This document shows, in pieces, positions 1 through 64,000 of a stretch of DNA of 64,000 bases. Location: the NCBI RefSeq assembly GCF_002742445.1, contig NZ_NJNQ01000006.1, forward strand, positions 62,001 through 126,000. The letters are read 5' to 3'. The position numbers were made by a program, and so were the translations under genes. Each line of letters opens with the position of its first letter. Position 1 is the stretch's first letter. Source of the DNA: Bifidobacterium sp. N4G05 (GTDB lineage Bacteria > Actinomycetota > Actinomycetes > Actinomycetales > Bifidobacteriaceae). The notes beneath the pieces were generated by a model, which ran no database searches, was not told the DNA's origin, and was given only the letters and a program-made list of their open reading frames with translations.

Positions 1-890
1 TGATTGACCCCCCTGGCCCAAATACCAACCCCGTCGCCATGGTCAGCATGTATGCCATGGTGCTACTGCTTGGTCGGGCGTTGAGTTGGAGCGAAAAAAC
101 AACGCAGAAAAGCTTCGAAGCGGCGCAGAACAAGAATCGTCTGCAGGAATTGGAAAGCCGCGCACGCATTGCCGATGCCATTCACGATGCGGTGACGGGC
201 GATTTGTCAGCGGCGACGTTTGTAGCGCAACGGCATATCGGTGGCAACTCTAGCAGTCCTGGCGTCGCTGCTGACCCTGCCAACGCAACCACAACTACGG
301 CAACCGCAACAGCCGATGCCGAAGACTGGCGTCAAATCAACGAATATATTCTTTCCGCATTGACGAACGTGCATCGCGTCATCGACGAATTGAATATGGA
401 CGCCACCACTCTCCCCGGCGACGCCGACGGCGAAGCGTTGGCCAATCTGCTGCGAGCAACACTGGATGACGGCGATCGTCGCTTGCGCAAGCTTGGCTTC
501 AATATCACGTCCATTCAGCACTGCGCGGGTGGCAAGCCGAGCGCATCTCAGGCAATCGCCGAACTTGCCAATAATCTGCTACGCGAAATCTATGCGAATA
601 TCGCACGCCATGCCGCTCCGGGAAGCAAGATCGATCTTTCGGTGATGCTCCGGCCGAATGCCATCGAAATCACGCAAATCAATCCCATGAAAGAGGACAT
701 GGCTGGAGCTGACGAGCTCAATAATGAGCTGCCGGGAGGCCACGGTCTCGCTTCATTCAAGAAGCAGCTTGAATCACATGAGGGCACGCTCACCACGTCT
801 GTGCAAGACGGCAGTTGGACGTTGTTCGCATACATTCCGGTGACTGTCATCGACGATTCGCCCGGTTTGCTTGAACAAGTACAGGTTTGA
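1..890 (+). CDS. Sensor histidine kinase, NarL/DesK type (5' truncated by window)
   Basis: C-terminal part of a two-component sensor kinase; the frame is open from base 3, and the first Met codons (39, 48) have no ribosome binding site, so the gene very probably starts before the window. A HisKA_3-like phospho-acceptor segment is visible (IADAIHDAVTGDLSAA, His in AIHD), then a degenerate linker rich in Ala/Thr (about residues 65-95), and an HATPase_c domain with an N-box-like stretch (REIYANIARHA) and a G-box-like GGHGLASFKKQL. Such kinases autophosphorylate on His and pass phosphate to a LuxR-type response regulator, which would be expected outside the window. The signal sensed cannot be read because the sensor part is missing. 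A CDS on the other strand follows after about 300 bases. Confidence 0.75.
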   Translation, partial: IDPPGPNTNPVAMVSMYAMVLLLGRALSWSEKTTQKSFEAAQNKNRLQELESRARIADAIHDAVTGDLSAATFVAQRHIGGNSSSPGVAADPANATTTTATATADAEDWRQINEYILSALTNVHRVIDELNMDATTLPGDADGEALANLLRATLDDGDRRLRKLGFNITSIQHCAGGKPSASQAIAELANNLLREIYANIARHAAPGSKIDLSVMLRPNAIEITQINPMKEDMAGADELNNELPGGHGLASFKKQLESHEGTLTTSVQDGSWTLFAYIPVTVIDDSPGLLEQVQV

Positions 891-1186
891 TCGCATCTGC
901 ATTGCAGATCTGACGCTATTCGTTTGCTCTTGCTTTATATTTGCTTATTTTCTACGATTTTCGGCTTTCTCAAGCCCAAATTGAGAGAGGGGTACACAAA
1001 TGTGGTACCCCCTCGCTTGCGAAGTCGTTTTCGCCTGTTTTATGTTGGCAATCGAGAAGGGAACGCGTTCGCCCACGACGCTCGGATGCTTGGCAGTCCG
1101 GAAGTCGCAGGGGAACGCGTTTTGCTTTTGTTCGTTGCTTTTGCTTGTGCTTTTGCAGTTATCATTACAGCGCTATCGGAGCAGCA
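891..1186. other. Intergenic region, convergent 3' ends
   Basis: About 300 bases between the kinase and the S9 peptidase, which end toward each other. It holds a hairpin near 989-1011, a 10-base direct repeat GGAACGCGTT (about 1057 and 1111) and T-rich low-complexity DNA near 1120-1155. No gene is supported; open frames here lack ribosome binding sites. Confidence 0.5.
986..1012. terminator. Possible terminator hairpin
   Basis: GGGGTAC (989-995) and GTACCCC (1005-1011) form a 7-bp stem with a 9-base loop between two convergent genes. There is no clear U-tract, so termination is inferred from position. Confidence 0.4.
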
Positions 1187-3604
1187 CTACCGCTCCAATG
1201 CTTCCGCGAGGAAATCGCGCTGCAGGATCAGCAGATTTTCGGCGACCGTCTCATCGTTGGTCATGTGCGTGATGCCGGTCAACGGCAGGAACGTGTGCTT
1301 GCGTCCGGCAGCCATCAGCGCTTGGCTCAAACGCAGGCTGTGCGCGATCGTCACATTGTCGTCGGCGAATCCATGGATGATCATGAGCGGTCGATCGAGT
1401 TGCGGCGCGTCGGCGATGATGCTGTTACGTTCGTACACGGCCGGGTCGAGGCCGAGGTAACGCTCGGTGTAATGCGTGTCGTACAGCGTCCAGTCGGTCG
1501 GAGGTGCACCCGCGCAGGCCGCAGCGAACGTTTCCGGCGCTTCCAACACGGCGAGCGCGGAAAGGAATCCGCCATACGACCAGCCGATCATGGCAACGCG
1601 ATTGAGGTCGGGTTGCGGGATGGTGGTTTCCGAGGATTTCTTGTTTTCTTGCGCAGCCAGTATTGCCAACGCTTCCGGCAGCGCACGTACGGCGTCTACT
1701 TGGTCTTCGAGCGTCACGGATTTCATGGTTTCGTAGATGGCACGGTCCCATTTCGGCCCGCGTCCGGTGGTGCCGCGTCCGTCGGCGGTGACCACGATGT
1801 AGCCTTGGTCGGCCCACCATTGCGCATCCCAGTAGAAGGATTGGCTTTCGACGACTTGCTGGAATCCTGGACCTCCGTAAGGCTTCATAAGTACCGGCAG
1901 GGTGGTTGCGTGCGCGTATTCGCTGCCGGCTGAAGGCATCACGATCGCCGTGTACAGCCCGCGTTCGCCGAGTCGGGTGAAGTGTACGTTCGGCGTGAAT
2001 CCGGGGGTTTCGGCATGGTTTTCGATTGGTGCGACCACCATTGACGTCATGTCGGTGCCGTTGCCGTCGGTTGTGGCGACGTTCATGCAATGCTGCATTT
2101 GCACGGTCGCGTCGTCCATGCCACGTCCGGTCACCACGCAGCCGTTTCCTGCGCGGGACATGGTCCACTGGCCGGGCGTGTAGGTGAGGGGCTCCCATGT
2201 GCCGTCATAGCGGATTGACACCACGTCGAAGCTGCGGGCGTCGTGTTCGGCGGCGTTGGACTGCCAGAGGAATGGCAGGCTGTCGTCAGGCAACAGTTCA
2301 GGGGTGCGCTGCACTACGCAGAGCACGTCGTCGTCGGTCACGTCGAGCACTTCGCGCACCTGCAGTCCGGCTGGCGTGAAGGGCACGCCGTCGACGGTGA
2401 GGCGGTTCGTGTTGGCGTCCATGTCGTTCATCGCGCAGATCAGGCGTCCGTTCGGCGTGAATGCGGGGGTGCCGTGGATCAGGTCTATCCAGTAGTCGTT
2501 GCTGTGTTCTTCAAGCACGCGCGTGCTGCCCGGACGTTCGCCTTCGGCGTATTCGGGGATGGCGATGGAGAAGGTTTCGACCTCGTCTCCGTTGTCGTCG
2601 GTGAAGCCGTTTTCCGCGTCTCGCATGGTGGCGATTGGCTCGCCCACGTGGATGGCGAGCACCTGGTCGTGCTGTTGGAGTCGGTCTTGCACGAGAATGA
2701 CTGGCTCATGCCCGTCCGTCCAGCTGACGACGGCCAGATATTCGTAGGATTCGCGATCCCAAACCACTTCGTTGGCGATTGCCCCGTAGCAGCAGTTATC
2801 GCTGTCAAAGCCGAGTTCCAGCAGGGTCAGGTGCACATCGGCATTGGCGGTCAACGCTTGCGGATAGCGGTTGGCTTGCGCCGGATTGGTTGGATTCGCG
2901 GGGTCCGACAGATGCCAGATTGGTTCGGGGGATTCGTCGTAGGTTTCGAACAGCACATATTTGGAGTCCGGGGACCACCAGAATCCGTCGTAGCGGTCCA
3001 TTTCCTCGCCTGCGGCGAATTCCGCCAATCCGATCTTCCATTCGCCGTTTTGCGGGATTGAAGCGACTACCGAAATCGCGTCTCCGATTTCTTCATCGTC
3101 GGCGAGATCCACATCGACCAGATATGTTCCGGTGGTGTACATCACATGATGTCCGTCGGGGCTGATGCGCGGGTTCAGTACCGGCTTGAGTTCGTCTTCA
3201 TCGATTTCGATAGTTCGCGTCACGCCCGCCGAAATATCGGTGAGGAACAGTTGTCCGTTGATGGTGAAGGTCACGCGGTTGCCGCTTGCGTCGGTGGAAT
3301 AGCCGACGATTCCGGAACCGCCTTCGCGCGCACGTTCGCGACGCGCCCGTTCTTCAGCGGGAACGTCTTCGGCGTCGGCATCGGCGAGCAGCGTGCGTGG
3401 ATCGGCGAGCAGCGTTTCGCTGGCGTGGCCGTTTTCGTCGATCGCGCTCATCCACAGCGAGGTGACGGTATCTTCCGGACCATCGGAACGCAGGAACAGC
3501 ACGCGAGAGCCATCTGCAATCGCGCGGGCCGAACGTGGCGCACCGCAGGAGAATCGCAAAGTACGTGCTTTTTTACGGGGAAACTGTCGAATCGCATCTG
3601 TCAT
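1187..3604 (-). CDS. S9 family (prolyl oligopeptidase / DPP IV-like) serine peptidase
   Basis: 805-residue peptidase with the two-part S9 architecture: an N-terminal beta-propeller-like region (about 1-540, with SPDG/SPDSKY-type blade motifs) and a C-terminal alpha/beta-hydrolase domain. The catalytic Ser is in GWSYGG (Ser676), the Asp is in the GFADDNV motif, and the His is in THMTND (His780), the order of Ser-Asp-His expected for S9. PYGGPGFQ before the catalytic domain is typical of DPP IV/acylaminoacyl peptidases. No signal peptide is seen, so a cytoplasmic oligopeptide- or dipeptide-releasing role is likely. The start ATG at 3604 follows AGGTTGGGAAT. It is divergent from fhaA, with about 210 bases between them. 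Exact substrate specificity cannot be told from sequence. Confidence 0.9.
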   Translation of the reverse strand: MTDAIRQFPRKKARTLRFSCGAPRSARAIADGSRVLFLRSDGPEDTVTSLWMSAIDENGHASETLLADPRTLLADADAEDVPAEERARRERAREGGSGIVGYSTDASGNRVTFTINGQLFLTDISAGVTRTIEIDEDELKPVLNPRISPDGHHVMYTTGTYLVDVDLADDEEIGDAISVVASIPQNGEWKIGLAEFAAGEEMDRYDGFWWSPDSKYVLFETYDESPEPIWHLSDPANPTNPAQANRYPQALTANADVHLTLLELGFDSDNCCYGAIANEVVWDRESYEYLAVVSWTDGHEPVILVQDRLQQHDQVLAIHVGEPIATMRDAENGFTDDNGDEVETFSIAIPEYAEGERPGSTRVLEEHSNDYWIDLIHGTPAFTPNGRLICAMNDMDANTNRLTVDGVPFTPAGLQVREVLDVTDDDVLCVVQRTPELLPDDSLPFLWQSNAAEHDARSFDVVSIRYDGTWEPLTYTPGQWTMSRAGNGCVVTGRGMDDATVQMQHCMNVATTDGNGTDMTSMVVAPIENHAETPGFTPNVHFTRLGERGLYTAIVMPSAGSEYAHATTLPVLMKPYGGPGFQQVVESQSFYWDAQWWADQGYIVVTADGRGTTGRGPKWDRAIYETMKSVTLEDQVDAVRALPEALAILAAQENKKSSETTIPQPDLNRVAMIGWSYGGFLSALAVLEAPETFAAACAGAPPTDWTLYDTHYTERYLGLDPAVYERNSIIADAPQLDRPLMIIHGFADDNVTIAHSLRLSQALMAAGRKHTFLPLTGITHMTNDETVAENLLILQRDFLAEALER

Positions 3605-3817
3605 ATTCCCAACCTATCACCATTCCATATCTCCCTTTTCCACAGACATCCATCGCACAGCGTGGGAATCGAGATTATGGAGACAAACCCAGAACCATAT
3701 ACCCCCTAGATGGTATAAAGACCGAAATATTGCATGAAATTTTTGCAATTAACAGGCTTATGAATTGGCGCTCGGCACTCTACCGCGTAGGATGGGTGAG
3801 GATAGAAAGGGACAAGC

Positions 3818-4525
3818 ATGAGTGTTCTCGACCGATTTGAGAAGAGCGTGGAAGGCGCCGTCAACGGGGTTTTTGCCAAGTTCGGGTCCAAGGACCTGCA
3901 GCCCGTCGACCTTTCCAGCGCACTGGAACGTGAGATTGACAAAGAGGCCATGCCCGTCACGCGCGACCGCACCGTGGCGCCGAACGAGTACCGTTTTAAG
4001 CTCAGCACGCCGGATTTCAATAACATCGTCGATTGGGGTGCCGAAGCGCTGGCCAACGAGCTGGCCGACAACCTCACTCAGTATGCGAAGGACCAGCATT
4101 ACGCGTTCGTAGGCCCGGTCGTGGTGATCTTCGAAGAAGAACTCGACTTGACCAAGAGCAACTTCAAGCTGACGAGCGAATCCGTGCAGGGTAACACCGT
4201 GCCCGTCACCACCGAGGCACAGACCGAGGATTGCCCGATGCTGGAGATCGGCGAGCACCAGTATCTGCTCACGGAAAGCAAGACCATCATCGGCCGCGGC
4301 TCTGACTGCGACATCGTGATCGACGATCCGGGCATCTCCCGCCGCCATATGGAGATCGACATCACCGATAACGGCAGCACCGTCATCGCGCGCGATCTGG
4401 GCTCTACCAATGGCATGTATGTCGAAGGCCACCATGTCGAGGCGGCCACGCTGCTCGACGGCAACACCATCACCATCGGCCGCACCCGAATCCTGTATTG
4501 GGCATCTTCGCAGGATCAGGAGTAA
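3818..4525 (+). CDS. fhaA: DUF3662 and FHA domain protein (FhaA type)
   Basis: 235 residues: an N-terminal DUF3662 domain (about 1-120, starting MSVLDRFEKSVEGAVNGVFAKF in part) and a C-terminal FHA phosphothreonine-binding domain (about 150-230) with the signature GRGSDCDIVI...SRRHMEI...LGSTNGMYV. The start is supported by AAAGGGAC 7 bases upstream. It heads the conserved actinobacterial fhaA-fhaB-pstP-rodA-pbpA-pknA-pknB operon. In mycobacteria FhaA binds the phosphorylated pseudokinase domain of MviN/MurJ and restrains peptidoglycan synthesis; a pseudokinase gene next to murJ is present at the far end of this window, so the same partnership is plausible here (inference). Confidence 0.93.
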   Translation: MSVLDRFEKSVEGAVNGVFAKFGSKDLQPVDLSSALEREIDKEAMPVTRDRTVAPNEYRFKLSTPDFNNIVDWGAEALANELADNLTQYAKDQHYAFVGPVVVIFEEELDLTKSNFKLTSESVQGNTVPVTTEAQTEDCPMLEIGEHQYLLTESKTIIGRGSDCDIVIDDPGISRRHMEIDITDNGSTVIARDLGSTNGMYVEGHHVEAATLLDGNTITIGRTRILYWASSQDQE

Positions 4526-4552
4526 CCAACCCCAACCTCGGGAGTTGCCTCT

Positions 4553-5068
4553 ATGCTCACTGAACTTACTTTCGCGATCCTCAAGTACGGCTTCCTCGTA
4601 CTGCTTTGGATCTTCGTGGCCTGTACGGTACGTTCGCTGTACAGGGATGTGGAAACGCTCAGCCCGCGCAAGTCGCGGGCTCATCGCCGTAAGGAGCGTC
4701 GCGCGCGCAAGGCCGTTGAAGCGCCAGCGCCCGTGGCCGCCCTCGCGCCGGTGGCCAGCGCCGCGTCAAACGCCAAGCCCACCTTGCTGGTCATCATCGA
4801 TGGTCCTCTTGCCGGCAGTTCCGTCCCTCTGACCGGCAACACCATCACGCTTGGCCGTTCTGCGTCGAACACCGTGGTTTTGGATGACGAATTCGTCTCG
4901 TCCCACCATGCGCGCGTCTACACGGATCCCGTCACCGGCAAATGGGCCGTCGAAGATCTGGGTTCTACCAACGGCACTGTGGTCAACCAGCAGCGTCTGA
5001 ACGCGCCGATGATCCTTGGATCGCGCGTTCCCGTACGCATTGGCGCAACCACCTTCGAATTGAGGTGA
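4553..5068 (+). CDS. fhaB: FHA domain membrane protein (FhaB/FipA type)
   Basis: 171 residues. A single N-terminal membrane segment (about residues 5-25, ILKYGFLVLLWIFVA) is followed by a basic stretch (RKSRAHRRKERRARK), an Ala/Pro-rich linker and a C-terminal FHA domain (about 85-170; GRSASNTVVL, SSHHARV, LGSTNGTVV). Begins 27 bases after fhaA; its stop overlaps possible starts of the phosphatase gene. By analogy to mycobacterial FhaB/FipA it would be a phospho-dependent scaffold for division or elongation proteins at the membrane (family knowledge). Confidence 0.92.
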   Translation: MLTELTFAILKYGFLVLLWIFVACTVRSLYRDVETLSPRKSRAHRRKERRARKAVEAPAPVAALAPVASAASNAKPTLLVIIDGPLAGSSVPLTGNTITLGRSASNTVVLDDEFVSSHHARVYTDPVTGKWAVEDLGSTNGTVVNQQRLNAPMILGSRVPVRIGATTFELR

Positions 5069-5073
5069 CCCGT

Positions 5074-6690
5074 TTGCCGACTTCTCCTGCTTCACAACCG
5101 CTGTTCATGTATTCCACCGTCGTTTCCGACGTGGGTACCGTACGTTCCAACAACCAGGATTCCGCGTTCGCGGGCGAGCATCTGATCGCCATCTGCGACG
5201 GCATGGGAGGCCATGCGGGAGGTGACACCGCCTCTACCATCGCCATCCGTTCGCTGGCCCACATCGAACAAGACAATGTACAAGGCGATGTCCAGATTAT
5301 TGCCCACATGATGAAAACCTCGGTTATGGCCGCGCATGACGCGATCGTCGGCAAGGCGAAGCGCGAACGTCGTCTCGCGGGCATGGGCACCACCGTCACT
5401 TCCGTCGCGTTGGTTGCGGGATATTGGGTTTTGGCACATATCGGCGATTCCCGCGCGTATCTACTGCATGACGGCCGTTTGATCCGCATGACGACCGACC
5501 ACAGCTATGTGCAGCATCTGATCGATACCGGCCGCATCAGCGAGTCCGAGGCGCGCAATCACCCGCAGCGCAACGTCGTAATGCGGGTTTTGGGCGATTT
5601 CGATATCGATTCGCGCCCGGACATCGCCGTGCGCAAGGCGCATCCGTCCGACCGTTGGCTGCTATGCTCCGACGGCTTGTGCGGCGTGCTTGAGGATTCC
5701 ACGTTGCAGGAGGTGCTATCCACCTGCTCCGATCAGGAAGAATGCGCTCAACAGCTAGTTTCGATGGCGCTTCGTGCCGGCAGCACCGACAACGTCACCG
5801 CGGTCATCGCCGACGCGACGCTCGCCCTCGACGCGGATGCGTTCGACATGCCACATCAGACGCCGCTGATCGGCGGCGCGGCCAGCGCAAGCCTCGAACC
5901 GATCGCCGACATCATCAACGAGCCGGTCGCATCCGCGCCCGCACTGCGCGAAGGCAAGAAGTCGCCGGCGGCTCGTGCGGCGGCATTGCGCAACGGCAAG
6001 AATCCCGACGAAAACGACAATCCTCCGGAACAGCGCGTGGCACAGCCCTCCACGATACGCGAGGAAAACGGCGACCGTATCAATCCCGATACCGGCGAAA
6101 TCCCCGTCGTGCAAAAGGATGATGGCCGTATTTCCGCCGATCCAAACGATCCGGAAGTCGCCAAAGCCATCCGCAACGAGCATATCGAGCAGCGCAAGAC
6201 GAAGCGGTCACGCACCAAACGCAACCGCGTGATCACCATCATCGTCACCATCGTGATACTGCTGGGGCTGGCGGGCGGCGCTTTCGCAACCTACAGCTGG
6301 AGCCAAACCAAGTACTATATCGGCGACAATAACGGCGAAGTGTCGATTTTCCAAGGCGTGCCGACCAGCCTGTTCGGCTTCCAGCTGTCGCATGCCATCA
6401 CCGACACCAATATGAAGACGAGCGAACTGCCGCCAAGTTGGCAGGAGCAGCTCGCGCAGGGCATTTCCTTCGACACGTACGGCGAGGCGAAAACGCATAC
6501 GCGCCTGATCAAAAAGCAGCTGAAACAGCAGCAGGACGACGAAGCGCAGAAGAAGCAAGACAAGACGAACAGCGGATCCGATAGCACGTCGTCAAGCAAA
6601 TCCTCTGATACGGCTTCCGACAAATCGTCAAGCAAATCAGGTAATTCGGGCAACGCTTCGTCAGACAAGTCAGGCGGTGACCAGTCATGA
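5074..6690 (+). CDS. pstP: PP2C-family Ser/Thr protein phosphatase (PstP/Stp)
   Basis: Membrane-anchored metal-dependent phosphatase opposing PknA/PknB. The catalytic domain (about 15-255) shows the PP2C motifs: DVGTVRSNNQDS, CDGMGGHAGGD, GDSRAYL, SDGLCGVL and GSTDNVTAV. A single membrane helix lies near the centre-right of the protein (VITIIVTIVILLGLAGGAF), followed by an extracellular region ending in a Ser/Lys/Asp-rich low-complexity tail. Start: TTG at 5074 has GAGGTGA 6 bases upstream and is preferred; GTG at 5065 (GTGA overlap with the fhaB stop) and ATG at 5107 are alternatives. The stop overlaps the rodA start (ATGA), indicating translational coupling. Confidence 0.92.
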   Translation: MPTSPASQPLFMYSTVVSDVGTVRSNNQDSAFAGEHLIAICDGMGGHAGGDTASTIAIRSLAHIEQDNVQGDVQIIAHMMKTSVMAAHDAIVGKAKRERRLAGMGTTVTSVALVAGYWVLAHIGDSRAYLLHDGRLIRMTTDHSYVQHLIDTGRISESEARNHPQRNVVMRVLGDFDIDSRPDIAVRKAHPSDRWLLCSDGLCGVLEDSTLQEVLSTCSDQEECAQQLVSMALRAGSTDNVTAVIADATLALDADAFDMPHQTPLIGGAASASLEPIADIINEPVASAPALREGKKSPAARAAALRNGKNPDENDNPPEQRVAQPSTIREENGDRINPDTGEIPVVQKDDGRISADPNDPEVAKAIRNEHIEQRKTKRSRTKRNRVITIIVTIVILLGLAGGAFATYSWSQTKYYIGDNNGEVSIFQGVPTSLFGFQLSHAITDTNMKTSELPPSWQEQLAQGISFDTYGEAKTHTRLIKKQLKQQQDDEAQKKQDKTNSGSDSTSSSKSSDTASDKSSSKSGNSGNASSDKSGGDQS

Positions 6691-8324
6691 TGGCAACCCG
6701 TCTGAGACAATTCGGCCTGCTCTTATTCAGCATGCTGATTTGCGGCGTCGCGTTCTTCCAGATGTTCGAACGCACCACCGGCGGTTTTCCGCATAATTAC
6801 CTGTGGATGCTCGCATTCATCGGCGCATTGTTCCTGACTTCCTGGGGATTGCTGCTGCGGTTCCAGCCGTACGCCAACCAGGCGATCATGTGCTGCGTGA
6901 TGGTGCTGACGGGCACCGGCGTCATGATGATCGCCCGCATCGATCAGGATTTGAACACGTCTGTCGCGTTCAAACAGTTGCTTTGGCTGTCGATCGCGCT
7001 GGTTTTGGCGAATCTGCTGGTGATTTTCATGAAGGATTACCGTGTGCTGCGGCGGTTCTCGTACGTCAGCATGGTGATCGGTTTGGTGTTACTGCTGTCG
7101 CCGATGCTTCCGGTGGTCGGTTCCGAACAGTATGGCGCCCGTATTTGGGTGAAGATTCCTGGTTTGGGATCGTTCCAGCCAAGCGAATTCGCGAAGCTGT
7201 TCCTCGCATTCTTCTTCGCCTCCTATCTATATGACCACCGCGACCAGCTGGCCGTCGGCGGCAAGAAGGTGTTGGGCCTGCAGTTGCCGCGCATCAAGGA
7301 TCTGGGGCCGATCATCGTGGTGTGGGTCGTGTCGATGGGCGTGCTGGTCGTGCAGCACGATTTGGGCACGTCGCTCATGTTCTTCGCCATGTTCGTTTCC
7401 ATGCTGTATGTGGCCACGGGGCGTACCAGTTGGATTGTGATTGGTTTCATCGCGTTCGCCGTGGGCGCGTTCGCGGCGGCCAACATTTTCAGCCATGTCG
7501 GCGCCCGTGTTGACGCCTGGCTGCATCCGTTCGACTCGGCACAGTACAACAAGGAGTATGGCGGCTCATACCAGCTCGTCACGGGTATTTTCGGCCTGGC
7601 ATCAGGCGGCTTGATGGGCACCGGCCTTGGGCAAGGTCACCCGTCGCTCACTCCGATCGCCAACTCCGACTACATCTACGCGGCACTTGGCGAAGAGCTG
7701 GGCCTCACCGGCCTGATGGCCATTCTGATGCTCTATTTGCTCATCATCGCCGCCGGGATGATCACTGCGATGAAAATCAAGGATGGGTTCGGCAAGCTTC
7801 TCGCATCGGGCCTCGTGTTCACCATGGCCTTCCAGGTGTTCACTGTGGTGGGAGGCATCACGTTAGTCATACCACTTACGGGTTTGACTCTTCCGTACAT
7901 GGCCGCCGGCGGATCCTCACTCATAGCGAATTACATGTTGGCAGCACTCTTAGTGGTGATTTCCAACTCGGCGAACAAACCCGAATCCGATATCGATAGC
8001 GACACGTTCCAATACGAGGCGATGCAGGCGCTGCGCGCCCGCAAGCAGAGCCGCGCCAGCAGAAGCGTCGCCTCTGCACAATCCGATGCACAATCGCAAG
8101 CTGTTTCGCAAGCTGTTTCGCAAGCAGCCACGCAAGACGTTCCGCAAGTCGCCGTACCGGCCGCCATGCAGCAATCGCAAGCAACGGAAATCATTTCCGC
8201 GGAAATGCCGGTCGCAGGCATGCCAATCACACCCCCTGCTCCCCCATCGAATGTGTTCGGCGCATCTGACATGCCGAGCACACCGAGCCCATCGGGCAAC
8301 ACGTCAGAGGGGAGCCAAGCATGA
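6687..8324 (+). CDS. rodA: SEDS peptidoglycan polymerase (RodA/FtsW family)
   Basis: 545 residues with about ten to twelve membrane segments, then a C-terminal cytoplasmic tail (about 440-545) rich in Gln/Ala/Ser. SEDS-type motifs are visible, including QPSEFAKLF, GARIW, HDLGTSLM and GLILPYMAAGGSS-like text near residue 405. SEDS proteins polymerise lipid II glycan strands together with a class B PBP, and the cognate PBP gene follows directly with a 4-base overlap. The tail contains a short tandem nucleotide repeat (AAGCTGTTTCGC units near 8097-8125), which looks like replication slippage. In this operon context RodA is more likely than FtsW. Confidence 0.92.
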   Translation: MMATRLRQFGLLLFSMLICGVAFFQMFERTTGGFPHNYLWMLAFIGALFLTSWGLLLRFQPYANQAIMCCVMVLTGTGVMMIARIDQDLNTSVAFKQLLWLSIALVLANLLVIFMKDYRVLRRFSYVSMVIGLVLLLSPMLPVVGSEQYGARIWVKIPGLGSFQPSEFAKLFLAFFFASYLYDHRDQLAVGGKKVLGLQLPRIKDLGPIIVVWVVSMGVLVVQHDLGTSLMFFAMFVSMLYVATGRTSWIVIGFIAFAVGAFAAANIFSHVGARVDAWLHPFDSAQYNKEYGGSYQLVTGIFGLASGGLMGTGLGQGHPSLTPIANSDYIYAALGEELGLTGLMAILMLYLLIIAAGMITAMKIKDGFGKLLASGLVFTMAFQVFTVVGGITLVIPLTGLTLPYMAAGGSSLIANYMLAALLVVISNSANKPESDIDSDTFQYEAMQALRARKQSRASRSVASAQSDAQSQAVSQAVSQAATQDVPQVAVPAAMQQSQATEIISAEMPVAGMPITPPAPPSNVFGASDMPSTPSPSGNTSEGSQA

Positions 8325-9787
8325 ATAAATCACTCCGCCAACTGTTCACCATCGTGGTGGCGCTGTTCGTCATCCTGGGCATGTCCACCACGATCATCAC
8401 GGCGATCCGCGCGAACCAGCTCAACGGCGATCCGCGCAACACCCGCGCCCTCTACCACGAGTATGGTGCTCCGCGTGGCTCGATTCTTGCGTCGGACGGC
8501 TCCGTCATCGCCAAATCCGACCCGTCGAACGACGCGTTCTCGTATCAGCGCTCCTATGCGGCCGGCGAGCTGTATGCGCCAGTCACCGGATTTTTCTCCA
8601 TCAGCCAGCGCGGCTGGAGCGGTATCGAAGCCTCGCGCAGCTCACTGCTGTCGGGCCAATCCGACCAACTGATGTGGCAACGGTTCAAATCGCTGTTCAC
8701 CGGCCAAGAGAACAAGGGCGCAACCATCGAAACGTCCATCGACCCGAAGATCCAGCAGGCCGCCTACAACGGCCTTGCCAACAATGACGGCGCAGCCGTG
8801 GCCATCGAGGTGAAGACCGGCCGTGTTCTCGCCATGGTGAGCACGCCAAGCTACGATCCAAACCAGCTGGCAAGCCATGACACGTCCGAGGCGAACAGCA
8901 ACTATTCCACTCTCTCGCAAAACGAGTCGAACCTGATGCTCAACCGCGCCACCTCGCAGCTGTATCCTCCGGGATCCACGTTCAAGACGGTGGTGGCGGC
9001 CGCTGCGTTGGAAACGGGCGAATATCAGACCGACACTGAGATTCCTGCCGGATCGAGCTACACGCTTCCGGGAACGGCCACGCAGCTGCCGAACGCGGTG
9101 TCGCAGGCCGACGGTTCGGATGGCAAGATCACGTTGGAAGACGCGATGGCGTATTCGTCGAACACCGCATTCGCCCAGCTGGGAGTGGCTTTGGGGGACG
9201 ACAAGGTCTCATCCATGGCCGAAAAGCTTGGTTTCGACAGTCCTATCGCCATCGATGGTTCCGAGTCCACGGGCACACCGTGGATGAGCGTGGCGTCGAA
9301 GTTCCCAACCGATGCAGCCGACGACAAGCTCGCCTTGGCGTCCATCGGCCAGGGAGACACCGTGGTGACCCCGCTACAGAACGCGCTGGTGGCCGCCGCA
9401 GTGGCGAACGGTGGCAAGGTCATGCAGCCGACGCTGGTGGATCGCGTGCGTTCCTCCGACTTGTCGGTCATCTCACAGACCAAGCCGCAGGTCATGAGCC
9501 GCGCATTCAGTTCGGACACCGCGGGCAAGCTCACGCAGATGATGGAAGCCGTGGTCCCCAAGGAAAACCCAAATCTGGCCATTGACGGCGTGCAGGTGGC
9601 AGCGAAAACCGGTACCGCGCAGATCGGCGACGGCAACACGTCCATCGACGGCTGGGTGATAGGATTCGCCCCTGCGGACGATCCGAAGATCGCCGTTGCC
9701 GTGGTGGTACACAACGTGGACTTGTACGGCTCGTTCGCCGCAGGACCGATTATGAAAGCGATGATGCAGGAGGCGCTGGCAGAGTGA
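8321..9787 (+). CDS. pbpA: Class B penicillin-binding protein (PbpA)
   Basis: 488-residue transpeptidase with an N-terminal membrane anchor (about 10-30) and a penicillin-binding domain. The three active-site motifs are present: SxxK as STFK (Ser219-Lys222), SxN as SSN (279-281) and KTG (from Lys429, KTGTAQ). It crosslinks stem peptides in the septal or elongating wall and is expected to work with the upstream SEDS polymerase. ATGA overlap with rodA at the start; its stop overlaps the pknA GTG start. Confidence 0.95.
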   Translation: MNKSLRQLFTIVVALFVILGMSTTIITAIRANQLNGDPRNTRALYHEYGAPRGSILASDGSVIAKSDPSNDAFSYQRSYAAGELYAPVTGFFSISQRGWSGIEASRSSLLSGQSDQLMWQRFKSLFTGQENKGATIETSIDPKIQQAAYNGLANNDGAAVAIEVKTGRVLAMVSTPSYDPNQLASHDTSEANSNYSTLSQNESNLMLNRATSQLYPPGSTFKTVVAAAALETGEYQTDTEIPAGSSYTLPGTATQLPNAVSQADGSDGKITLEDAMAYSSNTAFAQLGVALGDDKVSSMAEKLGFDSPIAIDGSESTGTPWMSVASKFPTDAADDKLALASIGQGDTVVTPLQNALVAAAVANGGKVMQPTLVDRVRSSDLSVISQTKPQVMSRAFSSDTAGKLTQMMEAVVPKENPNLAIDGVQVAAKTGTAQIGDGNTSIDGWVIGFAPADDPKIAVAVVVHNVDLYGSFAAGPIMKAMMQEALAE

Positions 9788-10728
9788 AACTGATTGAAGG
9801 ACAGCTCATCCACCGACGCTACAGGTTGGACGCCCGTCTGGCCCAAGGTGGCATGGGCGAAGTGTGGAAAGGCTACGACATCCAGTTGGGCCGCCCGGTG
9901 GCCATCAAGGCATTGCGTGGCGATTTAGGGGTCACGCAGGAGGCCAAACTGCTTCGTTTGCGCGCAGAAGCGCATAATTCCGCCAATCTTGCACACCCGA
10001 ACATCGCTGCTTTGTTCGAATACTACGAGCATGACGGCATCGGCTTCCTCATTATGGAGTATGTGCCCAGCAAGTCGTTGGCCGACCTGTTCCACGAGCA
10101 GAACGGCCCGATGGAGCCGACCCGCTTGCTGCCGATTCTCATCCAGACCGCGCGTGGCCTGTTCGTCGCCCATTCGCATGGCGTGATCCACCGCGACGTG
10201 AAGCCGGCGAACATCATGGTGTCCGATTCCGGCGAGGTGAAGATCACTGATTTCGGCGTCTCCTACTCCACCAATCAGGAGCAGATCACGCAGGATGGCA
10301 TGGTGGTGGGCACCGCGCAGTACATTTCCCCGGAACAGGCGCAGGGTCAACATGCCACGCCTCAATCCGATATCTATTCGCTTGGCGTCGTTGCCTACGA
10401 GGGCCTGTGCGGACATCGTCCATTCACTGGCGCCACGCCGGTTGACATCGCCGCAGCCCATGTCAACAATCCGGTTCCGCCGCTGCCTGACTCCGTCGAT
10501 GTACAGCTGCGTGAATTTGTCATGTCGATGCTGGCCAAGGATCCCCTTGACCGTCCGAAGGACGCGTTGACGGTGTCGCGCACATTGTCCCGCATCGAAC
10601 GCCGTCTGCTCGACCAGCAGACACAATTGGCTGACACGATGGTGGTGCCTGCAGGTGGAAGGCTTCCGCGCCGCGTGGTCAGCAGACCTCATATCTTCTT
10701 GAGTACTGATGGGAAGGAACAGGGATGA
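9784..10728 (+). CDS. pknA: Serine/threonine protein kinase PknA-like
   Basis: 314 residues, GTG start overlapping the pbpA stop. Complete kinase domain (about 10-275): glycine loop AQGGMGEVW, Lys42 in VAIK, catalytic HRDVKPANIM, DFG in ITDFGVSY, and TAQYISPEQA of the activation segment. Only about 40 residues follow the kinase domain and no obvious membrane helix or PASTA domain is seen, unlike M. tuberculosis PknA, which has a transmembrane segment. It probably phosphorylates division and wall-synthesis proteins and FHA-domain partners (family knowledge). Confidence 0.93.
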   Translation: MKLIEGQLIHRRYRLDARLAQGGMGEVWKGYDIQLGRPVAIKALRGDLGVTQEAKLLRLRAEAHNSANLAHPNIAALFEYYEHDGIGFLIMEYVPSKSLADLFHEQNGPMEPTRLLPILIQTARGLFVAHSHGVIHRDVKPANIMVSDSGEVKITDFGVSYSTNQEQITQDGMVVGTAQYISPEQAQGQHATPQSDIYSLGVVAYEGLCGHRPFTGATPVDIAAAHVNNPVPPLPDSVDVQLREFVMSMLAKDPLDRPKDALTVSRTLSRIERRLLDQQTQLADTMVVPAGGRLPRRVVSRPHIFLSTDGKEQG

Positions 10729-12821
10729 ACATCAACATGCCTACCTCTTTGGCTGGTGAACGTTACCAGCTCGGCCAACTGGTCGGCCGTGGCGGCATGG
10801 CCGAAGTGCACGTGGCGCTCGATACGCGTCTTGGGCGTACCGTCGCGGTCAAGATCATGCGCGCCGACTTCGCCAACGACAAGATCTTCCTTGAACGTTT
10901 CCGTCGCGAAGCCCATTCCGTGGCGCAAATGAACAATCCCAACATCGTGAACATCTACGATTCGGGTGAGGAAGTCGTCACCACCGAAACCGGCCAGACC
11001 GAGCATCTGCCGTATCTGGTGATGGAGTATGTCAAGGGCCAGACCTTGCGCGACATTCTCAAAGTGAACGGCGCTTTGAGCCAGCGCGACGCCGAACAGG
11101 TGATGATGGGTGTGCTCAACGCGCTCGAGTATTCGCACCGCATGGGCATCATCCACCGTGACATCAAGCCCGGCAACATCATGATTTCCGAGCAGGGCGT
11201 GGTCAAGGTCATGGACTTCGGCATCGCCCGCGCGCTCGACGATTCCGCAGCCACGATGACGCAGTCGCAGGGCGTGGTCGGCACCGCGCAGTACCTGTCT
11301 CCCGAGCAGGCGCGCGGCGAAAGCGTCGACATGCGTTCCGACCTGTATTCCGCAGGTTGCGTGCTGTATGAAATGCTTACTGGAAGGCCGCCGTTTACCG
11401 GCGATTCCGCAGTGGCAATCGCCTATCAGCATGTTTCAGAGGTCGCCACTCCCCCAAGTTCGGTTGTTCCAGGATTGCCGAAGATGTGGGATTCGATTTG
11501 CGCGAAAGCGATGGCGAAGGATCGTCAGAACCGTTACGCCACGGCTTCCGAATTCAAGAACGATCTGCTGACGTTCATGAACGGCGGTGTGCCGATGGCG
11601 GCCGCATTCAATCCGTTGACCGATCTGACCAATATGAAGGCACGCAAGCAGGCCGAAATGACCGCGAATACCGTGGCCATGACCCCTGCCGGTGAAACGG
11701 CCGCAACGCAGGCGTTCAATCCCGTCACAGGCCAGTTTGAGGCCGTACCGAACCCGCAGAACGGCGTTGCCACGAAAACCCGTGCGGAACAGCGTGCGGA
11801 GGCCGCGAAGGCACGCAAGAAGAAGCAGATCATCATCGGCTCCGTCGTGGGCGGTCTGGTGGCTTTGCTGGTCATTCTGGGCGTGTTCTTCATGCTGAAC
11901 AAGAGCGACTCCACAGCCGACATGGTGGAAGTACCTGATTTCACCGCCACGGCGAATATATCCAAGGCGCGCGTCGAAGAGCAGCTCACAGCCAAAGGCC
12001 TGAAGCTCGATGCCCGCGAGGATTCCGATTCGAGCAAGCCGAAGGGCACAATCACCAAGCAGAATCCAAGGGGCGGCAAGAAGGTCGCCAAGGGCTCCAC
12101 GGTTTCCGTATGGTTCTCCACCGGCCCACAGTCGGTCGCGGTGCCGGATGTGTCGAACAAGAGCCAGGACGATGCGAAGTCCATTCTTGAGGCCGCCGGT
12201 TTCAAAGTGGGCAACGTACGCACGGTAGACAACGCATCCATCGAAAAAGACAAGGTGGTAAGCACCGATCCTGCCGCCAATTCGAAGCAAACCAAGGGCA
12301 CGATCATCACGCTGTACATTTCGTCCGGCATGACCAAGATTCCCGACAATCTGATAGGACAGCCGAAGGATTCGGCCATTGAGCAGCTCAAGCAGGCCGG
12401 TCTGACGCAAATCACCATCGAAAACGAGTATTCCGATTCCATCGCTTCCGGCGCTGTGACCCGCGTCGATCCGGGTGTCGGAAGCACGGTTGAGGCTGGT
12501 ACCGCGGTCACGATTTGGGTGTCCACCGGCAAGCAGCAGATCAGCGTGCCCAGCGTGGTCGGCATGAGCTATGCGAATGCCAAGAGCCTGCTGGAAAGCT
12601 ACGGCTTCCAGGTCACGGTTTCCGGTCCGGAGGATGGCACCGTCACGGGCATGTCTCCAACCGCCGGTACCCAGTCCGATAGCGGAGCCACGATCACGTT
12701 GACCACCAAATCCTCCAGCACCGATAATGCAGGCAACGGCGGAGGCAACAACAGCAATAGCGGCAATAACAACAACGGCAACAACGGCGGCAACAGCACC
12801 CCTCCCGGCGAAGGCAACTGA
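10725..12821 (+). CDS. pknB: Serine/threonine protein kinase PknB with four PASTA domains
   Basis: 698 residues. Kinase domain about 10-280 with GRGGMAEVHVA, Lys43 in VAVK, HRDIKPGNIM, MDFGIAR and GTAQYLSPEQAR; a juxtamembrane region; one membrane helix about 367-390 (IIIGSVVGGLVALLVILGVF); then four extracellular PASTA repeats (about 402-665), each with the V-P-x-V/F start; and a Gly/Asn-rich tail. PASTA domains bind muropeptides or lipid II, coupling kinase activity to peptidoglycan state. Overlaps pknA by 4 bases; last gene of the operon, followed by a terminator. Confidence 0.96.
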   Translation: MNINMPTSLAGERYQLGQLVGRGGMAEVHVALDTRLGRTVAVKIMRADFANDKIFLERFRREAHSVAQMNNPNIVNIYDSGEEVVTTETGQTEHLPYLVMEYVKGQTLRDILKVNGALSQRDAEQVMMGVLNALEYSHRMGIIHRDIKPGNIMISEQGVVKVMDFGIARALDDSAATMTQSQGVVGTAQYLSPEQARGESVDMRSDLYSAGCVLYEMLTGRPPFTGDSAVAIAYQHVSEVATPPSSVVPGLPKMWDSICAKAMAKDRQNRYATASEFKNDLLTFMNGGVPMAAAFNPLTDLTNMKARKQAEMTANTVAMTPAGETAATQAFNPVTGQFEAVPNPQNGVATKTRAEQRAEAAKARKKKQIIIGSVVGGLVALLVILGVFFMLNKSDSTADMVEVPDFTATANISKARVEEQLTAKGLKLDAREDSDSSKPKGTITKQNPRGGKKVAKGSTVSVWFSTGPQSVAVPDVSNKSQDDAKSILEAAGFKVGNVRTVDNASIEKDKVVSTDPAANSKQTKGTIITLYISSGMTKIPDNLIGQPKDSAIEQLKQAGLTQITIENEYSDSIASGAVTRVDPGVGSTVEAGTAVTIWVSTGKQQISVPSVVGMSYANAKSLLESYGFQVTVSGPEDGTVTGMSPTAGTQSDSGATITLTTKSSSTDNAGNGGGNNSNSGNNNNGNNGGNSTPPGEGN

Positions 12822-12860
12822 TCGATCGTCACAACCGCGATAGCCGCCATAATTCACAAT

Positions 12861-12894
12861 GAAGGCCCGACTGGAAATCCCCAGCCGGGCCTTC
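12861..12894. terminator. Terminator after pknB
   Basis: A 14-bp stem (GAAGGCCCGACTGG against CCAGCCGGGCCTTC, one mismatch) with a 6-base loop, 40 bases after pknB. It can serve both strands, also ending transcripts from trpG. No strong U-run. Confidence 0.75.
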
Positions 12895-13032
12895 ATGCTT
12901 ACGATTGCGTTTTACGAAACTCACGTTTTTCCGAGATTCGTTCCCAAGATTTTCGCGTGGTTCACGTATTTCGTGATTCCCTATAGTCCTTACGTTTCGC
13001 GTGTTTCCGCATTTTCACGTGTTTTCGTGCCT

Positions 13033-13677
13033 TCAGGCCGCGACCTTCGGCTGCAATCCGGCGGAACGCTCCACCGCGTTCTCCTGCCCGCACACCTTCA
13101 GCCAGTTCGCAAGCAATCGGTAGCCGTCTTGCGTCATCACGGATTCGGGGTGGAACTGCACCGCATACATCGGCTTGCTGCGGTGCTTGATGCCCTGCAC
13201 GATGTGGTCGCTCTGCGTCCACGCGGTCACTACCAGCTCTTCCGGCACGGAATCAGGCTCCACTGCCAGCGAATGGTAGCGAGTGGCGACCATCGGATTG
13301 GCCACTCCTTCGAAGATCTCGTCGTCGATATGCTCCACCAGACTGGTTTTGCCATGCATGATGGTCGGCGCATGGCTTACGGTGGCGCCGAACACTTCGG
13401 CCAGTGCCTGCATGCCCAAGCAAACGCCGAACATGGGCTTGGATTGCTCCGCGCACAGACGAATCATGCCTTCGCTGGCGCCGGATTCCGCCGGAGCGCC
13501 AGGCCCTGGGGAGATCAGCACGCCGTCATATTCGTCGATCACACCGTCCTCGCCCGGGTCGATCGCATCATTGCGCACCACCGTCACCGTGGCACCCAAC
13601 GTCTTCAAATATCCGACGATCGTGTACACGAACGAATCGTAATTATCCACGACCAGAATGCGTGCGGAATCGGTCAT
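13033..13677 (-). CDS. trpG: Glutamine amidotransferase, anthranilate / aminodeoxychorismate synthase component II
   Basis: About 214 residues, class I glutamine amidotransferase. Catalytic triad visible: Cys86 in GVCLGMQ, His176 and Glu178 in FHPES; oxyanion-type GPGAPAESG and the VDNYDSFVY start are typical of TrpG/PabA. It supplies ammonia from glutamine to chorismate in tryptophan or folate synthesis. No trpE/pabB lies beside it, as in mycobacteria where trpG sits alone near pknB, so it may serve both enzymes (inference). The second of two adjacent ATGs (13677) has better spacing to AGGAG than 13680. Its upstream DNA has repeated TTCGAAT-like words. Confidence 0.9.
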   Translation of the reverse strand: MTDSARILVVDNYDSFVYTIVGYLKTLGATVTVVRNDAIDPGEDGVIDEYDGVLISPGPGAPAESGASEGMIRLCAEQSKPMFGVCLGMQALAEVFGATVSHAPTIMHGKTSLVEHIDDEIFEGVANPMVATRYHSLAVEPDSVPEELVVTAWTQSDHIVQGIKHRSKPMYAVQFHPESVMTQDGYRLLANWLKVCGQENAVERSAGLQPKVAA

Positions 13678-13865
13678 CATGCTCCTATCGACGTTGGAAT
13701 GCCAGCATCCAAATATTTCGAATCGTTCGAATGCTTCAAATCTCTCGAATATTCCGAATGCTTGCGTTGTGCGAATACTTGCGTTTGAACAGCAGTCTAC
13801 GTACGCAACATGTCATGACATGACGTGCGTCTCACGCAGCAACCGCAGCAACTGCAAAAAACGCC

Positions 13866-14957
13866 TTATACGGCCGTGTAATTCGACATTTCTCGCAATG
13901 CCGGAATATTCGTCGCGGCCCATGGGAACAGCCATTCAAAGCATGATGCGGCCGCCGCGAAAATCAGCAACGCCATCAGCACGAGTCGAATCGGAAGCAC
14001 GCCCGGCTGCAATCGCATCAATCCTCCGTACAGGCTGAATTCCGGCTTTTCACGACGTCCCGCACGCACGTCGGCGAGGTACGGCCAACGCCATGCCGCG
14101 AGCGCGGAAAGGAAGATGATCACGTATGCGGCGAGTGCGCCGAAAATCCACGGTTCAAGCGAGCTGACGGATGCGACGATCGACGATTTTTCGTTGTTGA
14201 CGAATTTGACTTTGCCGTTGGAGTCGGTGGATGCGAGCTCCTGGGGAATGCCGTCGGATACTTTCGCCCAGTATGAGAATTCCGCGTAGCTGATCCAGCG
14301 GTGCGTCGGCGTGGAGTATTTCGGCTCGCACGTGGTCATGGTCAGCATGCGTTTGGTCGGTGTCGCGCCGGGATTTTCGGGGTTGGCGGCGACCACTTCG
14401 ACGTCGGTCGGCAGCACGATTTCGTGGCTCGTGTAGTGGTACACGTACCAGTAATCCTGCGTGCGGATGATGATCGGGTCGCCTTCCTGCAGTTTGTCGA
14501 CATCGCCGAGGGGCTGTCCGTAGCCGTTGCGGTGGCCTGCGAAGGCGAAGTTGCCGATTTGGCCGGGCATTTGCGAGTCTTTGTAGTGGCCGAGTCCGTG
14601 TTTGTTGAGTTCGGTGAGGGAGGTTCCTTCAACGAGGTTGCGTTGCCATTGGCTGCCGAATCGCGGAATGTAGACTTGGGCGATCAGTTCGCCTTCCTGC
14701 GCGCTTTGCGGTTGCGTTGGCGGGTCACCTTCCTGCGCCTGCGCGATGGTGACGTTGTCGGATTGGCCCGGGTCGGACCATGATACGGATTGACGCGTTT
14801 CGATTTGGTTGTGTTCGGCTTGCACGCCCGTCCACCACATTTGCCATGCGATGTAAAGCGCGCAGATGGCCGCTGCGGTCAGCATGAGTTCGGCGAGTAT
14901 GCCGAGTATCGTCCAGACCACGCTTTTGCGACGTTGTTTGCGTGCCACGTGCTTCAT
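13866..14957 (-). CDS. srtE: Class E sortase
   Basis: 363 residues with an N-terminal membrane segment (about 12-35) and a sortase domain (about 95-235), then a C-terminal portion with two further hydrophobic segments (about 270-290 and 325-345). Catalytic residues: His142 (AGHRNG), Cys210 (LTMTTCEP), Arg220 (THRW). LTxTTC and the Tyr-containing motifs match actinobacterial class E enzymes, which usually anchor proteins bearing LAxTG rather than LPxTG signals (family knowledge). Start ATG preceded by GAGGGGAAG. It lies 39 bases after the DUF881 gene, likely one transcript. The extra C-terminal membrane region is longer than in minimal sortases. Confidence 0.88.
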   Translation of the reverse strand: MKHVARKQRRKSVVWTILGILAELMLTAAAICALYIAWQMWWTGVQAEHNQIETRQSVSWSDPGQSDNVTIAQAQEGDPPTQPQSAQEGELIAQVYIPRFGSQWQRNLVEGTSLTELNKHGLGHYKDSQMPGQIGNFAFAGHRNGYGQPLGDVDKLQEGDPIIIRTQDYWYVYHYTSHEIVLPTDVEVVAANPENPGATPTKRMLTMTTCEPKYSTPTHRWISYAEFSYWAKVSDGIPQELASTDSNGKVKFVNNEKSSIVASVSSLEPWIFGALAAYVIIFLSALAAWRWPYLADVRAGRREKPEFSLYGGLMRLQPGVLPIRLVLMALLIFAAAASCFEWLFPWAATNIPALREMSNYTAV

Positions 14958-14996
14958 CGTTTACTTCCCCTCTTGCGATTCCTGCACATCTTGTGA

Positions 14997-15764
14997 TTAC
15001 TGTGTTTCGCCCGTTTCCTTGTTCATCGCCTGTGCGTATTGCAGCGGCTGTTGCAGCGCGTCGGTCGCGTCGAAATGCAGTTTTTCTTTTTCGTCGACCT
15101 GCCAGCCCAAGCCGAACGCGCTGACGTACTGCCGGTATATGGTCACGTCCTGCGAACTGTCGAGCGCTTTTTTCATATTATCGACCGGCCCGATCGCGGA
15201 AATGGTGAATGGCGGCGAATACTTTTTGCCCTGCAGGAGCAACACGTTGCCGGAGCAGCGCACCGCGGAGTTGAAGAGCACGCGCTGGTCCATGATCATC
15301 ATGGATTCCGCGCCGCCCGCCCACAACGCGTTCACTACGGCTTCGATGTCTTGCTGGTGCACCACGTAATCGTTGATGTTGGATGTCGACCCGCTGGAGT
15401 CGACCATGTTTTCCCAGAGCGGCGAGTCGTCGAGCGTAACCACGAGTCCGGGGCCTTCCACCGCGGGCAGCAGGGTGCCGTTGCCTGCGCTTTCGCTGTC
15501 TTTCAAGTCGGTGTCGTCCTGGCTGCTCAGTGTTTTGCTCAGATCGTTCACGCGGGAGCTGAGCGCGTCGACTTCCGTCTGCAGGGAGTTGACTTTTTTC
15601 ACGCGTTGTTCCACGAGTTCGGCGGTATCGTTGGACACCACGACGGAACGGTTCACGCGCAGGTTCGTGGCGAGTAGGAATCCGGAGAACATGAGCACGA
15701 GGAATGCCACCGCTCCGGCCACTTTCGACCGTTTCGCGGCGTGCTTTCCGGTGTGCTTCGCCAT
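14997..15764 (-). CDS. DUF881 family membrane protein
   Basis: 255 residues: basic cytoplasmic N-terminus (MAKHTGKHAAKRSKV), one membrane helix (about 17-36), a coiled-coil-like stretch (about 45-75, VEQRVKKVNSLQTEVDALSS in part) and the extracytoplasmic DUF881 domain (motifs GPGLVVTLDD, NDYVVHQQDIEAVVNALWAGGAE in part, PFTISAIG). Equivalent to mycobacterial Rv0012 beside crgA and trpG, and related by domain to B. subtilis YlxW/YlxX proteins near division genes. A role at the division site is plausible but unproven. AGGAAGG precedes the start; divergent from crgA. Confidence 0.85.
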   Translation of the reverse strand: MAKHTGKHAAKRSKVAGAVAFLVLMFSGFLLATNLRVNRSVVVSNDTAELVEQRVKKVNSLQTEVDALSSRVNDLSKTLSSQDDTDLKDSESAGNGTLLPAVEGPGLVVTLDDSPLWENMVDSSGSTSNINDYVVHQQDIEAVVNALWAGGAESMMIMDQRVLFNSAVRCSGNVLLLQGKKYSPPFTISAIGPVDNMKKALDSSQDVTIYRQYVSAFGLGWQVDEKEKLHFDATDALQQPLQYAQAMNKETGETQ

Positions 15765-15887
15765 GCGGACCTTCCTGATTCCTGTTAAGCATTCGCTGTG
15801 ATTGAGAACAGTTTTTACGCTGTAAGTTCGCCGCTTTCGAGTCTACCCACTATTATGACTTTTAGCCTATTAAAGGAGACTATGCTG

Positions 15888-16367
15888 ATGGCTGACGAAG
15901 AGCTGCACGAAACCACCGCGGACGATCAGAACGATCTGCAGTCCACGGGTGACACCGCTGCCGTTGAAGAGGGCAACGAAACCGTTCAGGATGCCGCTGA
16001 GGAAACCACCGTCGAATCCGCTTCCACTGATTCCGACGACGATGACGATCTCGACATTCCGATGGACCGCGTCGAAGCGGTGCTGAACGCCACTGTCGAC
16101 AAGGATGCTCTGACCCCGCAGATGCAGCGCATGATGAACCGTCAGGCGGAAAACACCCGCCGCGTGGAGGAGACCATCAAGGGCACCAAGTCCAATCCAC
16201 GCTGGTTTGTGCCTCTGTTCTGCACGCTGATGGTCATCGGCCTGATTTGGGCCGTGGTCTACTACCTAACCTCTGACTACCCGATTCCGAACATCGGCGC
16301 ATGGAATCTGGCCATCGCGTTCTCGATCATCATGATCGGATTCATCATGACCATGTGGTGGCGCTGA
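15888..16367 (+). CDS. crgA: Cell division protein CrgA
   Basis: 159 residues if started at ATG 15888 (GGAG 9 bases upstream; ATG 15882 is too close). The C-terminal half is the CrgA domain: NPRWFVPLFCTLMVIGLIW, a first membrane helix, YYLTSDYPIPNIGAWN, a second helix and MTMWWR at the end. The N-terminal 75 residues are an unusually long acidic extension (Glu/Asp/Thr rich), whereas mycobacterial CrgA is about 93 residues. CrgA recruits septal peptidoglycan machinery (FtsZ, FtsQ, FtsI, PBPA in mycobacteria). Sits divergent from the DUF881 gene. Confidence 0.9.
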   Translation: MADEELHETTADDQNDLQSTGDTAAVEEGNETVQDAAEETTVESASTDSDDDDDLDIPMDRVEAVLNATVDKDALTPQMQRMMNRQAENTRRVEETIKGTKSNPRWFVPLFCTLMVIGLIWAVVYYLTSDYPIPNIGAWNLAIAFSIIMIGFIMTMWWR

Positions 16368-16419
16368 CCCACCGTTTCGCGTTTACTGTTTAGGCAGCCT
16401 CAGTAGCACGTTTGAAGCG

Positions 16420-16459
16420 AGGGCGTCTGCACTTCTTCGTACAGTCAGACGCCCTTTTC
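16420..16459 (+). terminator. Terminator after crgA
   Basis: AGGGCGTCTG (16420-16429) and CAGACGCCCT (16446-16455) form a 10-bp stem followed by TTTT. Confidence 0.8.
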
Positions 16460-16632
16460 GCATACCCTTTTTACGATCCTTTCGCAAGCTTTTCGTAATT
16501 TTTCGCACTTGTCGTGCTTTCGGTGAGATTGCGTAATCTTTCGGACACTATCATCTTTCGCAATCGTCTTGCTATTTCTGCGACTCGCCTATCACTTGTC
16601 TCGTGCTTTTTCTCAATTTCCGGTTTGCTCGT

Positions 16633-18033
16633 TCAGATTTTCGACGTGCGCAGCAGCACATGACCGCCACCTTGCATGGTGGTACCAAACAGGTAGACCG
16701 TTCCACCGTCGGCAAGCTTCAATTTCTTGCGTAACTGCGGTGCCGTAAGCGGGAAATTACGTACCGCGATATTCGCTTGTTTCATACCATTCAGCAATCG
16801 TTTTGTATCTTTTTTATTCATGCTTCCGACTGCTTCAATCGCAAATCCTCGTCCCGGAAAATCGGCTATCTGCTGTTCCGACACGAACAAATGGCTGCTC
16901 GGACCAATCTGCGTCACACCGAATCGTTCTTCGACCAGATCGAAACAGCCGGCCTTCATAATCGACGCATTCGGCTCATACAAGTACCTTTTCGCATCCG
17001 GCAGCGGTTTGCCGCCAATGCGCAGGCCTTGCGTATATTTGGCGGAATCATAGTCGATCCGCTGATCGTCGTTCACGCAGAACACGTGCGGCGCAAGACG
17101 CCGGTACGAACCCGCACCATCCACGCTGTCGCGCGCATTCGCCTGCGCCGGCCGTCCCAGTACCAGCAGCAGTTCCTTGCATTCGTTGCCGGTGGCCACG
17201 ATATGCACTTCGCGTACGGCCCCGTCGAAATCGACGACTGCTTTGCGCCAGTCAAGCATCGGCGAGAGTTTGACCAACGTGAAGCGCGATTTGGCGAGCA
17301 GCAGGTCGCGCAATTCGAGCACATTCGGTGTGCAATCTTCGATGGCGTAAGTGCGCGAGCCATGCTCGTCGCGACGGGCCGGATCAAGGTAGATAAAGTC
17401 CACCGGATCCATCTGACTGAGGTATTCCACACCGTCGCCGCACACGATGCGAGCCTGGTCAAGCCCCAGCGCGGCCATATTGTGTTCGGCCAGTTCGCAC
17501 AGGTGCCGTTGCCGTTCCACATAAGTGGCTTGGCTGAATCCGCGCGCCAGATACGAGAAGTCCACCCCGAACCCGCCCGTCAGATCCACCATAGCCCTCT
17601 TCGCCACCAATGTGTCCGATTCTCCAGAATCGGACATCCGTAAGCCCGCTTTAGCCTCTTGAGTGTCCGATTCGGCAGAATCGGACAAGTGGAGCGCACT
17701 TTTTGCCGTTTGCATGTCCGATTCGGCAGAATCGGACACTCTGGCGTACACGGTTGCGGATGGTACGAGCAGGGTTTGTGTGATTTCGGACTTGTATTGG
17801 GCGGTGAACTGTGAGGAGCACTGCTCCATGGAAATGTGCGGAGGGTATACGATTCCCTCGCAGGAGGCCCATTGCGGCAGTTTTTTGCTTGCGATCTGCC
17901 ATCCGGCGATCTGGTCGAGCGCCAACGGCAAATCGAGTCCGTCTACGCGCTTGGCTTTCAACGCCAGTTCGCGCACGTCCTCGTCGCGATGCATCGCCAC
18001 GAATTCGCGCGTCTTGTCATTCATGATTGTCAT
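16633..18033 (-). CDS. Class I SAM-dependent methyltransferase, THUMP-like domain protein
   Basis: 466 residues resembling the actinobacterial 'class I methyltransferase with THUMP-like C-terminal domain' proteins. The SAM-binding loop is DLTGGFGVDFSYLA (from residue 150), with a second motif IYLDPARRD typical of N- or RNA-methyltransferases. The C-terminal part (about 350-466) carries the THUMP-like basic region (LRKKLKLADGG, YLFGTTMQGGG). Immediately before the SAM loop lies a 3 x 17-residue tandem repeat (residues 99-149; each starts with SDSAESD or SDSGESD) encoded by three 24-bp palindromes at exactly 51-bp spacing. The catalytic motifs are intact, so the gene is probably functional despite the insert. 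Substrate unknown. Confidence 0.8.
   Translation of the reverse strand: MTIMNDKTREFVAMHRDEDVRELALKAKRVDGLDLPLALDQIAGWQIASKKLPQWASCEGIVYPPHISMEQCSSQFTAQYKSEITQTLLVPSATVYARVSDSAESDMQTAKSALHLSDSAESDTQEAKAGLRMSDSGESDTLVAKRAMVDLTGGFGVDFSYLARGFSQATYVERQRHLCELAEHNMAALGLDQARIVCGDGVEYLSQMDPVDFIYLDPARRDEHGSRTYAIEDCTPNVLELRDLLLAKSRFTLVKLSPMLDWRKAVVDFDGAVREVHIVATGNECKELLLVLGRPAQANARDSVDGAGSYRRLAPHVFCVNDDQRIDYDSAKYTQGLRIGGKPLPDAKRYLYEPNASIMKAGCFDLVEERFGVTQIGPSSHLFVSEQQIADFPGRGFAIEAVGSMNKKDTKRLLNGMKQANIAVRNFPLTAPQLRKKLKLADGGTVYLFGTTMQGGGHVLLRTSKI
17613..17738. repeat. Three 24-bp palindromes at 51-bp period inside a CDS
   Basis: Copies at 17613-17636, 17664-17687 and 17715-17738. Each is TGTCCGATTC, four bases (TCCA or GGCA), GAATCGGACA. 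Starts are exactly 51 bases apart, so the array keeps frame and encodes three 17-residue repeats in the methyltransferase. Confidence 0.95.
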
Positions 18034-18410
18034 TGGTGACGCACCTGATTTCGTTTTGTTGATTCGTCATCTATTATGGGGATTTTTTAGTTTCGCAATA
18101 TGTGGATAAGTCGTGGATTATTGTGGACGAATGTGGATAGCGTCTATATCTTGTGGACAGCCTTGCGGCCATCCACAAGATATAGAACGGCATTTTTCCC
18201 CATTTTTTCGCCATGCACAGACGGTTTATCCACATTTTCCACCGTTGAAAAGCCGGGGAATTCGCCGTTTTGTGAATATCTCTGTGGATAATGCACCGAG
18301 TTATCCCCGGCTTACCCACAGTTCAACCCTCACTTATCCACAAGGTTATCCACAAATGTGGATAACTGCATATCCGCAATTTCCCCGAATACGTTTTTTC
18401 TACCTACCGA
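18034..18410. other. Non-coding DnaA-box cluster remote from dnaA
   Basis: No gene is supported here. Six perfect TTATCCACA/TGTGGATAA 9-mers are present at 18101, 18226, 18283, 18334, 18346 and 18357, with near matches at 18132 (TGTGGATAG) and 18301 (TTATCCCCG). The last three perfect boxes lie within 32 bases. A hairpin with 14-bp arms (18144-18185) sits between the first and second perfect boxes. The density matches or exceeds that of the dnaA-dnaN spacer in this window. See findings for interpretation. Confidence 0.85.
18144..18185. repeat. Perfect 14-bp inverted repeat in DnaA-box cluster
   Basis: CTATATCTTGTGGA (18144-18157) and TCCACAAGATATAG (18172-18185) with a 14-base loop that itself contains GCC-TTGC-GGC. 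No U-tract, so it does not look like a terminator. Confidence 0.9.
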
Positions 18411-19205
18411 CTAGAAGAACATACCAAGAAGGGGGTTTACGCGAAATGGATTACCCATATTGCATACGACGACAATCGCAATAATCACGACCAACATGAT
18501 TGCGCCGTAAATCAGCGTGCGCTGCTGCAGGCTTTTGCCGCGCAACGCATGCAGGCCCGAAACCAGCAGCCAAGCGAACACGCCTCCGATGATGAATCCG
18601 CCAACATGCGCCTGCCATGCGATGTTCGGCGTGATGATCGGCATCAGGAAGTTGATGAGCATCCAGATCATCATGGATCGAATATCGATACCAATGCGCT
18701 GGTATACCACCAGAATGGCCGCGAACAGGCCAAATAGCGCACCGGAAGCGCCGTATGAAGATGTTACCCAACCGTCTTGCGAAAACAGTGCCCAGACCAT
18801 CATGCCGGCACCTCCGCCGAGTCCTGACAGCACATATAGCGCGAGGTATGGCAGATGCCCCATCATGCGTTCCAATACGGGCCCGACGCACCACAAAGTC
18901 AGCATGTTGAAGAGAATGTGCCATAGGGAGGCCGGCTGGTGCAGGAACATTGACGTAATGAAGGTCCATGGGCGGTGGGTCGCCAGCGCGGGCATGAATA
19001 CGCCTGCGCCGACGAACGAGTTGTAGCTGGCCGGCCAGGCGATTTTCAATAGTGTTTCGACAATCCAGACCGCGACGCATATCACCATGATCGCGACGGT
19101 GATCACGGGATCGCCGTTGCGCCAGCGGTACCTCATGGAACGTGCAGAGAAGAGGTCTTTGAACGACGGGGAATCGGGAAACAGACTGAAACGTTGATAA
19201 GCCAT
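18411..19205 (-). CDS. Rhomboid family intramembrane serine protease
   Basis: 264 residues with six or seven membrane segments. The catalytic dyad is visible: Ser154 in GASGALFG and His200 in QAHVGGFIIG. WRxxTxxFLH-like text (RPWTFITSMFLH) near residue 85 is the usual rhomboid loop motif, followed by the HILFNMLTLW helix. It cleaves transmembrane proteins within the bilayer; substrates are not predictable. The ATG at 19205 has AGGG about 7 bases upstream. Upstream neighbour is divergent; its 3' end faces the DnaA-box cluster. Confidence 0.9.
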   Translation of the reverse strand: MAYQRFSLFPDSPSFKDLFSARSMRYRWRNGDPVITVAIMVICVAVWIVETLLKIAWPASYNSFVGAGVFMPALATHRPWTFITSMFLHQPASLWHILFNMLTLWCVGPVLERMMGHLPYLALYVLSGLGGGAGMMVWALFSQDGWVTSSYGASGALFGLFAAILVVYQRIGIDIRSMMIWMLINFLMPIITPNIAWQAHVGGFIIGGVFAWLLVSGLHALRGKSLQQRTLIYGAIMLVVIIAIVVVCNMGNPFRVNPLLGMFF

Positions 19206-19391
19206 GTTTCAACCCTACTGGAACGTGCGAATCCGCGAATCCGCGAAATCATTGCAAATGATTGCATTCTTGTGAATCCTCGGCGCGTAAATCCACCCAA
19301 TCAACACATTCAAGGAATTAATATAGTGAACAGAGTTGGCTTGAACGAGCAGGTCAGCCAATGTTCGCCGATATTTGGGAAAGGAGCCGTC

Positions 19392-19619
19392 ATGGAGAAC
19401 AAGTCTTCTAACGGTTGGAAGTTCTTCGCACTGCTCTTCGGAGCTTTGCTTGCCGGTGTCATCGGTCTGTATGTGTACAAGCAGCAGAATCCGGATTACG
19501 ATCCATGGGAGGAGCCGTGGGAGAACAGCTCGTCTCCTGTCGATCTTGGTCTGACCAAGGATGCCGAAGAAGCCAAGGAAGCCGACACTGAGGCCGCTGC
19601 CGCTCCCGAAGCCGCCTGA
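19392..19619 (+). CDS. Small single-pass membrane protein, unknown function
   Basis: 75 residues from ATG 19392, chosen because AAAGGAG precedes it; upstream in-frame ATGs lack a binding site. One membrane helix (about 8-28, GWKFFALLFGALLAGVIGLYVYK in part) and an acidic, Ala/Glu-rich cytoplasmic or extracytoplasmic tail with DYDPWEEPWEN. I do not recognise a family. It is a monocistronic unit between a divergent rhomboid gene and a strong terminator. Confidence 0.75.
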   Translation: MENKSSNGWKFFALLFGALLAGVIGLYVYKQQNPDYDPWEEPWENSSSPVDLGLTKDAEEAKEADTEAAAAPEAA

Positions 19620-19634
19620 TTCCTACTTCTTTTC

Positions 19635-19670
19635 AAAGCCCTGCCGCCCTTTCGCGCAGGGCTTTTTGTT
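19635..19670 (+). terminator. Terminator of small membrane protein gene
   Basis: AAAGCCCTGC and GCAGGGCTTT arms with TTTTTG following: a canonical intrinsic terminator 15 bases after the stop codon. Confidence 0.88.
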
Positions 19671-19683
19671 ATTTAGACACAAA

Positions 19684-19711
19684 AAGGGACGATTCCAAAG
19701 AATCGTCCCTT
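19684..19711 (-). terminator. Terminator of glgP
   Basis: AAGGGACGATTC, CAAA loop, GAATCGTCCCTT: perfect 12-bp stem; on the minus strand a run of Ts follows (five As precede it on the plus strand). Confidence 0.88.
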
Positions 19712-19736
19712 CGTCATCACGCCTTATCTAGCGCTA

Positions 19737-22181
19737 TCAGGCGAGCGGACCCGTCTTCCAGATGCGCTCGAGGTAATCCTCCATCGAACGATCGGAGCTG
19801 AAGTAGCCCGAGTTCGCCACGTTGATGAGGGCCTTGCGGTTCCATTCGAGCGGCTGGGCGTAGAGAGCCTCGATTTCCGACTGGATGGCGGTGTAGGCAC
19901 CGAAGTCGGCGAGGGTCATGAACCAGTCCTTGGTGAGCCAATCGTGGACGAGGTCTTCGTACACGGTCTTGTCGCCGTTGGAGAAGGTGCCGTCTGCGAC
20001 CATGTCGATGGCGGCCTTGAGGCGCGGATCGGCCTCGTAGTACTTCTTCGGCTCGTAGCCTTCGGCGTAGAGGGCGTCCACCTCGTCGACGGTCATGCCG
20101 AAGAGGAAGAAGTTCTCAGCGCCGACGCGCTCACGGATTTCGACGTTGGCACCGTCGAGGGTGCCGACGGTCATGGCACCGTTGAGAGCGAACTTCATGT
20201 TGCCGGTACCGGAGGCTTCCTTGCCGGCCTGGGAGATCTGCTCGTCAAGGTCGGTGGCCGGGATGAGGTGCTGTGCGAGGCGAATGTTGTAGTTCCACGG
20301 GAAGTAGACGTTCAGCTTGCCCTTGACGTCCGGGTCGTTGTTGATGACGCGGGCGACGTTGTTGATCAGCTGGATGGTCTGCTTGGCCAGATAGTAGCCC
20401 GGAGCGGCCTTAGCACCGAACACGATGGTACGCGGCATGACGTCGTCTGCAGAGATCTTGCCGGACTTGATGTCGGCGTAACGTGCGATCACGGCGAGGA
20501 TCTTCAGTGCCTGACGCTTGTATTCGTGCAGACGCTTGACCATGGTGTTGATCATGGTGTTCGGGTCGATGTCGAAGCCGTATTCGCGCTTGGCGTAGTT
20601 GGCGAAGTCAACCTTGTTGGCCTGCTTGACGGCAGCGAACTTCTTGACGAATTCGTCGTCTGCGGCAAGCGGTTCGAGGCCTTTGAGCAGTTCGAGGTCG
20701 CTCACCCACTTGTCGGTGCCGAGGCCTTCGGTGATGAGGTCGGACAGGCGCGGGTTGGCGAGCTTGACGAAGCGGCGAGGGGTCACGCCGTTGGTCACGT
20801 TGGTGAACTTGTCGGGATACACGTCGGAGAAGTTCTTCAGGGTGACGTCCTTGAGCAGCTGGGAGTGCAGCTCGGCAACGCCGTTGACGTGGGAGCCGCC
20901 GTAGGTGGCCAGATAGGCCATGCGCACGGAGTCGCCGGTGTAGATGGCCATGTCCTTGATGGTGGCTTCGTCGACGCCCTTGGTCTTGAGCTCGGCTGCG
21001 AACTGGTCCTGGATCTTCTCGATGATTTCGAGGTGACGCGGCAGAAGTTCGCCGATGAGCTTGGACGGCCACACTTCCAAGGCTTCCGGAAGCAGGGTGT
21101 GGCAGGTGTAGTTGAAGGTCTTGTTGGTGACAGTCCAGGCGGTATCCCAATCGTAGCCGTACTCGTCCATGAGGACGCGCATGAGCTCCGGGATGCCGAT
21201 GACCGGGTGGGTGTCGTTAAGCTGGAAGGTGATCTTGTCTGCGAAGGTGGTCAGATCCGGCTTGTCCTGGCCCGGGTAGAAGACGCGGATGGCGTCATGG
21301 ATGGAGGCGGACACGAAGAAGTACTGCTGCTCGAGACGCAACGCCTTGCCCTGCGGGGTGGAATCCTCCGGATACAGGATCTTGGAGATGTTTTCCGCTT
21401 CGACCTGCGGCTTGACGGCATCAAGGTACTCGGACTTGTTGAAGGTGAGCAGGTCGAACTCGTCGTAGCTCTTGGCGGTCCACAGGCGAAGGGTGTTCAC
21501 ACGGCCGGAAGCATAGCCCGGAACCATGTAGTCGACCGGGACTGCACGCACGGACCAAGCCGGCTTCCAAACCTTCTTGCCGTTCTCTTCGACGACTTCG
21601 CCGCCGAAGGAGACCTTCTGGTCGCGGTTGTAGTCGATGTGGCCCCATGGCTCTTCGTTGGTCAGCCAGTAGTCCGGGGTTTCGATCTGCTTGCCGTTTT
21701 CGTCGAACTTCTGCTCGAAGATGCCGTACTTGTACTGGATGCCATAACCGAATGCCGGCACGCCCAGCGAAGCGAGCGAATCGATGAAGCAGGCGGCCAG
21801 ACGGCCGAGACCACCGTTGCCGAGGCCTGGCTCGTGCTCGGCGTTGACGACGTCCTGCACGGAGAAGCCGAGTTCCTTGACCGCGGCATTGAACTGCTCG
21901 GTCAGACCGGCGTTGAGCAGAGCGTTGCGCAGCTGCTTACCCATTAGGAATTCTGCGGACAGGTAGCCGACTGCCTTGGTGTTGCCATTGACCATGTCAG
22001 CCTGGGTCTTGAACCAGGAATCCATGAGGTGGCGTCGCACCGCGGCGGACGCGGCGACATACACGTCGGCCGGCTTGGCCTGTTCGACGGTGACGCCCTG
22101 GGTGTACTTCAGCTGCTCGCGGATCTCATCTGCGAACTGCTCCGCGGTAATCGCGGACTTCGGTGCGGTAATTTCAGTCAT
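19737..22181 (-). CDS. glgP: Glycogen/alpha-glucan phosphorylase
   Basis: 814 residues, the usual length of GT35 phosphorylases. It releases glucose 1-phosphate from alpha-1,4-glucans using pyridoxal phosphate; the PLP lysine is Lys663 in EASGTGNMKFALNG. Other family motifs are NGGLGRLAACF, QLNDTHP, NGVTPRRF and KRLHEYKRQ. It feeds G1P into the bifid shunt from glycogen or maltodextrin. Start ATG follows AAGGGAG. It is monocistronic, with its own terminator and a 355-base upstream region with repeated TGCAAA words that may hold regulator sites. Confidence 0.96.
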   Translation of the reverse strand: MTEITAPKSAITAEQFADEIREQLKYTQGVTVEQAKPADVYVAASAAVRRHLMDSWFKTQADMVNGNTKAVGYLSAEFLMGKQLRNALLNAGLTEQFNAAVKELGFSVQDVVNAEHEPGLGNGGLGRLAACFIDSLASLGVPAFGYGIQYKYGIFEQKFDENGKQIETPDYWLTNEEPWGHIDYNRDQKVSFGGEVVEENGKKVWKPAWSVRAVPVDYMVPGYASGRVNTLRLWTAKSYDEFDLLTFNKSEYLDAVKPQVEAENISKILYPEDSTPQGKALRLEQQYFFVSASIHDAIRVFYPGQDKPDLTTFADKITFQLNDTHPVIGIPELMRVLMDEYGYDWDTAWTVTNKTFNYTCHTLLPEALEVWPSKLIGELLPRHLEIIEKIQDQFAAELKTKGVDEATIKDMAIYTGDSVRMAYLATYGGSHVNGVAELHSQLLKDVTLKNFSDVYPDKFTNVTNGVTPRRFVKLANPRLSDLITEGLGTDKWVSDLELLKGLEPLAADDEFVKKFAAVKQANKVDFANYAKREYGFDIDPNTMINTMVKRLHEYKRQALKILAVIARYADIKSGKISADDVMPRTIVFGAKAAPGYYLAKQTIQLINNVARVINNDPDVKGKLNVYFPWNYNIRLAQHLIPATDLDEQISQAGKEASGTGNMKFALNGAMTVGTLDGANVEIRERVGAENFFLFGMTVDEVDALYAEGYEPKKYYEADPRLKAAIDMVADGTFSNGDKTVYEDLVHDWLTKDWFMTLADFGAYTAIQSEIEALYAQPLEWNRKALINVANSGYFSSDRSMEDYLERIWKTGPLA

Positions 22182-22536
22182 TAATCGACTCCCTTTGACG
22201 GATTACTCTCCAGAAACATTATGCCTTGCTCCAGCGTCCTTGCATTAGCGGCTACATGAACACTAAGTAACATCATGCATACGTTCTCATACATAGCATA
22301 CTACATAATCAGAAAAAAGACGAAATTTCAAGCGATTACAGGTCAGCATTCGTTTGCAAAAATGATGCAAACCGGCTGCCAAAACGTTGTGAACAACATG
22401 CAAACGACATGCAACAAAATTGAGAACGCTGTCAGCAATCGCAAATATTTTTCCTCTCTTCACACCCCTATTCAGTTGTGACTACGCTGTCTGCAACACC
22501 CCATCATAGTCGCTTGCAAGCGACAAAATAACACGT
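22182..22536. other. Intergenic region upstream of glgP and the SCP2-like gene
   Basis: AT-rich divergent promoter region. It contains TTTGCAAA (22353-22360), several ATGCAAAC/ATGCAACA words between 22363 and 22415, and GTTGTGAACAAC near 22386, possibly operator sequences for a LacI-type regulator. A 68-codon open frame (22275-22481) has no binding site and is not called. Confidence 0.5.
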
Positions 22537-22974
22537 ATGGCTGTTATTCGAGAACAAGATCTGCATAAGGGACATGACGCATTTGCGCAATGGCTGCAAA
22601 CGTCTCATCGCATGATCGCCGACGGTATTCCCGCAAATACCGACGCGGCACGCGATTTCCGTCTGGAATTCTCTCCACGATTGCCACGCCAGCTGTGGGC
22701 GATGGCGGTGCGCTACTCGCTGCATCTGCTGGAGAAAAAAGCGCCCGGAGAGGGCGTGGAAGTGCGTGTCGCACCGTGGGGTGCCATCAAGATTCTCGAC
22801 GGACCGGCATCCGATCCGCATAATCTCACGCCGCCGGATGTGATCGAACTGGAACCGGACGTGTGGATGAGACTCGCCACGGGCATTACCAGCTGGGCTG
22901 AGGAGAAGGAGGCGGGACGCATCACGGCCGTTGGCGAACGCGACGATTTGAGTAGCTTGCTGCCGTTGGTGTGA
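22537..22974 (+). CDS. Bacterial SCP2-like (sterol carrier family) protein
   Basis: 145 residues resembling the small actinobacterial proteins annotated 'sterol carrier family protein': GEGVEVRVAPWGAIKI, PPDVIELEPDVWMRLATG, SW..E. The pattern is one compact alpha/beta domain that in larger proteins occurs with maleylpyruvate isomerase-like domains. A lipid- or thiol-binding role is only inferred from the fold family. No signal peptide. Divergent from glgP, convergent with the DUF3073 gene across a hairpin. Confidence 0.7.
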   Translation: MAVIREQDLHKGHDAFAQWLQTSHRMIADGIPANTDAARDFRLEFSPRLPRQLWAMAVRYSLHLLEKKAPGEGVEVRVAPWGAIKILDGPASDPHNLTPPDVIELEPDVWMRLATGITSWAEEKEAGRITAVGERDDLSSLLPLV

Positions 22975-23016
22975 CGGGCTGCGAGAAGACCGTCACAGGC
23001 GCAAAAACGCATAGCA

Positions 23017-23063
23017 AAACCGCGATGTGGATACACCCAGCAGGCATATCCGCATCGCGGTTT
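23017..23063. terminator. Bidirectional terminator hairpin
   Basis: AAACCGCGATG (about 23017-23027) and CATCGCGGTTT (about 23053-23063) form an 11-bp stem between convergent genes; TGGATA/TATCCG extends it in part. Confidence 0.7.
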
Positions 23064-23085
23064 CACAAAGTACCTGATATGCCGA

Positions 23086-23466
23086 TTAGTCCTGCTTCTT
23101 CGGCTTCAGCGCGCTGGGCATCGGCATCGGGATGGGCTTGTGTGGTTTCGGTGCGGCGGACTTGGTTGCCGGGAACTCTCCGCTCGTGGCCTTCGCCGCC
23201 GCCTCTGCGGCCCACTTCGCATACTCGTCGAGGTCATCCTCGGCGTCGGTCTGCGCGGACTCCTGAGCATCTTCAGAAATCTCATCTTCAGCGTCCGCAT
23301 CGTGAGAATATTTTGCTTCGACATCGGCGAAAGGATCGAAAGAACCCGAACCAGGCTCCTGGGCGCCGAGCTCCTTGGCGAGCTCATCGTAGTCGGTGTC
23401 GGTGGTCAGGTACTTGAGCTTTCGGGCTATTTTCTGCTGTTTGGCTTTCTGACGTCCGCGGCCCAT
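23086..23466 (-). CDS. DUF3073 family protein
   Basis: 126 residues starting MGRGRQKAKQQKIARKLKY, the highly conserved basic N-terminus of DUF3073 proteins found across Actinobacteria, followed by an acidic middle (about 50-90, Asp/Glu/Ala) and a Pro/Lys-rich C-terminus (PKPHKPIPMPMPSALKPKK). Function unknown; the basic N-terminus suggests nucleic-acid contact (inference). It is read away from trpS, with a 127-base spacer. Confidence 0.85.
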   Translation of the reverse strand: MGRGRQKAKQQKIARKLKYLTTDTDYDELAKELGAQEPGSGSFDPFADVEAKYSHDADAEDEISEDAQESAQTDAEDDLDEYAKWAAEAAAKATSGEFPATKSAAPKPHKPIPMPMPSALKPKKQD

Positions 23467-23593
23467 CTGACCCCCTGAGGATTACTGTGCTATCAATTCA
23501 TCAAACAAGAGAGTACCACTTGTTATGCCATATTTCGTTGTCGGCTCAGACTTTTACGATAAAATCGCTGATTTTCTTAAGAAAAGGACACGT

Positions 23594-24694
23594 ATGACGG
23601 ACGAAACCCAGGAGCAGCAGATCACCGCTGTCGGCAATGAAATGAGCGCGAGCTTCCTCGCAGCGAAGAAGCGTTCCGACGCAACGCTCGCCGCAATCGA
23701 ACAGAATCCGGGCAAGTTCACCATGCTTACCGGCGACCGTCCGACCGGACGTCTGCATCTCGGCCATTATTTTGGTTCGATTCGCGAGCGCGTCGCCATG
23801 CAGAATCGTGGCGTGAATTCGAATATCATCATCGCCGATTATCAGGTGATCACCGATCGTGACACGACCGAGCATATCGAAGACAATGTGCTCAATTTGG
23901 TGCTTGATTACATGGCTGCCGGCATCGATCCGGAAAAGACCATGATTTTTACGCATTCCGCCGTTCCTGCGGAGAACCAGCTGATGCTGCCGTTCCTGTC
24001 GTTGGTGACTGAGGCCGAGCTGCATCGCAATCCTACGGTGAAGTCGGAAATGGAAGCTTCCGGCCATGCGCTGACCGGCCTGCTGCTGACTTATCCGGTG
24101 CATCAGGCATGCGACATTCTGTTCTGCAAGGCCAATGTGGTGCCGATCGGCAAGGATAACCTGCCGCATGTCGAGATCACGCGCACCATCGCGCGTCGTT
24201 TCAACGAACGTTACGCCAAGAAGCATCCGGTGTTCCCCGAGCCGGCTGCGATTCTGTCTGAAGCGCCGGAGATTCCAGGCTTGGATGGCCGCAAGATGAG
24301 CAAGTCGTACGGCAATTCCATCATGTTGGGCGCCACCGCGCAGGAGACCGCCAAGCTCATCAAGAAGAGTCCGACCGATTCCGAGCGTCGCATCACGTTC
24401 GATCCGATCGCACGTCCGCAGGTTTCCGCACTGCTGACGACCGCCGGTTTGGTCACCGGTCGTGATCCGAAGGAGATCGCCGAGGAGATCGGCGATTCCG
24501 GTGCAGGCGCGCTGAAGGCGTATGTGATCGAATCGGTGAATAGCTTCCTTGAGCCGCATCGTGCCCGCCGCGAGGAACTCGCCAAGGATATGGATTACGT
24601 GCGCGATGTGCTCGCCGAAGGCAACAAGAAGGCCAACGCCATCGCCAACGAAACCTTGGAGCAAGTCCGCGATGCCATGGGCATGCGCTACTAA
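23594..24694 (+). CDS. trpS: Tryptophanyl-tRNA synthetase
   Basis: 366 residues from ATG 23594 (AAAAGG upstream); an in-frame ATG at 23525 would add an unconserved 23 residues. Class I synthetase signatures: GRLHLGHYFGS (HIGH-type) and GRKMSKSYGN (KMSKS). Charges tRNA-Trp. Monocistronic with a terminator. The sequence between (LPFLSLVTEAELHRNPT, YPVHQACDIL) is typical of the eukaryote-like/actinobacterial TrpS subgroup. A TACGATAAAAT box at about 23555-23565 could be its -10 region. Confidence 0.95.
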   Translation: MTDETQEQQITAVGNEMSASFLAAKKRSDATLAAIEQNPGKFTMLTGDRPTGRLHLGHYFGSIRERVAMQNRGVNSNIIIADYQVITDRDTTEHIEDNVLNLVLDYMAAGIDPEKTMIFTHSAVPAENQLMLPFLSLVTEAELHRNPTVKSEMEASGHALTGLLLTYPVHQACDILFCKANVVPIGKDNLPHVEITRTIARRFNERYAKKHPVFPEPAAILSEAPEIPGLDGRKMSKSYGNSIMLGATAQETAKLIKKSPTDSERRITFDPIARPQVSALLTTAGLVTGRDPKEIAEEIGDSGAGALKAYVIESVNSFLEPHRARREELAKDMDYVRDVLAEGNKKANAIANETLEQVRDAMGMRY

Positions 24695-24743
24695 AGCTCC
24701 AGAAACGCCATAATCATGCTTTAAACAGCGTTTCAGCATCGAC

Positions 24744-24779
24744 AAAGGCCGGATTGCGTATTGTGCAATCCGGCCTTTG
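24744..24779. terminator. Bidirectional terminator, trpS / putP
   Basis: AAAGGCCGGATTGC pairs with GCAATCCGGCCTTT (14 bp) with a short loop; convergent genes on both sides. Confidence 0.88.
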
Positions 24780-24814
24780 TTGCGTTTGAGTGGCATGTGC
24801 CACATTATGTTTGA

Positions 24815-26443
24815 TTAGATTTGCGCGCGCTTTTCGCCGGAAGCGATTTCCGCTGCAACCAAATCGTCATCCACCTTGCGATCATCGGGATCATCAAGAT
24901 AATGATCGAACTCGTGCAACACTTCAGCATCGGGAGCCGGAGTCAACAACGACACCACCACAATGAACAACAGTGAGATGATGAACGCCGGAAGCAGCTC
25001 GTAAATAGCGAAGACACCACCAAGCGGCTTGATGAAATTATGCCAAATCAGCACGGTCGCAGTACCGGAAAGCATGCCTGCAATCGCACCGAATTTATTG
25101 GTACGACGCCAATACAGCGAACACAGCATCAGCGGACCGAATGAAGCGCCCAAACCAGCCCACGCATACGAAACAACTTGGAAAATCGACGAATTCTGAT
25201 CGAATGCAACCACAATGCCGAAAACGAACATAACCAGCAGTGTGATGCGGGCAACCATCATCACCTGACGATCAGTAGCCTTGCGGTAGAGCAATCCGCG
25301 GAAAATATTCTCACCAACCGCGGAAGCACCGATAATCAGATACGATGAAGACGAACTCATGGACGCGGCGAAAATGCCCGATACCACGATGCCGCACATG
25401 AAGCTTGGCAGCAGCGCCTGCGAAACCACAATGAAAATGTTCTCCGCAGCGGACTGCGTGACGAACTGCGTCGGCATCATCGCACGGCCGACCAAGCCAA
25501 TGCACACGCCGCATGCAAGCGACACCACACACCATGTGGTTGCGATGATACGGGACTTTTTGATCTCTTCGGAACTGCGGATCGACAGGAATCGCACGAG
25601 CACCTGCGGCATACCGAAATAGCCAAGGCCCCACGCAAGCATGGAAATCATGGTGATCACGCCGTATTCGGTAGGAGCGCCGAACATGGCCTGACCGGCT
25701 TTGATGATCTGCTCGCCGGCATCGTTCAGGATTGGCGTGGCCATTTGCGTGCCGTCAAGGAATCCTGGAATGCCTTTGAGGAAGGCGACGGTGTTGTCGA
25801 CGCCGCCGACGGACGCCACGGAACCGATGAACACCACGGCCAGCGCGAAGAACATGAGCAAGCCTTGGATGAAGTCGGTCACGACCACGGAAAGATAGCC
25901 GCCGATCAAGGTGTAGGCGAACACGATGGCCGCACCGATCACCATGGTCAGGTGGTAGTCCCAGCCGAACAGGGTCGAGAAAAGTTTGCCGACCGTCACG
26001 AAGCAGCTGCCGACATACACGCAGAAAAATACGAGGATGATCAACGCCGCGATGGTGGAGACGATGTTGCGTTTGTCATGGAATCGTTTGGAGAAGAAGT
26101 CCGGAATGGTAATCGCGTCACCTGCCACCACGGAGTAGCGGCGCAAACGCCGTGCGACGAGCTTCCAATTGAGGTAGGTGCCGAGAGCCAGGCCGAGGGC
26201 CGTCCACAGCGGGTCGGCGGCACCGGTGAAGTAGGCGACGCCCGGCAGACCCATGAGCAGCCAGCCGCTCATATCGGAGGCTTCGGCACTTAAAGCCGTC
26301 AGCCACGGACCAACGCCACGACCGCCCGCGAAATACTGACGGGTGGAGGAATTGGACCGCTTGGAGTAGATGAAGCCGATGGTGAGCATGGCCACAAAAT
26401 AGATGACCATCGCCAGCAGCACCCAAAAATCTTTGGTAACCAT
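24815..26443 (-). CDS. putP: Sodium/proline symporter, SSS family
   Basis: 542 residues with about 13 membrane helices, the standard size for PutP. Family features: RSNSSTRQYFAGGRGVGPW in the first loop, SAEASDMSGWLLMGLPG in helix 2, ADPLWTALGLALGTYLNW, and SSSSYLIIGASAVGEN. It imports L-proline with Na+. It is transcribed alone; upstream there is a 21-bp direct repeat with TTTCGAA words. C-terminal tail is acidic and cytoplasmic. Confidence 0.9.
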   Translation of the reverse strand: MVTKDFWVLLAMVIYFVAMLTIGFIYSKRSNSSTRQYFAGGRGVGPWLTALSAEASDMSGWLLMGLPGVAYFTGAADPLWTALGLALGTYLNWKLVARRLRRYSVVAGDAITIPDFFSKRFHDKRNIVSTIAALIILVFFCVYVGSCFVTVGKLFSTLFGWDYHLTMVIGAAIVFAYTLIGGYLSVVVTDFIQGLLMFFALAVVFIGSVASVGGVDNTVAFLKGIPGFLDGTQMATPILNDAGEQIIKAGQAMFGAPTEYGVITMISMLAWGLGYFGMPQVLVRFLSIRSSEEIKKSRIIATTWCVVSLACGVCIGLVGRAMMPTQFVTQSAAENIFIVVSQALLPSFMCGIVVSGIFAASMSSSSSYLIIGASAVGENIFRGLLYRKATDRQVMMVARITLLVMFVFGIVVAFDQNSSIFQVVSYAWAGLGASFGPLMLCSLYWRRTNKFGAIAGMLSGTATVLIWHNFIKPLGGVFAIYELLPAFIISLLFIVVVSLLTPAPDAEVLHEFDHYLDDPDDRKVDDDLVAAEIASGEKRAQI

Positions 26444-26469
26444 GAATTCTCTCTTCTTAGATTTCTAGC

Positions 26470-26531
26470 CGAATTTCTTTCGAATCTCTTTCTTCAAATC
26501 TCTGTCGAAACGAATTTCTTTCGAATCTCTT
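26470..26531. repeat. 21-bp direct repeat upstream of putP
   Basis: Two identical 21-base copies start at 26470 and 26511 (41 bases apart). Core is GAATTTCTTTCGAATCTCT. It lies within 90 bases of the putP start, so could be a regulator site or slippage product. Confidence 0.85.
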
Positions 26532-26540
26532 CTGAAAAAT

Positions 26541-26585
26541 ATGCGATTGTCCCAATGTACCGGTCGGACATTGCAACAATCGCAT
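26541..26585 (-). terminator. Probable terminator of the thrE-like gene
   Basis: ATGCGATTGT..CAATGT pairs with ACATTG..ACAATCGCAT (18-base arms, two mismatches); ATTTTTC follows on the minus strand. Confidence 0.6.
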
Positions 26586-26752
26586 TTATCTCATTTACTC
26601 GCCCAAATTCCGAAATTCTGCGAGTTGTTATGCACCGTTCTGGATTCTAGGGAAAATTTGGCAATGCGTGCGGTACCAAGGCGTACCGAAGGAAGGCGTA
26701 CGAAGGTACGTCGACTAAGAAACAACGCAGATAACGCTCCATTGCCAGATTT

Positions 26753-28672
26753 TCAGATGTCGTATCTCCAAGACTTATCGGTGATAACGCGGGCCATGGC
26801 TAGGCCGATCGGCAGGCAGATAATCACCATGAAGGCGCGGAAAGCCCAGTCGAGGGCGTTCAAGGTGTCGAATTGGCCGAGGTGGAACATGGCTTGATAC
26901 ATGTACAAACCGGGAACCATGATCACAATGGACGGCACGGTCAGGCAGATGCGCGGGTAGCCGAGATGTGGGGCGAGCCAGCTGCGATGAACCGCGGAAC
27001 GCCATGCGGAGGCGAGCAGGCCTGCGAGCAGTGCGCCGATGAATGCGCCGGCTTCGGCGGGAACTCCCATGTCAACGATTTCCAAGCGCAAGGTGTCGGT
27101 AATGGCGCCAATAGTGGCGGCCACAAGACACATGCGCTGCGGAGAATTGAACATAGTGGAGAAGCCCCAGACGCCGATGAATGCGAACACGAAACGCAAC
27201 AGGCAATTGACAACCGGATTGAGTCCCAACGGCTCGAATCCTTCCGGATTCAAATGCACGATCGAAGCGACCATCCACCCTGCGAGCGTCGCCATCAAAA
27301 TAATGCACAACACGTACGCAACGCGCTGAATACCTGACGGAAAATCAATCTTCGCCATATCAAGTCCGCCCGTAATCAACGGGAATCCAGGAATCACAAA
27401 CAGCATGGCACCGATGTAAGCCGTGTCATGCTGCAATGCGACGGGCTCGAAAATACCAATCAATCGCAGGGTGCCCGTGCAGGCGAGTGCCGCGACGGCC
27501 ACGCATACGAACGTCACAAAGAACTGGTTGAGATGGTGGGCGAACAGGCGGCGGCGCAGCCAGTGGCCAAGTCCCGCGCCAATGAACGCGCCGATCATGT
27601 CGAAGGGGCCGCCGCCAAGCAGGAACACGAAGGATGCACAGGCGCAGGCCGAGGCGAATCCTGCAAATGCCGGCGAATACAGGGGCTTGCGCCGTTCGAT
27701 CATGTTGAGTCGTTCGTGCGCTTGACGAACGGTGATGCCTTGCGATTGGTCCGCTTCTTTGCCGACATGGTCGAAATGTTCGGCGTATTGGCCTTTTGGC
27801 GGCTTATGATTGCGATTTTTGCGCGCTTTTTTCGTGGTCGATTCGCTTGACGTAACGTTGGCCGCGCTGGCGGTTTCACGCTTGGTTTCACGTTCAGCTT
27901 CACGTTCACCGCGATTATGCTCGCTTGCCGCTTCAATGTCACGCAAGTGCAACGGCTGCGCGGTGGTATCGGTCGCTTCGGCGCGCTCCGTCACCATTTC
28001 AAGCGCGTCAAGCACGGGATCGTCGGATCCCTCCTGATTCTGTTCGGCTTTCTGACGTTCGCGAAGACGCTTCGACAGGTCGGCCGACACCTGCGACGCA
28101 TCACGCTTGTCGAGATGCTGCATAAGCCCTTCTGACACGTCGGATTGGCTGTGGTACATCGATCCTTTGCCGAGGTTCACGTTGAACCAGTCAGCGAAGT
28201 GTTCGAGCAGCCAAATGCGTTCCGTATTGACGCCGGTGGTTGGCAGGTCGATGACTTCGGTGATGCGGTCTTTGCCGTCGGTGCAGGAGGCTTCGATGTC
28301 GGTGAGGTTCACGTCGGCGCGTACGTGCACGCCGAGCGGGTAGGCGATGCGGTGCATCATTTCGCGGACACGGAAACTTCCGGTGCCCGCGCCGAGATCG
28401 AGCATGCCGACGCGTACGATCACGCTGGCTTTTGCTGCGATTCCCGCTTCAGCAACCGGCTTGTCCCAATCCCGTTCAATATCTTCCATATCGAGCGGAA
28501 TGGAGTGTGTATGGAATTTGCTGACGGCCGAAGCGCTTTTTTCCGCGCTTTCGAAATTCGTCTCATGTTCATGTTCGTATTGTGCGCTCACAAGTTCAGG
28601 TCTAACGTGTGGGCTGGTCGGAGGATTTTCGAAATTTCCGTCGATTTCACCTTGTGGACACCACTGGACCAC
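26753..28672 (-). CDS. Threonine/serine exporter family protein (ThrE-like)
   Basis: 639 residues if started at GTG 28672. N-terminal ThrE (DUF1212) domain split by a long charged, low-complexity cytoplasmic insert (about 215-320, Lys/Arg/Glu/Ser rich), then about ten membrane helices (about 345-630). Motifs include LDLGAGTGSFRVREMMHRIA in part and YIGAMLFVIPGFPLITGGLDM in part, which match the exporter family. Corynebacterial ThrE is about 490 residues; the excess here is the insert and N-terminus. No candidate start (28672 GTG, 28489 ATG) has a good binding site, so the N-terminus is uncertain. It would export Thr/Ser; dipeptide export has been reported for relatives. Divergent from ppc. 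Confidence 0.8.
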   Translation of the reverse strand: MVQWCPQGEIDGNFENPPTSPHVRPELVSAQYEHEHETNFESAEKSASAVSKFHTHSIPLDMEDIERDWDKPVAEAGIAAKASVIVRVGMLDLGAGTGSFRVREMMHRIAYPLGVHVRADVNLTDIEASCTDGKDRITEVIDLPTTGVNTERIWLLEHFADWFNVNLGKGSMYHSQSDVSEGLMQHLDKRDASQVSADLSKRLRERQKAEQNQEGSDDPVLDALEMVTERAEATDTTAQPLHLRDIEAASEHNRGEREAERETKRETASAANVTSSESTTKKARKNRNHKPPKGQYAEHFDHVGKEADQSQGITVRQAHERLNMIERRKPLYSPAFAGFASACACASFVFLLGGGPFDMIGAFIGAGLGHWLRRRLFAHHLNQFFVTFVCVAVAALACTGTLRLIGIFEPVALQHDTAYIGAMLFVIPGFPLITGGLDMAKIDFPSGIQRVAYVLCIILMATLAGWMVASIVHLNPEGFEPLGLNPVVNCLLRFVFAFIGVWGFSTMFNSPQRMCLVAATIGAITDTLRLEIVDMGVPAEAGAFIGALLAGLLASAWRSAVHRSWLAPHLGYPRICLTVPSIVIMVPGLYMYQAMFHLGQFDTLNALDWAFRAFMVIICLPIGLAMARVITDKSWRYDI

Positions 28673-28850
28673 GATGCGGACATTTTCGGTATTTCCGTAA
28701 CCAAACTGTCGATTTGCCGCGCATACAATGGTTGTGCATTACCGACCGAACTTAGGGCTGTGGGCTCGCAACAGATGGCCAAAACAATCGCGGAGGTGCC
28801 GCGAAGGACCAACAGACCGGGCAACCCGATGGTTCGGAGAAGGAGATCTG

Positions 28851-31607
28851 ATGGCAGATAATAATCAACAGATCACGCCTGCGGACGCAGCTATCGTCTC
28901 GTCCGGCACGGGAACCAAGGGTCCCGAAGAGCGCGATCTTCCCGCATCCCTCAAAGAAGAAATGGATCTGTGTCTGCAGATTCTTCGCGAGGTCCTCGGC
29001 GAATTCGACGAAAAGCTGCTGGCGACATTCGATGAGGTGCGCGAATACGCACTGAATGCCAGCGCCGAACGCTTCGCCGGCATTCTGACTGATACCAATT
29101 CCGAGCAGGACGACCTGCAGAACGCGGTCAACACCATCGACAAGATGAATGTTGAAGACTCACAGCTGCTGGCCCGCGCATTCACGACCTACTTCCATCT
29201 CGCCAATCTGTGCGAGGAGAACTATCGCGTTTCCGTGCTGCATCAGCGCGAATCCAAGGTTGAGGACACCGCGCCCGTCGATCCAGTCAACGAAATGACT
29301 TGCGCCTACCACCAGCTCATCAACGAGCTCGGTCCGGCCAAGGCAAAGGAACTGCTCGACCAGCTCGAGTTCCACCCGGTGTTCACCGCGCATCCGACCG
29401 AAGCCCGCCGTAAGGCCGTGGAAGGCAAGATTCGCCGTATCTCCCAGCTGCTCGAAGCGCATAAGCTGCTTGGCGGCTCGGACAAGAAGGAAAACTCCCG
29501 TCGTCTCTTCAACGAGATCGACGCGCTGTTCCGCACCTCCCCGATCGCACTGAAGAAGCCGACACCGGTTGAGGAAGCGGATACCATCCTCGACATTTTC
29601 GACAACACGTTGTTCTACACCATTCCGCAGGTCTATCGCCGTTTCGATGATTGGATCCTCGGAGACAAGGCCGGCCTGGTGCCGCCGGTGTGCCCCGCGT
29701 TCTTCCATCCGGGCAGCTGGATCGGTTCCGACCGCGACGGAAACCCGAACGTCACCGCCAAGGTGAGCCGTCAGGTGGCTCGCAAGTTCAGCGATCATGT
29801 GCTGGGAGCGCTCGAGATCGAGACCCGCCATATCGGCAAGAACCTGACCATGGAATCCACCACGACGCCGCCGAGCGCCGAGCTCAAGAGCCTGTGGAAT
29901 CGTCAGAAGGAGATGAGCGAACGCCTTACCGACAAGGCAGCTCTGATCTCCACCAAGGAACTGCACCGCGCAGTCATGCTGGTTATGGCCGATCGTCTTC
30001 GCGCCACCATCGACCGCGATGTCGACCTGATGTACCATTCCTGCGAGGATTTCATCGCCGATCTGAAGATCGTGCAGCGTTCCCTCGCCGATGCCAACGC
30101 CAAGCGTTCCGCGTACGGCCCGCTGCAGGACCTCATCTGGCAGGCCGAGACCTTCGGCTTCCACATGGTCGAGATGGAGTTCCGTCAGCATTCCGTCGTG
30201 CATTCCCGTGCTCTGGAGGACATCCGCGAGCATGGCCTGCACGGTGAGCGTGGCGAGCTGCAGCCGATGACCCACGAGGTGCTCGACACCTTCCGCGCGC
30301 TCGGTTCCATCCAGAAGCGCAATGGCATCAAGGCCGCCCGCCGTTACATCATCTCCTTCACCAAGAGCGCCCAGAACATCAAGGACGTGTACGAACTGAA
30401 CCGTCTGTCGTTCGCACGCCCCGAGGATGTGCCGACCATCGACGTAATCCCGCTGTTCGAACAGCTTGAGGATTTGCAGAATTCGGTGGACGTGCTTGAG
30501 GAAATGATCAAGATTCCTGAAGTGCAGGCTCGTCTGAAGGCCACCGGCGGCAAGCTTGAGGTCATGCTCGGCTACTCCGATTCCTCGAAGGATGCCGGCC
30601 CGACGTCTGCAACTCTGGCACTGCATTCCGCACAGGAGCGCATCGCCAAGTGGGCCGAATCGCACGATATCGACTTGACCCTGTTCCATGGCCGCGGCGG
30701 CGCCGTTGGCCGTGGCGGCGGCCCGGCCAATCGTGCCGTGCTCGCGCAGCCGGTCGGCTCCGTGAAGTGCCGTTTCAAGCTCACCGAACAGGGCGAAGTC
30801 ATCTTCGCACGTTACGGCAACCCAATTCTAGCCATCCGCCACGTAGAATCCGTGGCGGCCGCAACGCTGCTGCAATCCGCTCCGAGCGTGGAGAAGCGTA
30901 ACACCGACATGACCGAGAAGTATGCCGACATGGCAAGCAAGCTCGACGAAGTCGCACACAATCGCTTCCTGGATCTGCTGAATACTCCGGATTTCGCACC
31001 GTGGTTCTCCACCGTCACGCCGCTGACCGAAATCGGTCTGCTGCCGATCGGTTCCCGACCTGCAAAGCGTGGTCTCGGCGCCAAGTCCTTGGACGATCTG
31101 CGTACCATTCCGTGGATCTTCTCTTGGGCTCAGGCACGCATCAACCTCGCCGCATGGTATGGCCTCGGATCCGCCTGCGAGGCGTTCGGCGATCTCGCCA
31201 CCCTACGTCAGGCGTATGAGGATTGGCCGCTGTTCTCGACGTTCATCGACAATATCGAGATGTCGTTGGCTAAGACCGACGAGCGTATCGCCAAGATGTA
31301 CTTGGCACTCGGCGACCGTGAGGATCTCAACAAGAAGGTGCTCGACGAGATGGAGCTCACCCGCGAATGGGTGCTCAAGATCGTCGGCGACGAATGGCCG
31401 TTGCAGCACCGCCATGTGCTCGGCCAGGCCATCCGCATACGCTCGCCGTATGTGGACGCACTGTCTGTCACCCAGGTGCTCGCCCTGCGTTCGCTGCGTA
31501 AGCGCGTGGACAAGGAAGAGCTCACGCACGGACAGAAGGCGAACTACACCTACCTGATCCTGTGCACCGTGTCGGGTGTCGCAGCAGGCCTGCAGAACAC
31601 CGGCTGA
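28851..31607 (+). CDS. ppc: Phosphoenolpyruvate carboxylase
   Basis: 918 residues from ATG 28851 (AAGGAG upstream); a longer frame starts at 28728 but has no binding site. Catalyses PEP + bicarbonate to oxaloacetate, the anaplerotic route in bifidobacteria. Hallmarks: VFTAHPTEARR with catalytic His181, GSWIGSDRDGNPNV, GYSDSSKDAGP, and the FHGRGGAVGRGGGP loop. Ends in ...AAGLQNTG, the conserved PEPC C-terminus. A beta-carbonic anhydrase gene follows on the same strand and could supply bicarbonate (inference). Confidence 0.97.
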   Translation: MADNNQQITPADAAIVSSGTGTKGPEERDLPASLKEEMDLCLQILREVLGEFDEKLLATFDEVREYALNASAERFAGILTDTNSEQDDLQNAVNTIDKMNVEDSQLLARAFTTYFHLANLCEENYRVSVLHQRESKVEDTAPVDPVNEMTCAYHQLINELGPAKAKELLDQLEFHPVFTAHPTEARRKAVEGKIRRISQLLEAHKLLGGSDKKENSRRLFNEIDALFRTSPIALKKPTPVEEADTILDIFDNTLFYTIPQVYRRFDDWILGDKAGLVPPVCPAFFHPGSWIGSDRDGNPNVTAKVSRQVARKFSDHVLGALEIETRHIGKNLTMESTTTPPSAELKSLWNRQKEMSERLTDKAALISTKELHRAVMLVMADRLRATIDRDVDLMYHSCEDFIADLKIVQRSLADANAKRSAYGPLQDLIWQAETFGFHMVEMEFRQHSVVHSRALEDIREHGLHGERGELQPMTHEVLDTFRALGSIQKRNGIKAARRYIISFTKSAQNIKDVYELNRLSFARPEDVPTIDVIPLFEQLEDLQNSVDVLEEMIKIPEVQARLKATGGKLEVMLGYSDSSKDAGPTSATLALHSAQERIAKWAESHDIDLTLFHGRGGAVGRGGGPANRAVLAQPVGSVKCRFKLTEQGEVIFARYGNPILAIRHVESVAAATLLQSAPSVEKRNTDMTEKYADMASKLDEVAHNRFLDLLNTPDFAPWFSTVTPLTEIGLLPIGSRPAKRGLGAKSLDDLRTIPWIFSWAQARINLAAWYGLGSACEAFGDLATLRQAYEDWPLFSTFIDNIEMSLAKTDERIAKMYLALGDREDLNKKVLDEMELTREWVLKIVGDEWPLQHRHVLGQAIRIRSPYVDALSVTQVLALRSLRKRVDKEELTHGQKANYTYLILCTVSGVAAGLQNTG

Positions 31608-31631
31608 TTTTCGGCTGACCGCCTGACAAAA

Positions 31632-31681
31632 GCGAGCGGGGAGGTTCCGTGCCAATAAACGGCGCGGGCCTCCCCGCTCGC
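31632..31681 (+). terminator. Terminator of ppc
   Basis: GCGAGCGGGGAGG (31632-31644) and CCTCCCCGCTCGC (31669-31681): perfect 13-bp stem, 24-base loop, little U-tract. Confidence 0.7.
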
Positions 31682-31684
31682 GTT

Positions 31685-31779
31685 CCCGGATTCAACTTGT
31701 AAGCGCAACGCCTTCTTAAATTAGAAACTGAACACTTCCAAACCTAGACAAGGCGTTGCACGTCTATTTAGAATCCGGG
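31685..31779. mobile_element. IS30-like terminal-repeat remnant or MITE (95 bp)
   Basis: Two 30-base arms face each other: CCCGGATTC-11 bases-GCAACGCCTT (31685-31714) and AAGGCGTTGC-11 bases-GAATCCGGG (31750-31779), with 35 bases between. The arm word GATTCAAC...CGCAACGCC recalls IS30-family inverted repeats (from memory). There is no transposase inside, so this is either an internally deleted copy or a non-autonomous element between ppc and the carbonic anhydrase gene. Confidence 0.6.
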
Positions 31780-31959
31780 GCAGTCGCTCGGTTGGATGAG
31801 TCCGGCACGATACCGTCAGAGCCAAGGAATAGCTGCGTGATTATCCCCAAGAAAACGTCCTCAGCCCCTGCCTTAGATGGCGATTCAATCGAAACAACTT
31901 CAGAAACACCGTTTATGATGAACCATAGCCTGTGATGAAATGACAAAGAGGTGGAATCA

Positions 31960-32655
31960 ATGACGGACGAAACATTTGTGAACCAGAACGACGTGGAGGG
32001 CACGGCGAACGGCGTGTGGAGCCGCATGTTGGCGGGCAACCGTAGATTCACGGAAGGCAAGCTGGAACATCCGAACCGCAGTGCGGAAGCACGCAAGGCG
32101 GTTATCGACACGCATGAGCCGGATGCGGCGGTATTGAGCTGCTCTGATGCACGTGTCAGCCCCGATATTATTTTCGACGCAGGCATCGGCGATCTGTTCA
32201 CCGTGCGCACGGCAGGGCAGGTCATAGACGATGCCGTGATCGCCTCTTTGGAATACGCGGTGGATGTGCTCGGCGTGCGCCTTTTGGTGGTGCTCGGCCA
32301 TCAGAATTGCGGCGCGATCAAGCAGGCATGCAAGGAATACGAGGCGTTGTTGCACGAGTTGACCGCCGACGCGGAGGATTCGCTGATGGCCGCTGACAGC
32401 GTTGCCGACCTTGACGAACGTATTCTGAACGCGAAATCGCTGATGCTGCGCACCGTCGGTTTTTCGATTTGGCAGGCGCACGAGTCGGAGCTGGAATCGA
32501 CGGAGGATTTCGAGCGCGTGCACATCGCACGCACCATCGAGCAACTGGTGGAGCAGTCCGAGGTGATTCAGCGCGCGCTGGCGGAGGATCGGCTGATGAT
32601 CACCGGAGCACGCTACCAGCTCGACACCGGAAAAGTCGAAGTATTGAGCTTCTGA
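31960..32655 (+). CDS. Beta-class carbonic anhydrase
   Basis: 231 residues from ATG 31960 (AGAGG 8 bases upstream; in-frame GTG 31951 is less likely). Zinc ligands and active-site pair: Cys61-Ser-Asp63-Ala-Arg65 (SCSDARVSPD), His114 and Cys117 (GHQNCGAI). Interconverts CO2 and bicarbonate, feeding PEP carboxylase and biosynthetic carboxylations. The final 70 bases of the gene (32586-32655) are repeated at 34231-34300 on the other side of the AAA ATPase gene, a sign that DNA was inserted immediately after this stop codon. Confidence 0.93.
   Translation: MTDETFVNQNDVEGTANGVWSRMLAGNRRFTEGKLEHPNRSAEARKAVIDTHEPDAAVLSCSDARVSPDIIFDAGIGDLFTVRTAGQVIDDAVIASLEYAVDVLGVRLLVVLGHQNCGAIKQACKEYEALLHELTADAEDSLMAADSVADLDERILNAKSLMLRTVGFSIWQAHESELESTEDFERVHIARTIEQLVEQSEVIQRALAEDRLMITGARYQLDTGKVEVLSF
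32586..32655. repeat. Direct repeat copy 1 (3' end of carbonic anhydrase)
   Basis: 70-base segment from GGATCGGCTG to the TGA stop, matched at 34231-34300 with two differences. Confidence 0.95.
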
Positions 32656-32668
32656 TTTTCTATACGAT

Positions 32669-34003
32669 TCATGACAGACGTCGATCTGCCGTTGTACGTG
32701 CAAGCACAGCCACCGCATACAACGGTAGATCCTGTATGTCACCATCCTTGCGTGGAGGCAACGGCGAGAACCGCACAGCATGCTCAAAGCCGAATCGTTT
32801 GATGGCGGCCTTCAGACTTTTCGCGTGAAGATTGATGCCGGCCTTCACTTCAATCGGTATAACATACCGATCGTTCTGCGCAAGAAAATCAAGTTCGTTC
32901 GTCGAATTGGCATTCGTCCAATAGCGGGGCTCAAATCCATACGAAACAAGTTCCTGACATACCAATTGCTCGGCAAAAGCGCCTTTCGCTGAACCAAATA
33001 CCGAATCGCCATCCAAAATACTCTCCGGACTCGCGCCATTCATGGTACGCAACAAACCGACATCGGACGTATAAAGCTTGAACGCATCGACATCATCGAA
33101 TGATTTGAGCGGATATTCCGGAGCGGTGACCCGCGCGACCTTCAATGCGATCGATGAATCAAGCAACCGCTGAATCGCTAATTCAAAATCTTTGCCACGT
33201 CCACCGGAACGCACCGCACCATAAAGAAACTTCTTATTCTCACGCGCAAGCTGGGAGGGAATTGAATCCCAAACCTGTGCAAGGCGCAAGGAAAATCCCC
33301 TCGGCATCGCATCGGCATACTTCGAAAAATCACCGCGATAGCCCTGCAGGATGTCTTCCTGCACCTGCATTATCCGATTGAAATCAGCACCAGGATATGT
33401 ATCGGCGAAAATCTCGACGGCTTCCGGCATGCCACCTACCACCATGTAGTATTTCAGCCATTCCATGAGCTGCTCGTGGAATACCGACATCATGTCCAGA
33501 TCCGCGTTTTCGATGATTTCCGTAAGATTATGGCAGCCAACGGCGTCCAGAAATTCCAGAAAATTCATCGGATATAGACGGTAGCGATCCACCTTCCCCA
33601 CGGGATAGGAAGTGCCTGGATGCACGGTGATGCCCAACGATGATCCGGTTGCGATCAGCGCGTATTCGCAAGCTTCCTCTGCGAAATATTTCAACGCCTC
33701 GACGGCTCTGGGAATCGCCTGCACCTCATCAAGCACAATCAAAGTCTTCCCGGGTTCAATGCGCGTTCGCGAAGCCAAAGCGATACCTGCAATCAACCGT
33801 TCAGGACGCAGAGAACCGGAAAAAAGTTGATCCATAGCCTCATTGTTCTCCAGTGAGACATACGCCATCGATTCAAACTGAGTGCGTCCGAGCTCTTTAA
33901 CCAACCAGCTCTTACCGGTCTGTCGGGCACCGTCCAGAATCAAAGGCTTGCGATGCGCATCGTTCTTCCATGCGATAAGCCGTTTCATCATCCAACGTTT
34001 CAT
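32669..34003 (-). CDS. AAA ATPase with DUF4143 and nuclease-like C-terminus
   Basis: 444 residues from ATG 34003 (GAGGTG 7 bases upstream; an upstream start at 34033 is unsupported). Walker A GARQTGKSW and Walker B TLIVLDEVQ belong to the AAA_14 type; the middle (about 255-330) is the DUF4143 winged-helix-like region; the end contains ELDFLAQNDRYVIPIEVKAG, an E-EVK pattern like restriction-endonuclease folds. These proteins are patchily distributed in archaea and bifidobacteria; their function is unknown, with mobile or defence roles suggested. The gene reads opposite to its neighbours and lies in a 1.6 kb insert flanked by 70-bp direct repeats, so recent acquisition is likely. Composition of its upstream region is more AT-rich than nearby genes. 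Confidence 0.88.
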   Translation of the reverse strand: MKRWMMKRLIAWKNDAHRKPLILDGARQTGKSWLVKELGRTQFESMAYVSLENNEAMDQLFSGSLRPERLIAGIALASRTRIEPGKTLIVLDEVQAIPRAVEALKYFAEEACEYALIATGSSLGITVHPGTSYPVGKVDRYRLYPMNFLEFLDAVGCHNLTEIIENADLDMMSVFHEQLMEWLKYYMVVGGMPEAVEIFADTYPGADFNRIMQVQEDILQGYRGDFSKYADAMPRGFSLRLAQVWDSIPSQLARENKKFLYGAVRSGGRGKDFELAIQRLLDSSIALKVARVTAPEYPLKSFDDVDAFKLYTSDVGLLRTMNGASPESILDGDSVFGSAKGAFAEQLVCQELVSYGFEPRYWTNANSTNELDFLAQNDRYVIPIEVKAGINLHAKSLKAAIKRFGFEHAVRFSPLPPRKDGDIQDLPLYAVAVLARTTADRRLS

Positions 34004-34092
34004 AGATGCACCTCGCTCGATCAACTTTCCCAATACACCATTTGCTGTCGGAATGGCGAATTGACAGGAATAGTCGTTTTAAACAAAAATAC

Positions 34093-34149
34093 CATTTTCT
34101 AGGGGATAATCACCAGCTTAAGCTACATTTTCTAGGGGAAATTAAAAGT
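34093..34149 (-). promoter_or_regulatory. Operator-like direct repeat upstream of AAA ATPase
   Basis: TCCCCTAGAAAATG occurs twice on the minus strand (34093-34106 and 34136-34149), 43 bases apart (about four helical turns), roughly 90-145 bases before the ATPase start. Candidate binding sites for an own regulator; inference only. Confidence 0.5.
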
Positions 34150-34230
34150 TTACACATACATAATCTCCATATCAACATCATATCGACGTCATGTTGCCCC
34201 ACTGGACTAGGAGCAACCGAATACCGACAA

Positions 34231-34300
34231 GGACCGGCTGATGATCACCGGAGCACGCTACCAGCTCGACACCGGAAAAGTCGGAGTATTGAGCTTCTGA
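34231..34300. repeat. Direct repeat copy 2 (orphan carbonic anhydrase tail)
   Basis: 70 bases matching 32586-32655 with two substitutions; it has no gene attached, so it is the displaced or duplicated 3' end. Confidence 0.95.
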
Positions 34301-34376
34301 CGTTTTTCCGGAAAAGACAGCTTCCAAGTCCGTTGCGTCGCGCTGTTTTGACATGCCGTTGCTTTAGATTGGAACC

Positions 34377-35708
34377 ATGTCACTCGGTTTGAATATCCTC
34401 CTGATCTTCATCTTCCTGCTGCTCGGTTCCGTGTTCGCCGGCACCGAACTGGCGTTGGTCAGTCTGCGCGGATCGCAGATCGACCAAATGGAACAGGAGG
34501 ATGCCCGCGGCAAGCGCGTCGCACAAATCGCACGCGATCCGAACACGTTTCTGTCGACCGTGCAGATCGGCGTGACGTTGAGCGGTTTTCTTTCCGCATC
34601 GTTCGGCGAATCGTCGATTTCGCCATACATTGTGCCGATCGTCGAAAGTTGGGGCGTGCCGACGAGCGTGGCCGCTCCCCTAACAACCATTGTGCTGACG
34701 TTGATCATTTCATACTGTTCGATTGTGATTTCGGAGTTGGTGCCGAAGCGTATCGCCATGCAGCGCAACGAGCAGATCGCGCGTGCCGTGGTGCCCGCGA
34801 TTCACGTGTTTGCGAAGGTGTGCAAGCCGATTATTTGGCTGATCGGCAAGAATACGAACATTATTGTGCGCATGCTTGGTTTTGATCCGAACGAGACCGA
34901 CAGCGAAGTGTCCGACGAGGAGCTGCGCGTACTCGTCAACACCAATACGAACTTGAGCAAAGACGAACGCACGATCCTCGACGACGTGTTCGACGCGTCC
35001 GAAACGATTGTGGCGGAAGTGATGCGCCCGCGCGCCGACGTGGTGTTTCTGGATGGTGCCATGCCAATCGAGGAGGCGGCCGCGTACGTACGCGGAATGC
35101 CATACTCTCGTTATCCGGTGACCGGCAAGGATTTCGACGATGTGCTCGGCTTTGTGCACGTGCGCGATCTGCTTGACATCCGCGACCCCAAAGCACGGAC
35201 GGTTGCCGACGTGACGCGCGAGGGCATTTCGCTGCCGGGCACGTCGAAGCTGCTGCCAAGCCTTGAATTGCTACGAAAGCGCGGCATTCATCTGGCGGTG
35301 GTCATCGACGAATATGGCGGTACCGACGGCATCGTCACGTTGGAGGATATGACGGAGGAGCTGGTCGGCGATATTCGTGACGAATACGATCTGCCGGAGG
35401 AGAAAGGCGGCGAACGCACGGAACGTACTGCGTTCGTCAATGGCGTCGCCACTATCGAAGGTGGTATGACGATTGAGGATTTCGCTGATTTGACCGGTAT
35501 CGAGCTTGAGGACGGCCCGTACGAGACGGTTGCCGGCTATTTTCTGGCGCACACTGGCAAGATGGGCGAAGTCGGCGATGTGCTGTCTTCCGACGACGGT
35601 TACGACATGACTGTCACGCAAGTGGACGGCCGTCGTATCGAAATGCTGGAAATTCGCAAGCATACGGTTGATGACGATACTGCGAAATCCGCAAAGACTG
35701 CAAAATAA
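34377..35708 (+). CDS. CNNM / CBS domain / CorC-HlyC family protein (hemolysin-like)
   Basis: 443 residues. N-terminal CNNM (DUF21) domain with about four membrane segments (about 1-190; GTELALVSLRGSQIDQM in part), a pair of CBS domains (about 210-335; VMRPRADVVFLD, YGGTDGIVTLEDMTEELVGDI in part) and a C-terminal CorC/HlyC transporter-associated domain (about 345-430; DGPYETVAGYFL). Relatives are Mg2+/Co2+ efflux or cation homeostasis proteins; the name hemolysin is historical. It probably followed the carbonic anhydrase gene directly before the ATPase islet was inserted (inference). Confidence 0.9.
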   Translation: MSLGLNILLIFIFLLLGSVFAGTELALVSLRGSQIDQMEQEDARGKRVAQIARDPNTFLSTVQIGVTLSGFLSASFGESSISPYIVPIVESWGVPTSVAAPLTTIVLTLIISYCSIVISELVPKRIAMQRNEQIARAVVPAIHVFAKVCKPIIWLIGKNTNIIVRMLGFDPNETDSEVSDEELRVLVNTNTNLSKDERTILDDVFDASETIVAEVMRPRADVVFLDGAMPIEEAAAYVRGMPYSRYPVTGKDFDDVLGFVHVRDLLDIRDPKARTVADVTREGISLPGTSKLLPSLELLRKRGIHLAVVIDEYGGTDGIVTLEDMTEELVGDIRDEYDLPEEKGGERTERTAFVNGVATIEGGMTIEDFADLTGIELEDGPYETVAGYFLAHTGKMGEVGDVLSSDDGYDMTVTQVDGRRIEMLEIRKHTVDDDTAKSAKTAK

Positions 35709-35750
35709 TCTGAAATTAATCGAAATAAATTGAGATAAATCGAAATAAAA

Positions 35751-35820
35751 ACAGGCTTGCGATTATGTGAATGCTGATTTTTCATATGTTCAATATCAAC
35801 ATCAGTAATCGCAAGTCTGT
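35751..35820. terminator. Large hairpin between convergent genes
   Basis: ACAGGCTTGCGATTA (35751-35765) pairs with TAATCGCAAGTCTGT (35806-35820), one mismatch; inner CTGAT/ATCAG arms may extend it. Likely terminates both neighbours. Just before it (35710-35748) lies an A-rich short repeat of AATCGAAATAAA-like units. Confidence 0.6.
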
Positions 35821-35889
35821 CTATTACGTTTGTCACGTTATTAAATCTGTCGATTTACTACAGATTCAGCCGCAGATTTAATCACAGAT

Positions 35890-36870
35890 TCAGCTACGCA
35901 GTGTGGAATGACATTCGTCGTCCCACCATGCAAGTTGCGCGATATTGGCGCGGATATGCTCGCAGGACGCGTGGAATTTGGCCTGTTCGCTTTCGGTGAG
36001 TGTGGGATTGAGTACTTCTTCGACGCCGTTCGCGCCGATGATGCACGGCAGGCTTGCATAATTGCCGCTTTCGCCTTGTTCGCCGGTAAGCAGCGTGGAG
36101 CAGGCGGTCGCATAGTGTTCGTCGCAGAGCACGGCTTGCGTAAGGCGTGCCGCGGTGGCTGCAATGGCGTATTCCGTGCACTCTTTGCCGGCATACACGC
36201 GGTATCCGCCTCGGCAGGCGTCCTGCTCAGTTTCCTCCTCGTCAAGAGTGAATCGTTGCGGATTGTCTTGCGCGAGTTGAGTGAGCGGCTTGCCTGCGAT
36301 GTTTACGTTCGACCAGTAGGCGAACTGCGAATTGCCATGCTCCCCCAGCATGTATGCGCAGATTGATTTCTGGTCCACGTTGACGCGTTTCGCAATGGCG
36401 TTGCGCAGTCGTGCGGAATCCAACGCGGTTCCGGTGCCGATGATTTTGCGCGGATCATAGCCGGTGATGTGCCAGATTGCGGTTGCGACCACATCGCACG
36501 GATTTGAGATGGTGATGATCACACCGTGGAAGCCTGCGTTGAACAGTCGGGAGATCCAGGTGCGTGCAATGTCGGTGGTGACGAACAGTTCGCCGTCACG
36601 ATTTTTGGCACTGGTTTTCACGTCGCCGGCAGCGTTGATTACCACGTCGCAGTCGGCTAGCTGCTCGTATTGCGTGCCGTAGTTGCCGATCACGCAATTA
36701 TGCGGGTAGAAACTCAACGCATCGCTTAAATCCTGACATTCGCTGACTACCTTTTGATCGTTGATGTCGCACAGTTTCAGTTCTTCGGCCAGTCCTGCGG
36801 AAAGCACGGCATTTGCAACATGCGCACCCACGTGTCCGATTCCGATAATGCCGACTTTTCTCAATACAGC
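35890..36870 (-). CDS. L-lactate / L-2-hydroxyisocaproate dehydrogenase-like enzyme
   Basis: 326 residues from ATG 36870 (GGAAGGG upstream). NAD-binding GIGHVGAHVANAVLS, NAAGD loop, SNPCDVV, GTGTALDSARLR and catalytic GEHGNS mark the LDH/MDH superfamily. At the specificity position, where lactate dehydrogenases have Gln (GAPQKPGETR) and malate dehydrogenases Arg, this protein has Lys (GDVKTSAKNR), as in L-2-hydroxyisocaproate dehydrogenases, so bulky 2-oxoacids are likely substrates rather than pyruvate only. The catalytic Arg is retained. Monocistronic on the minus strand. Confidence 0.82.
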   Translation of the reverse strand, partial: AVLRKVGIIGIGHVGAHVANAVLSAGLAEELKLCDINDQKVVSECQDLSDALSFYPHNCVIGNYGTQYEQLADCDVVINAAGDVKTSAKNRDGELFVTTDIARTWISRLFNAGFHGVIITISNPCDVVATAIWHITGYDPRKIIGTGTALDSARLRNAIAKRVNVDQKSICAYMLGEHGNSQFAYWSNVNIAGKPLTQLAQDNPQRFTLDEEETEQDACRGGYRVYAGKECTEYAIAATAARLTQAVLCDEHYATACSTLLTGEQGESGNYASLPCIIGANGVEEVLNPTLTESEQAKFHASCEHIRANIAQLAWWDDECHSTLRS

Positions 36871-37192
36871 CATGGCCGGTCCCTTCCTCACTTGTTCGAT
36901 CTTTCTGCATGACTGTTCGCATGCAAACGTTTCAGCTGACATGATTGTAGGCTTGCAAATCGCGGATGTTCAGCATTTTGAACATCTTATGGACACAAAA
37001 AGCTATACGAATCACCTATACGTCGTTATCAAACATTCGCAAGCCGTGACAAGTCATGGCAATCTGCGCAATGTGACGGCAACGGCGCGATATCGCAAGT
37101 ATTTCAACATCACAGGCAACGCAACAACATCGCCCTACGCAAACTCATCGCAGCATGGCAGCATGACGGCGAACGCAACAGCATCGCGAGCA

Positions 37193-37942
37193 TCACAACA
37201 CAACATGACGGTTCAGCTCCCGCCGCACTTGCCTCCATTGCGGCAAATATGCGCTCATACGCCGCTGAAAGCCCTCTCCGTGCCCATTTTCCCACAGGTG
37301 CGTCATTTCATGCACAAGCACGTATTCCAGGAATCTGGGGTCCATAAGACCGAGTTGCAGGTTGAGTCGGATGCGGCCAGTTTTCGGCGTGCACGATCCC
37401 CACCTCGACGTCATGATGCGCAGTGTGACATGCGTTGGCTCGCGACCGATAATCGGCGACCATTTCGCAAGCAGCGCCGGCAGTTGCGCATTGATGGCCC
37501 GTACGGCCCGTTCCTTCGCTGCGTCGTTCCACACGAAAGCGCGCGGATTATTCAAGCTATTGGGATCGTCTGGATTGTTTCGATCGCCCACGCCGCCTGA
37601 ATTTTTCAGACCATTCAGATTTTCCGGACCATTCGAACCATTCACACCGTCCAAACCATTGAAATTGCTTTGACGGATCTGTTCATCCTTGGCTTGCAGC
37701 ATGGTACGTCGCGCGCGTTCGATCCATGGTTTGCATTCCGTCACGAATCGTGCGATTGCCGCTTGCGACATGCGAGAAGGTGCGGAGATGACGATTTGCG
37801 CGTTCGGCGGTTTGATGCGCAGGTACATGTTTTTGATGGCTTTACGCACGATGGTCACCGTCATTCCAGCGATTTGCGTGGTTTCTTCGGATAGCGTGCG
37901 GCTGCGCGCTCCCCCGCTGTTGTTACGCCGGTTGTACGTCAT
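37193..37942 (-). CDS. YgjP-like (DUF45/SprT-type) zinc metallopeptidase
   Basis: 249 residues ending in the zinc-binding VHEMTHLWENGHGEGF (HEMTH) and the RWGSCTPKTGRIRLNLQL in part that precede it in YgjP/DUF45 proteins. The N-terminal half holds the usual IVRKAIKNMYLRIKPPNAQI in part. Between them (about residues 95-140) lies a low-complexity insert of Asn/Gly/Asp/Pro (NGLDGVNGSNGPENLNG) encoded by degenerate 9-12 base repeats; relatives lack it. Likely an intracellular peptidase of unknown substrate. Divergent from the tRNA cluster. Confidence 0.85.
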   Translation of the reverse strand: MTYNRRNNSGGARSRTLSEETTQIAGMTVTIVRKAIKNMYLRIKPPNAQIVISAPSRMSQAAIARFVTECKPWIERARRTMLQAKDEQIRQSNFNGLDGVNGSNGPENLNGLKNSGGVGDRNNPDDPNSLNNPRAFVWNDAAKERAVRAINAQLPALLAKWSPIIGREPTHVTLRIMTSRWGSCTPKTGRIRLNLQLGLMDPRFLEYVLVHEMTHLWENGHGEGFQRRMSAYLPQWRQVRRELNRHVVL

Positions 37943-37982
37943 ACCTACATTATGTCACGACACGCCGAAGACGCACCTTGTG

Positions 37983-38010
37983 TTGACTTTCTTTGAAACT
38001 CGCGTATTAT
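37983..38010 (+). promoter_or_regulatory. Promoter of the tRNA cluster
   Basis: TTGACT (37983-37988), 16 bases, TATTAT (38005-38010); about 35 bases before the first tRNA. Confidence 0.75.
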
Positions 38011-38044
38011 TTCAATTCGTTGTGCTTAACAGTGCAGCAGGAAC

Positions 38045-38118
38045 GGGCCCGTAGCTCAGGTGGTTAGAGCGCATCCCTGATAAGGATGAGGTCGGAGGTT
38101 CAAGTCCTCCCGGGCCCA
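38045..38118 (+). tRNA. tRNA-Ile (GAT)
   Basis: 74 bases with acceptor GGGCCCG/CGGGCCC, D-loop TAGCTCAGG, anticodon loop CTGATAA (GAT) and GGTTCAAGTCC T-loop. CCA is not encoded. Confidence 0.96.
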
Positions 38119-38157
38119 CAGTGATTAAGAGCGGCGCGGCCGCTTTTTTTCAACTAT

Positions 38158-38230
38158 GGGGCTATAGCGCAGCTGGTAGCGCATCTGCTTTGCAAGCAGA
38201 GGGTCGCCGGTTCGAACCCGGCTAGCTCCA
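38158..38230 (+). tRNA. tRNA-Ala (TGC)
   Basis: 73 bases; acceptor GGGGCTA/TAGCTCC with the G3-U70 alanine identity pair; anticodon loop TTTGCAA (TGC); T-loop GTTCGAAC. Confidence 0.96.
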
Positions 38231-38231
38231 C

Positions 38232-38304
38232 GGGGCTATGGCGCAGCTGGTAGCGCATCTCCATGGCATGGAGAGGGTCAGGGGTTCGAATCCCCTTAGC
38301 TCCA
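38232..38304 (+). tRNA. tRNA-Ala (GGC)
   Basis: 73 bases, one base after the previous tRNA; same acceptor with G3-U70; anticodon loop ATGGCAT (GGC); T-loop GTTCGAAT. Confidence 0.96.
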
Positions 38305-38309
38305 CAGAC

Positions 38310-38342
38310 AGGGTTTCCGGTGATTTCCGGAAGCCCTTTTTT
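38310..38342 (+). terminator. Terminator of the tRNA cluster
   Basis: AGGGTTTCCGG and CCGGAAGCCCT arms (one G-U pair) followed by six Ts. Confidence 0.85.
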
Positions 38343-38374
38343 CATACCAAAATCCAAACCCGCATCCCAATTCC

Positions 38375-38639
38375 TCCACCCGCTGGAGAAAACCGGACGC
38401 AGCCAAGCACCTCACAGTCCAAAAACCTCCACCGAGTGGAAGAATCCTCCCGCCAACAAGCCTCCCAGCATCCCAAAACCTCCAGTCACTGGAGAAAACT
38501 AGACGCAATCAGACATCCCACAGTCCAGATTCCCCCAGTCACTGGAACAAATGACCCGCTGAGGCACCTTCCAGAGTCCGTATTATTCCAGCGCATGGAA
38601 GAATTACCCCGCTGAAAGACCATTGCAAAAGGCCGTCTC
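38375..38639. repeat. Five-unit array with exact 53-bp period, each unit led by a small palindrome
   Basis: Units begin at 38375, 38428, 38481, 38534 and 38587. Each starts TCCA-5 bases-TGGA (unit 4 CCCA); the five inner bases vary (CCCGC, CCGAG, GTCAC, GTCAC, GCGCA) and in units 2-4 extend the pairing to 5-6 bp. Downstream of the palindrome the units share GAAAA, GACGC-like and CACAGTCC-like words but are strongly diverged. 53 is not a multiple of 3, so it is not coding. Lies between the tRNA terminator and mscL. Confidence 0.85.
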
Positions 38640-38672
38640 AGACGGGACTTGCGTCACCGCTTGAAACGGCCT
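38630..38672 (-). terminator. Possible terminator of mscL
   Basis: AGGCCGT (38630-38636) and ACGGCCT (38666-38672), 7-bp stem with long loop, 50 bases beyond the mscL stop. Confidence 0.45.
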
Positions 38673-38724
38673 CGGATTATTGATTATTACGATTGCTGAC
38701 AATACTTCCGATTGCTTACGATGA

Positions 38725-39228
38725 CTACCGCACTACGTCCGCGCCGGCAACCGTGCCAGAATCGTTCGGCACGTTCTGTGCATCCTGTGCATTCTGCTTG
38801 GCAAGTTCGTCGCGGATTTGCTGCAACAGCAGGATCGTTTGCTCTTCGGTGGAGATTTCCGGCTCTTTGGCGGCTTCCTCCTCGGCTTTGCTCCGTTCTT
38901 CCGAAAGCTTGGTTTTGGCGAGCAACGCCTCGGTCACATCACGGAATTTGTTGATCGGCACGAGAATGCAGAAATACACGGCCGCCGCGATAATCAGGAA
39001 ATTCAATATCGCGCCAAGTACTGCGCCAAACGAAACCGTCGCATTATTGAATGTAATTGCCAGCAGACCATCCATATTCGGTTTGCCGAAAATCATGGCG
39101 ATGAACGGATTAATCACGTTGTTGACGATCGAATTAACCACCGTGGTGACGGCACCGCCCATGACGACACCGACCGCCATGTCGATCATGTTGCCGCGTG
39201 CAATGAATTTCTTGAATCCTTCAATCAT
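38725..39228 (-). CDS. mscL: Large-conductance mechanosensitive channel MscL
   Basis: 167 residues. N-terminal amphipathic helix and TM1 (FKKFIARGNMIDMAVGVVMG in part, GAVTTVVNSIVNNVINP), periplasmic loop, TM2 (AILNFLIIAAAVYFCILVPIN), and a long charged C-terminal helix bundle (about 95-167). Opens under membrane tension as an osmotic safety valve. Longer than E. coli MscL (136) because of the Glu/Lys-rich cytoplasmic tail. Confidence 0.95.
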   Translation of the reverse strand: MIEGFKKFIARGNMIDMAVGVVMGGAVTTVVNSIVNNVINPFIAMIFGKPNMDGLLAITFNNATVSFGAVLGAILNFLIIAAAVYFCILVPINKFRDVTEALLAKTKLSEERSKAEEEAAKEPEISTEEQTILLLQQIRDELAKQNAQDAQNVPNDSGTVAGADVVR

Positions 39229-39387
39229 GATGATTCTCCCAGTATGTGAGATTACGAGATGCTGTTACGGACGTACTCTCTCCCACGTTTTCCGCATTTC
39301 CATCCTATAGTCAACACAAGGCATGGCAATCCGTAAAAAGAAGCAAGTCCGGAACCAACGCTCGCCAAAAGCGTCTCCAAATCCTGA

Positions 39388-40815
<1,428 letters not shown>

Positions 40816-40858
40816 TCTAGTCGATTTAGCCAATACGGCTGATTATCGGGAAGAAATT

Positions 40859-40896
40859 GAGGGTCTGTCTGGTTTATTCCAGGCAGACCCTCTTTT
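40859..40896 (+). terminator. Terminator of gdhA
   Basis: GAGGGTCTGTCTGG pairs with CCAGGCAGACCCTC (one G-U), loop TTTATT, then TTTT. Confidence 0.85.
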
Positions 40897-41013
40897 CGTA
40901 TTTCAACACGTATTTCAGCGCACCCAATCTAGTTTCAATCATATCTGAAACAACCACTCAAAAAACATGATAGTTTCAGCTATCACCGCAACTTCCTCTC
41001 ATACAGCTCCGCT

Positions 41014-41195
41014 ATCTCGCTTATATATGGCAGATTTGAGAGTTCGTACGGTGATATTTCGCCTATATATGGCAGCCTTGGTAGGCAAAACGACCCAAAA
41101 CATACCCCCGAACTGGCTTTTTCGCAAGTTGACCTGCCATATATAAGCGAGATGTCACCGGTCAGAGGACGAAATCTGCCATAGATAGGGCAGAT
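41014..41195. repeat. Four-copy composite palindrome (BIME-like), 182 bp
   Basis: A 20-base word ATCTCGCTTATATATGGCAG at 41014-41033, a diverged direct copy at 41056-41075, its perfect reverse complement at 41134-41153 and a diverged inverted copy at 41176-41195. Both pairs are spaced 42 bases and the whole is symmetric about 41104.5. The spacers also show complementary words (AGATTT, GGTGA). Confidence 0.88.
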
Positions 41196-41315
41196 ATGGG
41201 TTGATTTGGCAAATACGAAGGCGGTCTGTGCCGTGATTGGAATCACGATACAGACCGCCTTGTTGCGCTTGAACTCACTATCGCCGCTCGCTGCTGTTAA
41301 CAGCCCGCAGAGCTA

Positions 41316-41855
41316 TTAATCATCTCCAAGCGTGACGTGAATACCGCCGACGAGGGTGCTCACCACGTTGTACAGCAGCGTGAGAATCACCACGAGCACG
41401 GTGATCAGCACCACTTCCACAATGGAGAAGATGGTGACGGCACTCAGAACGGTGCTCAACGAGAACACGTCCGTCAAGTCAAATCCGCCGGCATCCAAGC
41501 CCGTGGAAGACACGATCTGCGTAACCTGGTCGAACACGCCAACCACGTTCAGCATGCCCCACAGAATAGCTGCCGCAACGATCTGAATAATTCCTCCCGC
41601 GATGGAAAGCATGAACGCCACCTTAGCGGCCGACCATGCGTCGATACGCGTCAGAGACAGGCTCATACGGCGTGCGCGCGGAGTACCGCCACGACGCTTC
41701 TCACGAACCTTCACGCCGCCGGAAGCGGGGGAGGAGGCACCCTCATGTGCCTGAACCTGATCCTCACCAATCAGCGGCTGACTGGAAGCGGAACGTGCCA
41801 CGCGCGGTGCATGCCCATCCTCCGGCATTTGCTGTCCTTCGTTGTTCTCGCTCAT
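41316..41855 (-). CDS. DUF3566 transmembrane protein
   Basis: 179 residues from ATG 41855 (AAGGAG upstream). A charged N-terminal tail (about 1-65), then the DUF3566 domain with two membrane helices (about 75-95 and 135-160; AAKVAFMLSIAGGIIQIVAA, VEVVLITVLVVILTLLYNV) and GGIHVTLGDD at the end. Always found beside gyrA in Actinobacteria; function unknown. It lies 75 bases after gyrA and is probably cotranscribed. Confidence 0.9.
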   Translation of the reverse strand: MSENNEGQQMPEDGHAPRVARSASSQPLIGEDQVQAHEGASSPASGGVKVREKRRGGTPRARRMSLSLTRIDAWSAAKVAFMLSIAGGIIQIVAAAILWGMLNVVGVFDQVTQIVSSTGLDAGGFDLTDVFSLSTVLSAVTIFSIVEVVLITVLVVILTLLYNVVSTLVGGIHVTLGDD

Positions 41856-41930
41856 CGTTGCTCCTTGCAAGATTGTGCCCAGTTCTTAGCTGAGGCTACC
41901 AGTTTTCACAGACGATTGTCCGTGCTTCGA

Positions 41931-44636
41931 TCAGGCCTCTACATTCTCGCCATCGCCGGATTCGGCGTTGGTTTCAGCAGGGGCTTCAACTGCAGATTCA
42001 GACGATTGTGCAGTACCCTCGTTCACAGTTGCGTCCACGGTTGCATTTTTAGCGTTTTCCGCGGATTCATCATCGTCCTTTTCCTCGTTACGCGCGATGG
42101 AGATGATCTCGTCGTTCTTGTCAGGCTTAGCGAACGTCACGCCCTGAGTGGTACGTCCAGTGCGCTTGACCTCGTCGACGTTGGAACGGATGACCTTGCC
42201 GGACTTCATGATGGCCATGATCTGGTCATCTTCCTCAACGATCACCGCGCCCACGAGGGAACCACGGCCTTCGGCGAGCTGCACGGCCTTGACACCAAAG
42301 CCATTACGGCCCTGCAGGCGGTATTCGCTGATGGCGGTACGCTTGGCGAAGCCTTCGTTGGTGACCACGAACAGATCCTTGTCGGAATCGCCCCAGACCA
42401 CGTCCATGGCCAGCAGTTCGTCGCCTTCGCGGAACTTCATACCCTGCACGCCGGCAGTCTGGCGTCCCATCGGGCGTAGTTGCTCGTCGTTGGCCTGGAA
42501 CTTCAGGCTCATGCCCAGCTTCGACACGAGAATGATGTCATCCTCAGCATTGCACAGTGCGGCACCGATCAGCTCGTCGGCGTTCTCGCCGTTTTCGTCG
42601 GCCATGAGACGCACTGCGATCAGGCCGCCCTGACGCGGGGAATCGTATTCGGCGAGCGCGGTCTTCTTGACCTTGCCGGAACGAGTGGCGAGCACCAAGT
42701 ACTTGGCCACTTCGTAGTTCGGAATCGACAGCACGGTCTGGATCGTCTCGTCAGGGCCGAACTGCAGCAGGTTGGCCACATGCTGTCCCTTGGAATCGCG
42801 CGATCCCTCCGGCAGCTCGTAAGCCTTCAAACGGTACACGCGTCCCTTGTTGGTGAAGAACAGCAGCCAGTTGTGAGTGCTTGTCAGGAAGAAGTGGTCG
42901 ACCACGTCGTCCTCACGCAGCTTGGCTCCCTTGATGCCCTTGCCACCACGGTGCTGCGCACGGTATTCGTCGGCCTTGGTGCGCTTGATGAAACCGGAGT
43001 GGGTGACGGTCACGACCACGTTTTCTTCCGCAATCAGATCTTCGACGTTCATTTCACCGGAGTATGGCAGGATCTTGGTTCGACGTTCGTCGCCATACTT
43101 GGACACGATTTCGTCAAGCTCGTCGCCCACGATTTTGCGTTGACGCTCCGGCTTGGCAAGAATGTCGTTGTAGTCGGCGATACGACGCATCAGCTCGTTG
43201 TGTTCGTCAAGAATCTTCTGGCGTTCCAATGCGGCCAGTCGGCGCAGCTGCATGGCCAGAATGGCGTCGGCCTGCACTTCGTCCACGTCCAGCAGGTCCA
43301 TAAGGCCCGTACGTGCGACTTCCGCGGATTCGGACGCACGAATAAGCGCGATGACCTCGTCGATCATATCGAGGGCCTTCAGATAGCCCTGCAGAATATG
43401 GTCGCGCTCTTCTGCCTCACGCTTGAGGTAGGCGGTACGGCGTGCGATGACTTCCAGCTGGTGGCCCACCCAATGGCGGATGAACGCGTCCAGAGACAGC
43501 GTGCGTGGCACGCCATCGACCAATGCCAGCATGTTGGCGCCGAAGGTCTGTTGCAGCTGGGAATGCTTGTACAGGTTGTTGAGCACAACCTTCGGCACGG
43601 CATCGCGCTTGAGCACGAGCACGAGACGCTGTCCGGTACGGCCGGAGGTTTCGTCACGCATGTCTGCGATGCCTTGGATCTTGCCGTCACGCACCGCTTC
43701 GCGGATGGAAACGACCAGTCGGTCCGGGTTCACCTGATACGGCAGTTCGGTGATCACGAGGCACATACGGCCCTTGATCTCTTCGGTGTTCACCACCGCG
43801 CGCATGGTGATCAAACCACGGCCGGTACGGTAGGCCTGTTCGATGCCCTTGTGTCCGAGAATCGTTGCGCCAGTAGGGAAGTCCGGCCCTTTGATGATGC
43901 GGATCAGGTTTTCGAGCAGCTCTTCGCGGCTTGCGTCCGGGTGGTCAAGCGCCCAATGCACACCTTCGGCCACTTCGCGCATGTTGTGCGGAGGAATGTT
44001 GGTGGCCATACCCACGGCAATGCCAGACGAACCATTGCACAACAGGTTCGGGAATCGTGCCGGAAGCACGGTCGGCTCCTGTGTCTTGCCATCGTAGTTC
44101 GGCAGGAAATCGACGGTGTCTTTGTCGATGTCGCGCACCATTTCCATGGCGAGCGGAGCCATACGGCATTCGGTGTAACGCATTGCTGCGGCTGGATCGT
44201 CGCCGGGGGAGCCGAAGTTGCCTTGGCCGTCGACCAGCGTGTAACGCATCGACCACGACTGTGCCATACGCACCAACGTGTCGTAGATCGCGGAATCGCC
44301 GTGCGGATGGTACTTACCCATGACCTCGCCGACCACGCGGGCGCACTTGGAGTAACCGCGGTCGGGACGGTAGCCGCCGTCGTACATCGCGTAGATCACA
44401 CGGCGATGCACAGGCTTCATGCCGTCGCGCACGTCCGGGAGCGCACGGTCCACGATCACGGACATGGCGTATGCCAGGTAGGAATCGCGCATTTCCTGCT
44501 GCAGATCCTTCTTCTGGATACGTTCGCCCACCATCAGGCCGTAATCGGTGTTGTCGGCCTCCTGCGGGCTCAACGGCTCCATGGAGCCGTCAGGCACGAA
44601 CTGGCCGTCTTCGTTGCTGTTGTTTTCGTCTGCCAA
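41931..44636 (-). CDS. gyrA: DNA gyrase subunit A
   Basis: 901 residues, TTG start at 44636 preceded by AAGGACTTAGAAG. N-terminal breakage-reunion domain with the quinolone-determining stretch [19 protein letters not shown] (catalytic Tyr in AAAMRYTE) and a C-terminal beta-pinwheel with GyrA-box QGRNGFG near residue 780. The wild-type Ser and Asp of the QRDR (GDSAIYD) are present. Ends in an acidic Glu/Ala-rich tail. Introduces negative supercoils with GyrB, which lies 53 bases upstream. Confidence 0.97.
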
Positions 44637-44689
44637 CTTCTAAGTCCTTCTAAATCCTTATGAAACCTTGCCTGAAGTCCTTGAAATTC

Positions 44690-46807
44690 CTACGCGTCGA
44701 TCCAGCTGACGTTGCGTGCGTTGCGCTGGATGAATAGGCGGCGAGGTTCGACTTCGTCGCCCATGAGCATGGAGAAGGTTTCGTCGGCTGCGGCCGCGTC
44801 TTCGATCTGCACCTGCTTCAGAATGCGGTGGTCAGGATCCATGGTGGTTTCCCACAGTTCCTGGTAGCTCATTTCACCCAGACCCTTGTAACGCTGGATG
44901 CCCTCTCCCTTCGGCAGCTGACGGCCGGAAGCCTTGCCTTCGGCGAGCACGCGGTCGCGTTCGGCGTCGGTATAAACGAAGTCGTGCGCACCCTTGGTCC
45001 ACTTGAGTCGGTACAGCGGCGGCATGGCCACATACACGTAACCGGCGGTGATCATCGGGCGCATGTAACGGAAGAACAGCGTCAGATTCAGGGTTGCGAT
45101 ATGCGCGCCGTCCACATCGGCATCGGCCATGATGATGACCTTGTGGTAGCGGACTTTGTTCAGGTCGAAATCCTCGCCGTAACCGCCGCCGACCGCAGTG
45201 ATCAGCGATTCGATGGTTTCGGACTTCATCATGCGGTCAAGACTTGCACGCTCAGTGTTGAGGATTTTGCCTCGCAGCGGCAGAATGGCCTGCGTGATCG
45301 GGTTGCGTCCCTGAATTGCGGAGCCGCCTGCGGAGTCACCCTCCACGATGAACAGTTCGCACTCTTCAGGATTGTTGGACTGGCAATCCTTCAGTTTGTC
45401 TGGCATGCCCGCGGATTCGAAGATTGACTTACGGCGGGTATTCTCACGTGCCTTCTTGGCTGCAAGACGCGCACGGGAGGCTTCAATGGCCTTCTGGATG
45501 ATGTTCTTGGCTTCGCTGGGATGCGCATCGAACCAGTCGCCGAGCTTGTCGGTCATCACGCGCTGTACGAAGGTTTTCGCTTCGGAATTGCCGAGCTTGG
45601 TCTTGGTCTGGCCTTCGAATTGCGGGGTGGTGAGCTTCACCGACACCACTGCGGTCAGGCCTTCGCGCACGTCGTCGCCGGAAAGGTTCTCGTCCTTGTC
45701 TTTGAGGATGTTCTTTTCACGTGCGTAACGATTGACGAGCGAAGTCAGAGCCGCACGGAAGCCTTCTTCGTGGGTGCCGCCTTCGGTGGTTGAGATGGTG
45801 TTGGCGAAGGTGTGCACCGCTTCGGAGTATGCGGTGGTCCACTGCATGGCGATTTCCGCGGAAATGCCGATTTTCAGATCTTCCGCTTCGAAATCGATGA
45901 CATCCGGTTCGACCGGGGTTGCCTTGCGGGATTTCACCAAGTAATCGACGTAATCCTTGATGCCGTCGTTGTACTGGTAGGTGACTGCCTGATGCTTCGG
46001 TTCGGCATTGTCGTCACCGTCACCTGCGACTTCGTCTCCTGCCTGGTCAGGCTCGCGCAGATCGGTTAGGGACAGCTTCAGACCCTTGTTGAGGAACGCC
46101 ATCTGCTGGAAGCGGTTGCGCAGGGTTTCGAAATCGTAGGTGGTGGTTTCGAAGATCGCGCCGTCGGCCCAGAAGGTCACGGAAGTGCCGGTGGACTCGT
46201 CTTCACCCATCGGTTCACCCTTAACCAAACGTGAGGTCGGCTTCTGGTCGATGTAGGTCTGGGTCCAGTGGAAGCCCTGGCGGCGCACTTCGATGTCGAC
46301 GCGGGTCGACAACGCGTTCACCACGGAAATACCCACGCCGTGCAGACCGCCGGAGACCGCGTAGCCGCCGCCACCGAACTTGCCGCCTGCGTGCAGCTTG
46401 GTCATCACGGTTTCCACACCGGAAACACCTTCGCCCGGCACTTCGTCGACCGGAATGCCTCGTCCGTCATCGACCACGCGCACGCCGCCGTCCGGCAGAA
46501 TCGTCACTTCGATATGCGAGGCATAGCCCGCCAGCGCCTCGTCGACGGAGTTGTCGACGATTTCATACACTAGGTGGTGCAGGCCACGGGGGCCGGTGGA
46601 GCCGATGTACATACCCGGGCGGATTCGCACCGCCTCAAGGCCTTCCAACACTCTCAGATCGGACGCGTCGTAATGCTCCGGAGCCAAAGTGTCGTCGAGC
46701 TGCGCATCTTCGAGCTGATCGTTTTGGTTCCGATCTTCCTGCGTGTTTTCAGCTGATTCGTTCAGCGAATCCGCATCAAGGTCTACCACAGAGATTCCTT
46801 CCTGCAT
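44690..46807 (-). CDS. gyrB: DNA gyrase subunit B
   Basis: About 705 residues. GHKL ATPase (LVYEIVDNSVDEALAGY, DGRGIPVD, GGLHGVGISVVNALS) and TOPRIM domain (EGDSAGGSA, PLRGKILN, MADADVDGAHI). Start uncertain: ATG 46807 (used), TTG 46819, or GTG 46789, which has the best ribosome binding site (GGAAGGAATCTCT). The N-terminal 45 residues are an acidic extension before the conserved domain. Genes order recF-DUF721-gyrB-gyrA is the standard actinobacterial one. Confidence 0.95.
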   Translation of the reverse strand: MQEGISVVDLDADSLNESAENTQEDRNQNDQLEDAQLDDTLAPEHYDASDLRVLEGLEAVRIRPGMYIGSTGPRGLHHLVYEIVDNSVDEALAGYASHIEVTILPDGGVRVVDDGRGIPVDEVPGEGVSGVETVMTKLHAGGKFGGGGYAVSGGLHGVGISVVNALSTRVDIEVRRQGFHWTQTYIDQKPTSRLVKGEPMGEDESTGTSVTFWADGAIFETTTYDFETLRNRFQQMAFLNKGLKLSLTDLREPDQAGDEVAGDGDDNAEPKHQAVTYQYNDGIKDYVDYLVKSRKATPVEPDVIDFEAEDLKIGISAEIAMQWTTAYSEAVHTFANTISTTEGGTHEEGFRAALTSLVNRYAREKNILKDKDENLSGDDVREGLTAVVSVKLTTPQFEGQTKTKLGNSEAKTFVQRVMTDKLGDWFDAHPSEAKNIIQKAIEASRARLAAKKARENTRRKSIFESAGMPDKLKDCQSNNPEECELFIVEGDSAGGSAIQGRNPITQAILPLRGKILNTERASLDRMMKSETIESLITAVGGGYGEDFDLNKVRYHKVIIMADADVDGAHIATLNLTLFFRYMRPMITAGYVYVAMPPLYRLKWTKGAHDFVYTDAERDRVLAEGKASGRQLPKGEGIQRYKGLGEMSYQELWETTMDPDHRILKQVQIEDAAAADETFSMLMGDEVEPRRLFIQRNARNVSWIDA

Positions 46808-47077
46808 TTTTCCCGCCAATGAGGGTCATTCACGCAGGTGATACCACCTAGAACGCAAATAAAGGCCCCTTCTAGGCGTTTACATACACTGCTTGATATT
46901 CTACTCATGCAGGGGGACAGCACGCCAGAGGCATTTATCCTTGAAATTCAGCCGTTTACCCCTGTCTTTTACGTTCGGAAAAGTATCTTCCAACCCTCGC
47001 AAAGGTCATCTCCGGGACATATTCGACGAATGGCTGATCGCAAACCAACTATCACACCAATATCACGTGATATTTCG

Positions 47078-47563
47078 CTAATATCGGGTCCTTCTGGTCA
47101 TTCGCCCTCGGCTGAATCCCTGTTGCTGGGGGCCAGTGACGCGCACTTCGTTGATGGTCAGCCCCTCGAGTCTCCTGCGAATGGTGTCGGTCAGCAGCGG
47201 AATCATGTACGTCATGGTGGTGGTCCATGCGGGGCTGTCGCATCGGATCGTCAGAATGCCGTCGCGCAGGTCGACGGGGTAGGAGTGGCGCGCGTTTTCT
47301 TCACCGACCACCTGATCCCAATGATTCTGCATCTGCGCGATTTTCAAATGCGGCGTCCACGAACCTTGCGTTGCGATCACGTTGAAGATATTGCCGACCG
47401 TCTGCGGGTCGCGTCCGGGTTTGCCGAAATTCTCCCATGCCTGCCGCGCACGTTCCTCACGTTCCTTGTAACGTCCGGCGCGTTTGCTGATGCGTTCGAA
47501 CACTTCGGCGGGCAACTTGCGTTGGTCGAGATGCAATGTTTCGCAGATTGGAGGGTTAGGCAT
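47078..47563 (-). CDS. DUF721 (DciA-like) protein
   Basis: 161 residues; DUF721 domain in the C-terminal half (VGEENARHSYPVDLRDGILTIRCDSPAW in part) after a charged helical N-terminus. DciA proteins with this domain load the replicative helicase in bacteria lacking DnaC/DnaI, which fits the origin location. Its start overlaps the recF stop by one base, so the two are coupled. Confidence 0.85.
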   Translation of the reverse strand: MPNPPICETLHLDQRKLPAEVFERISKRAGRYKEREERARQAWENFGKPGRDPQTVGNIFNVIATQGSWTPHLKIAQMQNHWDQVVGEENARHSYPVDLRDGILTIRCDSPAWTTTMTYMIPLLTDTIRRRLEGLTINEVRVTGPQQQGFSRGRMTRRTRY

Positions 47564-48765
47564 CAGCGGTCACCCTCCCTTCCTGCCGCAAGCTGCGCCA
47601 TCATCGCCACCAAATCGTTATCGCCGCCATCTTGCAATTGCCGACGCAACGCGGCCACGTCAATCACATGCGCGTGCACGGCGTCCGTTTGCGGAATGTC
47701 GCTTGCCGCGGCGACGGTGATCAGCACTTGATCCTGCCGCATCGCAAAATCGAGGATCTGCCCACGGCGGGATTCGTCAAGCTGTGCGAACACATCGTCG
47801 AGAATCACGATCGGCTTGCTTTCGAATTGTGCGGAAACCGCTTCATATAGCGCCATTTTCAACGCCAAAGCCATGGTCCACATCTCGCCGTTGGACGCGA
47901 ATTCACGGGCGGGCATGTCGTTAAGCAGCAAGGTCAGATCATCGCGATGCGGGCCGATCAGATTCTGCCCGCGTGCCACTTCTCCCGGGTAGATGCGTTG
48001 GAAATGACGGCTGATTTCCGCGCCCGGATCGTCGAACAGCATCACTTCGTCGAAGGATGGCTCGTATGCGAGCGCCGCCCGCTCACCGTCGCCTGCCAAA
48101 GATGCGTAGATTCGCGCGAAAGGCTCCCCTAAGCGTGTGATTACATCGTTGCGTTCCCGTGTCAATCTCATGCCGAGATCGATGAATTGTCCTGTCCAGA
48201 TTTCCAACCCGCTTAAAACCGTCTGCTGGCTGTATTGCAGATCGGTATTCGTGCCGTCGCCGAGTTGTTTGAGCAGTGCCGTGCGTTGTTTCGCCACGTG
48301 TGTGAATTGTTGCAGCAGCTGCGCGTAGTGGGGGAGTAGCAGGGAAGCGGCCTGGTTGATGAAGTTGCGTCGGGTTGCTGGGTCGCCTGCTACCAAACGC
48401 TGATCTTCGGGGGTAAAGGAAACGGAGGGCGTGCGCCCGATGAGATCGCGCATGTATTGCGATTTTCCGCCATCGATTCGCGCCCGATTCGCACCTCGCG
48501 CCACGATGGTCGCTTCGTAGGTGTGTTGCGTTTCGTCATCTTCCACATTGGCTCGGATGGTGGCCGAAGCGCACCCTTTTTCGATTAGCGGCAATGATGA
48601 TGACGTGCGATGGCTTGATCCTGTGGAAAGCACTTCGACGGCTTCCACAATATTGGTTTTGCCGAGTCCGTTGGCTCCTTGCAGAATGTTGATTCCCGGT
48701 TCGAAGTCGAGCACGCAATGTTCCCAAGAACGGTAGTGGTCGAGCGCTAGGCGGGAAATATACAT
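47563..48765 (-). CDS. recF: DNA replication and repair protein RecF
   Basis: 400 residues. SMC/ABC-type ATPase with Walker A GANGLGKTNIVEA near residue 30, DLTLLLNDMPAREFASNGE-type signature and Walker B IVILDDVFAQLD near 320. Assists loading of RecA at gaps. Preceded by dnaN and overlapping DUF721. Length is typical. Confidence 0.95.
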   Translation of the reverse strand: MYISRLALDHYRSWEHCVLDFEPGINILQGANGLGKTNIVEAVEVLSTGSSHRTSSSLPLIEKGCASATIRANVEDDETQHTYEATIVARGANRARIDGGKSQYMRDLIGRTPSVSFTPEDQRLVAGDPATRRNFINQAASLLLPHYAQLLQQFTHVAKQRTALLKQLGDGTNTDLQYSQQTVLSGLEIWTGQFIDLGMRLTRERNDVITRLGEPFARIYASLAGDGERAALAYEPSFDEVMLFDDPGAEISRHFQRIYPGEVARGQNLIGPHRDDLTLLLNDMPAREFASNGEMWTMALALKMALYEAVSAQFESKPIVILDDVFAQLDESRRGQILDFAMRQDQVLITVAAASDIPQTDAVHAHVIDVAALRRQLQDGGDNDLVAMMAQLAAGREGDR

Positions 48766-48930
48766 TCACAATCCTTGAGAATAAAGCAAATTTCTTACGT
48801 GGACAATCGCAATTATTTACGAATATGATTGCTTATGCAATATTCATATAAACGGGCTGAACCGGCAGTAATAGCCATGTTCAGCCCTATTTTTGCGATG
48901 CACCCACGTTTTGTGCGGAGCGGTTTATGT

Positions 48931-50055
48931 TTAGCTGTTGAAACGCATGGGCACAAGCAGGTAACGGTAGTCCATGGATTCCTCGGAATCCGACTCCTGC
49001 TGGCCGTTGAATTCCACAGGCTTGACAGCGGTGGTCATCTTCATGCGCACGAACGGTTCCGCAATGGCGCTCAGGCCTTCGATCAGGTAGGTCGGGTTGA
49101 AGGCCACGGTGATGTCTTCTCCATCCATGTCGATGTCGAGGATTTCCTTGGCTTGGGCTTCGTCCGCGGTTCCTGCGGTCAACGTGAGTTCCTGGCTGGT
49201 GAAGGCCATGCGGATCGGTGCGTTGCGCTCGGCGACGAGAGAGACGCGCTTGATGGCACTAATGAGATCCTGCTTGTTGATGACCGCATGAATCGGGTAT
49301 TCGTCGGCATACAGGCGGTCGACCGCGGGGAATTCGCCGTCGATCAGCTGCGAGGTAGACAAGCGTCCGGCGTTCTCGAAGCCCAGCAGCGACGGATTCT
49401 CCGTGTCGAAGTCCACAACGATGTTCTGGTGCTCATCCAGAGAGCGTGCCACGTCGCGCAGCAGTGCGCCGCGAACGAGTGCGGTGGTGTTTGTGTCCGG
49501 GTTTTCCGGCGTCCACGTAAAGCTCGAACGAGACAGACGGAAACGGTCGGTGGAGCTCATGATCACCTTGTCGCCTTGGAACTGCACGCGGATGCCGGTG
49601 AGTACGGGGCGATTCTCCTCGCGGGAAACGGCAACGGACGCCTGGGTGACGGCCTGGGTAAAGGTTTGCGCGTCCACTTGGCCCAGTTTGGCCGGAATTA
49701 CCGGAAGATCCGGATATTCGGCATCTGGCATGAGCTGCATGGTGAAAGTGGACTTGCCGGAGGTGATGGTCATGGTCGATCCATCGGTGGAAAGATAGGT
49801 TTTCGCAGCAGGAAGCGACTTGGTGATATCCGCCAGCAGCTTGCCGAGCACCAAAACGGATCCGGCTTCATCGATGCCTGCTTCAATGTGGTGGCGGGCG
49901 GAAATGGCGTAATTGAAGGCGGAAAGCTGGAGAGTGCCGTCGATGGCCTCCAAACGGACGCCTGCCAAAATGGGGGATGCAGGACGAGCGTCGATCACGC
50001 GGGTGGTCCAGGCTACTGCGTCGGCCAGCGCTTGGGAATTGACTTCAACTTTCAT
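48931..50055 (-). CDS. dnaN: DNA polymerase III beta clamp
   Basis: 374 residues from ATG 50055 (GAGGAAATTAGCC upstream); a start at 50091 is less supported. Sliding clamp with three repeated beta domains; MKVEVNSQALADAVAW start and the C-terminal YLLVPMRFNS in part are family features. Lies downstream of the putative oriC and dnaA on the same strand, 165 bases from recF. Confidence 0.96.
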   Translation of the reverse strand: MKVEVNSQALADAVAWTTRVIDARPASPILAGVRLEAIDGTLQLSAFNYAISARHHIEAGIDEAGSVLVLGKLLADITKSLPAAKTYLSTDGSTMTITSGKSTFTMQLMPDAEYPDLPVIPAKLGQVDAQTFTQAVTQASVAVSREENRPVLTGIRVQFQGDKVIMSSTDRFRLSRSSFTWTPENPDTNTTALVRGALLRDVARSLDEHQNIVVDFDTENPSLLGFENAGRLSTSQLIDGEFPAVDRLYADEYPIHAVINKQDLISAIKRVSLVAERNAPIRMAFTSQELTLTAGTADEAQAKEILDIDMDGEDITVAFNPTYLIEGLSAIAEPFVRMKMTTAVKPVEFNGQQESDSEESMDYRYLLVPMRFNS

Positions 50056-50611
50056 GGCTAATTTCCTCGTTTCATTCGGTCCATAAGTCATTTTAGCGAG
50101 CTGTCAGAGTTTTGACGAAGCGTGGGGAATTCCCCACTTATGGTGACGATGATGATTTTCTTATAACAATCTATATTCGTCATAATAAGGCCTGTGGATA
50201 ATGTGGGTAAGTGCACGGATCCCACATTTTGCAAGGGCTCAATGCACCTCACTCCCTGTGGATAACTTTTGAATGGAGTGTGGACAAATCAATGGGTTAT
50301 CCACAGGGTCGGAGATTCGAAAAAGTTATCCACAAAAGCCTGTGTATAGTCCACAACTCATCCACCGCCAATTTTTGCGTTTCCAACGGCTTTTCCACCG
50401 AGAAATCCCTAATTTGTGTATAACTATGTGGATAACTTCAATAAAAATCTTCCACAGCCCGGCGTGTCAGCCCGGTCGGTAAAGTAGCTGGTAAAGGTTT
50501 TACTAATATTCATACTTAGAGCCTGAAATGCGCCTAAAAAGGCGGAAAACGCCAAAATCGTTTTTGAGGCGTCCAAAAACACACGTAAACGCGCGAGGTC
50601 GCGGAAAAACG
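50056..50611. other. oriC: oriC-type intergenic region, dnaA-dnaN
   Basis: Five perfect DnaA boxes: TGTGGATAA at 50193, 50257, 50427 and TTATCCACA at 50297, 50326, with near boxes (TGTGTATAG 50341, TGTGTATAA near 50415). An AT-rich stretch TTTTCTTATAACAATCTAT (about 50157-50175) is a candidate unwinding element. Position between dnaA and dnaN is the usual origin site in Actinobacteria. Confidence 0.85.
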
Positions 50612-52087
50612 CTATTTCTCGCCGGAACGCTGCTTGAGCTGCAGCGTCAACTCCGTCACATAGTTGTAGATTTCCTGCTTTTCCTGCATTTCATCGCTGA
50701 TACGGGTGTAGGCGTGCATCACCGTGGTGTGGTCCTTGCCTCCAAACACCTGGCCGATGTCGTTCAGACTCATGCTGGTGAGTTCACGCACCAAATACAT
50801 GGCGATCTGGCGGGCCAGCGCGATTTTCTTCGTGCGAGAACGGCCGACGATGTCATCGAACGTGATGTAGAAGTATTTCGCCACCTGGGTGATGATGTCG
50901 GTGGGCTTGATTTCCACATCGGTCGCGAAGAAGTCCTGCAGAGTATGCTCCGCCAGCGCGCGAGTCACCGGCTGTCCGCTCAGGGAAGCCATGGCAGTCA
51001 CGCGGTTCAGTGCGCCTTCCAGCTCGCGGATGTTCTCGGTGAAACGTTCCGCAATAAGGTTGAGCACGTCGTCCTGAACGTTGGACCCATGGGCGATCAT
51101 GCGCAGAATGGCGATTCGCGTCTCCAGATCCGGCGGCTTGACGTCAACGGTCAGGCCGGATTCGAAGCGGGAGATCAGGCGTTCGTTGAAGCCCTGCAGA
51201 TCCTTCGGAGGCACATCGGATGCGATCACAATGCGCTTGTTCGCCTGGTGCAGGGTATTGAACGTATGGAAGAACTGTTCAAGTGTCGCGTCCTTGCCGC
51301 TGAGGAATTGAATATCGTCGATCAGCAGCACGTCGACTTCACGGTAGCGACGGTTGAATTCCTTGATTTGGCCGGAATTCTGGTTGGTGTCGCCCAATGC
51401 TTCGATGAATTCGTTGGTGAATTCCTCGCTGGTCACATAACGGACCTTCAGTGAGGGATCCTTGACCAGCGCGTAGTTGCCGATGGCGTTCAGCAAGTGG
51501 GTTTTGCCCAGGCCGGAGCCGCCATAGATACACAGCGGGTTGAAATCATGGCCGGAACCTTCCGCGACGGCCAATGCGACGGTGCGCGCGAAACGGTTGG
51601 AATCGCCAGGAACGAAGGTGTCGAAGGTGGCGTTTTTGTTCAGGTGGGTCTTAGGATCCAGCAAAGGCCTGTTCTGGCCTCGTTGGAAGGTGTTGGGGCG
51701 TTCCGGAGGCATGACGACCGGAATGGGAAGCTGGCCCTGCGTGGTTTCCTCAACATGAGGCGCGGGGGTAAAATGGGGGTATTCCTCTACGGCCGGCTGG
51801 GCGGGTTCCTTCTTTTCTACGATCTTGAATGCGGGGAAAATATCCTGTTCGGCGGCCTCGCGCAACGCCTTCAGCAAGGGTTGGCTCAATTCGTTCTGCA
51901 ACGTCTGCTGCGCGGCCGCGCTGGGCACGCACAACACGATGGTGGGACCCCACATGCCTTCCGGAAAAACATTTTCCAGCCAGCTTTTGTCACGTACGGA
52001 AAGCGCGGGATTCTGGTGCAGCAACGCCAGCGCGTCGGACCATACTCCGCGAGCCTGATCGAGAGGATCGGTTGTCGTATCGGCCAC
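50612..52087 (-). CDS. dnaA: Chromosomal replication initiator DnaA
   Basis: 491 residues. Domain I at the N-terminus, linker about 90-150, AAA+ domain (GGSGLGKTHLLNAIGNY, Walker B DVLLIDDIQFL) and DNA-binding domain IV with the helix-turn-helix signature IGQVFGGKDHTTVMHAYTRI. Binds the TTATCCACA boxes listed here and recruits the helicase. Divergent from rpmH with a 318-base spacer that also has DnaA boxes, consistent with autoregulation (family knowledge). Confidence 0.97.
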   Translation of the reverse strand: MADTTTDPLDQARGVWSDALALLHQNPALSVRDKSWLENVFPEGMWGPTIVLCVPSAAAQQTLQNELSQPLLKALREAAEQDIFPAFKIVEKKEPAQPAVEEYPHFTPAPHVEETTQGQLPIPVVMPPERPNTFQRGQNRPLLDPKTHLNKNATFDTFVPGDSNRFARTVALAVAEGSGHDFNPLCIYGGSGLGKTHLLNAIGNYALVKDPSLKVRYVTSEEFTNEFIEALGDTNQNSGQIKEFNRRYREVDVLLIDDIQFLSGKDATLEQFFHTFNTLHQANKRIVIASDVPPKDLQGFNERLISRFESGLTVDVKPPDLETRIAILRMIAHGSNVQDDVLNLIAERFTENIRELEGALNRVTAMASLSGQPVTRALAEHTLQDFFATDVEIKPTDIITQVAKYFYITFDDIVGRSRTKKIALARQIAMYLVRELTSMSLNDIGQVFGGKDHTTVMHAYTRISDEMQEKQEIYNYVTELTLQLKQRSGEK

Positions 52088-52405
52088 GGATTCCCCTTTC
52101 TCGACAGACTTCTACCAGTAGTGCAACTGTTTATTTGTACTCTCTTTTCCCCGAGTTATCCACCGGTAAGCGTGTTGAAATAATTGAATTGTGAATAACA
52201 GTGATGTAGTTTGTGGATAACTTTTGTGGGGAGTTTGGCGATATACCAACGTTTTTTGTGGATTGTTTTGTGGGGAGAGTCCCCATGAAAATGTGAAGGA
52301 ATTAGCGGAGGCAGTTACTCTGTTCAGGGGTCAGAGTAATTTGGTAGAGCTTGACTCATGAGGAGCCGTGCCTTGGCATGGCTAAAAACACCGGGAGCAT
52401 TAATT
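52088..52405. other. dnaA-rpmH intergenic region
   Basis: One perfect DnaA box TGTGGATAA (52212), plus near boxes TTATCCACC (52156) and TGTGGATTG (about 52257). Divergent promoters for dnaA and rpmH are expected here. Confidence 0.75.
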
Positions 52406-52540
52406 ATGAAGAGGACATTCCAGCCGAACAACCGCCGTCGCCACATGAAGCACGGTTTCCGTCAGCGCATGCGCACCCGCGCAGGCCGCGCTCTGATTAA
52501 CCGTCGCCGCGCCAAGGGCCGCAAGTCCCTCGCTGCCTGA
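52406..52540 (+). CDS. rpmH: 50S ribosomal protein L34
   Basis: 44 residues, [20 protein letters not shown] in part, ending KGRKSLAA; the frame continues upstream but ATG 52406 is the conserved start. First gene rightward of the origin, followed by rnpA. Confidence 0.97.
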
Positions 52541-52557
52541 TTTAACGGCATAGAGCG

Positions 52558-52920
52558 GTGGAACGGCTGAAAAGCCATCGCGATTTTGTCGCGGTGCTCA
52601 AACGCCGTCGTAGGGTATCGCGAGAAGACATCGTCGTGCATTATTTGATGCACGACGATGCCATTATTGACGATTCTGCGACGAAGCGGGGCCGACGTGT
52701 CGGTTTGGCCGTTTCCAAGGCTGTCGGCAACGCAGTAACGCGTAATGCCGTTAAACGTCGTTTCCGCGTGCTTGCACGAAAGTACGAATCTGCCTTACCT
52801 GAATCCTGCGATATCGTGTTGCGTGCAAAGCCAAGTGCTGCACATGCTGATTTTCTATCGTTGGAACAGCAGATCGTAGCATGTTTTGAAGCGGTGAATC
52901 GTAAGGCCGTGCGTCAGTAA
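52558..52920 (+). CDS. rnpA: Ribonuclease P protein component
   Basis: 120 residues, GTG start. RnpA motifs: RFRVLARKY region with NAVKRRFR (RNR-type motif) and basic N-terminus. Cofactor of the RNase P RNA in 5' tRNA processing. Stop overlaps the yidD start (TAATG). Confidence 0.95.
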
Positions 52921-53240
52921 TGAACGCCGGTCGTGACGGAAATTGGATGATTCGCGCCATTCGCTGGTACCAACGTCATATTTCCGCAAATACCGCACCC
53001 TGCTGCAGATATTATCCAAGTTGTTCCAATTATGCGATTCAGGCGATTGATAGATTTGGCTGCCTGAAGGGCGGTCTTCTTGCATTATTGCGCATTCTGC
53101 GTTGCAGGCCGTGGAGCCGAGGCGGAATTGATGATGTTCCGCAGCTCTATTCCATTTTTTATAGATTTTCGTGGTCGAAGGCACATGAGGAGCCTCGACT
53201 CACACCTCTGGCCGTAAACGATAAGGAGAATGGCCTGTAA
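52920..53240 (+). CDS. yidD: Membrane protein insertion efficiency factor YidD
   Basis: 106 residues; the conserved core is RWYQRHISANTAPCCRYYPSCSNYAIQAI in part with three Cys, and GGLLALLRILRCRPWSRGGIDDVP in part. Small amphipathic membrane-associated partner of YidC. Overlaps rnpA and yidC by one base each, so translation is coupled. Confidence 0.94.
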   Translation: MNAGRDGNWMIRAIRWYQRHISANTAPCCRYYPSCSNYAIQAIDRFGCLKGGLLALLRILRCRPWSRGGIDDVPQLYSIFYRFSWSKAHEEPRLTPLAVNDKENGL

Positions 53241-54259
53241 TGGGTAATCAAACTCAATTCCTCCTCGATAGCGGTTTCTGGGGCTGGCTTTACAAGCTCC
53301 TGTACCCTGTTGAGTGGCTCATGACTCAGATCATGTCCCTGTTCCACAAGTTCCTGGTCATGCTGGGTATGAATCCGGTTGGTTTCTCTTGGGTCATGTC
53401 CATCGTGTTCTTGGTACTGGTGGTTCAGGCGTGTATTTTCCCGCTGTTCTACAAGACTATGAAGTCGATGCGCAAGATGCAGGAAATCCAGCCTAAGATG
53501 ATGCGCATCCAGAACAAGTACAAGAACAAGACCGATCAGGCCAGCAAAGAAGCGATGCAGCGCGAAATGATGAAGCTGTATCAGGACAACGATGCGAACC
53601 CGATGGGCTCCTGCCTGCCTATGCTGATCCAGGGTCCGGTCTTCATGTGCATGTTCTACACGCTGTCGGCCATTCCATACATTGCTCGCGGCACGTTCCG
53701 TAACGGTGGCACGCTCGGCGCCTTCGACATCCCGACCGCGAAGGAATTCACTTCGACCACCGTGTTCGGTGTGAACGTGGCTGACAACTTCACTACCGCG
53801 GCACCTGCCGGCAAGGTTGTGATCGGCATCTTCGTGGCGTTGATGTGCTTCTGCCTGTGGCTCATGCAGTACAACAGCATGAAGCGCAATATGGCACAGA
53901 ACGGTCCGCAGAACAAGCAGACCGAAATGATGCAGAAGATGATGCTGTGGATGTTCCCGATCATGTACATCTTCTCCGGTGTAGCCATGCCATTCGCTGT
54001 GCTCGTGTATTGGCTCACCAACAACATCTGCAACCTGCTGCGTTCCGTCTGGCAGATCCACTTCTTCCCAACTCCGGGATCCCCGGCAGCTGAGGAGAAG
54101 GAGAAGCGTGACCACAAGCACGAGAACGAGCGCCGTGCCAAGGCCGGTCTTCCGTCCCTCGAGGAGGAGGAGCTGGAGAAGGCCCGCAAGGCTGCGGAAA
54201 GTCGCGAAAAGAACGGCTACCAGCGTCATCAGCCGAGCCGTAAAAAGAAAAAGAAGTGA
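53240..54259 (+). CDS. yidC: Membrane protein insertase YidC/OxaA
   Basis: 339 residues; five membrane segments, no large periplasmic P1 domain, as in Gram-positives. The 60KD_IMP domain (about 50-275) contains the conserved GSCLPMLIQGPVFMCMF in part, and the C-terminus is a long Lys/Arg/Glu tail (about 280-339) for ribosome contact. Inserts proteins with or without SecYEG. Confidence 0.95.
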   Translation: MGNQTQFLLDSGFWGWLYKLLYPVEWLMTQIMSLFHKFLVMLGMNPVGFSWVMSIVFLVLVVQACIFPLFYKTMKSMRKMQEIQPKMMRIQNKYKNKTDQASKEAMQREMMKLYQDNDANPMGSCLPMLIQGPVFMCMFYTLSAIPYIARGTFRNGGTLGAFDIPTAKEFTSTTVFGVNVADNFTTAAPAGKVVIGIFVALMCFCLWLMQYNSMKRNMAQNGPQNKQTEMMQKMMLWMFPIMYIFSGVAMPFAVLVYWLTNNICNLLRSVWQIHFFPTPGSPAAEEKEKRDHKHENERRAKAGLPSLEEEELEKARKAAESREKNGYQRHQPSRKKKKK

Positions 54260-54267
54260 GTAAGAGT

Positions 54268-54299
54268 GTGTCCCGTGTTTCACGTGAAACGCGGGACAC
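54268..54299 (+). terminator. Palindrome after yidC containing a parS-like site
   Basis: GTGTCCCG (54268-54275) and CGGGACAC (54292-54299) flank TGTTTCACGTGAAACG; may act both as terminator and as ParB site. Confidence 0.6.
54276..54291. promoter_or_regulatory. parS-like site 1
   Basis: TGTTTCACGTGAAACG: 15 of 16 bases match the canonical TGTTTCACGTGAAACA. Lies within the yidC-jag spacer. Confidence 0.93.
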
Positions 54300-54403
54300 A
54301 CCACTTTTATCAGCGTTTATTGTCGACGTGGTAAACAGTAATTAGACTTTACATAGCAAGACTTTTTAGTAATAGAAACCCCGCTCAAAGGAGTACAACC
54401 ACC

Positions 54404-54931
54404 ATGGCGCAAGATGAGGAAAAGACCATCGATCAGCTCAATGAGGAAGCTGATATCGCTGCCGATTATCTTGAAGGACTGCTCGATATCGTTGATTACG
54501 AAGGTGATATCGAAATGGGCGTGCGCAACAATCGTCCTACCGTGCAAATCGTCGCTGATGATGATACGGATATCAAGCATCTCATCGGACGCAACGGCGA
54601 GGTCGTCGACGCATTGCAGCAGCTGACGCGACTTGCCGTGCAGCAGAAGACCGGCGAACGTTCCCATCTCATTGTGGACGTCGACGGCTATCTAAAGCGC
54701 AAGCGTCAGCGTCTGCATGACATCGCGCTGGACGCCATCGACGAGGTGCACGAGACCGGAGAGCCGGTCGACCTGAAGCCGATGAATTCCTTCGAGCGTA
54801 AGATCGTGCATGACGTGGTGCGTGAGGAAGGCATGAAGTCCCGTTCCCACGGCGAGGAGCCACATCGTTACGTTACGGTGTATCTCAAGGCTTCCGCCGC
54901 CGAGGAAACCGAAGACGAGGATGAGGCCTGA
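54404..54931 (+). CDS. jag: Jag/KhpB-type RNA-binding protein (KH and R3H)
   Basis: 175 residues with KH-type (about 45-100, HLIGRNGEVVDALQQLTRL in part) and R3H (about 115-165, MNSFERKIVHDVV, SHGEEPHRYVTV) domains. RNA chaperone or regulator, a partner of KhpA in other bacteria. ATG 54404 follows AAAGGAG. Between yidC and rsmG. Confidence 0.92.
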   Translation: MAQDEEKTIDQLNEEADIAADYLEGLLDIVDYEGDIEMGVRNNRPTVQIVADDDTDIKHLIGRNGEVVDALQQLTRLAVQQKTGERSHLIVDVDGYLKRKRQRLHDIALDAIDEVHETGEPVDLKPMNSFERKIVHDVVREEGMKSRSHGEEPHRYVTVYLKASAAEETEDEDEA

Positions 54932-54939
54932 GTTCGGCT

Positions 54940-54955
54940 CGTTTCACGTGAAACA
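54940..54955. promoter_or_regulatory. parS-like site 2
   Basis: CGTTTCACGTGAAACA: one mismatch to consensus; directly after jag. Confidence 0.93.
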
Positions 54956-55154
54956 TGGCGTCACTATTTGGTGGCGCTTTTTTTATTGCGATTGGTGAAT
55001 GACTGCACGCGAGTCGTGCGCTGGATACGTGACGCCTATGTGCGCATGGACTTGCTTACGGTCTGCGTAGGCCGTGCGATGCCGTGCGATATTGCCGGCA
55101 TTGGTCGGGGAGTAATGGCTGGAATACCAGCAATGAGGAAGAGCAGGATATAGG

Positions 55155-55967
55155 ATGGTGCCCATGAGTGATGTGACAGACGAACTTGATGATTCGCCGA
55201 TTCTTGAGGAAGTGCTGGGGGATGCGTTGGACAAGCTGCGTGTCTTTCATGCGAAACTTGCCGAAGAAGGCGAACCCCGTGGCTTGATCGGGCCACGAGA
55301 CGTTGGGATTATTTGGGAACGCCATATTCTGAATTCGGCTGCCATTGTGCCTTTCGTGAGGGAATCCACGGCCAATAAGCAGTTTAAAACGGTTGCCGAT
55401 ATTGGCAGCGGTGGCGGTTTCCCCGGTATCGTTGCGGCCGCATGCCTGCCGGATCACCAGTTCACACTTGTAGAGCCTATGGAGCGGCGTATCGAATGGC
55501 TGAACGAGTGCGTGGCGGACATGGAGCTGGAGAACGTTGCGGTGGTGCGTGCCAGGGCCAATGAGATGATCGAGGCCATTGTGGGTGCGTCTGGCACTCA
55601 AGGCGGCAACCGTGGCAATGGGAACGCCAGAAACGGTAGAAACGGCAAAGGCGGCAGGAACAGCAGGGGAGCGGTTGCCCGCGGTCCTGTACTGGATTTG
55701 GATGGCAAGCCCATTCAGGCAGGGCATCCGTTCGCCGTGGTGACCTGTCGTGCCGTTGCGCCGATGACCAAACTATCCGGGTGGACGTTGCCGTTGCTTG
55801 AACGTGGTGGATGTCTGGTCGCTTTGAAGGGAAGATCCGCTCAGGAGGAGATCGAAAAAGCCTCCAAGGAGATCGCCAAGTGCGGCGGCGTTCGTCCGCG
55901 AGTGGTGAATGCCGAGGTCGGTCCGGGGCTTGAATCGACCCATGTGCTCATGGTGGATAAAAAGTAA
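55155..55967 (+). CDS. rsmG: 16S rRNA (guanine527-N7)-methyltransferase RsmG (GidB)
   Basis: 270 residues (alternatively from ATG 55164). RsmG motifs: [33 protein letters not shown] (SAM loop), [11 protein letters not shown] and the conserved TCRAVAPM. Between the SAM part and VTCRAVAP lies an insert of about 30 residues rich in Gly/Asn/Arg ([19 protein letters not shown] in part, encoded around 55592-55684), which most RsmG proteins lack. Modifies G527 of 16S rRNA. Precedes parA by about 240 bases. Confidence 0.93.
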
Positions 55968-56209
55968 GTTATCCACAATTTAGGCGAGTTGTCCACATTA
56001 TCCACAGCTGGGGAATCGTCGAAATAAACCGCAGAGAAAATGTTGGAATGGCAATAAAATATCTGTGGATAACTTTTTGTGAGTAGTGCAAGTTATCCAC
56101 TGACTATCCACAGTTATCCACATTTGCGCACAATGGGTGAGATGGGCTGATTCTGTCCACCCAAATGATGAAACTTGAATGTTAAGCATATCGTAAGGAA
56201 GGCTGACGT
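55968..56209. other. rsmG-parA intergenic DnaA-box cluster
   Basis: Four perfect boxes (TTATCCACA at 55969, 55998, 56114; TGTGGATAA at 56064) and near boxes at 55989, 56093 and 56104. Less than 4 kb from dnaA; could be part of a split origin. Confidence 0.85.
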
Positions 56210-57190
56210 ATGACTGGACCTGAAGGACCAGATAACCTGACATCGATGGAATCGGCAACGGAAACCATCAAACGAATTTTCGGAGGATCGGATTCTCCTC
56301 TTGGTTCGCAGATCGCCGACGAATCGTCTCGCTATCGCGCCTTGCAGAAGGCCGTTTGCCCAAAGCCGGAGCAGACGCGACTGATTGCGGTCGCTAACCA
56401 GAAGGGCGGCGTTGGCAAAACCACGTCTGCGGTGAATCTTTCCGCTGCGTTGGCTCAGTTCGGTTCCAAAGTGCTGCTGATCGATATGGATCCACAGGGC
56501 AATGCGTCGACCGCGTTGGGTGCTCCGCATGCGTCGGGAGAGCCGTCGGTATACGACGTGATCGAAGGTAGGAAAACCATTGCCGAAGTCAAGCGTGCCT
56601 GCCCTGATTTCGATCTGCTTGATGTGGTGCCAGCCTCCATTGATTTGAGTGGTGCCGAGCTGGAAGTCGCTGACATGGAAAATCGCAATGTGCTGCTGAA
56701 AACCGCGGTTGACGAGTTTCTTGAGAACAGCGAGGAACACTACGATTACGTGATTATCGATTGCCCTCCAAGCCTTGGACTGCTGGTAATTAATGCCATG
56801 TGCGCGGTGCATGAGATGCTGATTCCGATCCAGGCTGAATACTATGCGTTGGAGGGGCTTGGCCAGCTTATCAATACCATCGGGCTGGTGCAGGAACATT
56901 TCAATCCGTCACTGCTCGTTTCTACCATGCTGATCACCATGTTCGATAAGCGAACCCTGCTCAGCCGTGAAGTGCATGACGAGGTCAAAAGCCACTATCC
57001 GACCATCGTGTTGGACACCACGATTCCACGAACGGTGAAAATATCGGAAGCGCCAAGCTTTAATCAAAGCGTTATCGCCTACGACCCCAAGGGCATGGGC
57101 GCAATCTCCTACTGCGAGGCCGCGTTGGAACTCGCACGTCGCTCGCAGACGGTGTTGCAGGCTATCGATGCAAGAAGGAATGAGAACTGA
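56210..57190 (+). CDS. parA: Chromosome partitioning ATPase ParA (Soj)
   Basis: 326 residues with deviant Walker A NQKGGVGKTTSAVNLS (about 63), DMDPQGN and the Walker B YVIIDCPPSLG. Acts with ParB on parS to segregate origins. The N-terminal 55 residues are an extension. AAGGAAGG precedes the start. Confidence 0.96.
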   Translation: MTGPEGPDNLTSMESATETIKRIFGGSDSPLGSQIADESSRYRALQKAVCPKPEQTRLIAVANQKGGVGKTTSAVNLSAALAQFGSKVLLIDMDPQGNASTALGAPHASGEPSVYDVIEGRKTIAEVKRACPDFDLLDVVPASIDLSGAELEVADMENRNVLLKTAVDEFLENSEEHYDYVIIDCPPSLGLLVINAMCAVHEMLIPIQAEYYALEGLGQLINTIGLVQEHFNPSLLVSTMLITMFDKRTLLSREVHDEVKSHYPTIVLDTTIPRTVKISEAPSFNQSVIAYDPKGMGAISYCEAALELARRSQTVLQAIDARRNEN

Positions 57191-57192
57191 TT

Positions 57193-58548
57193 ATGGCTAC
57201 GAAATCACGTTTAGGCAGGGGTCTCGGCGCGCTGTTTCCGTCTCTTCCAGGAGAGTCGGCAAAGTCGGAAGCTGCCTCTGAGCCGGCTGCTCCTGCTGTA
57301 GGGGTGAAGGCTGATAACAAATCATCCGCGAAGACTTCCGGAAATATGGCTGACAGTGCCGACGTGCCGTCGGTGGGAAAGAACGCAGGCGCTAAAAGCG
57401 CCATGGTGACAGCCAAGGCTTCCGTCGATGCCGTCCACGACATGAAGAAAAACGTTTCACGTGAAATCAAGAAGGGAAGCGTTCATCGTGCCAGCATGCC
57501 TTCCATTACGCTGAACGAAGTGGCTCATCCAGCTGACATGTTCTTCGGTGCCACCAGTCCTGTCGCTCCTTCTGACGATGTGAAGCAGGGGAGTGTTTCA
57601 CGTGAAACTGCAGCAGTAAAAAAGAACGAAGATGCAAAGAACGGCGAACCGGAACTGCTGCCGGTGCAGGGCGGTTACTTGGTTGAATTGCGTCTGAGCG
57701 ATGTCGGACCCAACCTGCATCAGCCGCGCACTATTTTCGACGAGGATGATCTTCGTGAGCTTGCCGATTCCATCAAGGAAGTCGGTGTGCTGCAGCCCAT
57801 TGTCGTACGGAAGCGTCCTCGCGCGCAGATCGAGGCCGCGCGCAAGGAGAACGCCGCCAACAATGCCGAGCCGCACAATATGTTCGACGGTCGCATGGAT
57901 AGCATGTATGAGCTCATCATGGGCGAGCGTCGTTGGCGTGCTTCACAGATCGCAGGTCTGAAAACGATTCCTGCGATCGTCAAAACCACGGCAGACGATG
58001 ACATGTTGCGTGACGCTCTGCTGGAGAATCTGCATCGCGTTGCGTTGAATCCGCTGGAAGAAGCGGCTGCCTATCAGCAAATGATCGACGATTTCGGTCT
58101 GACGCAGGCGCAATTGTCGAAATCTGTATCGAAATCACGCCCGCAGATCGCAAATACCTTGCGATTGCTGAATCTGCCTGCAACCGTGCAAAAGAAGGTC
58201 TCTTCCGGACTCTTATCGGCAGGTCACGCGCGTGCGCTGCTGGGATTGCCGGCCGAAGCTGATATGGAACAGCTTGCGACGCGCATTATCGCCGAAGGAC
58301 TGTCTGTTCGCAGCACCGAGGAAATCGTGTCGATGAAGGCCGCCGAATCGGATCAGCCGAAGAAGGCGAAGACCAGCAAACTGAATCCGTGGGCGGGAAC
58401 GCCGATGCAGGTCGGCCTTGAAAAGAGGTTCGACACGAAGGTGTCCATCAAGGGATCCAAGGAACATGGTCGCATCGAAATCGTGTTCAAATCCGAAGAC
58501 GACATGAAGCGCATTGTCGACATGCTCATGCCATCTGCTGAAGAATAG
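57193..58548 (+). CDS. parB: Chromosome partitioning protein ParB (Spo0J)
   Basis: 451 residues, two bases after parA. The N-terminal 155 residues are low-complexity (Ala/Ser/Lys/Val); then the ParB CTPase domain (about 160-265, with GERRWRASQ and LLENLHRVALNPLEEAAAYQ in part), a helix-turn-helix (LTQAQLSKSVSKSRPQIANTLRL in part), and a C-terminal dimerisation domain. In the N-terminal part, two parS-like sites are embedded in the coding sequence and are read as VSRE (residues about 87 and 135). Confidence 0.95.
   Translation: MATKSRLGRGLGALFPSLPGESAKSEAASEPAAPAVGVKADNKSSAKTSGNMADSADVPSVGKNAGAKSAMVTAKASVDAVHDMKKNVSREIKKGSVHRASMPSITLNEVAHPADMFFGATSPVAPSDDVKQGSVSRETAAVKKNEDAKNGEPELLPVQGGYLVELRLSDVGPNLHQPRTIFDEDDLRELADSIKEVGVLQPIVVRKRPRAQIEAARKENAANNAEPHNMFDGRMDSMYELIMGERRWRASQIAGLKTIPAIVKTTADDDMLRDALLENLHRVALNPLEEAAAYQQMIDDFGLTQAQLSKSVSKSRPQIANTLRLLNLPATVQKKVSSGLLSAGHARALLGLPAEADMEQLATRIIAEGLSVRSTEEIVSMKAAESDQPKKAKTSKLNPWAGTPMQVGLEKRFDTKVSIKGSKEHGRIEIVFKSEDDMKRIVDMLMPSAEE
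57453..57468. promoter_or_regulatory. parS-like site 3 (inside parB, degenerate)
   Basis: CGTTTCACGTGAAATC: core TTTCACGTGAAA intact, mismatches at both edges; encodes VSRE. Confidence 0.75.
57594..57609. promoter_or_regulatory. parS-like site 4 (inside parB)
   Basis: TGTTTCACGTGAAACT: one mismatch to consensus; encodes SVSRET. Confidence 0.9.
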
Positions 58549-58589
58549 TATTTCTCGAGTTTCTCTGTCTGATCAGTGTGATGTTCGCA

Positions 58590-58670
58590 GAAGGGCGGCA
58601 TATTCTATTCACGACACACTCAAGGCTGTTTGACCAAGCTTACAGTCGTGAACAGAATATGCCGCCCTTC
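58590..58670. terminator. Long inverted repeat after parB
   Basis: Arms of 26 bases (58590-58615 and 58645-58670; GAAGGGCGGCATATTCT start, one mismatch) with a 29-base loop. Could terminate parB. Confidence 0.7.
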
Positions 58671-58718
58671 CGCTCGTTTTTCCAGTTTTTGCAGGGCATG
58701 ACCGTGTATCACGGTCAC

Positions 58719-58773
58719 ATGACGGTCATTCATACAGTCATGATTGTGATATGACTGTATGAATGACCGTCAT
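58719..58773 (-). terminator. Perfect 23-bp inverted repeat at the trxB 3' end
   Basis: Arms 58719-58741 and 58751-58773 (ATGACGGTCATTCATACAGT start), 9-base loop, 8 bases after the trxB stop. A smaller GACCGTG-TAT-CACGGTC hairpin lies at about 58700-58716. Confidence 0.8.
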
Positions 58774-58781
58774 GGGGAGTG

Positions 58782-59717
58782 CTACTGCTGTAGGTAGGCT
58801 TGGGCGTCAAGGGCAGACCGGCAGCCCATGCCGGCGGCGCTGATCGCCTGACGGTAAATACTGTCAACGCAATCGCCTGCTGCAAAAATACCGGCAGTGC
58901 TGGTGCGTGTGCTGGCGCCATCCACCTGAATATATCCAGCCGCATCTCGCTGCACAATGCCGTCAATAAAAGTTGTGGCGGGGGAGTGGCCGATCGCTAC
59001 GAAAATACCGTTTGCGGCAATCGTGCCAATCTCTCCGGTGATGACGTTGCGAATGTTCACGGATTGTGCTCCGTTGTCGTCTCCCAATATTTCCTCCACC
59101 ACGGAATCTGTGATGATGGTGATTTTCGGATTCTGTTGAGCGCGTTCCACGAGAATCTGCGATGCGCGGAATTCGGAACGACGATGAATCAACGTCACCG
59201 ACGATCCAAATCGGGAAAGAAAATCAGCTTCAGTGAATGCGCTATCGCCGCCGCCGACCACAATAATCGGCTTATCTCGGAAGAAGAAGCCGTCGCAAGT
59301 CGCACAATATGACACGCCCTTGCCGGAATATTCCGCCTCTCCGGGGATGCCGAGCTTGCGGTATTCCGATCCGGTTGCGATGATCAAAGCACGGGTTTCG
59401 AAAACGTCTCCCAGATCGACGCGCACGGTTTTCACGCCGGTGGCGTCATCGTTGCTCACGGAAACAACGTCATCCCAAATGATTTCTGCGCCGAACTTCT
59501 CCGCTTGGCGTTGCATATTGTCCATGAGTTCCGGTCCCATAACGCCATCGGGGAAGCCTGGGAAATTCTCCACTTCGGTGGTGTTGACGAGCTGCCCGCC
59601 TGGGGTCAGCGCGCCCGCGATGACCAGTGGTTTGAATCCAGCTCGGCCCAAATATATGGCTGCGGTATATCCGGCAGGGCCGGACCCGACAATAATCGCA
59701 TCTCGCAAATCACTCAT
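58782..59717 (-). CDS. trxB: Thioredoxin-disulfide reductase
   Basis: 311 residues from ATG 59717. FAD-binding GSGPAGYTAAIYLGRA, redox-active CATC (YCATCDGFFF) and NADPH-binding VGGGDSAFTEADFL; GIFAAGDCVD near the C-terminus. Uses NADPH to reduce thioredoxin. No trxA follows directly in the window. Monocistronic. Confidence 0.96.
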   Translation of the reverse strand: MSDLRDAIIVGSGPAGYTAAIYLGRAGFKPLVIAGALTPGGQLVNTTEVENFPGFPDGVMGPELMDNMQRQAEKFGAEIIWDDVVSVSNDDATGVKTVRVDLGDVFETRALIIATGSEYRKLGIPGEAEYSGKGVSYCATCDGFFFRDKPIIVVGGGDSAFTEADFLSRFGSSVTLIHRRSEFRASQILVERAQQNPKITIITDSVVEEILGDDNGAQSVNIRNVITGEIGTIAANGIFVAIGHSPATTFIDGIVQRDAAGYIQVDGASTRTSTAGIFAAGDCVDSIYRQAISAAGMGCRSALDAQAYLQQ

Positions 59718-59828
59718 ATTCCCACTGTAGCGAATCGTCAAAACGGACATCCACGCATCTCACGATTTCGCGCATTCCTTTTTCTTATGGCGTATTATCA
59801 AGTACCTTCTGAATCGGATCATCTACAG

Positions 59829-59844
59829 AGTTTCACGTGAAACA
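59829..59844. promoter_or_regulatory. parS-like site 5
   Basis: AGTTTCACGTGAAACA: one mismatch; upstream of trxB. Confidence 0.93.
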
Positions 59845-59933
59845 CGAGTTGTTGTGTGTGGTTATGTGAGGGGCTGTGTGTGCAGCTGCTGGTGGTGGCT
59901 GGATTCTTGGCAGTGCTTGAGCGGAACATGAGA

Positions 59934-59969
59934 AAAGGGCTTGCGCTCCATGCGGAACGCAAGCCCTTT
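59934..59969 (-). terminator. Terminator of the 40-residue gene
   Basis: AAAGGGCTTGCG and CGCAAGCCCTTT arms, 12-bp stem; TTTTCT follows on the minus strand. It lies 40 bases after the small gene's stop. Confidence 0.85.
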
Positions 59970-60008
59970 GGTTATTTAAGTGTGACGCCTGCTTGTGCAG
60001 GCCTTGGG

Positions 60009-60131
60009 TCACTTGTTGATGACCTTCTTGAACAGATCGGCGCTAGCCTTGGCGAGTGCGAACTGGCCGAAGCCTGGATCGATGGAAGCGAGGTTGGCGT
60101 TGACGATCTGGTTGAAAGTGTTGTTCTTCAT
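60009..60131 (-). CDS. 40-residue protein gene, unknown function
   Basis: Short gene with ATG at 60131 and a strong ribosome binding site GAAAGGAAACATC. The peptide begins MKNNTFNQIVNANLAS, has IDPGFGQFALAKASAD in the middle and ends LFKKVINK. It has no membrane segment or signal peptide; the C-terminal half is an amphipathic helix with net positive end. It has its own -10 box (TATAAT at 60314-60319, minus strand), a 170-base leader and a terminator, so it looks like a true transcription unit. I recognise no family; it could be a small regulator, toxin or peptide precursor. Confidence 0.72.
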   Translation of the reverse strand: MKNNTFNQIVNANLASIDPGFGQFALAKASADLFKKVINK

Positions 60132-60683
60132 GATGTTTCCTTTCGTTCGGCTTGGCGGCGTTCTTGTTTTCTTTTCTTTCCTCTGGCCGCTGCCGTAAGT
60201 CTTGTTTGTTGTTTCAGCGCGGGTGGCGTTGCCGTTTCCCCGCGTGTGGGGTGCGGCTCCGGTTTTCTCTCCGGTCCCTGCCGCATCGTGTCTCTTTGTT
60301 CTGTTGTGCCTTCATTATAGGCAGGCGCAACCGTCAATGTCATGCAACGATCGTTGATTCTTTTGTATTTTCATCGGCTAATCTTGAAATAAACGTAATG
60401 ATGCTGTGATGAAAGTTGATCGTCGATTGCCGGGCAGTATCGCCGTCGCAAAAAGAAGTGGTGTGATCTTTGAATTTTCTGTCTTTTTATGAAAGTCTCA
60501 AAATCGTTCTTCTGTAAGATTTTTGGCAATCTCGTCTTTTTCTATCCCTTTTCTATCTTCCTTACCTGCGGGAGTATTTGCGCTTGTTGCCGACGAATGT
60601 CACGGTACATTGATTGATAGCGAGCTGATTGGCGTGGCTATTCGACGGGCTGATCGGCATCAGGCATAAGAAAGGAACGTGAT
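60132..60683. other. Leader of the 40-residue gene and promoter region of the HAD gene
   Basis: 552 bases without a called gene. 60132 to about 60305 would be the small gene's GA-rich 5' leader; the rest is AT-rich and carries the start region of the plus-strand nucleotidase gene (GAAAGGAACGTGAT before 60684). Confidence 0.55.
60314..60319 (-). promoter_or_regulatory. -10 box of the 40-residue gene
   Basis: TATAAT on the minus strand; ATGACA 18 bases upstream is the best-spaced -35 candidate (TTGACG is closer, 12 bases). Confidence 0.55.
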
Positions 60684-61319
60684 ATGGCGACTATTCCTGA
60701 ACAATACGAGAGTCAGCGCGTGGGCGTGCAGGGATATCGCGTGCTCAATCTCGATTTGGACGGCGTCTGCGCGGATTACAAAGGTGCGATCCGCGATTAT
60801 CTGCATCGGCAGGGCATTGACGTGCCGGAACGTGCGTTACGGGCCGCGCACTACAATCTCACCCGCGAGGATGGATGGCCGTTCGACACGCTTGACGATT
60901 ACATCGAAACGCATAAAGCCGCGGAACGTGAGCATCTGTATGCGACGATGAAGCCGCTTCCGGGGGTAGCGCAGGCGCTACAACGATTGGCGGGCGAGCA
61001 CGTGTACATTCGCATCGTCACGCATCGGCTGTTCGTGTCCGGCCAGCATCAGATGGTCGTTTCCGACACCGCGCAATGGTTGGATAGCAATCACATTCCG
61101 TACATGAGCCTGTGCTTCACTGGGCTGAAAGACAGTATGCAGGCCACGATCCACATCGACGATTCGCCGGCGAACATCGAAACCCTGCGCGAAGCCGGGC
61201 AGCACGTGGTTGTGTTCGATCAGCCGTACAACAGCGCGTACGATGGTCCCCGAATCGACAGCTGGAGCGACGTCAACGTCGAAAAGCTCCTCACCCTCTT
61301 CGAACACTGGCCAGAGTAA
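60684..61319 (+). CDS. HAD-family 5'(3')-deoxyribonucleotidase-like protein (NT5C type)
   Basis: 211 residues. HAD nucleophile motif DLDGVCAD (Asp24, Asp26) is the DxDGVxAD form of 5'-nucleotidase type C; the later HIDDSPANIE supplies the acidic motif III, and IRIVTHRL the motif II Thr. Expected to dephosphorylate (deoxy)nucleoside monophosphates. The start ATG follows AAAGGAACGTGAT. Monocistronic, convergent with the pseudokinase gene. Confidence 0.75.
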   Translation: MATIPEQYESQRVGVQGYRVLNLDLDGVCADYKGAIRDYLHRQGIDVPERALRAAHYNLTREDGWPFDTLDDYIETHKAAEREHLYATMKPLPGVAQALQRLAGEHVYIRIVTHRLFVSGQHQMVVSDTAQWLDSNHIPYMSLCFTGLKDSMQATIHIDDSPANIETLREAGQHVVVFDQPYNSAYDGPRIDSWSDVNVEKLLTLFEHWPE

Positions 61320-61449
61320 GTGGTCTGCGCGGCGGATTGTCTGTACAACCCCTGTTGTATGTCTGCACAAGTCGATTTGACCACCAATTTGGGATGTGTA
61401 GTTGATTGACATCGACGATTTCGGCAGACAATCGAGTGGCAGATACAAA

Positions 61450-61480
61450 GGAGGGCACGTGCATATTACACGTGCCCTCC
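61450..61480. terminator. Bidirectional terminator
   Basis: GGAGGGCACGTG and CACGTGCCCTCC: perfect 12-bp stem, 7-base loop, between convergent genes. Confidence 0.85.
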
Positions 61481-61524
61481 ATGCGCGTCTTTTCCGGAAA
61501 ACGTTAGAAAGACGGTGACAACGA

Positions 61525-63564
61525 TTAGAAGATCTGCAGGGAATCGATGTACAGCTGGCTGCCGGGCAGACTGTCAAGCGGCACCCACAGCATGATGTCC
61601 TGCGTTTTCACAGACTTGTCGAACTTCACTTCGGTAGTGCCGGAATCGTCGAATTTGAACTGTGCCACCTGCTCACCCTGGGACGGGCTGTTCGTCGCGT
61701 TCACGCGAATGTATCCCTGGCCGCCCGAAGAACGAATCTTGATGACCATGCGAGACGCGTTCTGCGGTTGGCTCAGGTGCACGTAATATCCGTAGCCCTG
61801 CTGTCCGTCAGGGTTCGACAGGAACTGACGATTGTCGATTTCGTATGCAGTCGTGTTTTCTGGCTGCTTCGGATTCGGTACCTTCTTCGACTGCTTGTCA
61901 GCGGTCACGACCTTGTCTTCGGTTTTCTTGAGTTTCTTGGATGATGAATCGCCAGATGCCGGCGCATTGGCGGAAGTATCGGAAGAATCCGTGGAATTGG
62001 ACGAATCGGTATTGTTGGACTTATCGGTATTGCCGGACTTATCAGAATTGGAAGAATCCGCGGAATTCGCATCCGTCTGATCGCCCTCGCCGAACGGCAC
62101 CTTGTCAAGATTTATTTCCGGCCATGGTCCTTCGGAATCAGTCGTAACCGAATCTGAAGGCTTCATCAAACCCTGAATAGCGAAACCAAGCGCTACCGCA
62201 ACAACAAGAACGGCAACGATAATCGCAACAACCTTCGTTTTCAGCTTGCCAAACAGTTTCGCGTCGGCAACGTCAGTATTCGCCGAAGCGGAAGAAGGAT
62301 TCTTCGGCGTGAAGCTCGGCGGAACCGCGGCTCGACCGGCTGCATACGCGGCGTCGATCGCCTCCTGCTCTGCCTTCAACGCGCGAGCGGACTCTTCGCC
62401 GGGCTGAATGACCTGACCGTCCGCGCCGATCACTGGAATGCGGCCGGTTTTTTCCAACTGGGAATCGTCGGATGACATGCCATCGGCCGGTACGGAAACC
62501 CTGATGGGGAAGGAGAAGGGAGAATCGCTGGTGTCGGTCACGCCATCGATGTCTTCTTCGCTCAGCAGCTCACGGCCGCTGCTCCACAACGATTTCACCG
62601 CTCCGCTGGTGGCTGCGACGCTTTTCGCCAAAGCCTCCTTGCCATCGGAAAAATCGTTATGCGGTTCGGGAGCCGTGAACGTCATTTCCGGAATGCTTCC
62701 AGTCACCGCCAGCGTATCCGGTAGCAGGAGCGTATCTTTCTCAAGGATCTGCAGCAACGGAACATTGGCGATCGAGCACTCCGAATCCATGGAAGGCAAC
62801 GTGACATCCATACCCCCCAACGATGACAGCGGCTGGTACTCGCCAAGCAGCGCCTCCAATTCCGCGAGAGTCGCCATCGGAACGGTGGGGAAGCCGTCGG
62901 CCTCTTCAAGCTCAAGTCCGCGCTTGCAGATCACACGGAATTCCATCGGCGTGGTCGGCGCGAGCGCGTCCAGACGGAAATCAGTCGACAATGTGGACGG
63001 ACGGCGGGTCAGCATCGCATACAGCAATGCCGCAATCTGCCGAATCGCAAGCTGTTCCCGATTTTCCAAAGCCTGCGCGCGAGAAGTGTCGGCAAGCATG
63101 ACGCTCACCGGAGCGTCTGCAATCTGAATGCCGGAACGGGTCAGGCGCACCGTGTCGGTGCTGATGGAGAAATGCGTGAGATTGTCTTTTTGCAGCACAT
63201 GCAACGATTCGATGACTTCGCCAATGATGGAACGCATGGCTGTATAGCTCAACGGCTGGTTGGCGTTCAGCGCAAGATATTCGCTGAGGGCCATGCCTTC
63301 GTCAAGCTGTGTCACCACCAGCGCGACCTTGCCGACATGCTGGAGTTGCAACACTTTTGTGAAGTGGGAGTCGTGCGAAATGGCCAGCATGGAAGCGGTT
63401 GCGTTGACTTCCTGCAATGCCTTGCTGCTGCTGACGATAAACAGCTGGCAATCCCGTGCGAGCACATGGTCGCTGGCCTTCCAGACCTGCAGTCCGGTTT
63501 CTTCGCGCAACGGCGAAACGAGCACGTAGCGATTGCTGATGGTATCTCCCAGCTGAGGTTTCAT
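61525..63564 (-). CDS. Membrane pseudokinase with extracellular domain (partner of MurJ)
   Basis: 679 residues from ATG 63564 (AAGGAA upstream). N-terminal kinase-like domain (about 1-255) that lacks the catalytic residues: the VAIK Lys region reads DCQLFIVSS, HRD is replaced by THFSIST and DFG by IADAPV. A linker, one membrane helix (about 443-465), a Ser/Asp/Asn-rich stretch and a C-terminal beta-sandwich-like domain (about 555-675) follow. In mycobacteria a pseudokinase is fused to MviN/MurJ and binds FhaA when phosphorylated; here it is a separate gene overlapping the murJ 3' region. ATP hydrolysis is not expected. Confidence 0.82.
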   Translation of the reverse strand: MKPQLGDTISNRYVLVSPLREETGLQVWKASDHVLARDCQLFIVSSSKALQEVNATASMLAISHDSHFTKVLQLQHVGKVALVVTQLDEGMALSEYLALNANQPLSYTAMRSIIGEVIESLHVLQKDNLTHFSISTDTVRLTRSGIQIADAPVSVMLADTSRAQALENREQLAIRQIAALLYAMLTRRPSTLSTDFRLDALAPTTPMEFRVICKRGLELEEADGFPTVPMATLAELEALLGEYQPLSSLGGMDVTLPSMDSECSIANVPLLQILEKDTLLLPDTLAVTGSIPEMTFTAPEPHNDFSDGKEALAKSVAATSGAVKSLWSSGRELLSEEDIDGVTDTSDSPFSFPIRVSVPADGMSSDDSQLEKTGRIPVIGADGQVIQPGEESARALKAEQEAIDAAYAAGRAAVPPSFTPKNPSSASANTDVADAKLFGKLKTKVVAIIVAVLVVAVALGFAIQGLMKPSDSVTTDSEGPWPEINLDKVPFGEGDQTDANSADSSNSDKSGNTDKSNNTDSSNSTDSSDTSANAPASGDSSSKKLKKTEDKVVTADKQSKKVPNPKQPENTTAYEIDNRQFLSNPDGQQGYGYYVHLSQPQNASRMVIKIRSSGGQGYIRVNATNSPSQGEQVAQFKFDDSGTTEVKFDKSVKTQDIMLWVPLDSLPGSQLYIDSLQIF

Positions 63565-63605
63565 GGGTTCCTTCAACTTTTTGTAAACGTTTGTTCTGCC
63601 TATGG

Positions 63606-64000
63606 TCACTCGCCGTTTTCGGCGTCGCCTTGCTCCAGTCTATCGTTGGGGCTGGTCGGCTTGCGAAGTCCGGGAATACGTGAGGAAAGCAGTGCGATCG
63701 CCTCGTCGAATTCCTCGGAACGCAGCAGCCGCAACATGCCCACGTAAACGATGAAAGTCACTATGGTCAACAGCGCAGCGCACGCCACTGCCTGAATCCA
63801 GTTCATATGACCGTCCACCGCTCCGATTTGGGCGCCGACGAGCTGGTAGACGCTGTCACGTGCCAGCACGCCGATGAGCATGGCAGCTGCTGCCGCGCCA
63901 ATCGATTTCAGATACGAGATGGCTATACGCGGACCGTCGATATTGTTTTCGAAACGTTTGCGCAACATGACATACAGGATGGGAATCGGCAGTATGTAGC
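63606..64000 (-). CDS. murJ: Lipid II flippase MurJ (MviN), C-terminal part
   Basis: About 130 residues of the C-terminus; the gene runs past the window edge (5' end missing). Two or three membrane segments are visible (IAISYLKSIGAAAAAMLIGVLA in part, AVACAALLTIVTFIVYVGML in part) and a short cytoplasmic tail. Identification rests on the pseudokinase neighbour and helices typical of the MviN C-terminal bundle. Confidence 0.75.
   Translation of the reverse strand, partial: YILPIPILYVMLRKRFENNIDGPRIAISYLKSIGAAAAAMLIGVLARDSVYQLVGAQIGAVDGHMNWIQAVACAALLTIVTFIVYVGMLRLLRSEEFDEAIALLSSRIPGLRKPTSPNDRLEQGDAENGE

Follow-up and report, generated by a model that had tools for sequence, protein, structure and literature searches.

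What is a dense cluster of DnaA boxes doing about 32 kb away from dnaA, in a spacer that contains no gene? The question is raised by the 64-kb stretch of bifidobacterial DNA analysed here (the whole of which we call the window), and it bears on the timing of chromosome replication in actinomycetes, a group of antibiotic producers, gut symbionts and major pathogens in which this timing is poorly understood. Judged from comparative sequence analysis, the cluster is probably a conserved DnaA regulatory site and not an origin. It resembles an enlarged, bifidobacterial version of a putative DnaA-binding module that many actinomycetes keep near the replication origin, beside the cell-division gene crgA, and the bifidobacterial cluster thereby gains an explanation other than a second origin.

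A sequence-only reading of the window had reported six perfect TTATCCACA 9-mers within about 265 bases of a gene-free region, and both parts of this description are borne out: the six boxes span positions 18101–18365 and lie inside a spacer of 377 bp without genes (Table 1). The window contains 16 perfect boxes in total, compared with 0.23 expected after shuffling, and the whole genome (2.07 Mb) contains 53, together with six copies of the backwards pattern. At this genome-wide box rate, the Poisson probability of finding at least six perfect boxes in 265 bp is about 1e-16, so that the cluster is not due to chance, in agreement with what had been supposed. The count does not, as had been stated, equal that of the dnaA–dnaN spacer, which has five perfect boxes and not six. 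The AT content of the cluster spacer (56%) is similar to that of the dnaA–dnaN spacer, compared with 44% for the window. When the window was aligned with four close relatives, all five sequences had identical copies of the four perfect boxes in the aligned part (18283–18365). A search of positions 17000–19500 against Rfam matched no family. The cluster also holds an inverted repeat (Table 1), and a similar repeat with some changes in its arms is present in four close relatives.

Table 1. Features of the DnaA-box cluster and of its neighbourhood, in window positions.
Feature	Position	Strand	Remark
Gene-free spacer holding the DnaA-box cluster	18034..18410	none	
Three-box core with flanks	18330..18371	-	38.3 bits, model R1
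Perfect DnaA box, core box I	18357..18365	-	Opposite to boxes II and III
Perfect DnaA box, core box II	18346..18354	+	
Perfect DnaA box, core box III	18334..18342	+	
One-mismatch DnaA box	18312..18320	+	TTACCCACA
Perfect DnaA box	18283..18291	-	
Perfect DnaA box	18226..18234	+	
One-mismatch DnaA box	18132..18140	-	CTATCCACA
Perfect DnaA box	18101..18109	-	
Inverted repeat within the cluster	18143..18186	none	20-nt arms (90% complementary), 4-nt loop
Rhomboid gene	18411..19205	-	PF01694; 3' end adjoins the cluster
THUMP-like methyltransferase gene	16633..18033	-	Between crgA and the cluster
crgA	15798..16367	+	PF06781; neighbour marking the site throughout the class

Because the rhomboid and methyltransferase genes are both encoded on the minus strand, the spacer lies downstream of the rhomboid gene and not upstream of it, as the sequence-only reading had placed it; it adjoins the rhomboid 3' end and the methyltransferase 5' end, the cluster being situated directly upstream of the methyltransferase start. 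Genes of the same strand (sortase, DUF881, methyltransferase, rhomboid and phosphorylase) flank the cluster on both sides, and crgA is followed leftwards by the DUF881 and sortase genes. Within the methyltransferase reading frame, a 24-bp palindrome, TGTCCGATTCNNCAGAATCGGACA, recurs at 17613–17636, 17664–17687 and 17715–17738 with a pitch of 51 bp (SDSAESD repeats). For its 20-bp core, the genome yields 39 listed matches (a count in which exact palindromes appear on both strands), all of them on three contigs (C9:1640–58483, C11 and C4:321042–323631); on the origin contig, no listed match lies to the right of the DnaA cluster.

Conservation of the spacer in other bifidobacteria had been proposed as a check. 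The rhomboid gene is present in 111 of the 112 genomes of the genus, and 110 loci, the window's own included, were examined, leaving out one genome with a split match (G077) and one with no rhomboid match (G079). In 89 of the 110 loci, the 1.5 kb 3' of the rhomboid stop hold one or more perfect boxes, and every one of these 89 carries at least three boxes at up to one mismatch over the same distance. The other 21 loci have two to six perfect boxes, grouped within 600 bp, at another place near crgA or the rhomboid gene, displaced after gene insertion, inversion or relocation; box loss in these 21 genus members was rejected once the crgA side was included. Boxes are therefore kept at the crgA/rhomboid locus in 110 of 110 loci, the opposite of the loss in close relatives that the sequence-only reading had named as a refutation. 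The persistence extends to strongly rearranged surroundings. In nine genomes (G082–G090), in which dnaA was also placed, the rhomboid gene and crgA are on opposite sides of dnaA, with the boxes on the side of crgA; local gene order is changed in three others (G064, G033 and G018); the cluster is 3–6 kb away from crgA in G025, G085 and G088; and in G065 it is found at a contig end, 2.7 kb from the rhomboid gene. A methyltransferase match is absent from 67 of the 110 genus stretches. As to the two genomes left out, model R1 (see below) finds a match of 21.3 bits adjoining the rhomboid gene in G077, and the sole listed match in G079 is near dnaA.

Beyond the genus, the site becomes less regular. 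For the other genera of the family, 20 loci were analysed: a perfect box lies no more than 1 kb 3' of the rhomboid gene in 11 of them and is missing from this interval in nine; two of the nine have perfect boxes 1.2–2.8 kb away. No perfect box was found in any of the four loci of genus g120, despite convergent crgA and rhomboid genes, nor in two wider stretches of that genus. Together with the nine family loci, this indicates that the site is not indispensable. In the class, crgA is present in 289 of 296 genomes, and we analysed 67 crgA loci, a non-random set made up of the genomes of the 30 top-scoring crgA matches and 37 chosen for family spread. TTATCCACA or TTGTCCACA occurs between positions -20 and +800 of the crgA stop in 49 of these loci and within 2.5 kb 3' of crgA in two more (51 of 67 in total); the remaining 16 have no perfect box within 2.5 kb of the crgA stop. 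Summed over the 67 loci, TTATCCACA is found 49 times in the 54 kb near the crgA stop and seven times in the other 463 kb, TTGTCCACA 21 times near the stop and three times elsewhere, and the reversed patterns once and twice, respectively; perfect 9-mers are about 60 times denser at the crgA site than in the DNA that flanks it in these loci. A convergent rhomboid gene lies within 2.5 kb of crgA in 44 of the 67 loci, and six genomes that are Streptomyces-like in size and GC content have three boxes each in the crgA gap. The distance from crgA to dnaA ranges from 10 to 177 kb (24 genomes with both genes placed). Searches of the open-licence literature for crgA with DnaA box, or for DARS2 with actinobacterial names, yielded no paper on this site among the matches listed.

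What is kept at the site is an arrangement as well as a number of boxes. Read on the minus strand, the core consists of box I in forward orientation, a gap of 2–3 bp (2 bp in the window), box II in reverse orientation, a gap of 3 bp and box III, again reversed. When the gaps were left free, 116 of 120 triples in the genus loci had gaps of (2,3) or (3,3), a count taken from 142 partly overlapping loci in which the triples of one genome can appear repeatedly. If one mismatch is allowed per box and no more than two per triple, 75 of the 110 genus rhomboid loci have a triple; the window holds one (18334–18365) and none in its clusters around dnaA. The flanks are shared by many species as well, GTAG preceding box I and CTTGGG following box III. 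Around 79 perfect boxes from the class loci, an inverted box (at least seven of nine matches) precedes the perfect box by 23 bp in 27 cases, and a box of the same direction precedes it by 13 or 12 bp in 20 and 16 cases, compared with a mean of 1.35 over offsets.

We built a model of the core and its flanks, R1, from 48 sequences (19 from the genus and 29 from the class). Its best place in the window's genome is the core of the cluster; ranks two and three go to sites upstream of dnaB (25.1 and 21.5 bits), and the places at oriC come next with 19.8 bits and less. Over 197 class genomes, 59 had both a best match and crgA placed, and in these the match lies at most 2.5 kb 3' of crgA in 48 and elsewhere in 11; all 33 best matches of at least 30 bits are at crgA. 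Thirty-two of the 48 genomes are outside the training set, many of them sharing a family with it. Fourteen further best matches were checked out of 61 without a placed crgA, 13 of which lie at crgA or at the 3' end of the rhomboid gene and one at dnaA; of the 11 genomes with the match elsewhere, four were checked (G136, G166, G210 and G262), giving one match beside dnaN and three that matched no gene tried. A second model, R2, was trained on genus cores only and run over 40 other genomes, where its best match is at oriC in 13, at crgA in 11, elsewhere in five and unplaced in 11, a crgA match being listed in 25 of the 40. As the best match of R2 is often at oriC, the core resembles an oriC-like array and not a unique signature.

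A loose three-box pattern, scanned over named genomes without the leading G (the version with the leading G misses the window itself), gave at least 119 stretches, 80 of which were taken in. Among the matches listed, the pattern lies 9–304 bp 3' of crgA in 37 of 42 actinobacterial records, including Streptomyces, Mycobacterium, Mycolicibacterium, Amycolatopsis, Microbacterium, Curtobacterium, Cryobacterium, Arcanobacterium and Nanopelagicaceae; the other five are a Corynebacterium record with the pattern 434 bp from a rhomboid match, two records with it near dnaA, a Rubrobacter record with it near yidC and rsmG, and an Acidimicrobiales stretch with parA only. The non-actinobacterial records listed have dnaA in the same stretch in 23 of 38 cases, and Lachnospiraceae, Blautia, Selenomonas and Bacillus records among them carry the pattern at a Firmicutes oriC beside dnaA, whereas the module in the window is 32 kb away from that gene. 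On the strength of its sequence, the core is thus best described as a DnaA array of the oriC type, usually situated at crgA in the actinomycetes sampled, and not as the signature of one function. As a near-fixed module beside crgA in many families that a whole-genome search finds again, it offers a defined target of about 45 bp, with which sequestration and reactivation of the initiator can be tested against each other outside the proteobacteria.

Specificity of the triple for crgA was rejected, as triples also occur beside dnaA in other bacteria, in phage contigs and upstream of dnaB. With a slightly stricter pattern, 108 phage-contig stretches contain DnaA-box triples (80 listed, L279–L358). 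Two three-box modules lie upstream of dnaB, beside glnD, in the window's genome (L259 6640–6720, corresponding to G000 C11:15639–15720), and within the family the best model match is upstream of dnaB in three of five g120 genomes and in two g127 genomes.

The sequence-only reading had offered titration or reactivation of DnaA as possible roles. Boxes at 110 of 110 genus loci and 51 of 67 class loci uphold a candidate DnaA-binding regulatory locus, the two roles themselves not being separable by sequence. Such a module near the origin probably helps to set the frequency of chromosome replication starts. In the mechanism that we propose, DnaA would assemble on the three-box core and the surrounding boxes. 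Since the site is so near to dnaA, it would be replicated soon after initiation, and the number of high-affinity DnaA sites would rise after each start; the added sites would be expected to draw free DnaA off oriC and to delay the next start, a sequestration resembling the effect of datA. DnaA binding at the site, its negative effect and the importance of its dosage are what we infer here. The observations behind this proposal are the boxes, their fixed geometry, their persistence in the genus and in many families of the class, the nearness to dnaA and the convergent gene context in many lineages. Two reviews state, in excerpt, that both B. subtilis and S. coelicolor use clusters of DnaA boxes close to oriC to repress untimely initiation, and for this reason we lean towards sequestration as the main mode of a conserved DnaA regulatory site, with reactivation as its main rival. 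Against the proposal stand the 16 class loci without a perfect box, the orientation of core box I, which is inverted whereas the essential boxes of datA point one way, the tally of R2 best matches at oriC and crgA (13 vs 11), the closeness of a GC-skew dip at 18893 and the methyltransferase gene directly downstream.

That skew dip is one of several points from which one could argue that the site is a second origin, or a half of oriC that has become detached and contributes to unwinding. The dip lies on a flat plateau, and its depth (-1198) nearly reaches the contig minimum of the cumulative GC skew (-1247 at 48219), so that the skew is compatible with a second origin. Box number and AT content of the cluster spacer match those of the dnaA–dnaN spacer; its most AT-rich 40-mer is 72% AT (at 18054), compared with 80% there. 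In 23 of the 38 non-actinobacterial records mentioned above, the loose pattern and dnaA are on one stretch, and B. longum is reported, in the excerpted text of PMC2430713, to have three oriC clusters and seven box types. In the window, however, three box groups are already present beside dnaA (five perfect boxes in dnaA–dnaN, one in rpmH–dnaA and four in rsmG–parA), gene direction switches a single time, at dnaA/rpmH, the cluster being flanked left and right by genes of one strand, and across genomes the distance between site and dnaA varies as widely as noted above. The second origin element of the sequence-only reading is thus unsupported by gene order or by distance to dnaA, and we regard it as quite improbable. 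Much the same holds for a DnaA-controlled switch of a neighbouring gene, be it as methyltransferase promoter or as a roadblock at the crgA and rhomboid ends, which we consider improbable even though the cluster directly precedes the methyltransferase start in the window and two similar modules occupy a promoter-type place upstream of dnaB. Boxes persist in the 67 genus stretches without a methyltransferase match and in the nine genomes with the rhomboid gene across dnaA, which argues against control of either gene, and they also persist in the three genomes in which the cluster is 3–6 kb from crgA. Where the rhomboid gene is convergent, as in the 44 class loci, a promoter is not expected, and the methyltransferase promoter was set aside as primary role given the persistence of boxes without a visible methyltransferase. 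A functionless box-rich stretch, kept by chance or passive inheritance, would fit the absence of boxes from all four g120 loci and from 16 class loci, but it is hard to reconcile with an about 60-fold higher density of perfect 9-mers at one place across families and with near-fixed gaps between the core boxes, and is highly improbable. With promoter, neighbour control and second origin argued against, control of DnaA remains.

Within control of DnaA, the counterpart of sequestration is a DARS-like site, on which ADP-DnaA bound head-to-head to boxes I and II would lose its nucleotide, leave as apo-DnaA and rebind ATP, so that initiation is promoted. The three-box topology, with box I opposite to II and III, is the one described for the E. 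coli DARS cores (excerpts of PMC5742627 and PMC8682772), the II–III gap of 3 bp is that of DARS1 and DARS2 in MG1655, and the geometry is kept more tightly than plain titration requires. The I–II gap, however, is 2–3 bp compared with 5 bp in MG1655, for which reason membership in DARS was not assigned; R1 reaches at most 8.3 bits in the DARS1 and DARS2 stretches; DARS1 and DARS2 are far from oriC in E. coli, whereas the site here is near; and similar triples occur at oriC of other actinomycetes and beside dnaA in other bacteria, the latter indicating that the core is not specific to DARS. We therefore hold a DARS-like site to be unlikely. Conservation of the DARS2 core itself has been described for the gamma-proteobacterial relatives of E. 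coli (excerpt of PMC4245941). A broader scheme, which we put forward tentatively, would make the crgA 3' module an ancient oriC-type DnaA assembly module that was detached from the origin, acts on the nucleotide state of DnaA in a DARS- or datA-like manner and ties initiation to a division locus near the origin; bifidobacteria would have an enlarged array, and the pair upstream of dnaB would complete a two-site system comparable to DARS1/DARS2.

Sequestration by a conserved DnaA site, the reading we prefer, has its closest parallels near the origins of other bacteria. Like the cluster, E. coli datA is non-coding, near oriC and equipped with several DnaA boxes, but its essential boxes all have one direction and are accompanied by an IHF site (PMC5742627, in excerpt). 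DnaA-box clusters near oriC of B. subtilis (Okumura et al, 2012) are reported in the two reviews to restrain initiation. The S. coelicolor clusters to which the reviews refer are likewise DnaA boxes near the origin and outside oriC, and Streptomyces records carry the three-box module 3' of crgA among the matches listed; bifidobacteria differ in having more boxes. A search of the open-licence literature for H69 or D78, two names of Streptomyces clusters, together with DnaA boxes found no paper. Smulczyk-Krawczyszyn et al. reportedly described in 2006 the Streptomyces clusters H69, H24 and D78, the phenotype being that of D78. We take H69 to be a cosmid that possibly carries crgA, and the Streptomyces counterpart of the site may thus be H69. 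If the Streptomyces version is one of the 2006 clusters, that work becomes linked to a far wider element. The crgA gene has the number SCO3854 in the excerpted text of PMC4255298.

Two features of the surrounding contig may be added. To the left of the origin, from about -14000 to 48000, the cumulative GC skew stays almost flat for about 60 kb; in B. longum, an earlier paper put oriC slightly off the asymmetry point. On the opposite side of dnaA, four perfect GTTTCACGTGAAAC sites, which we take to be parS-like, are located at 54277, 54941, 57595 and 59830.
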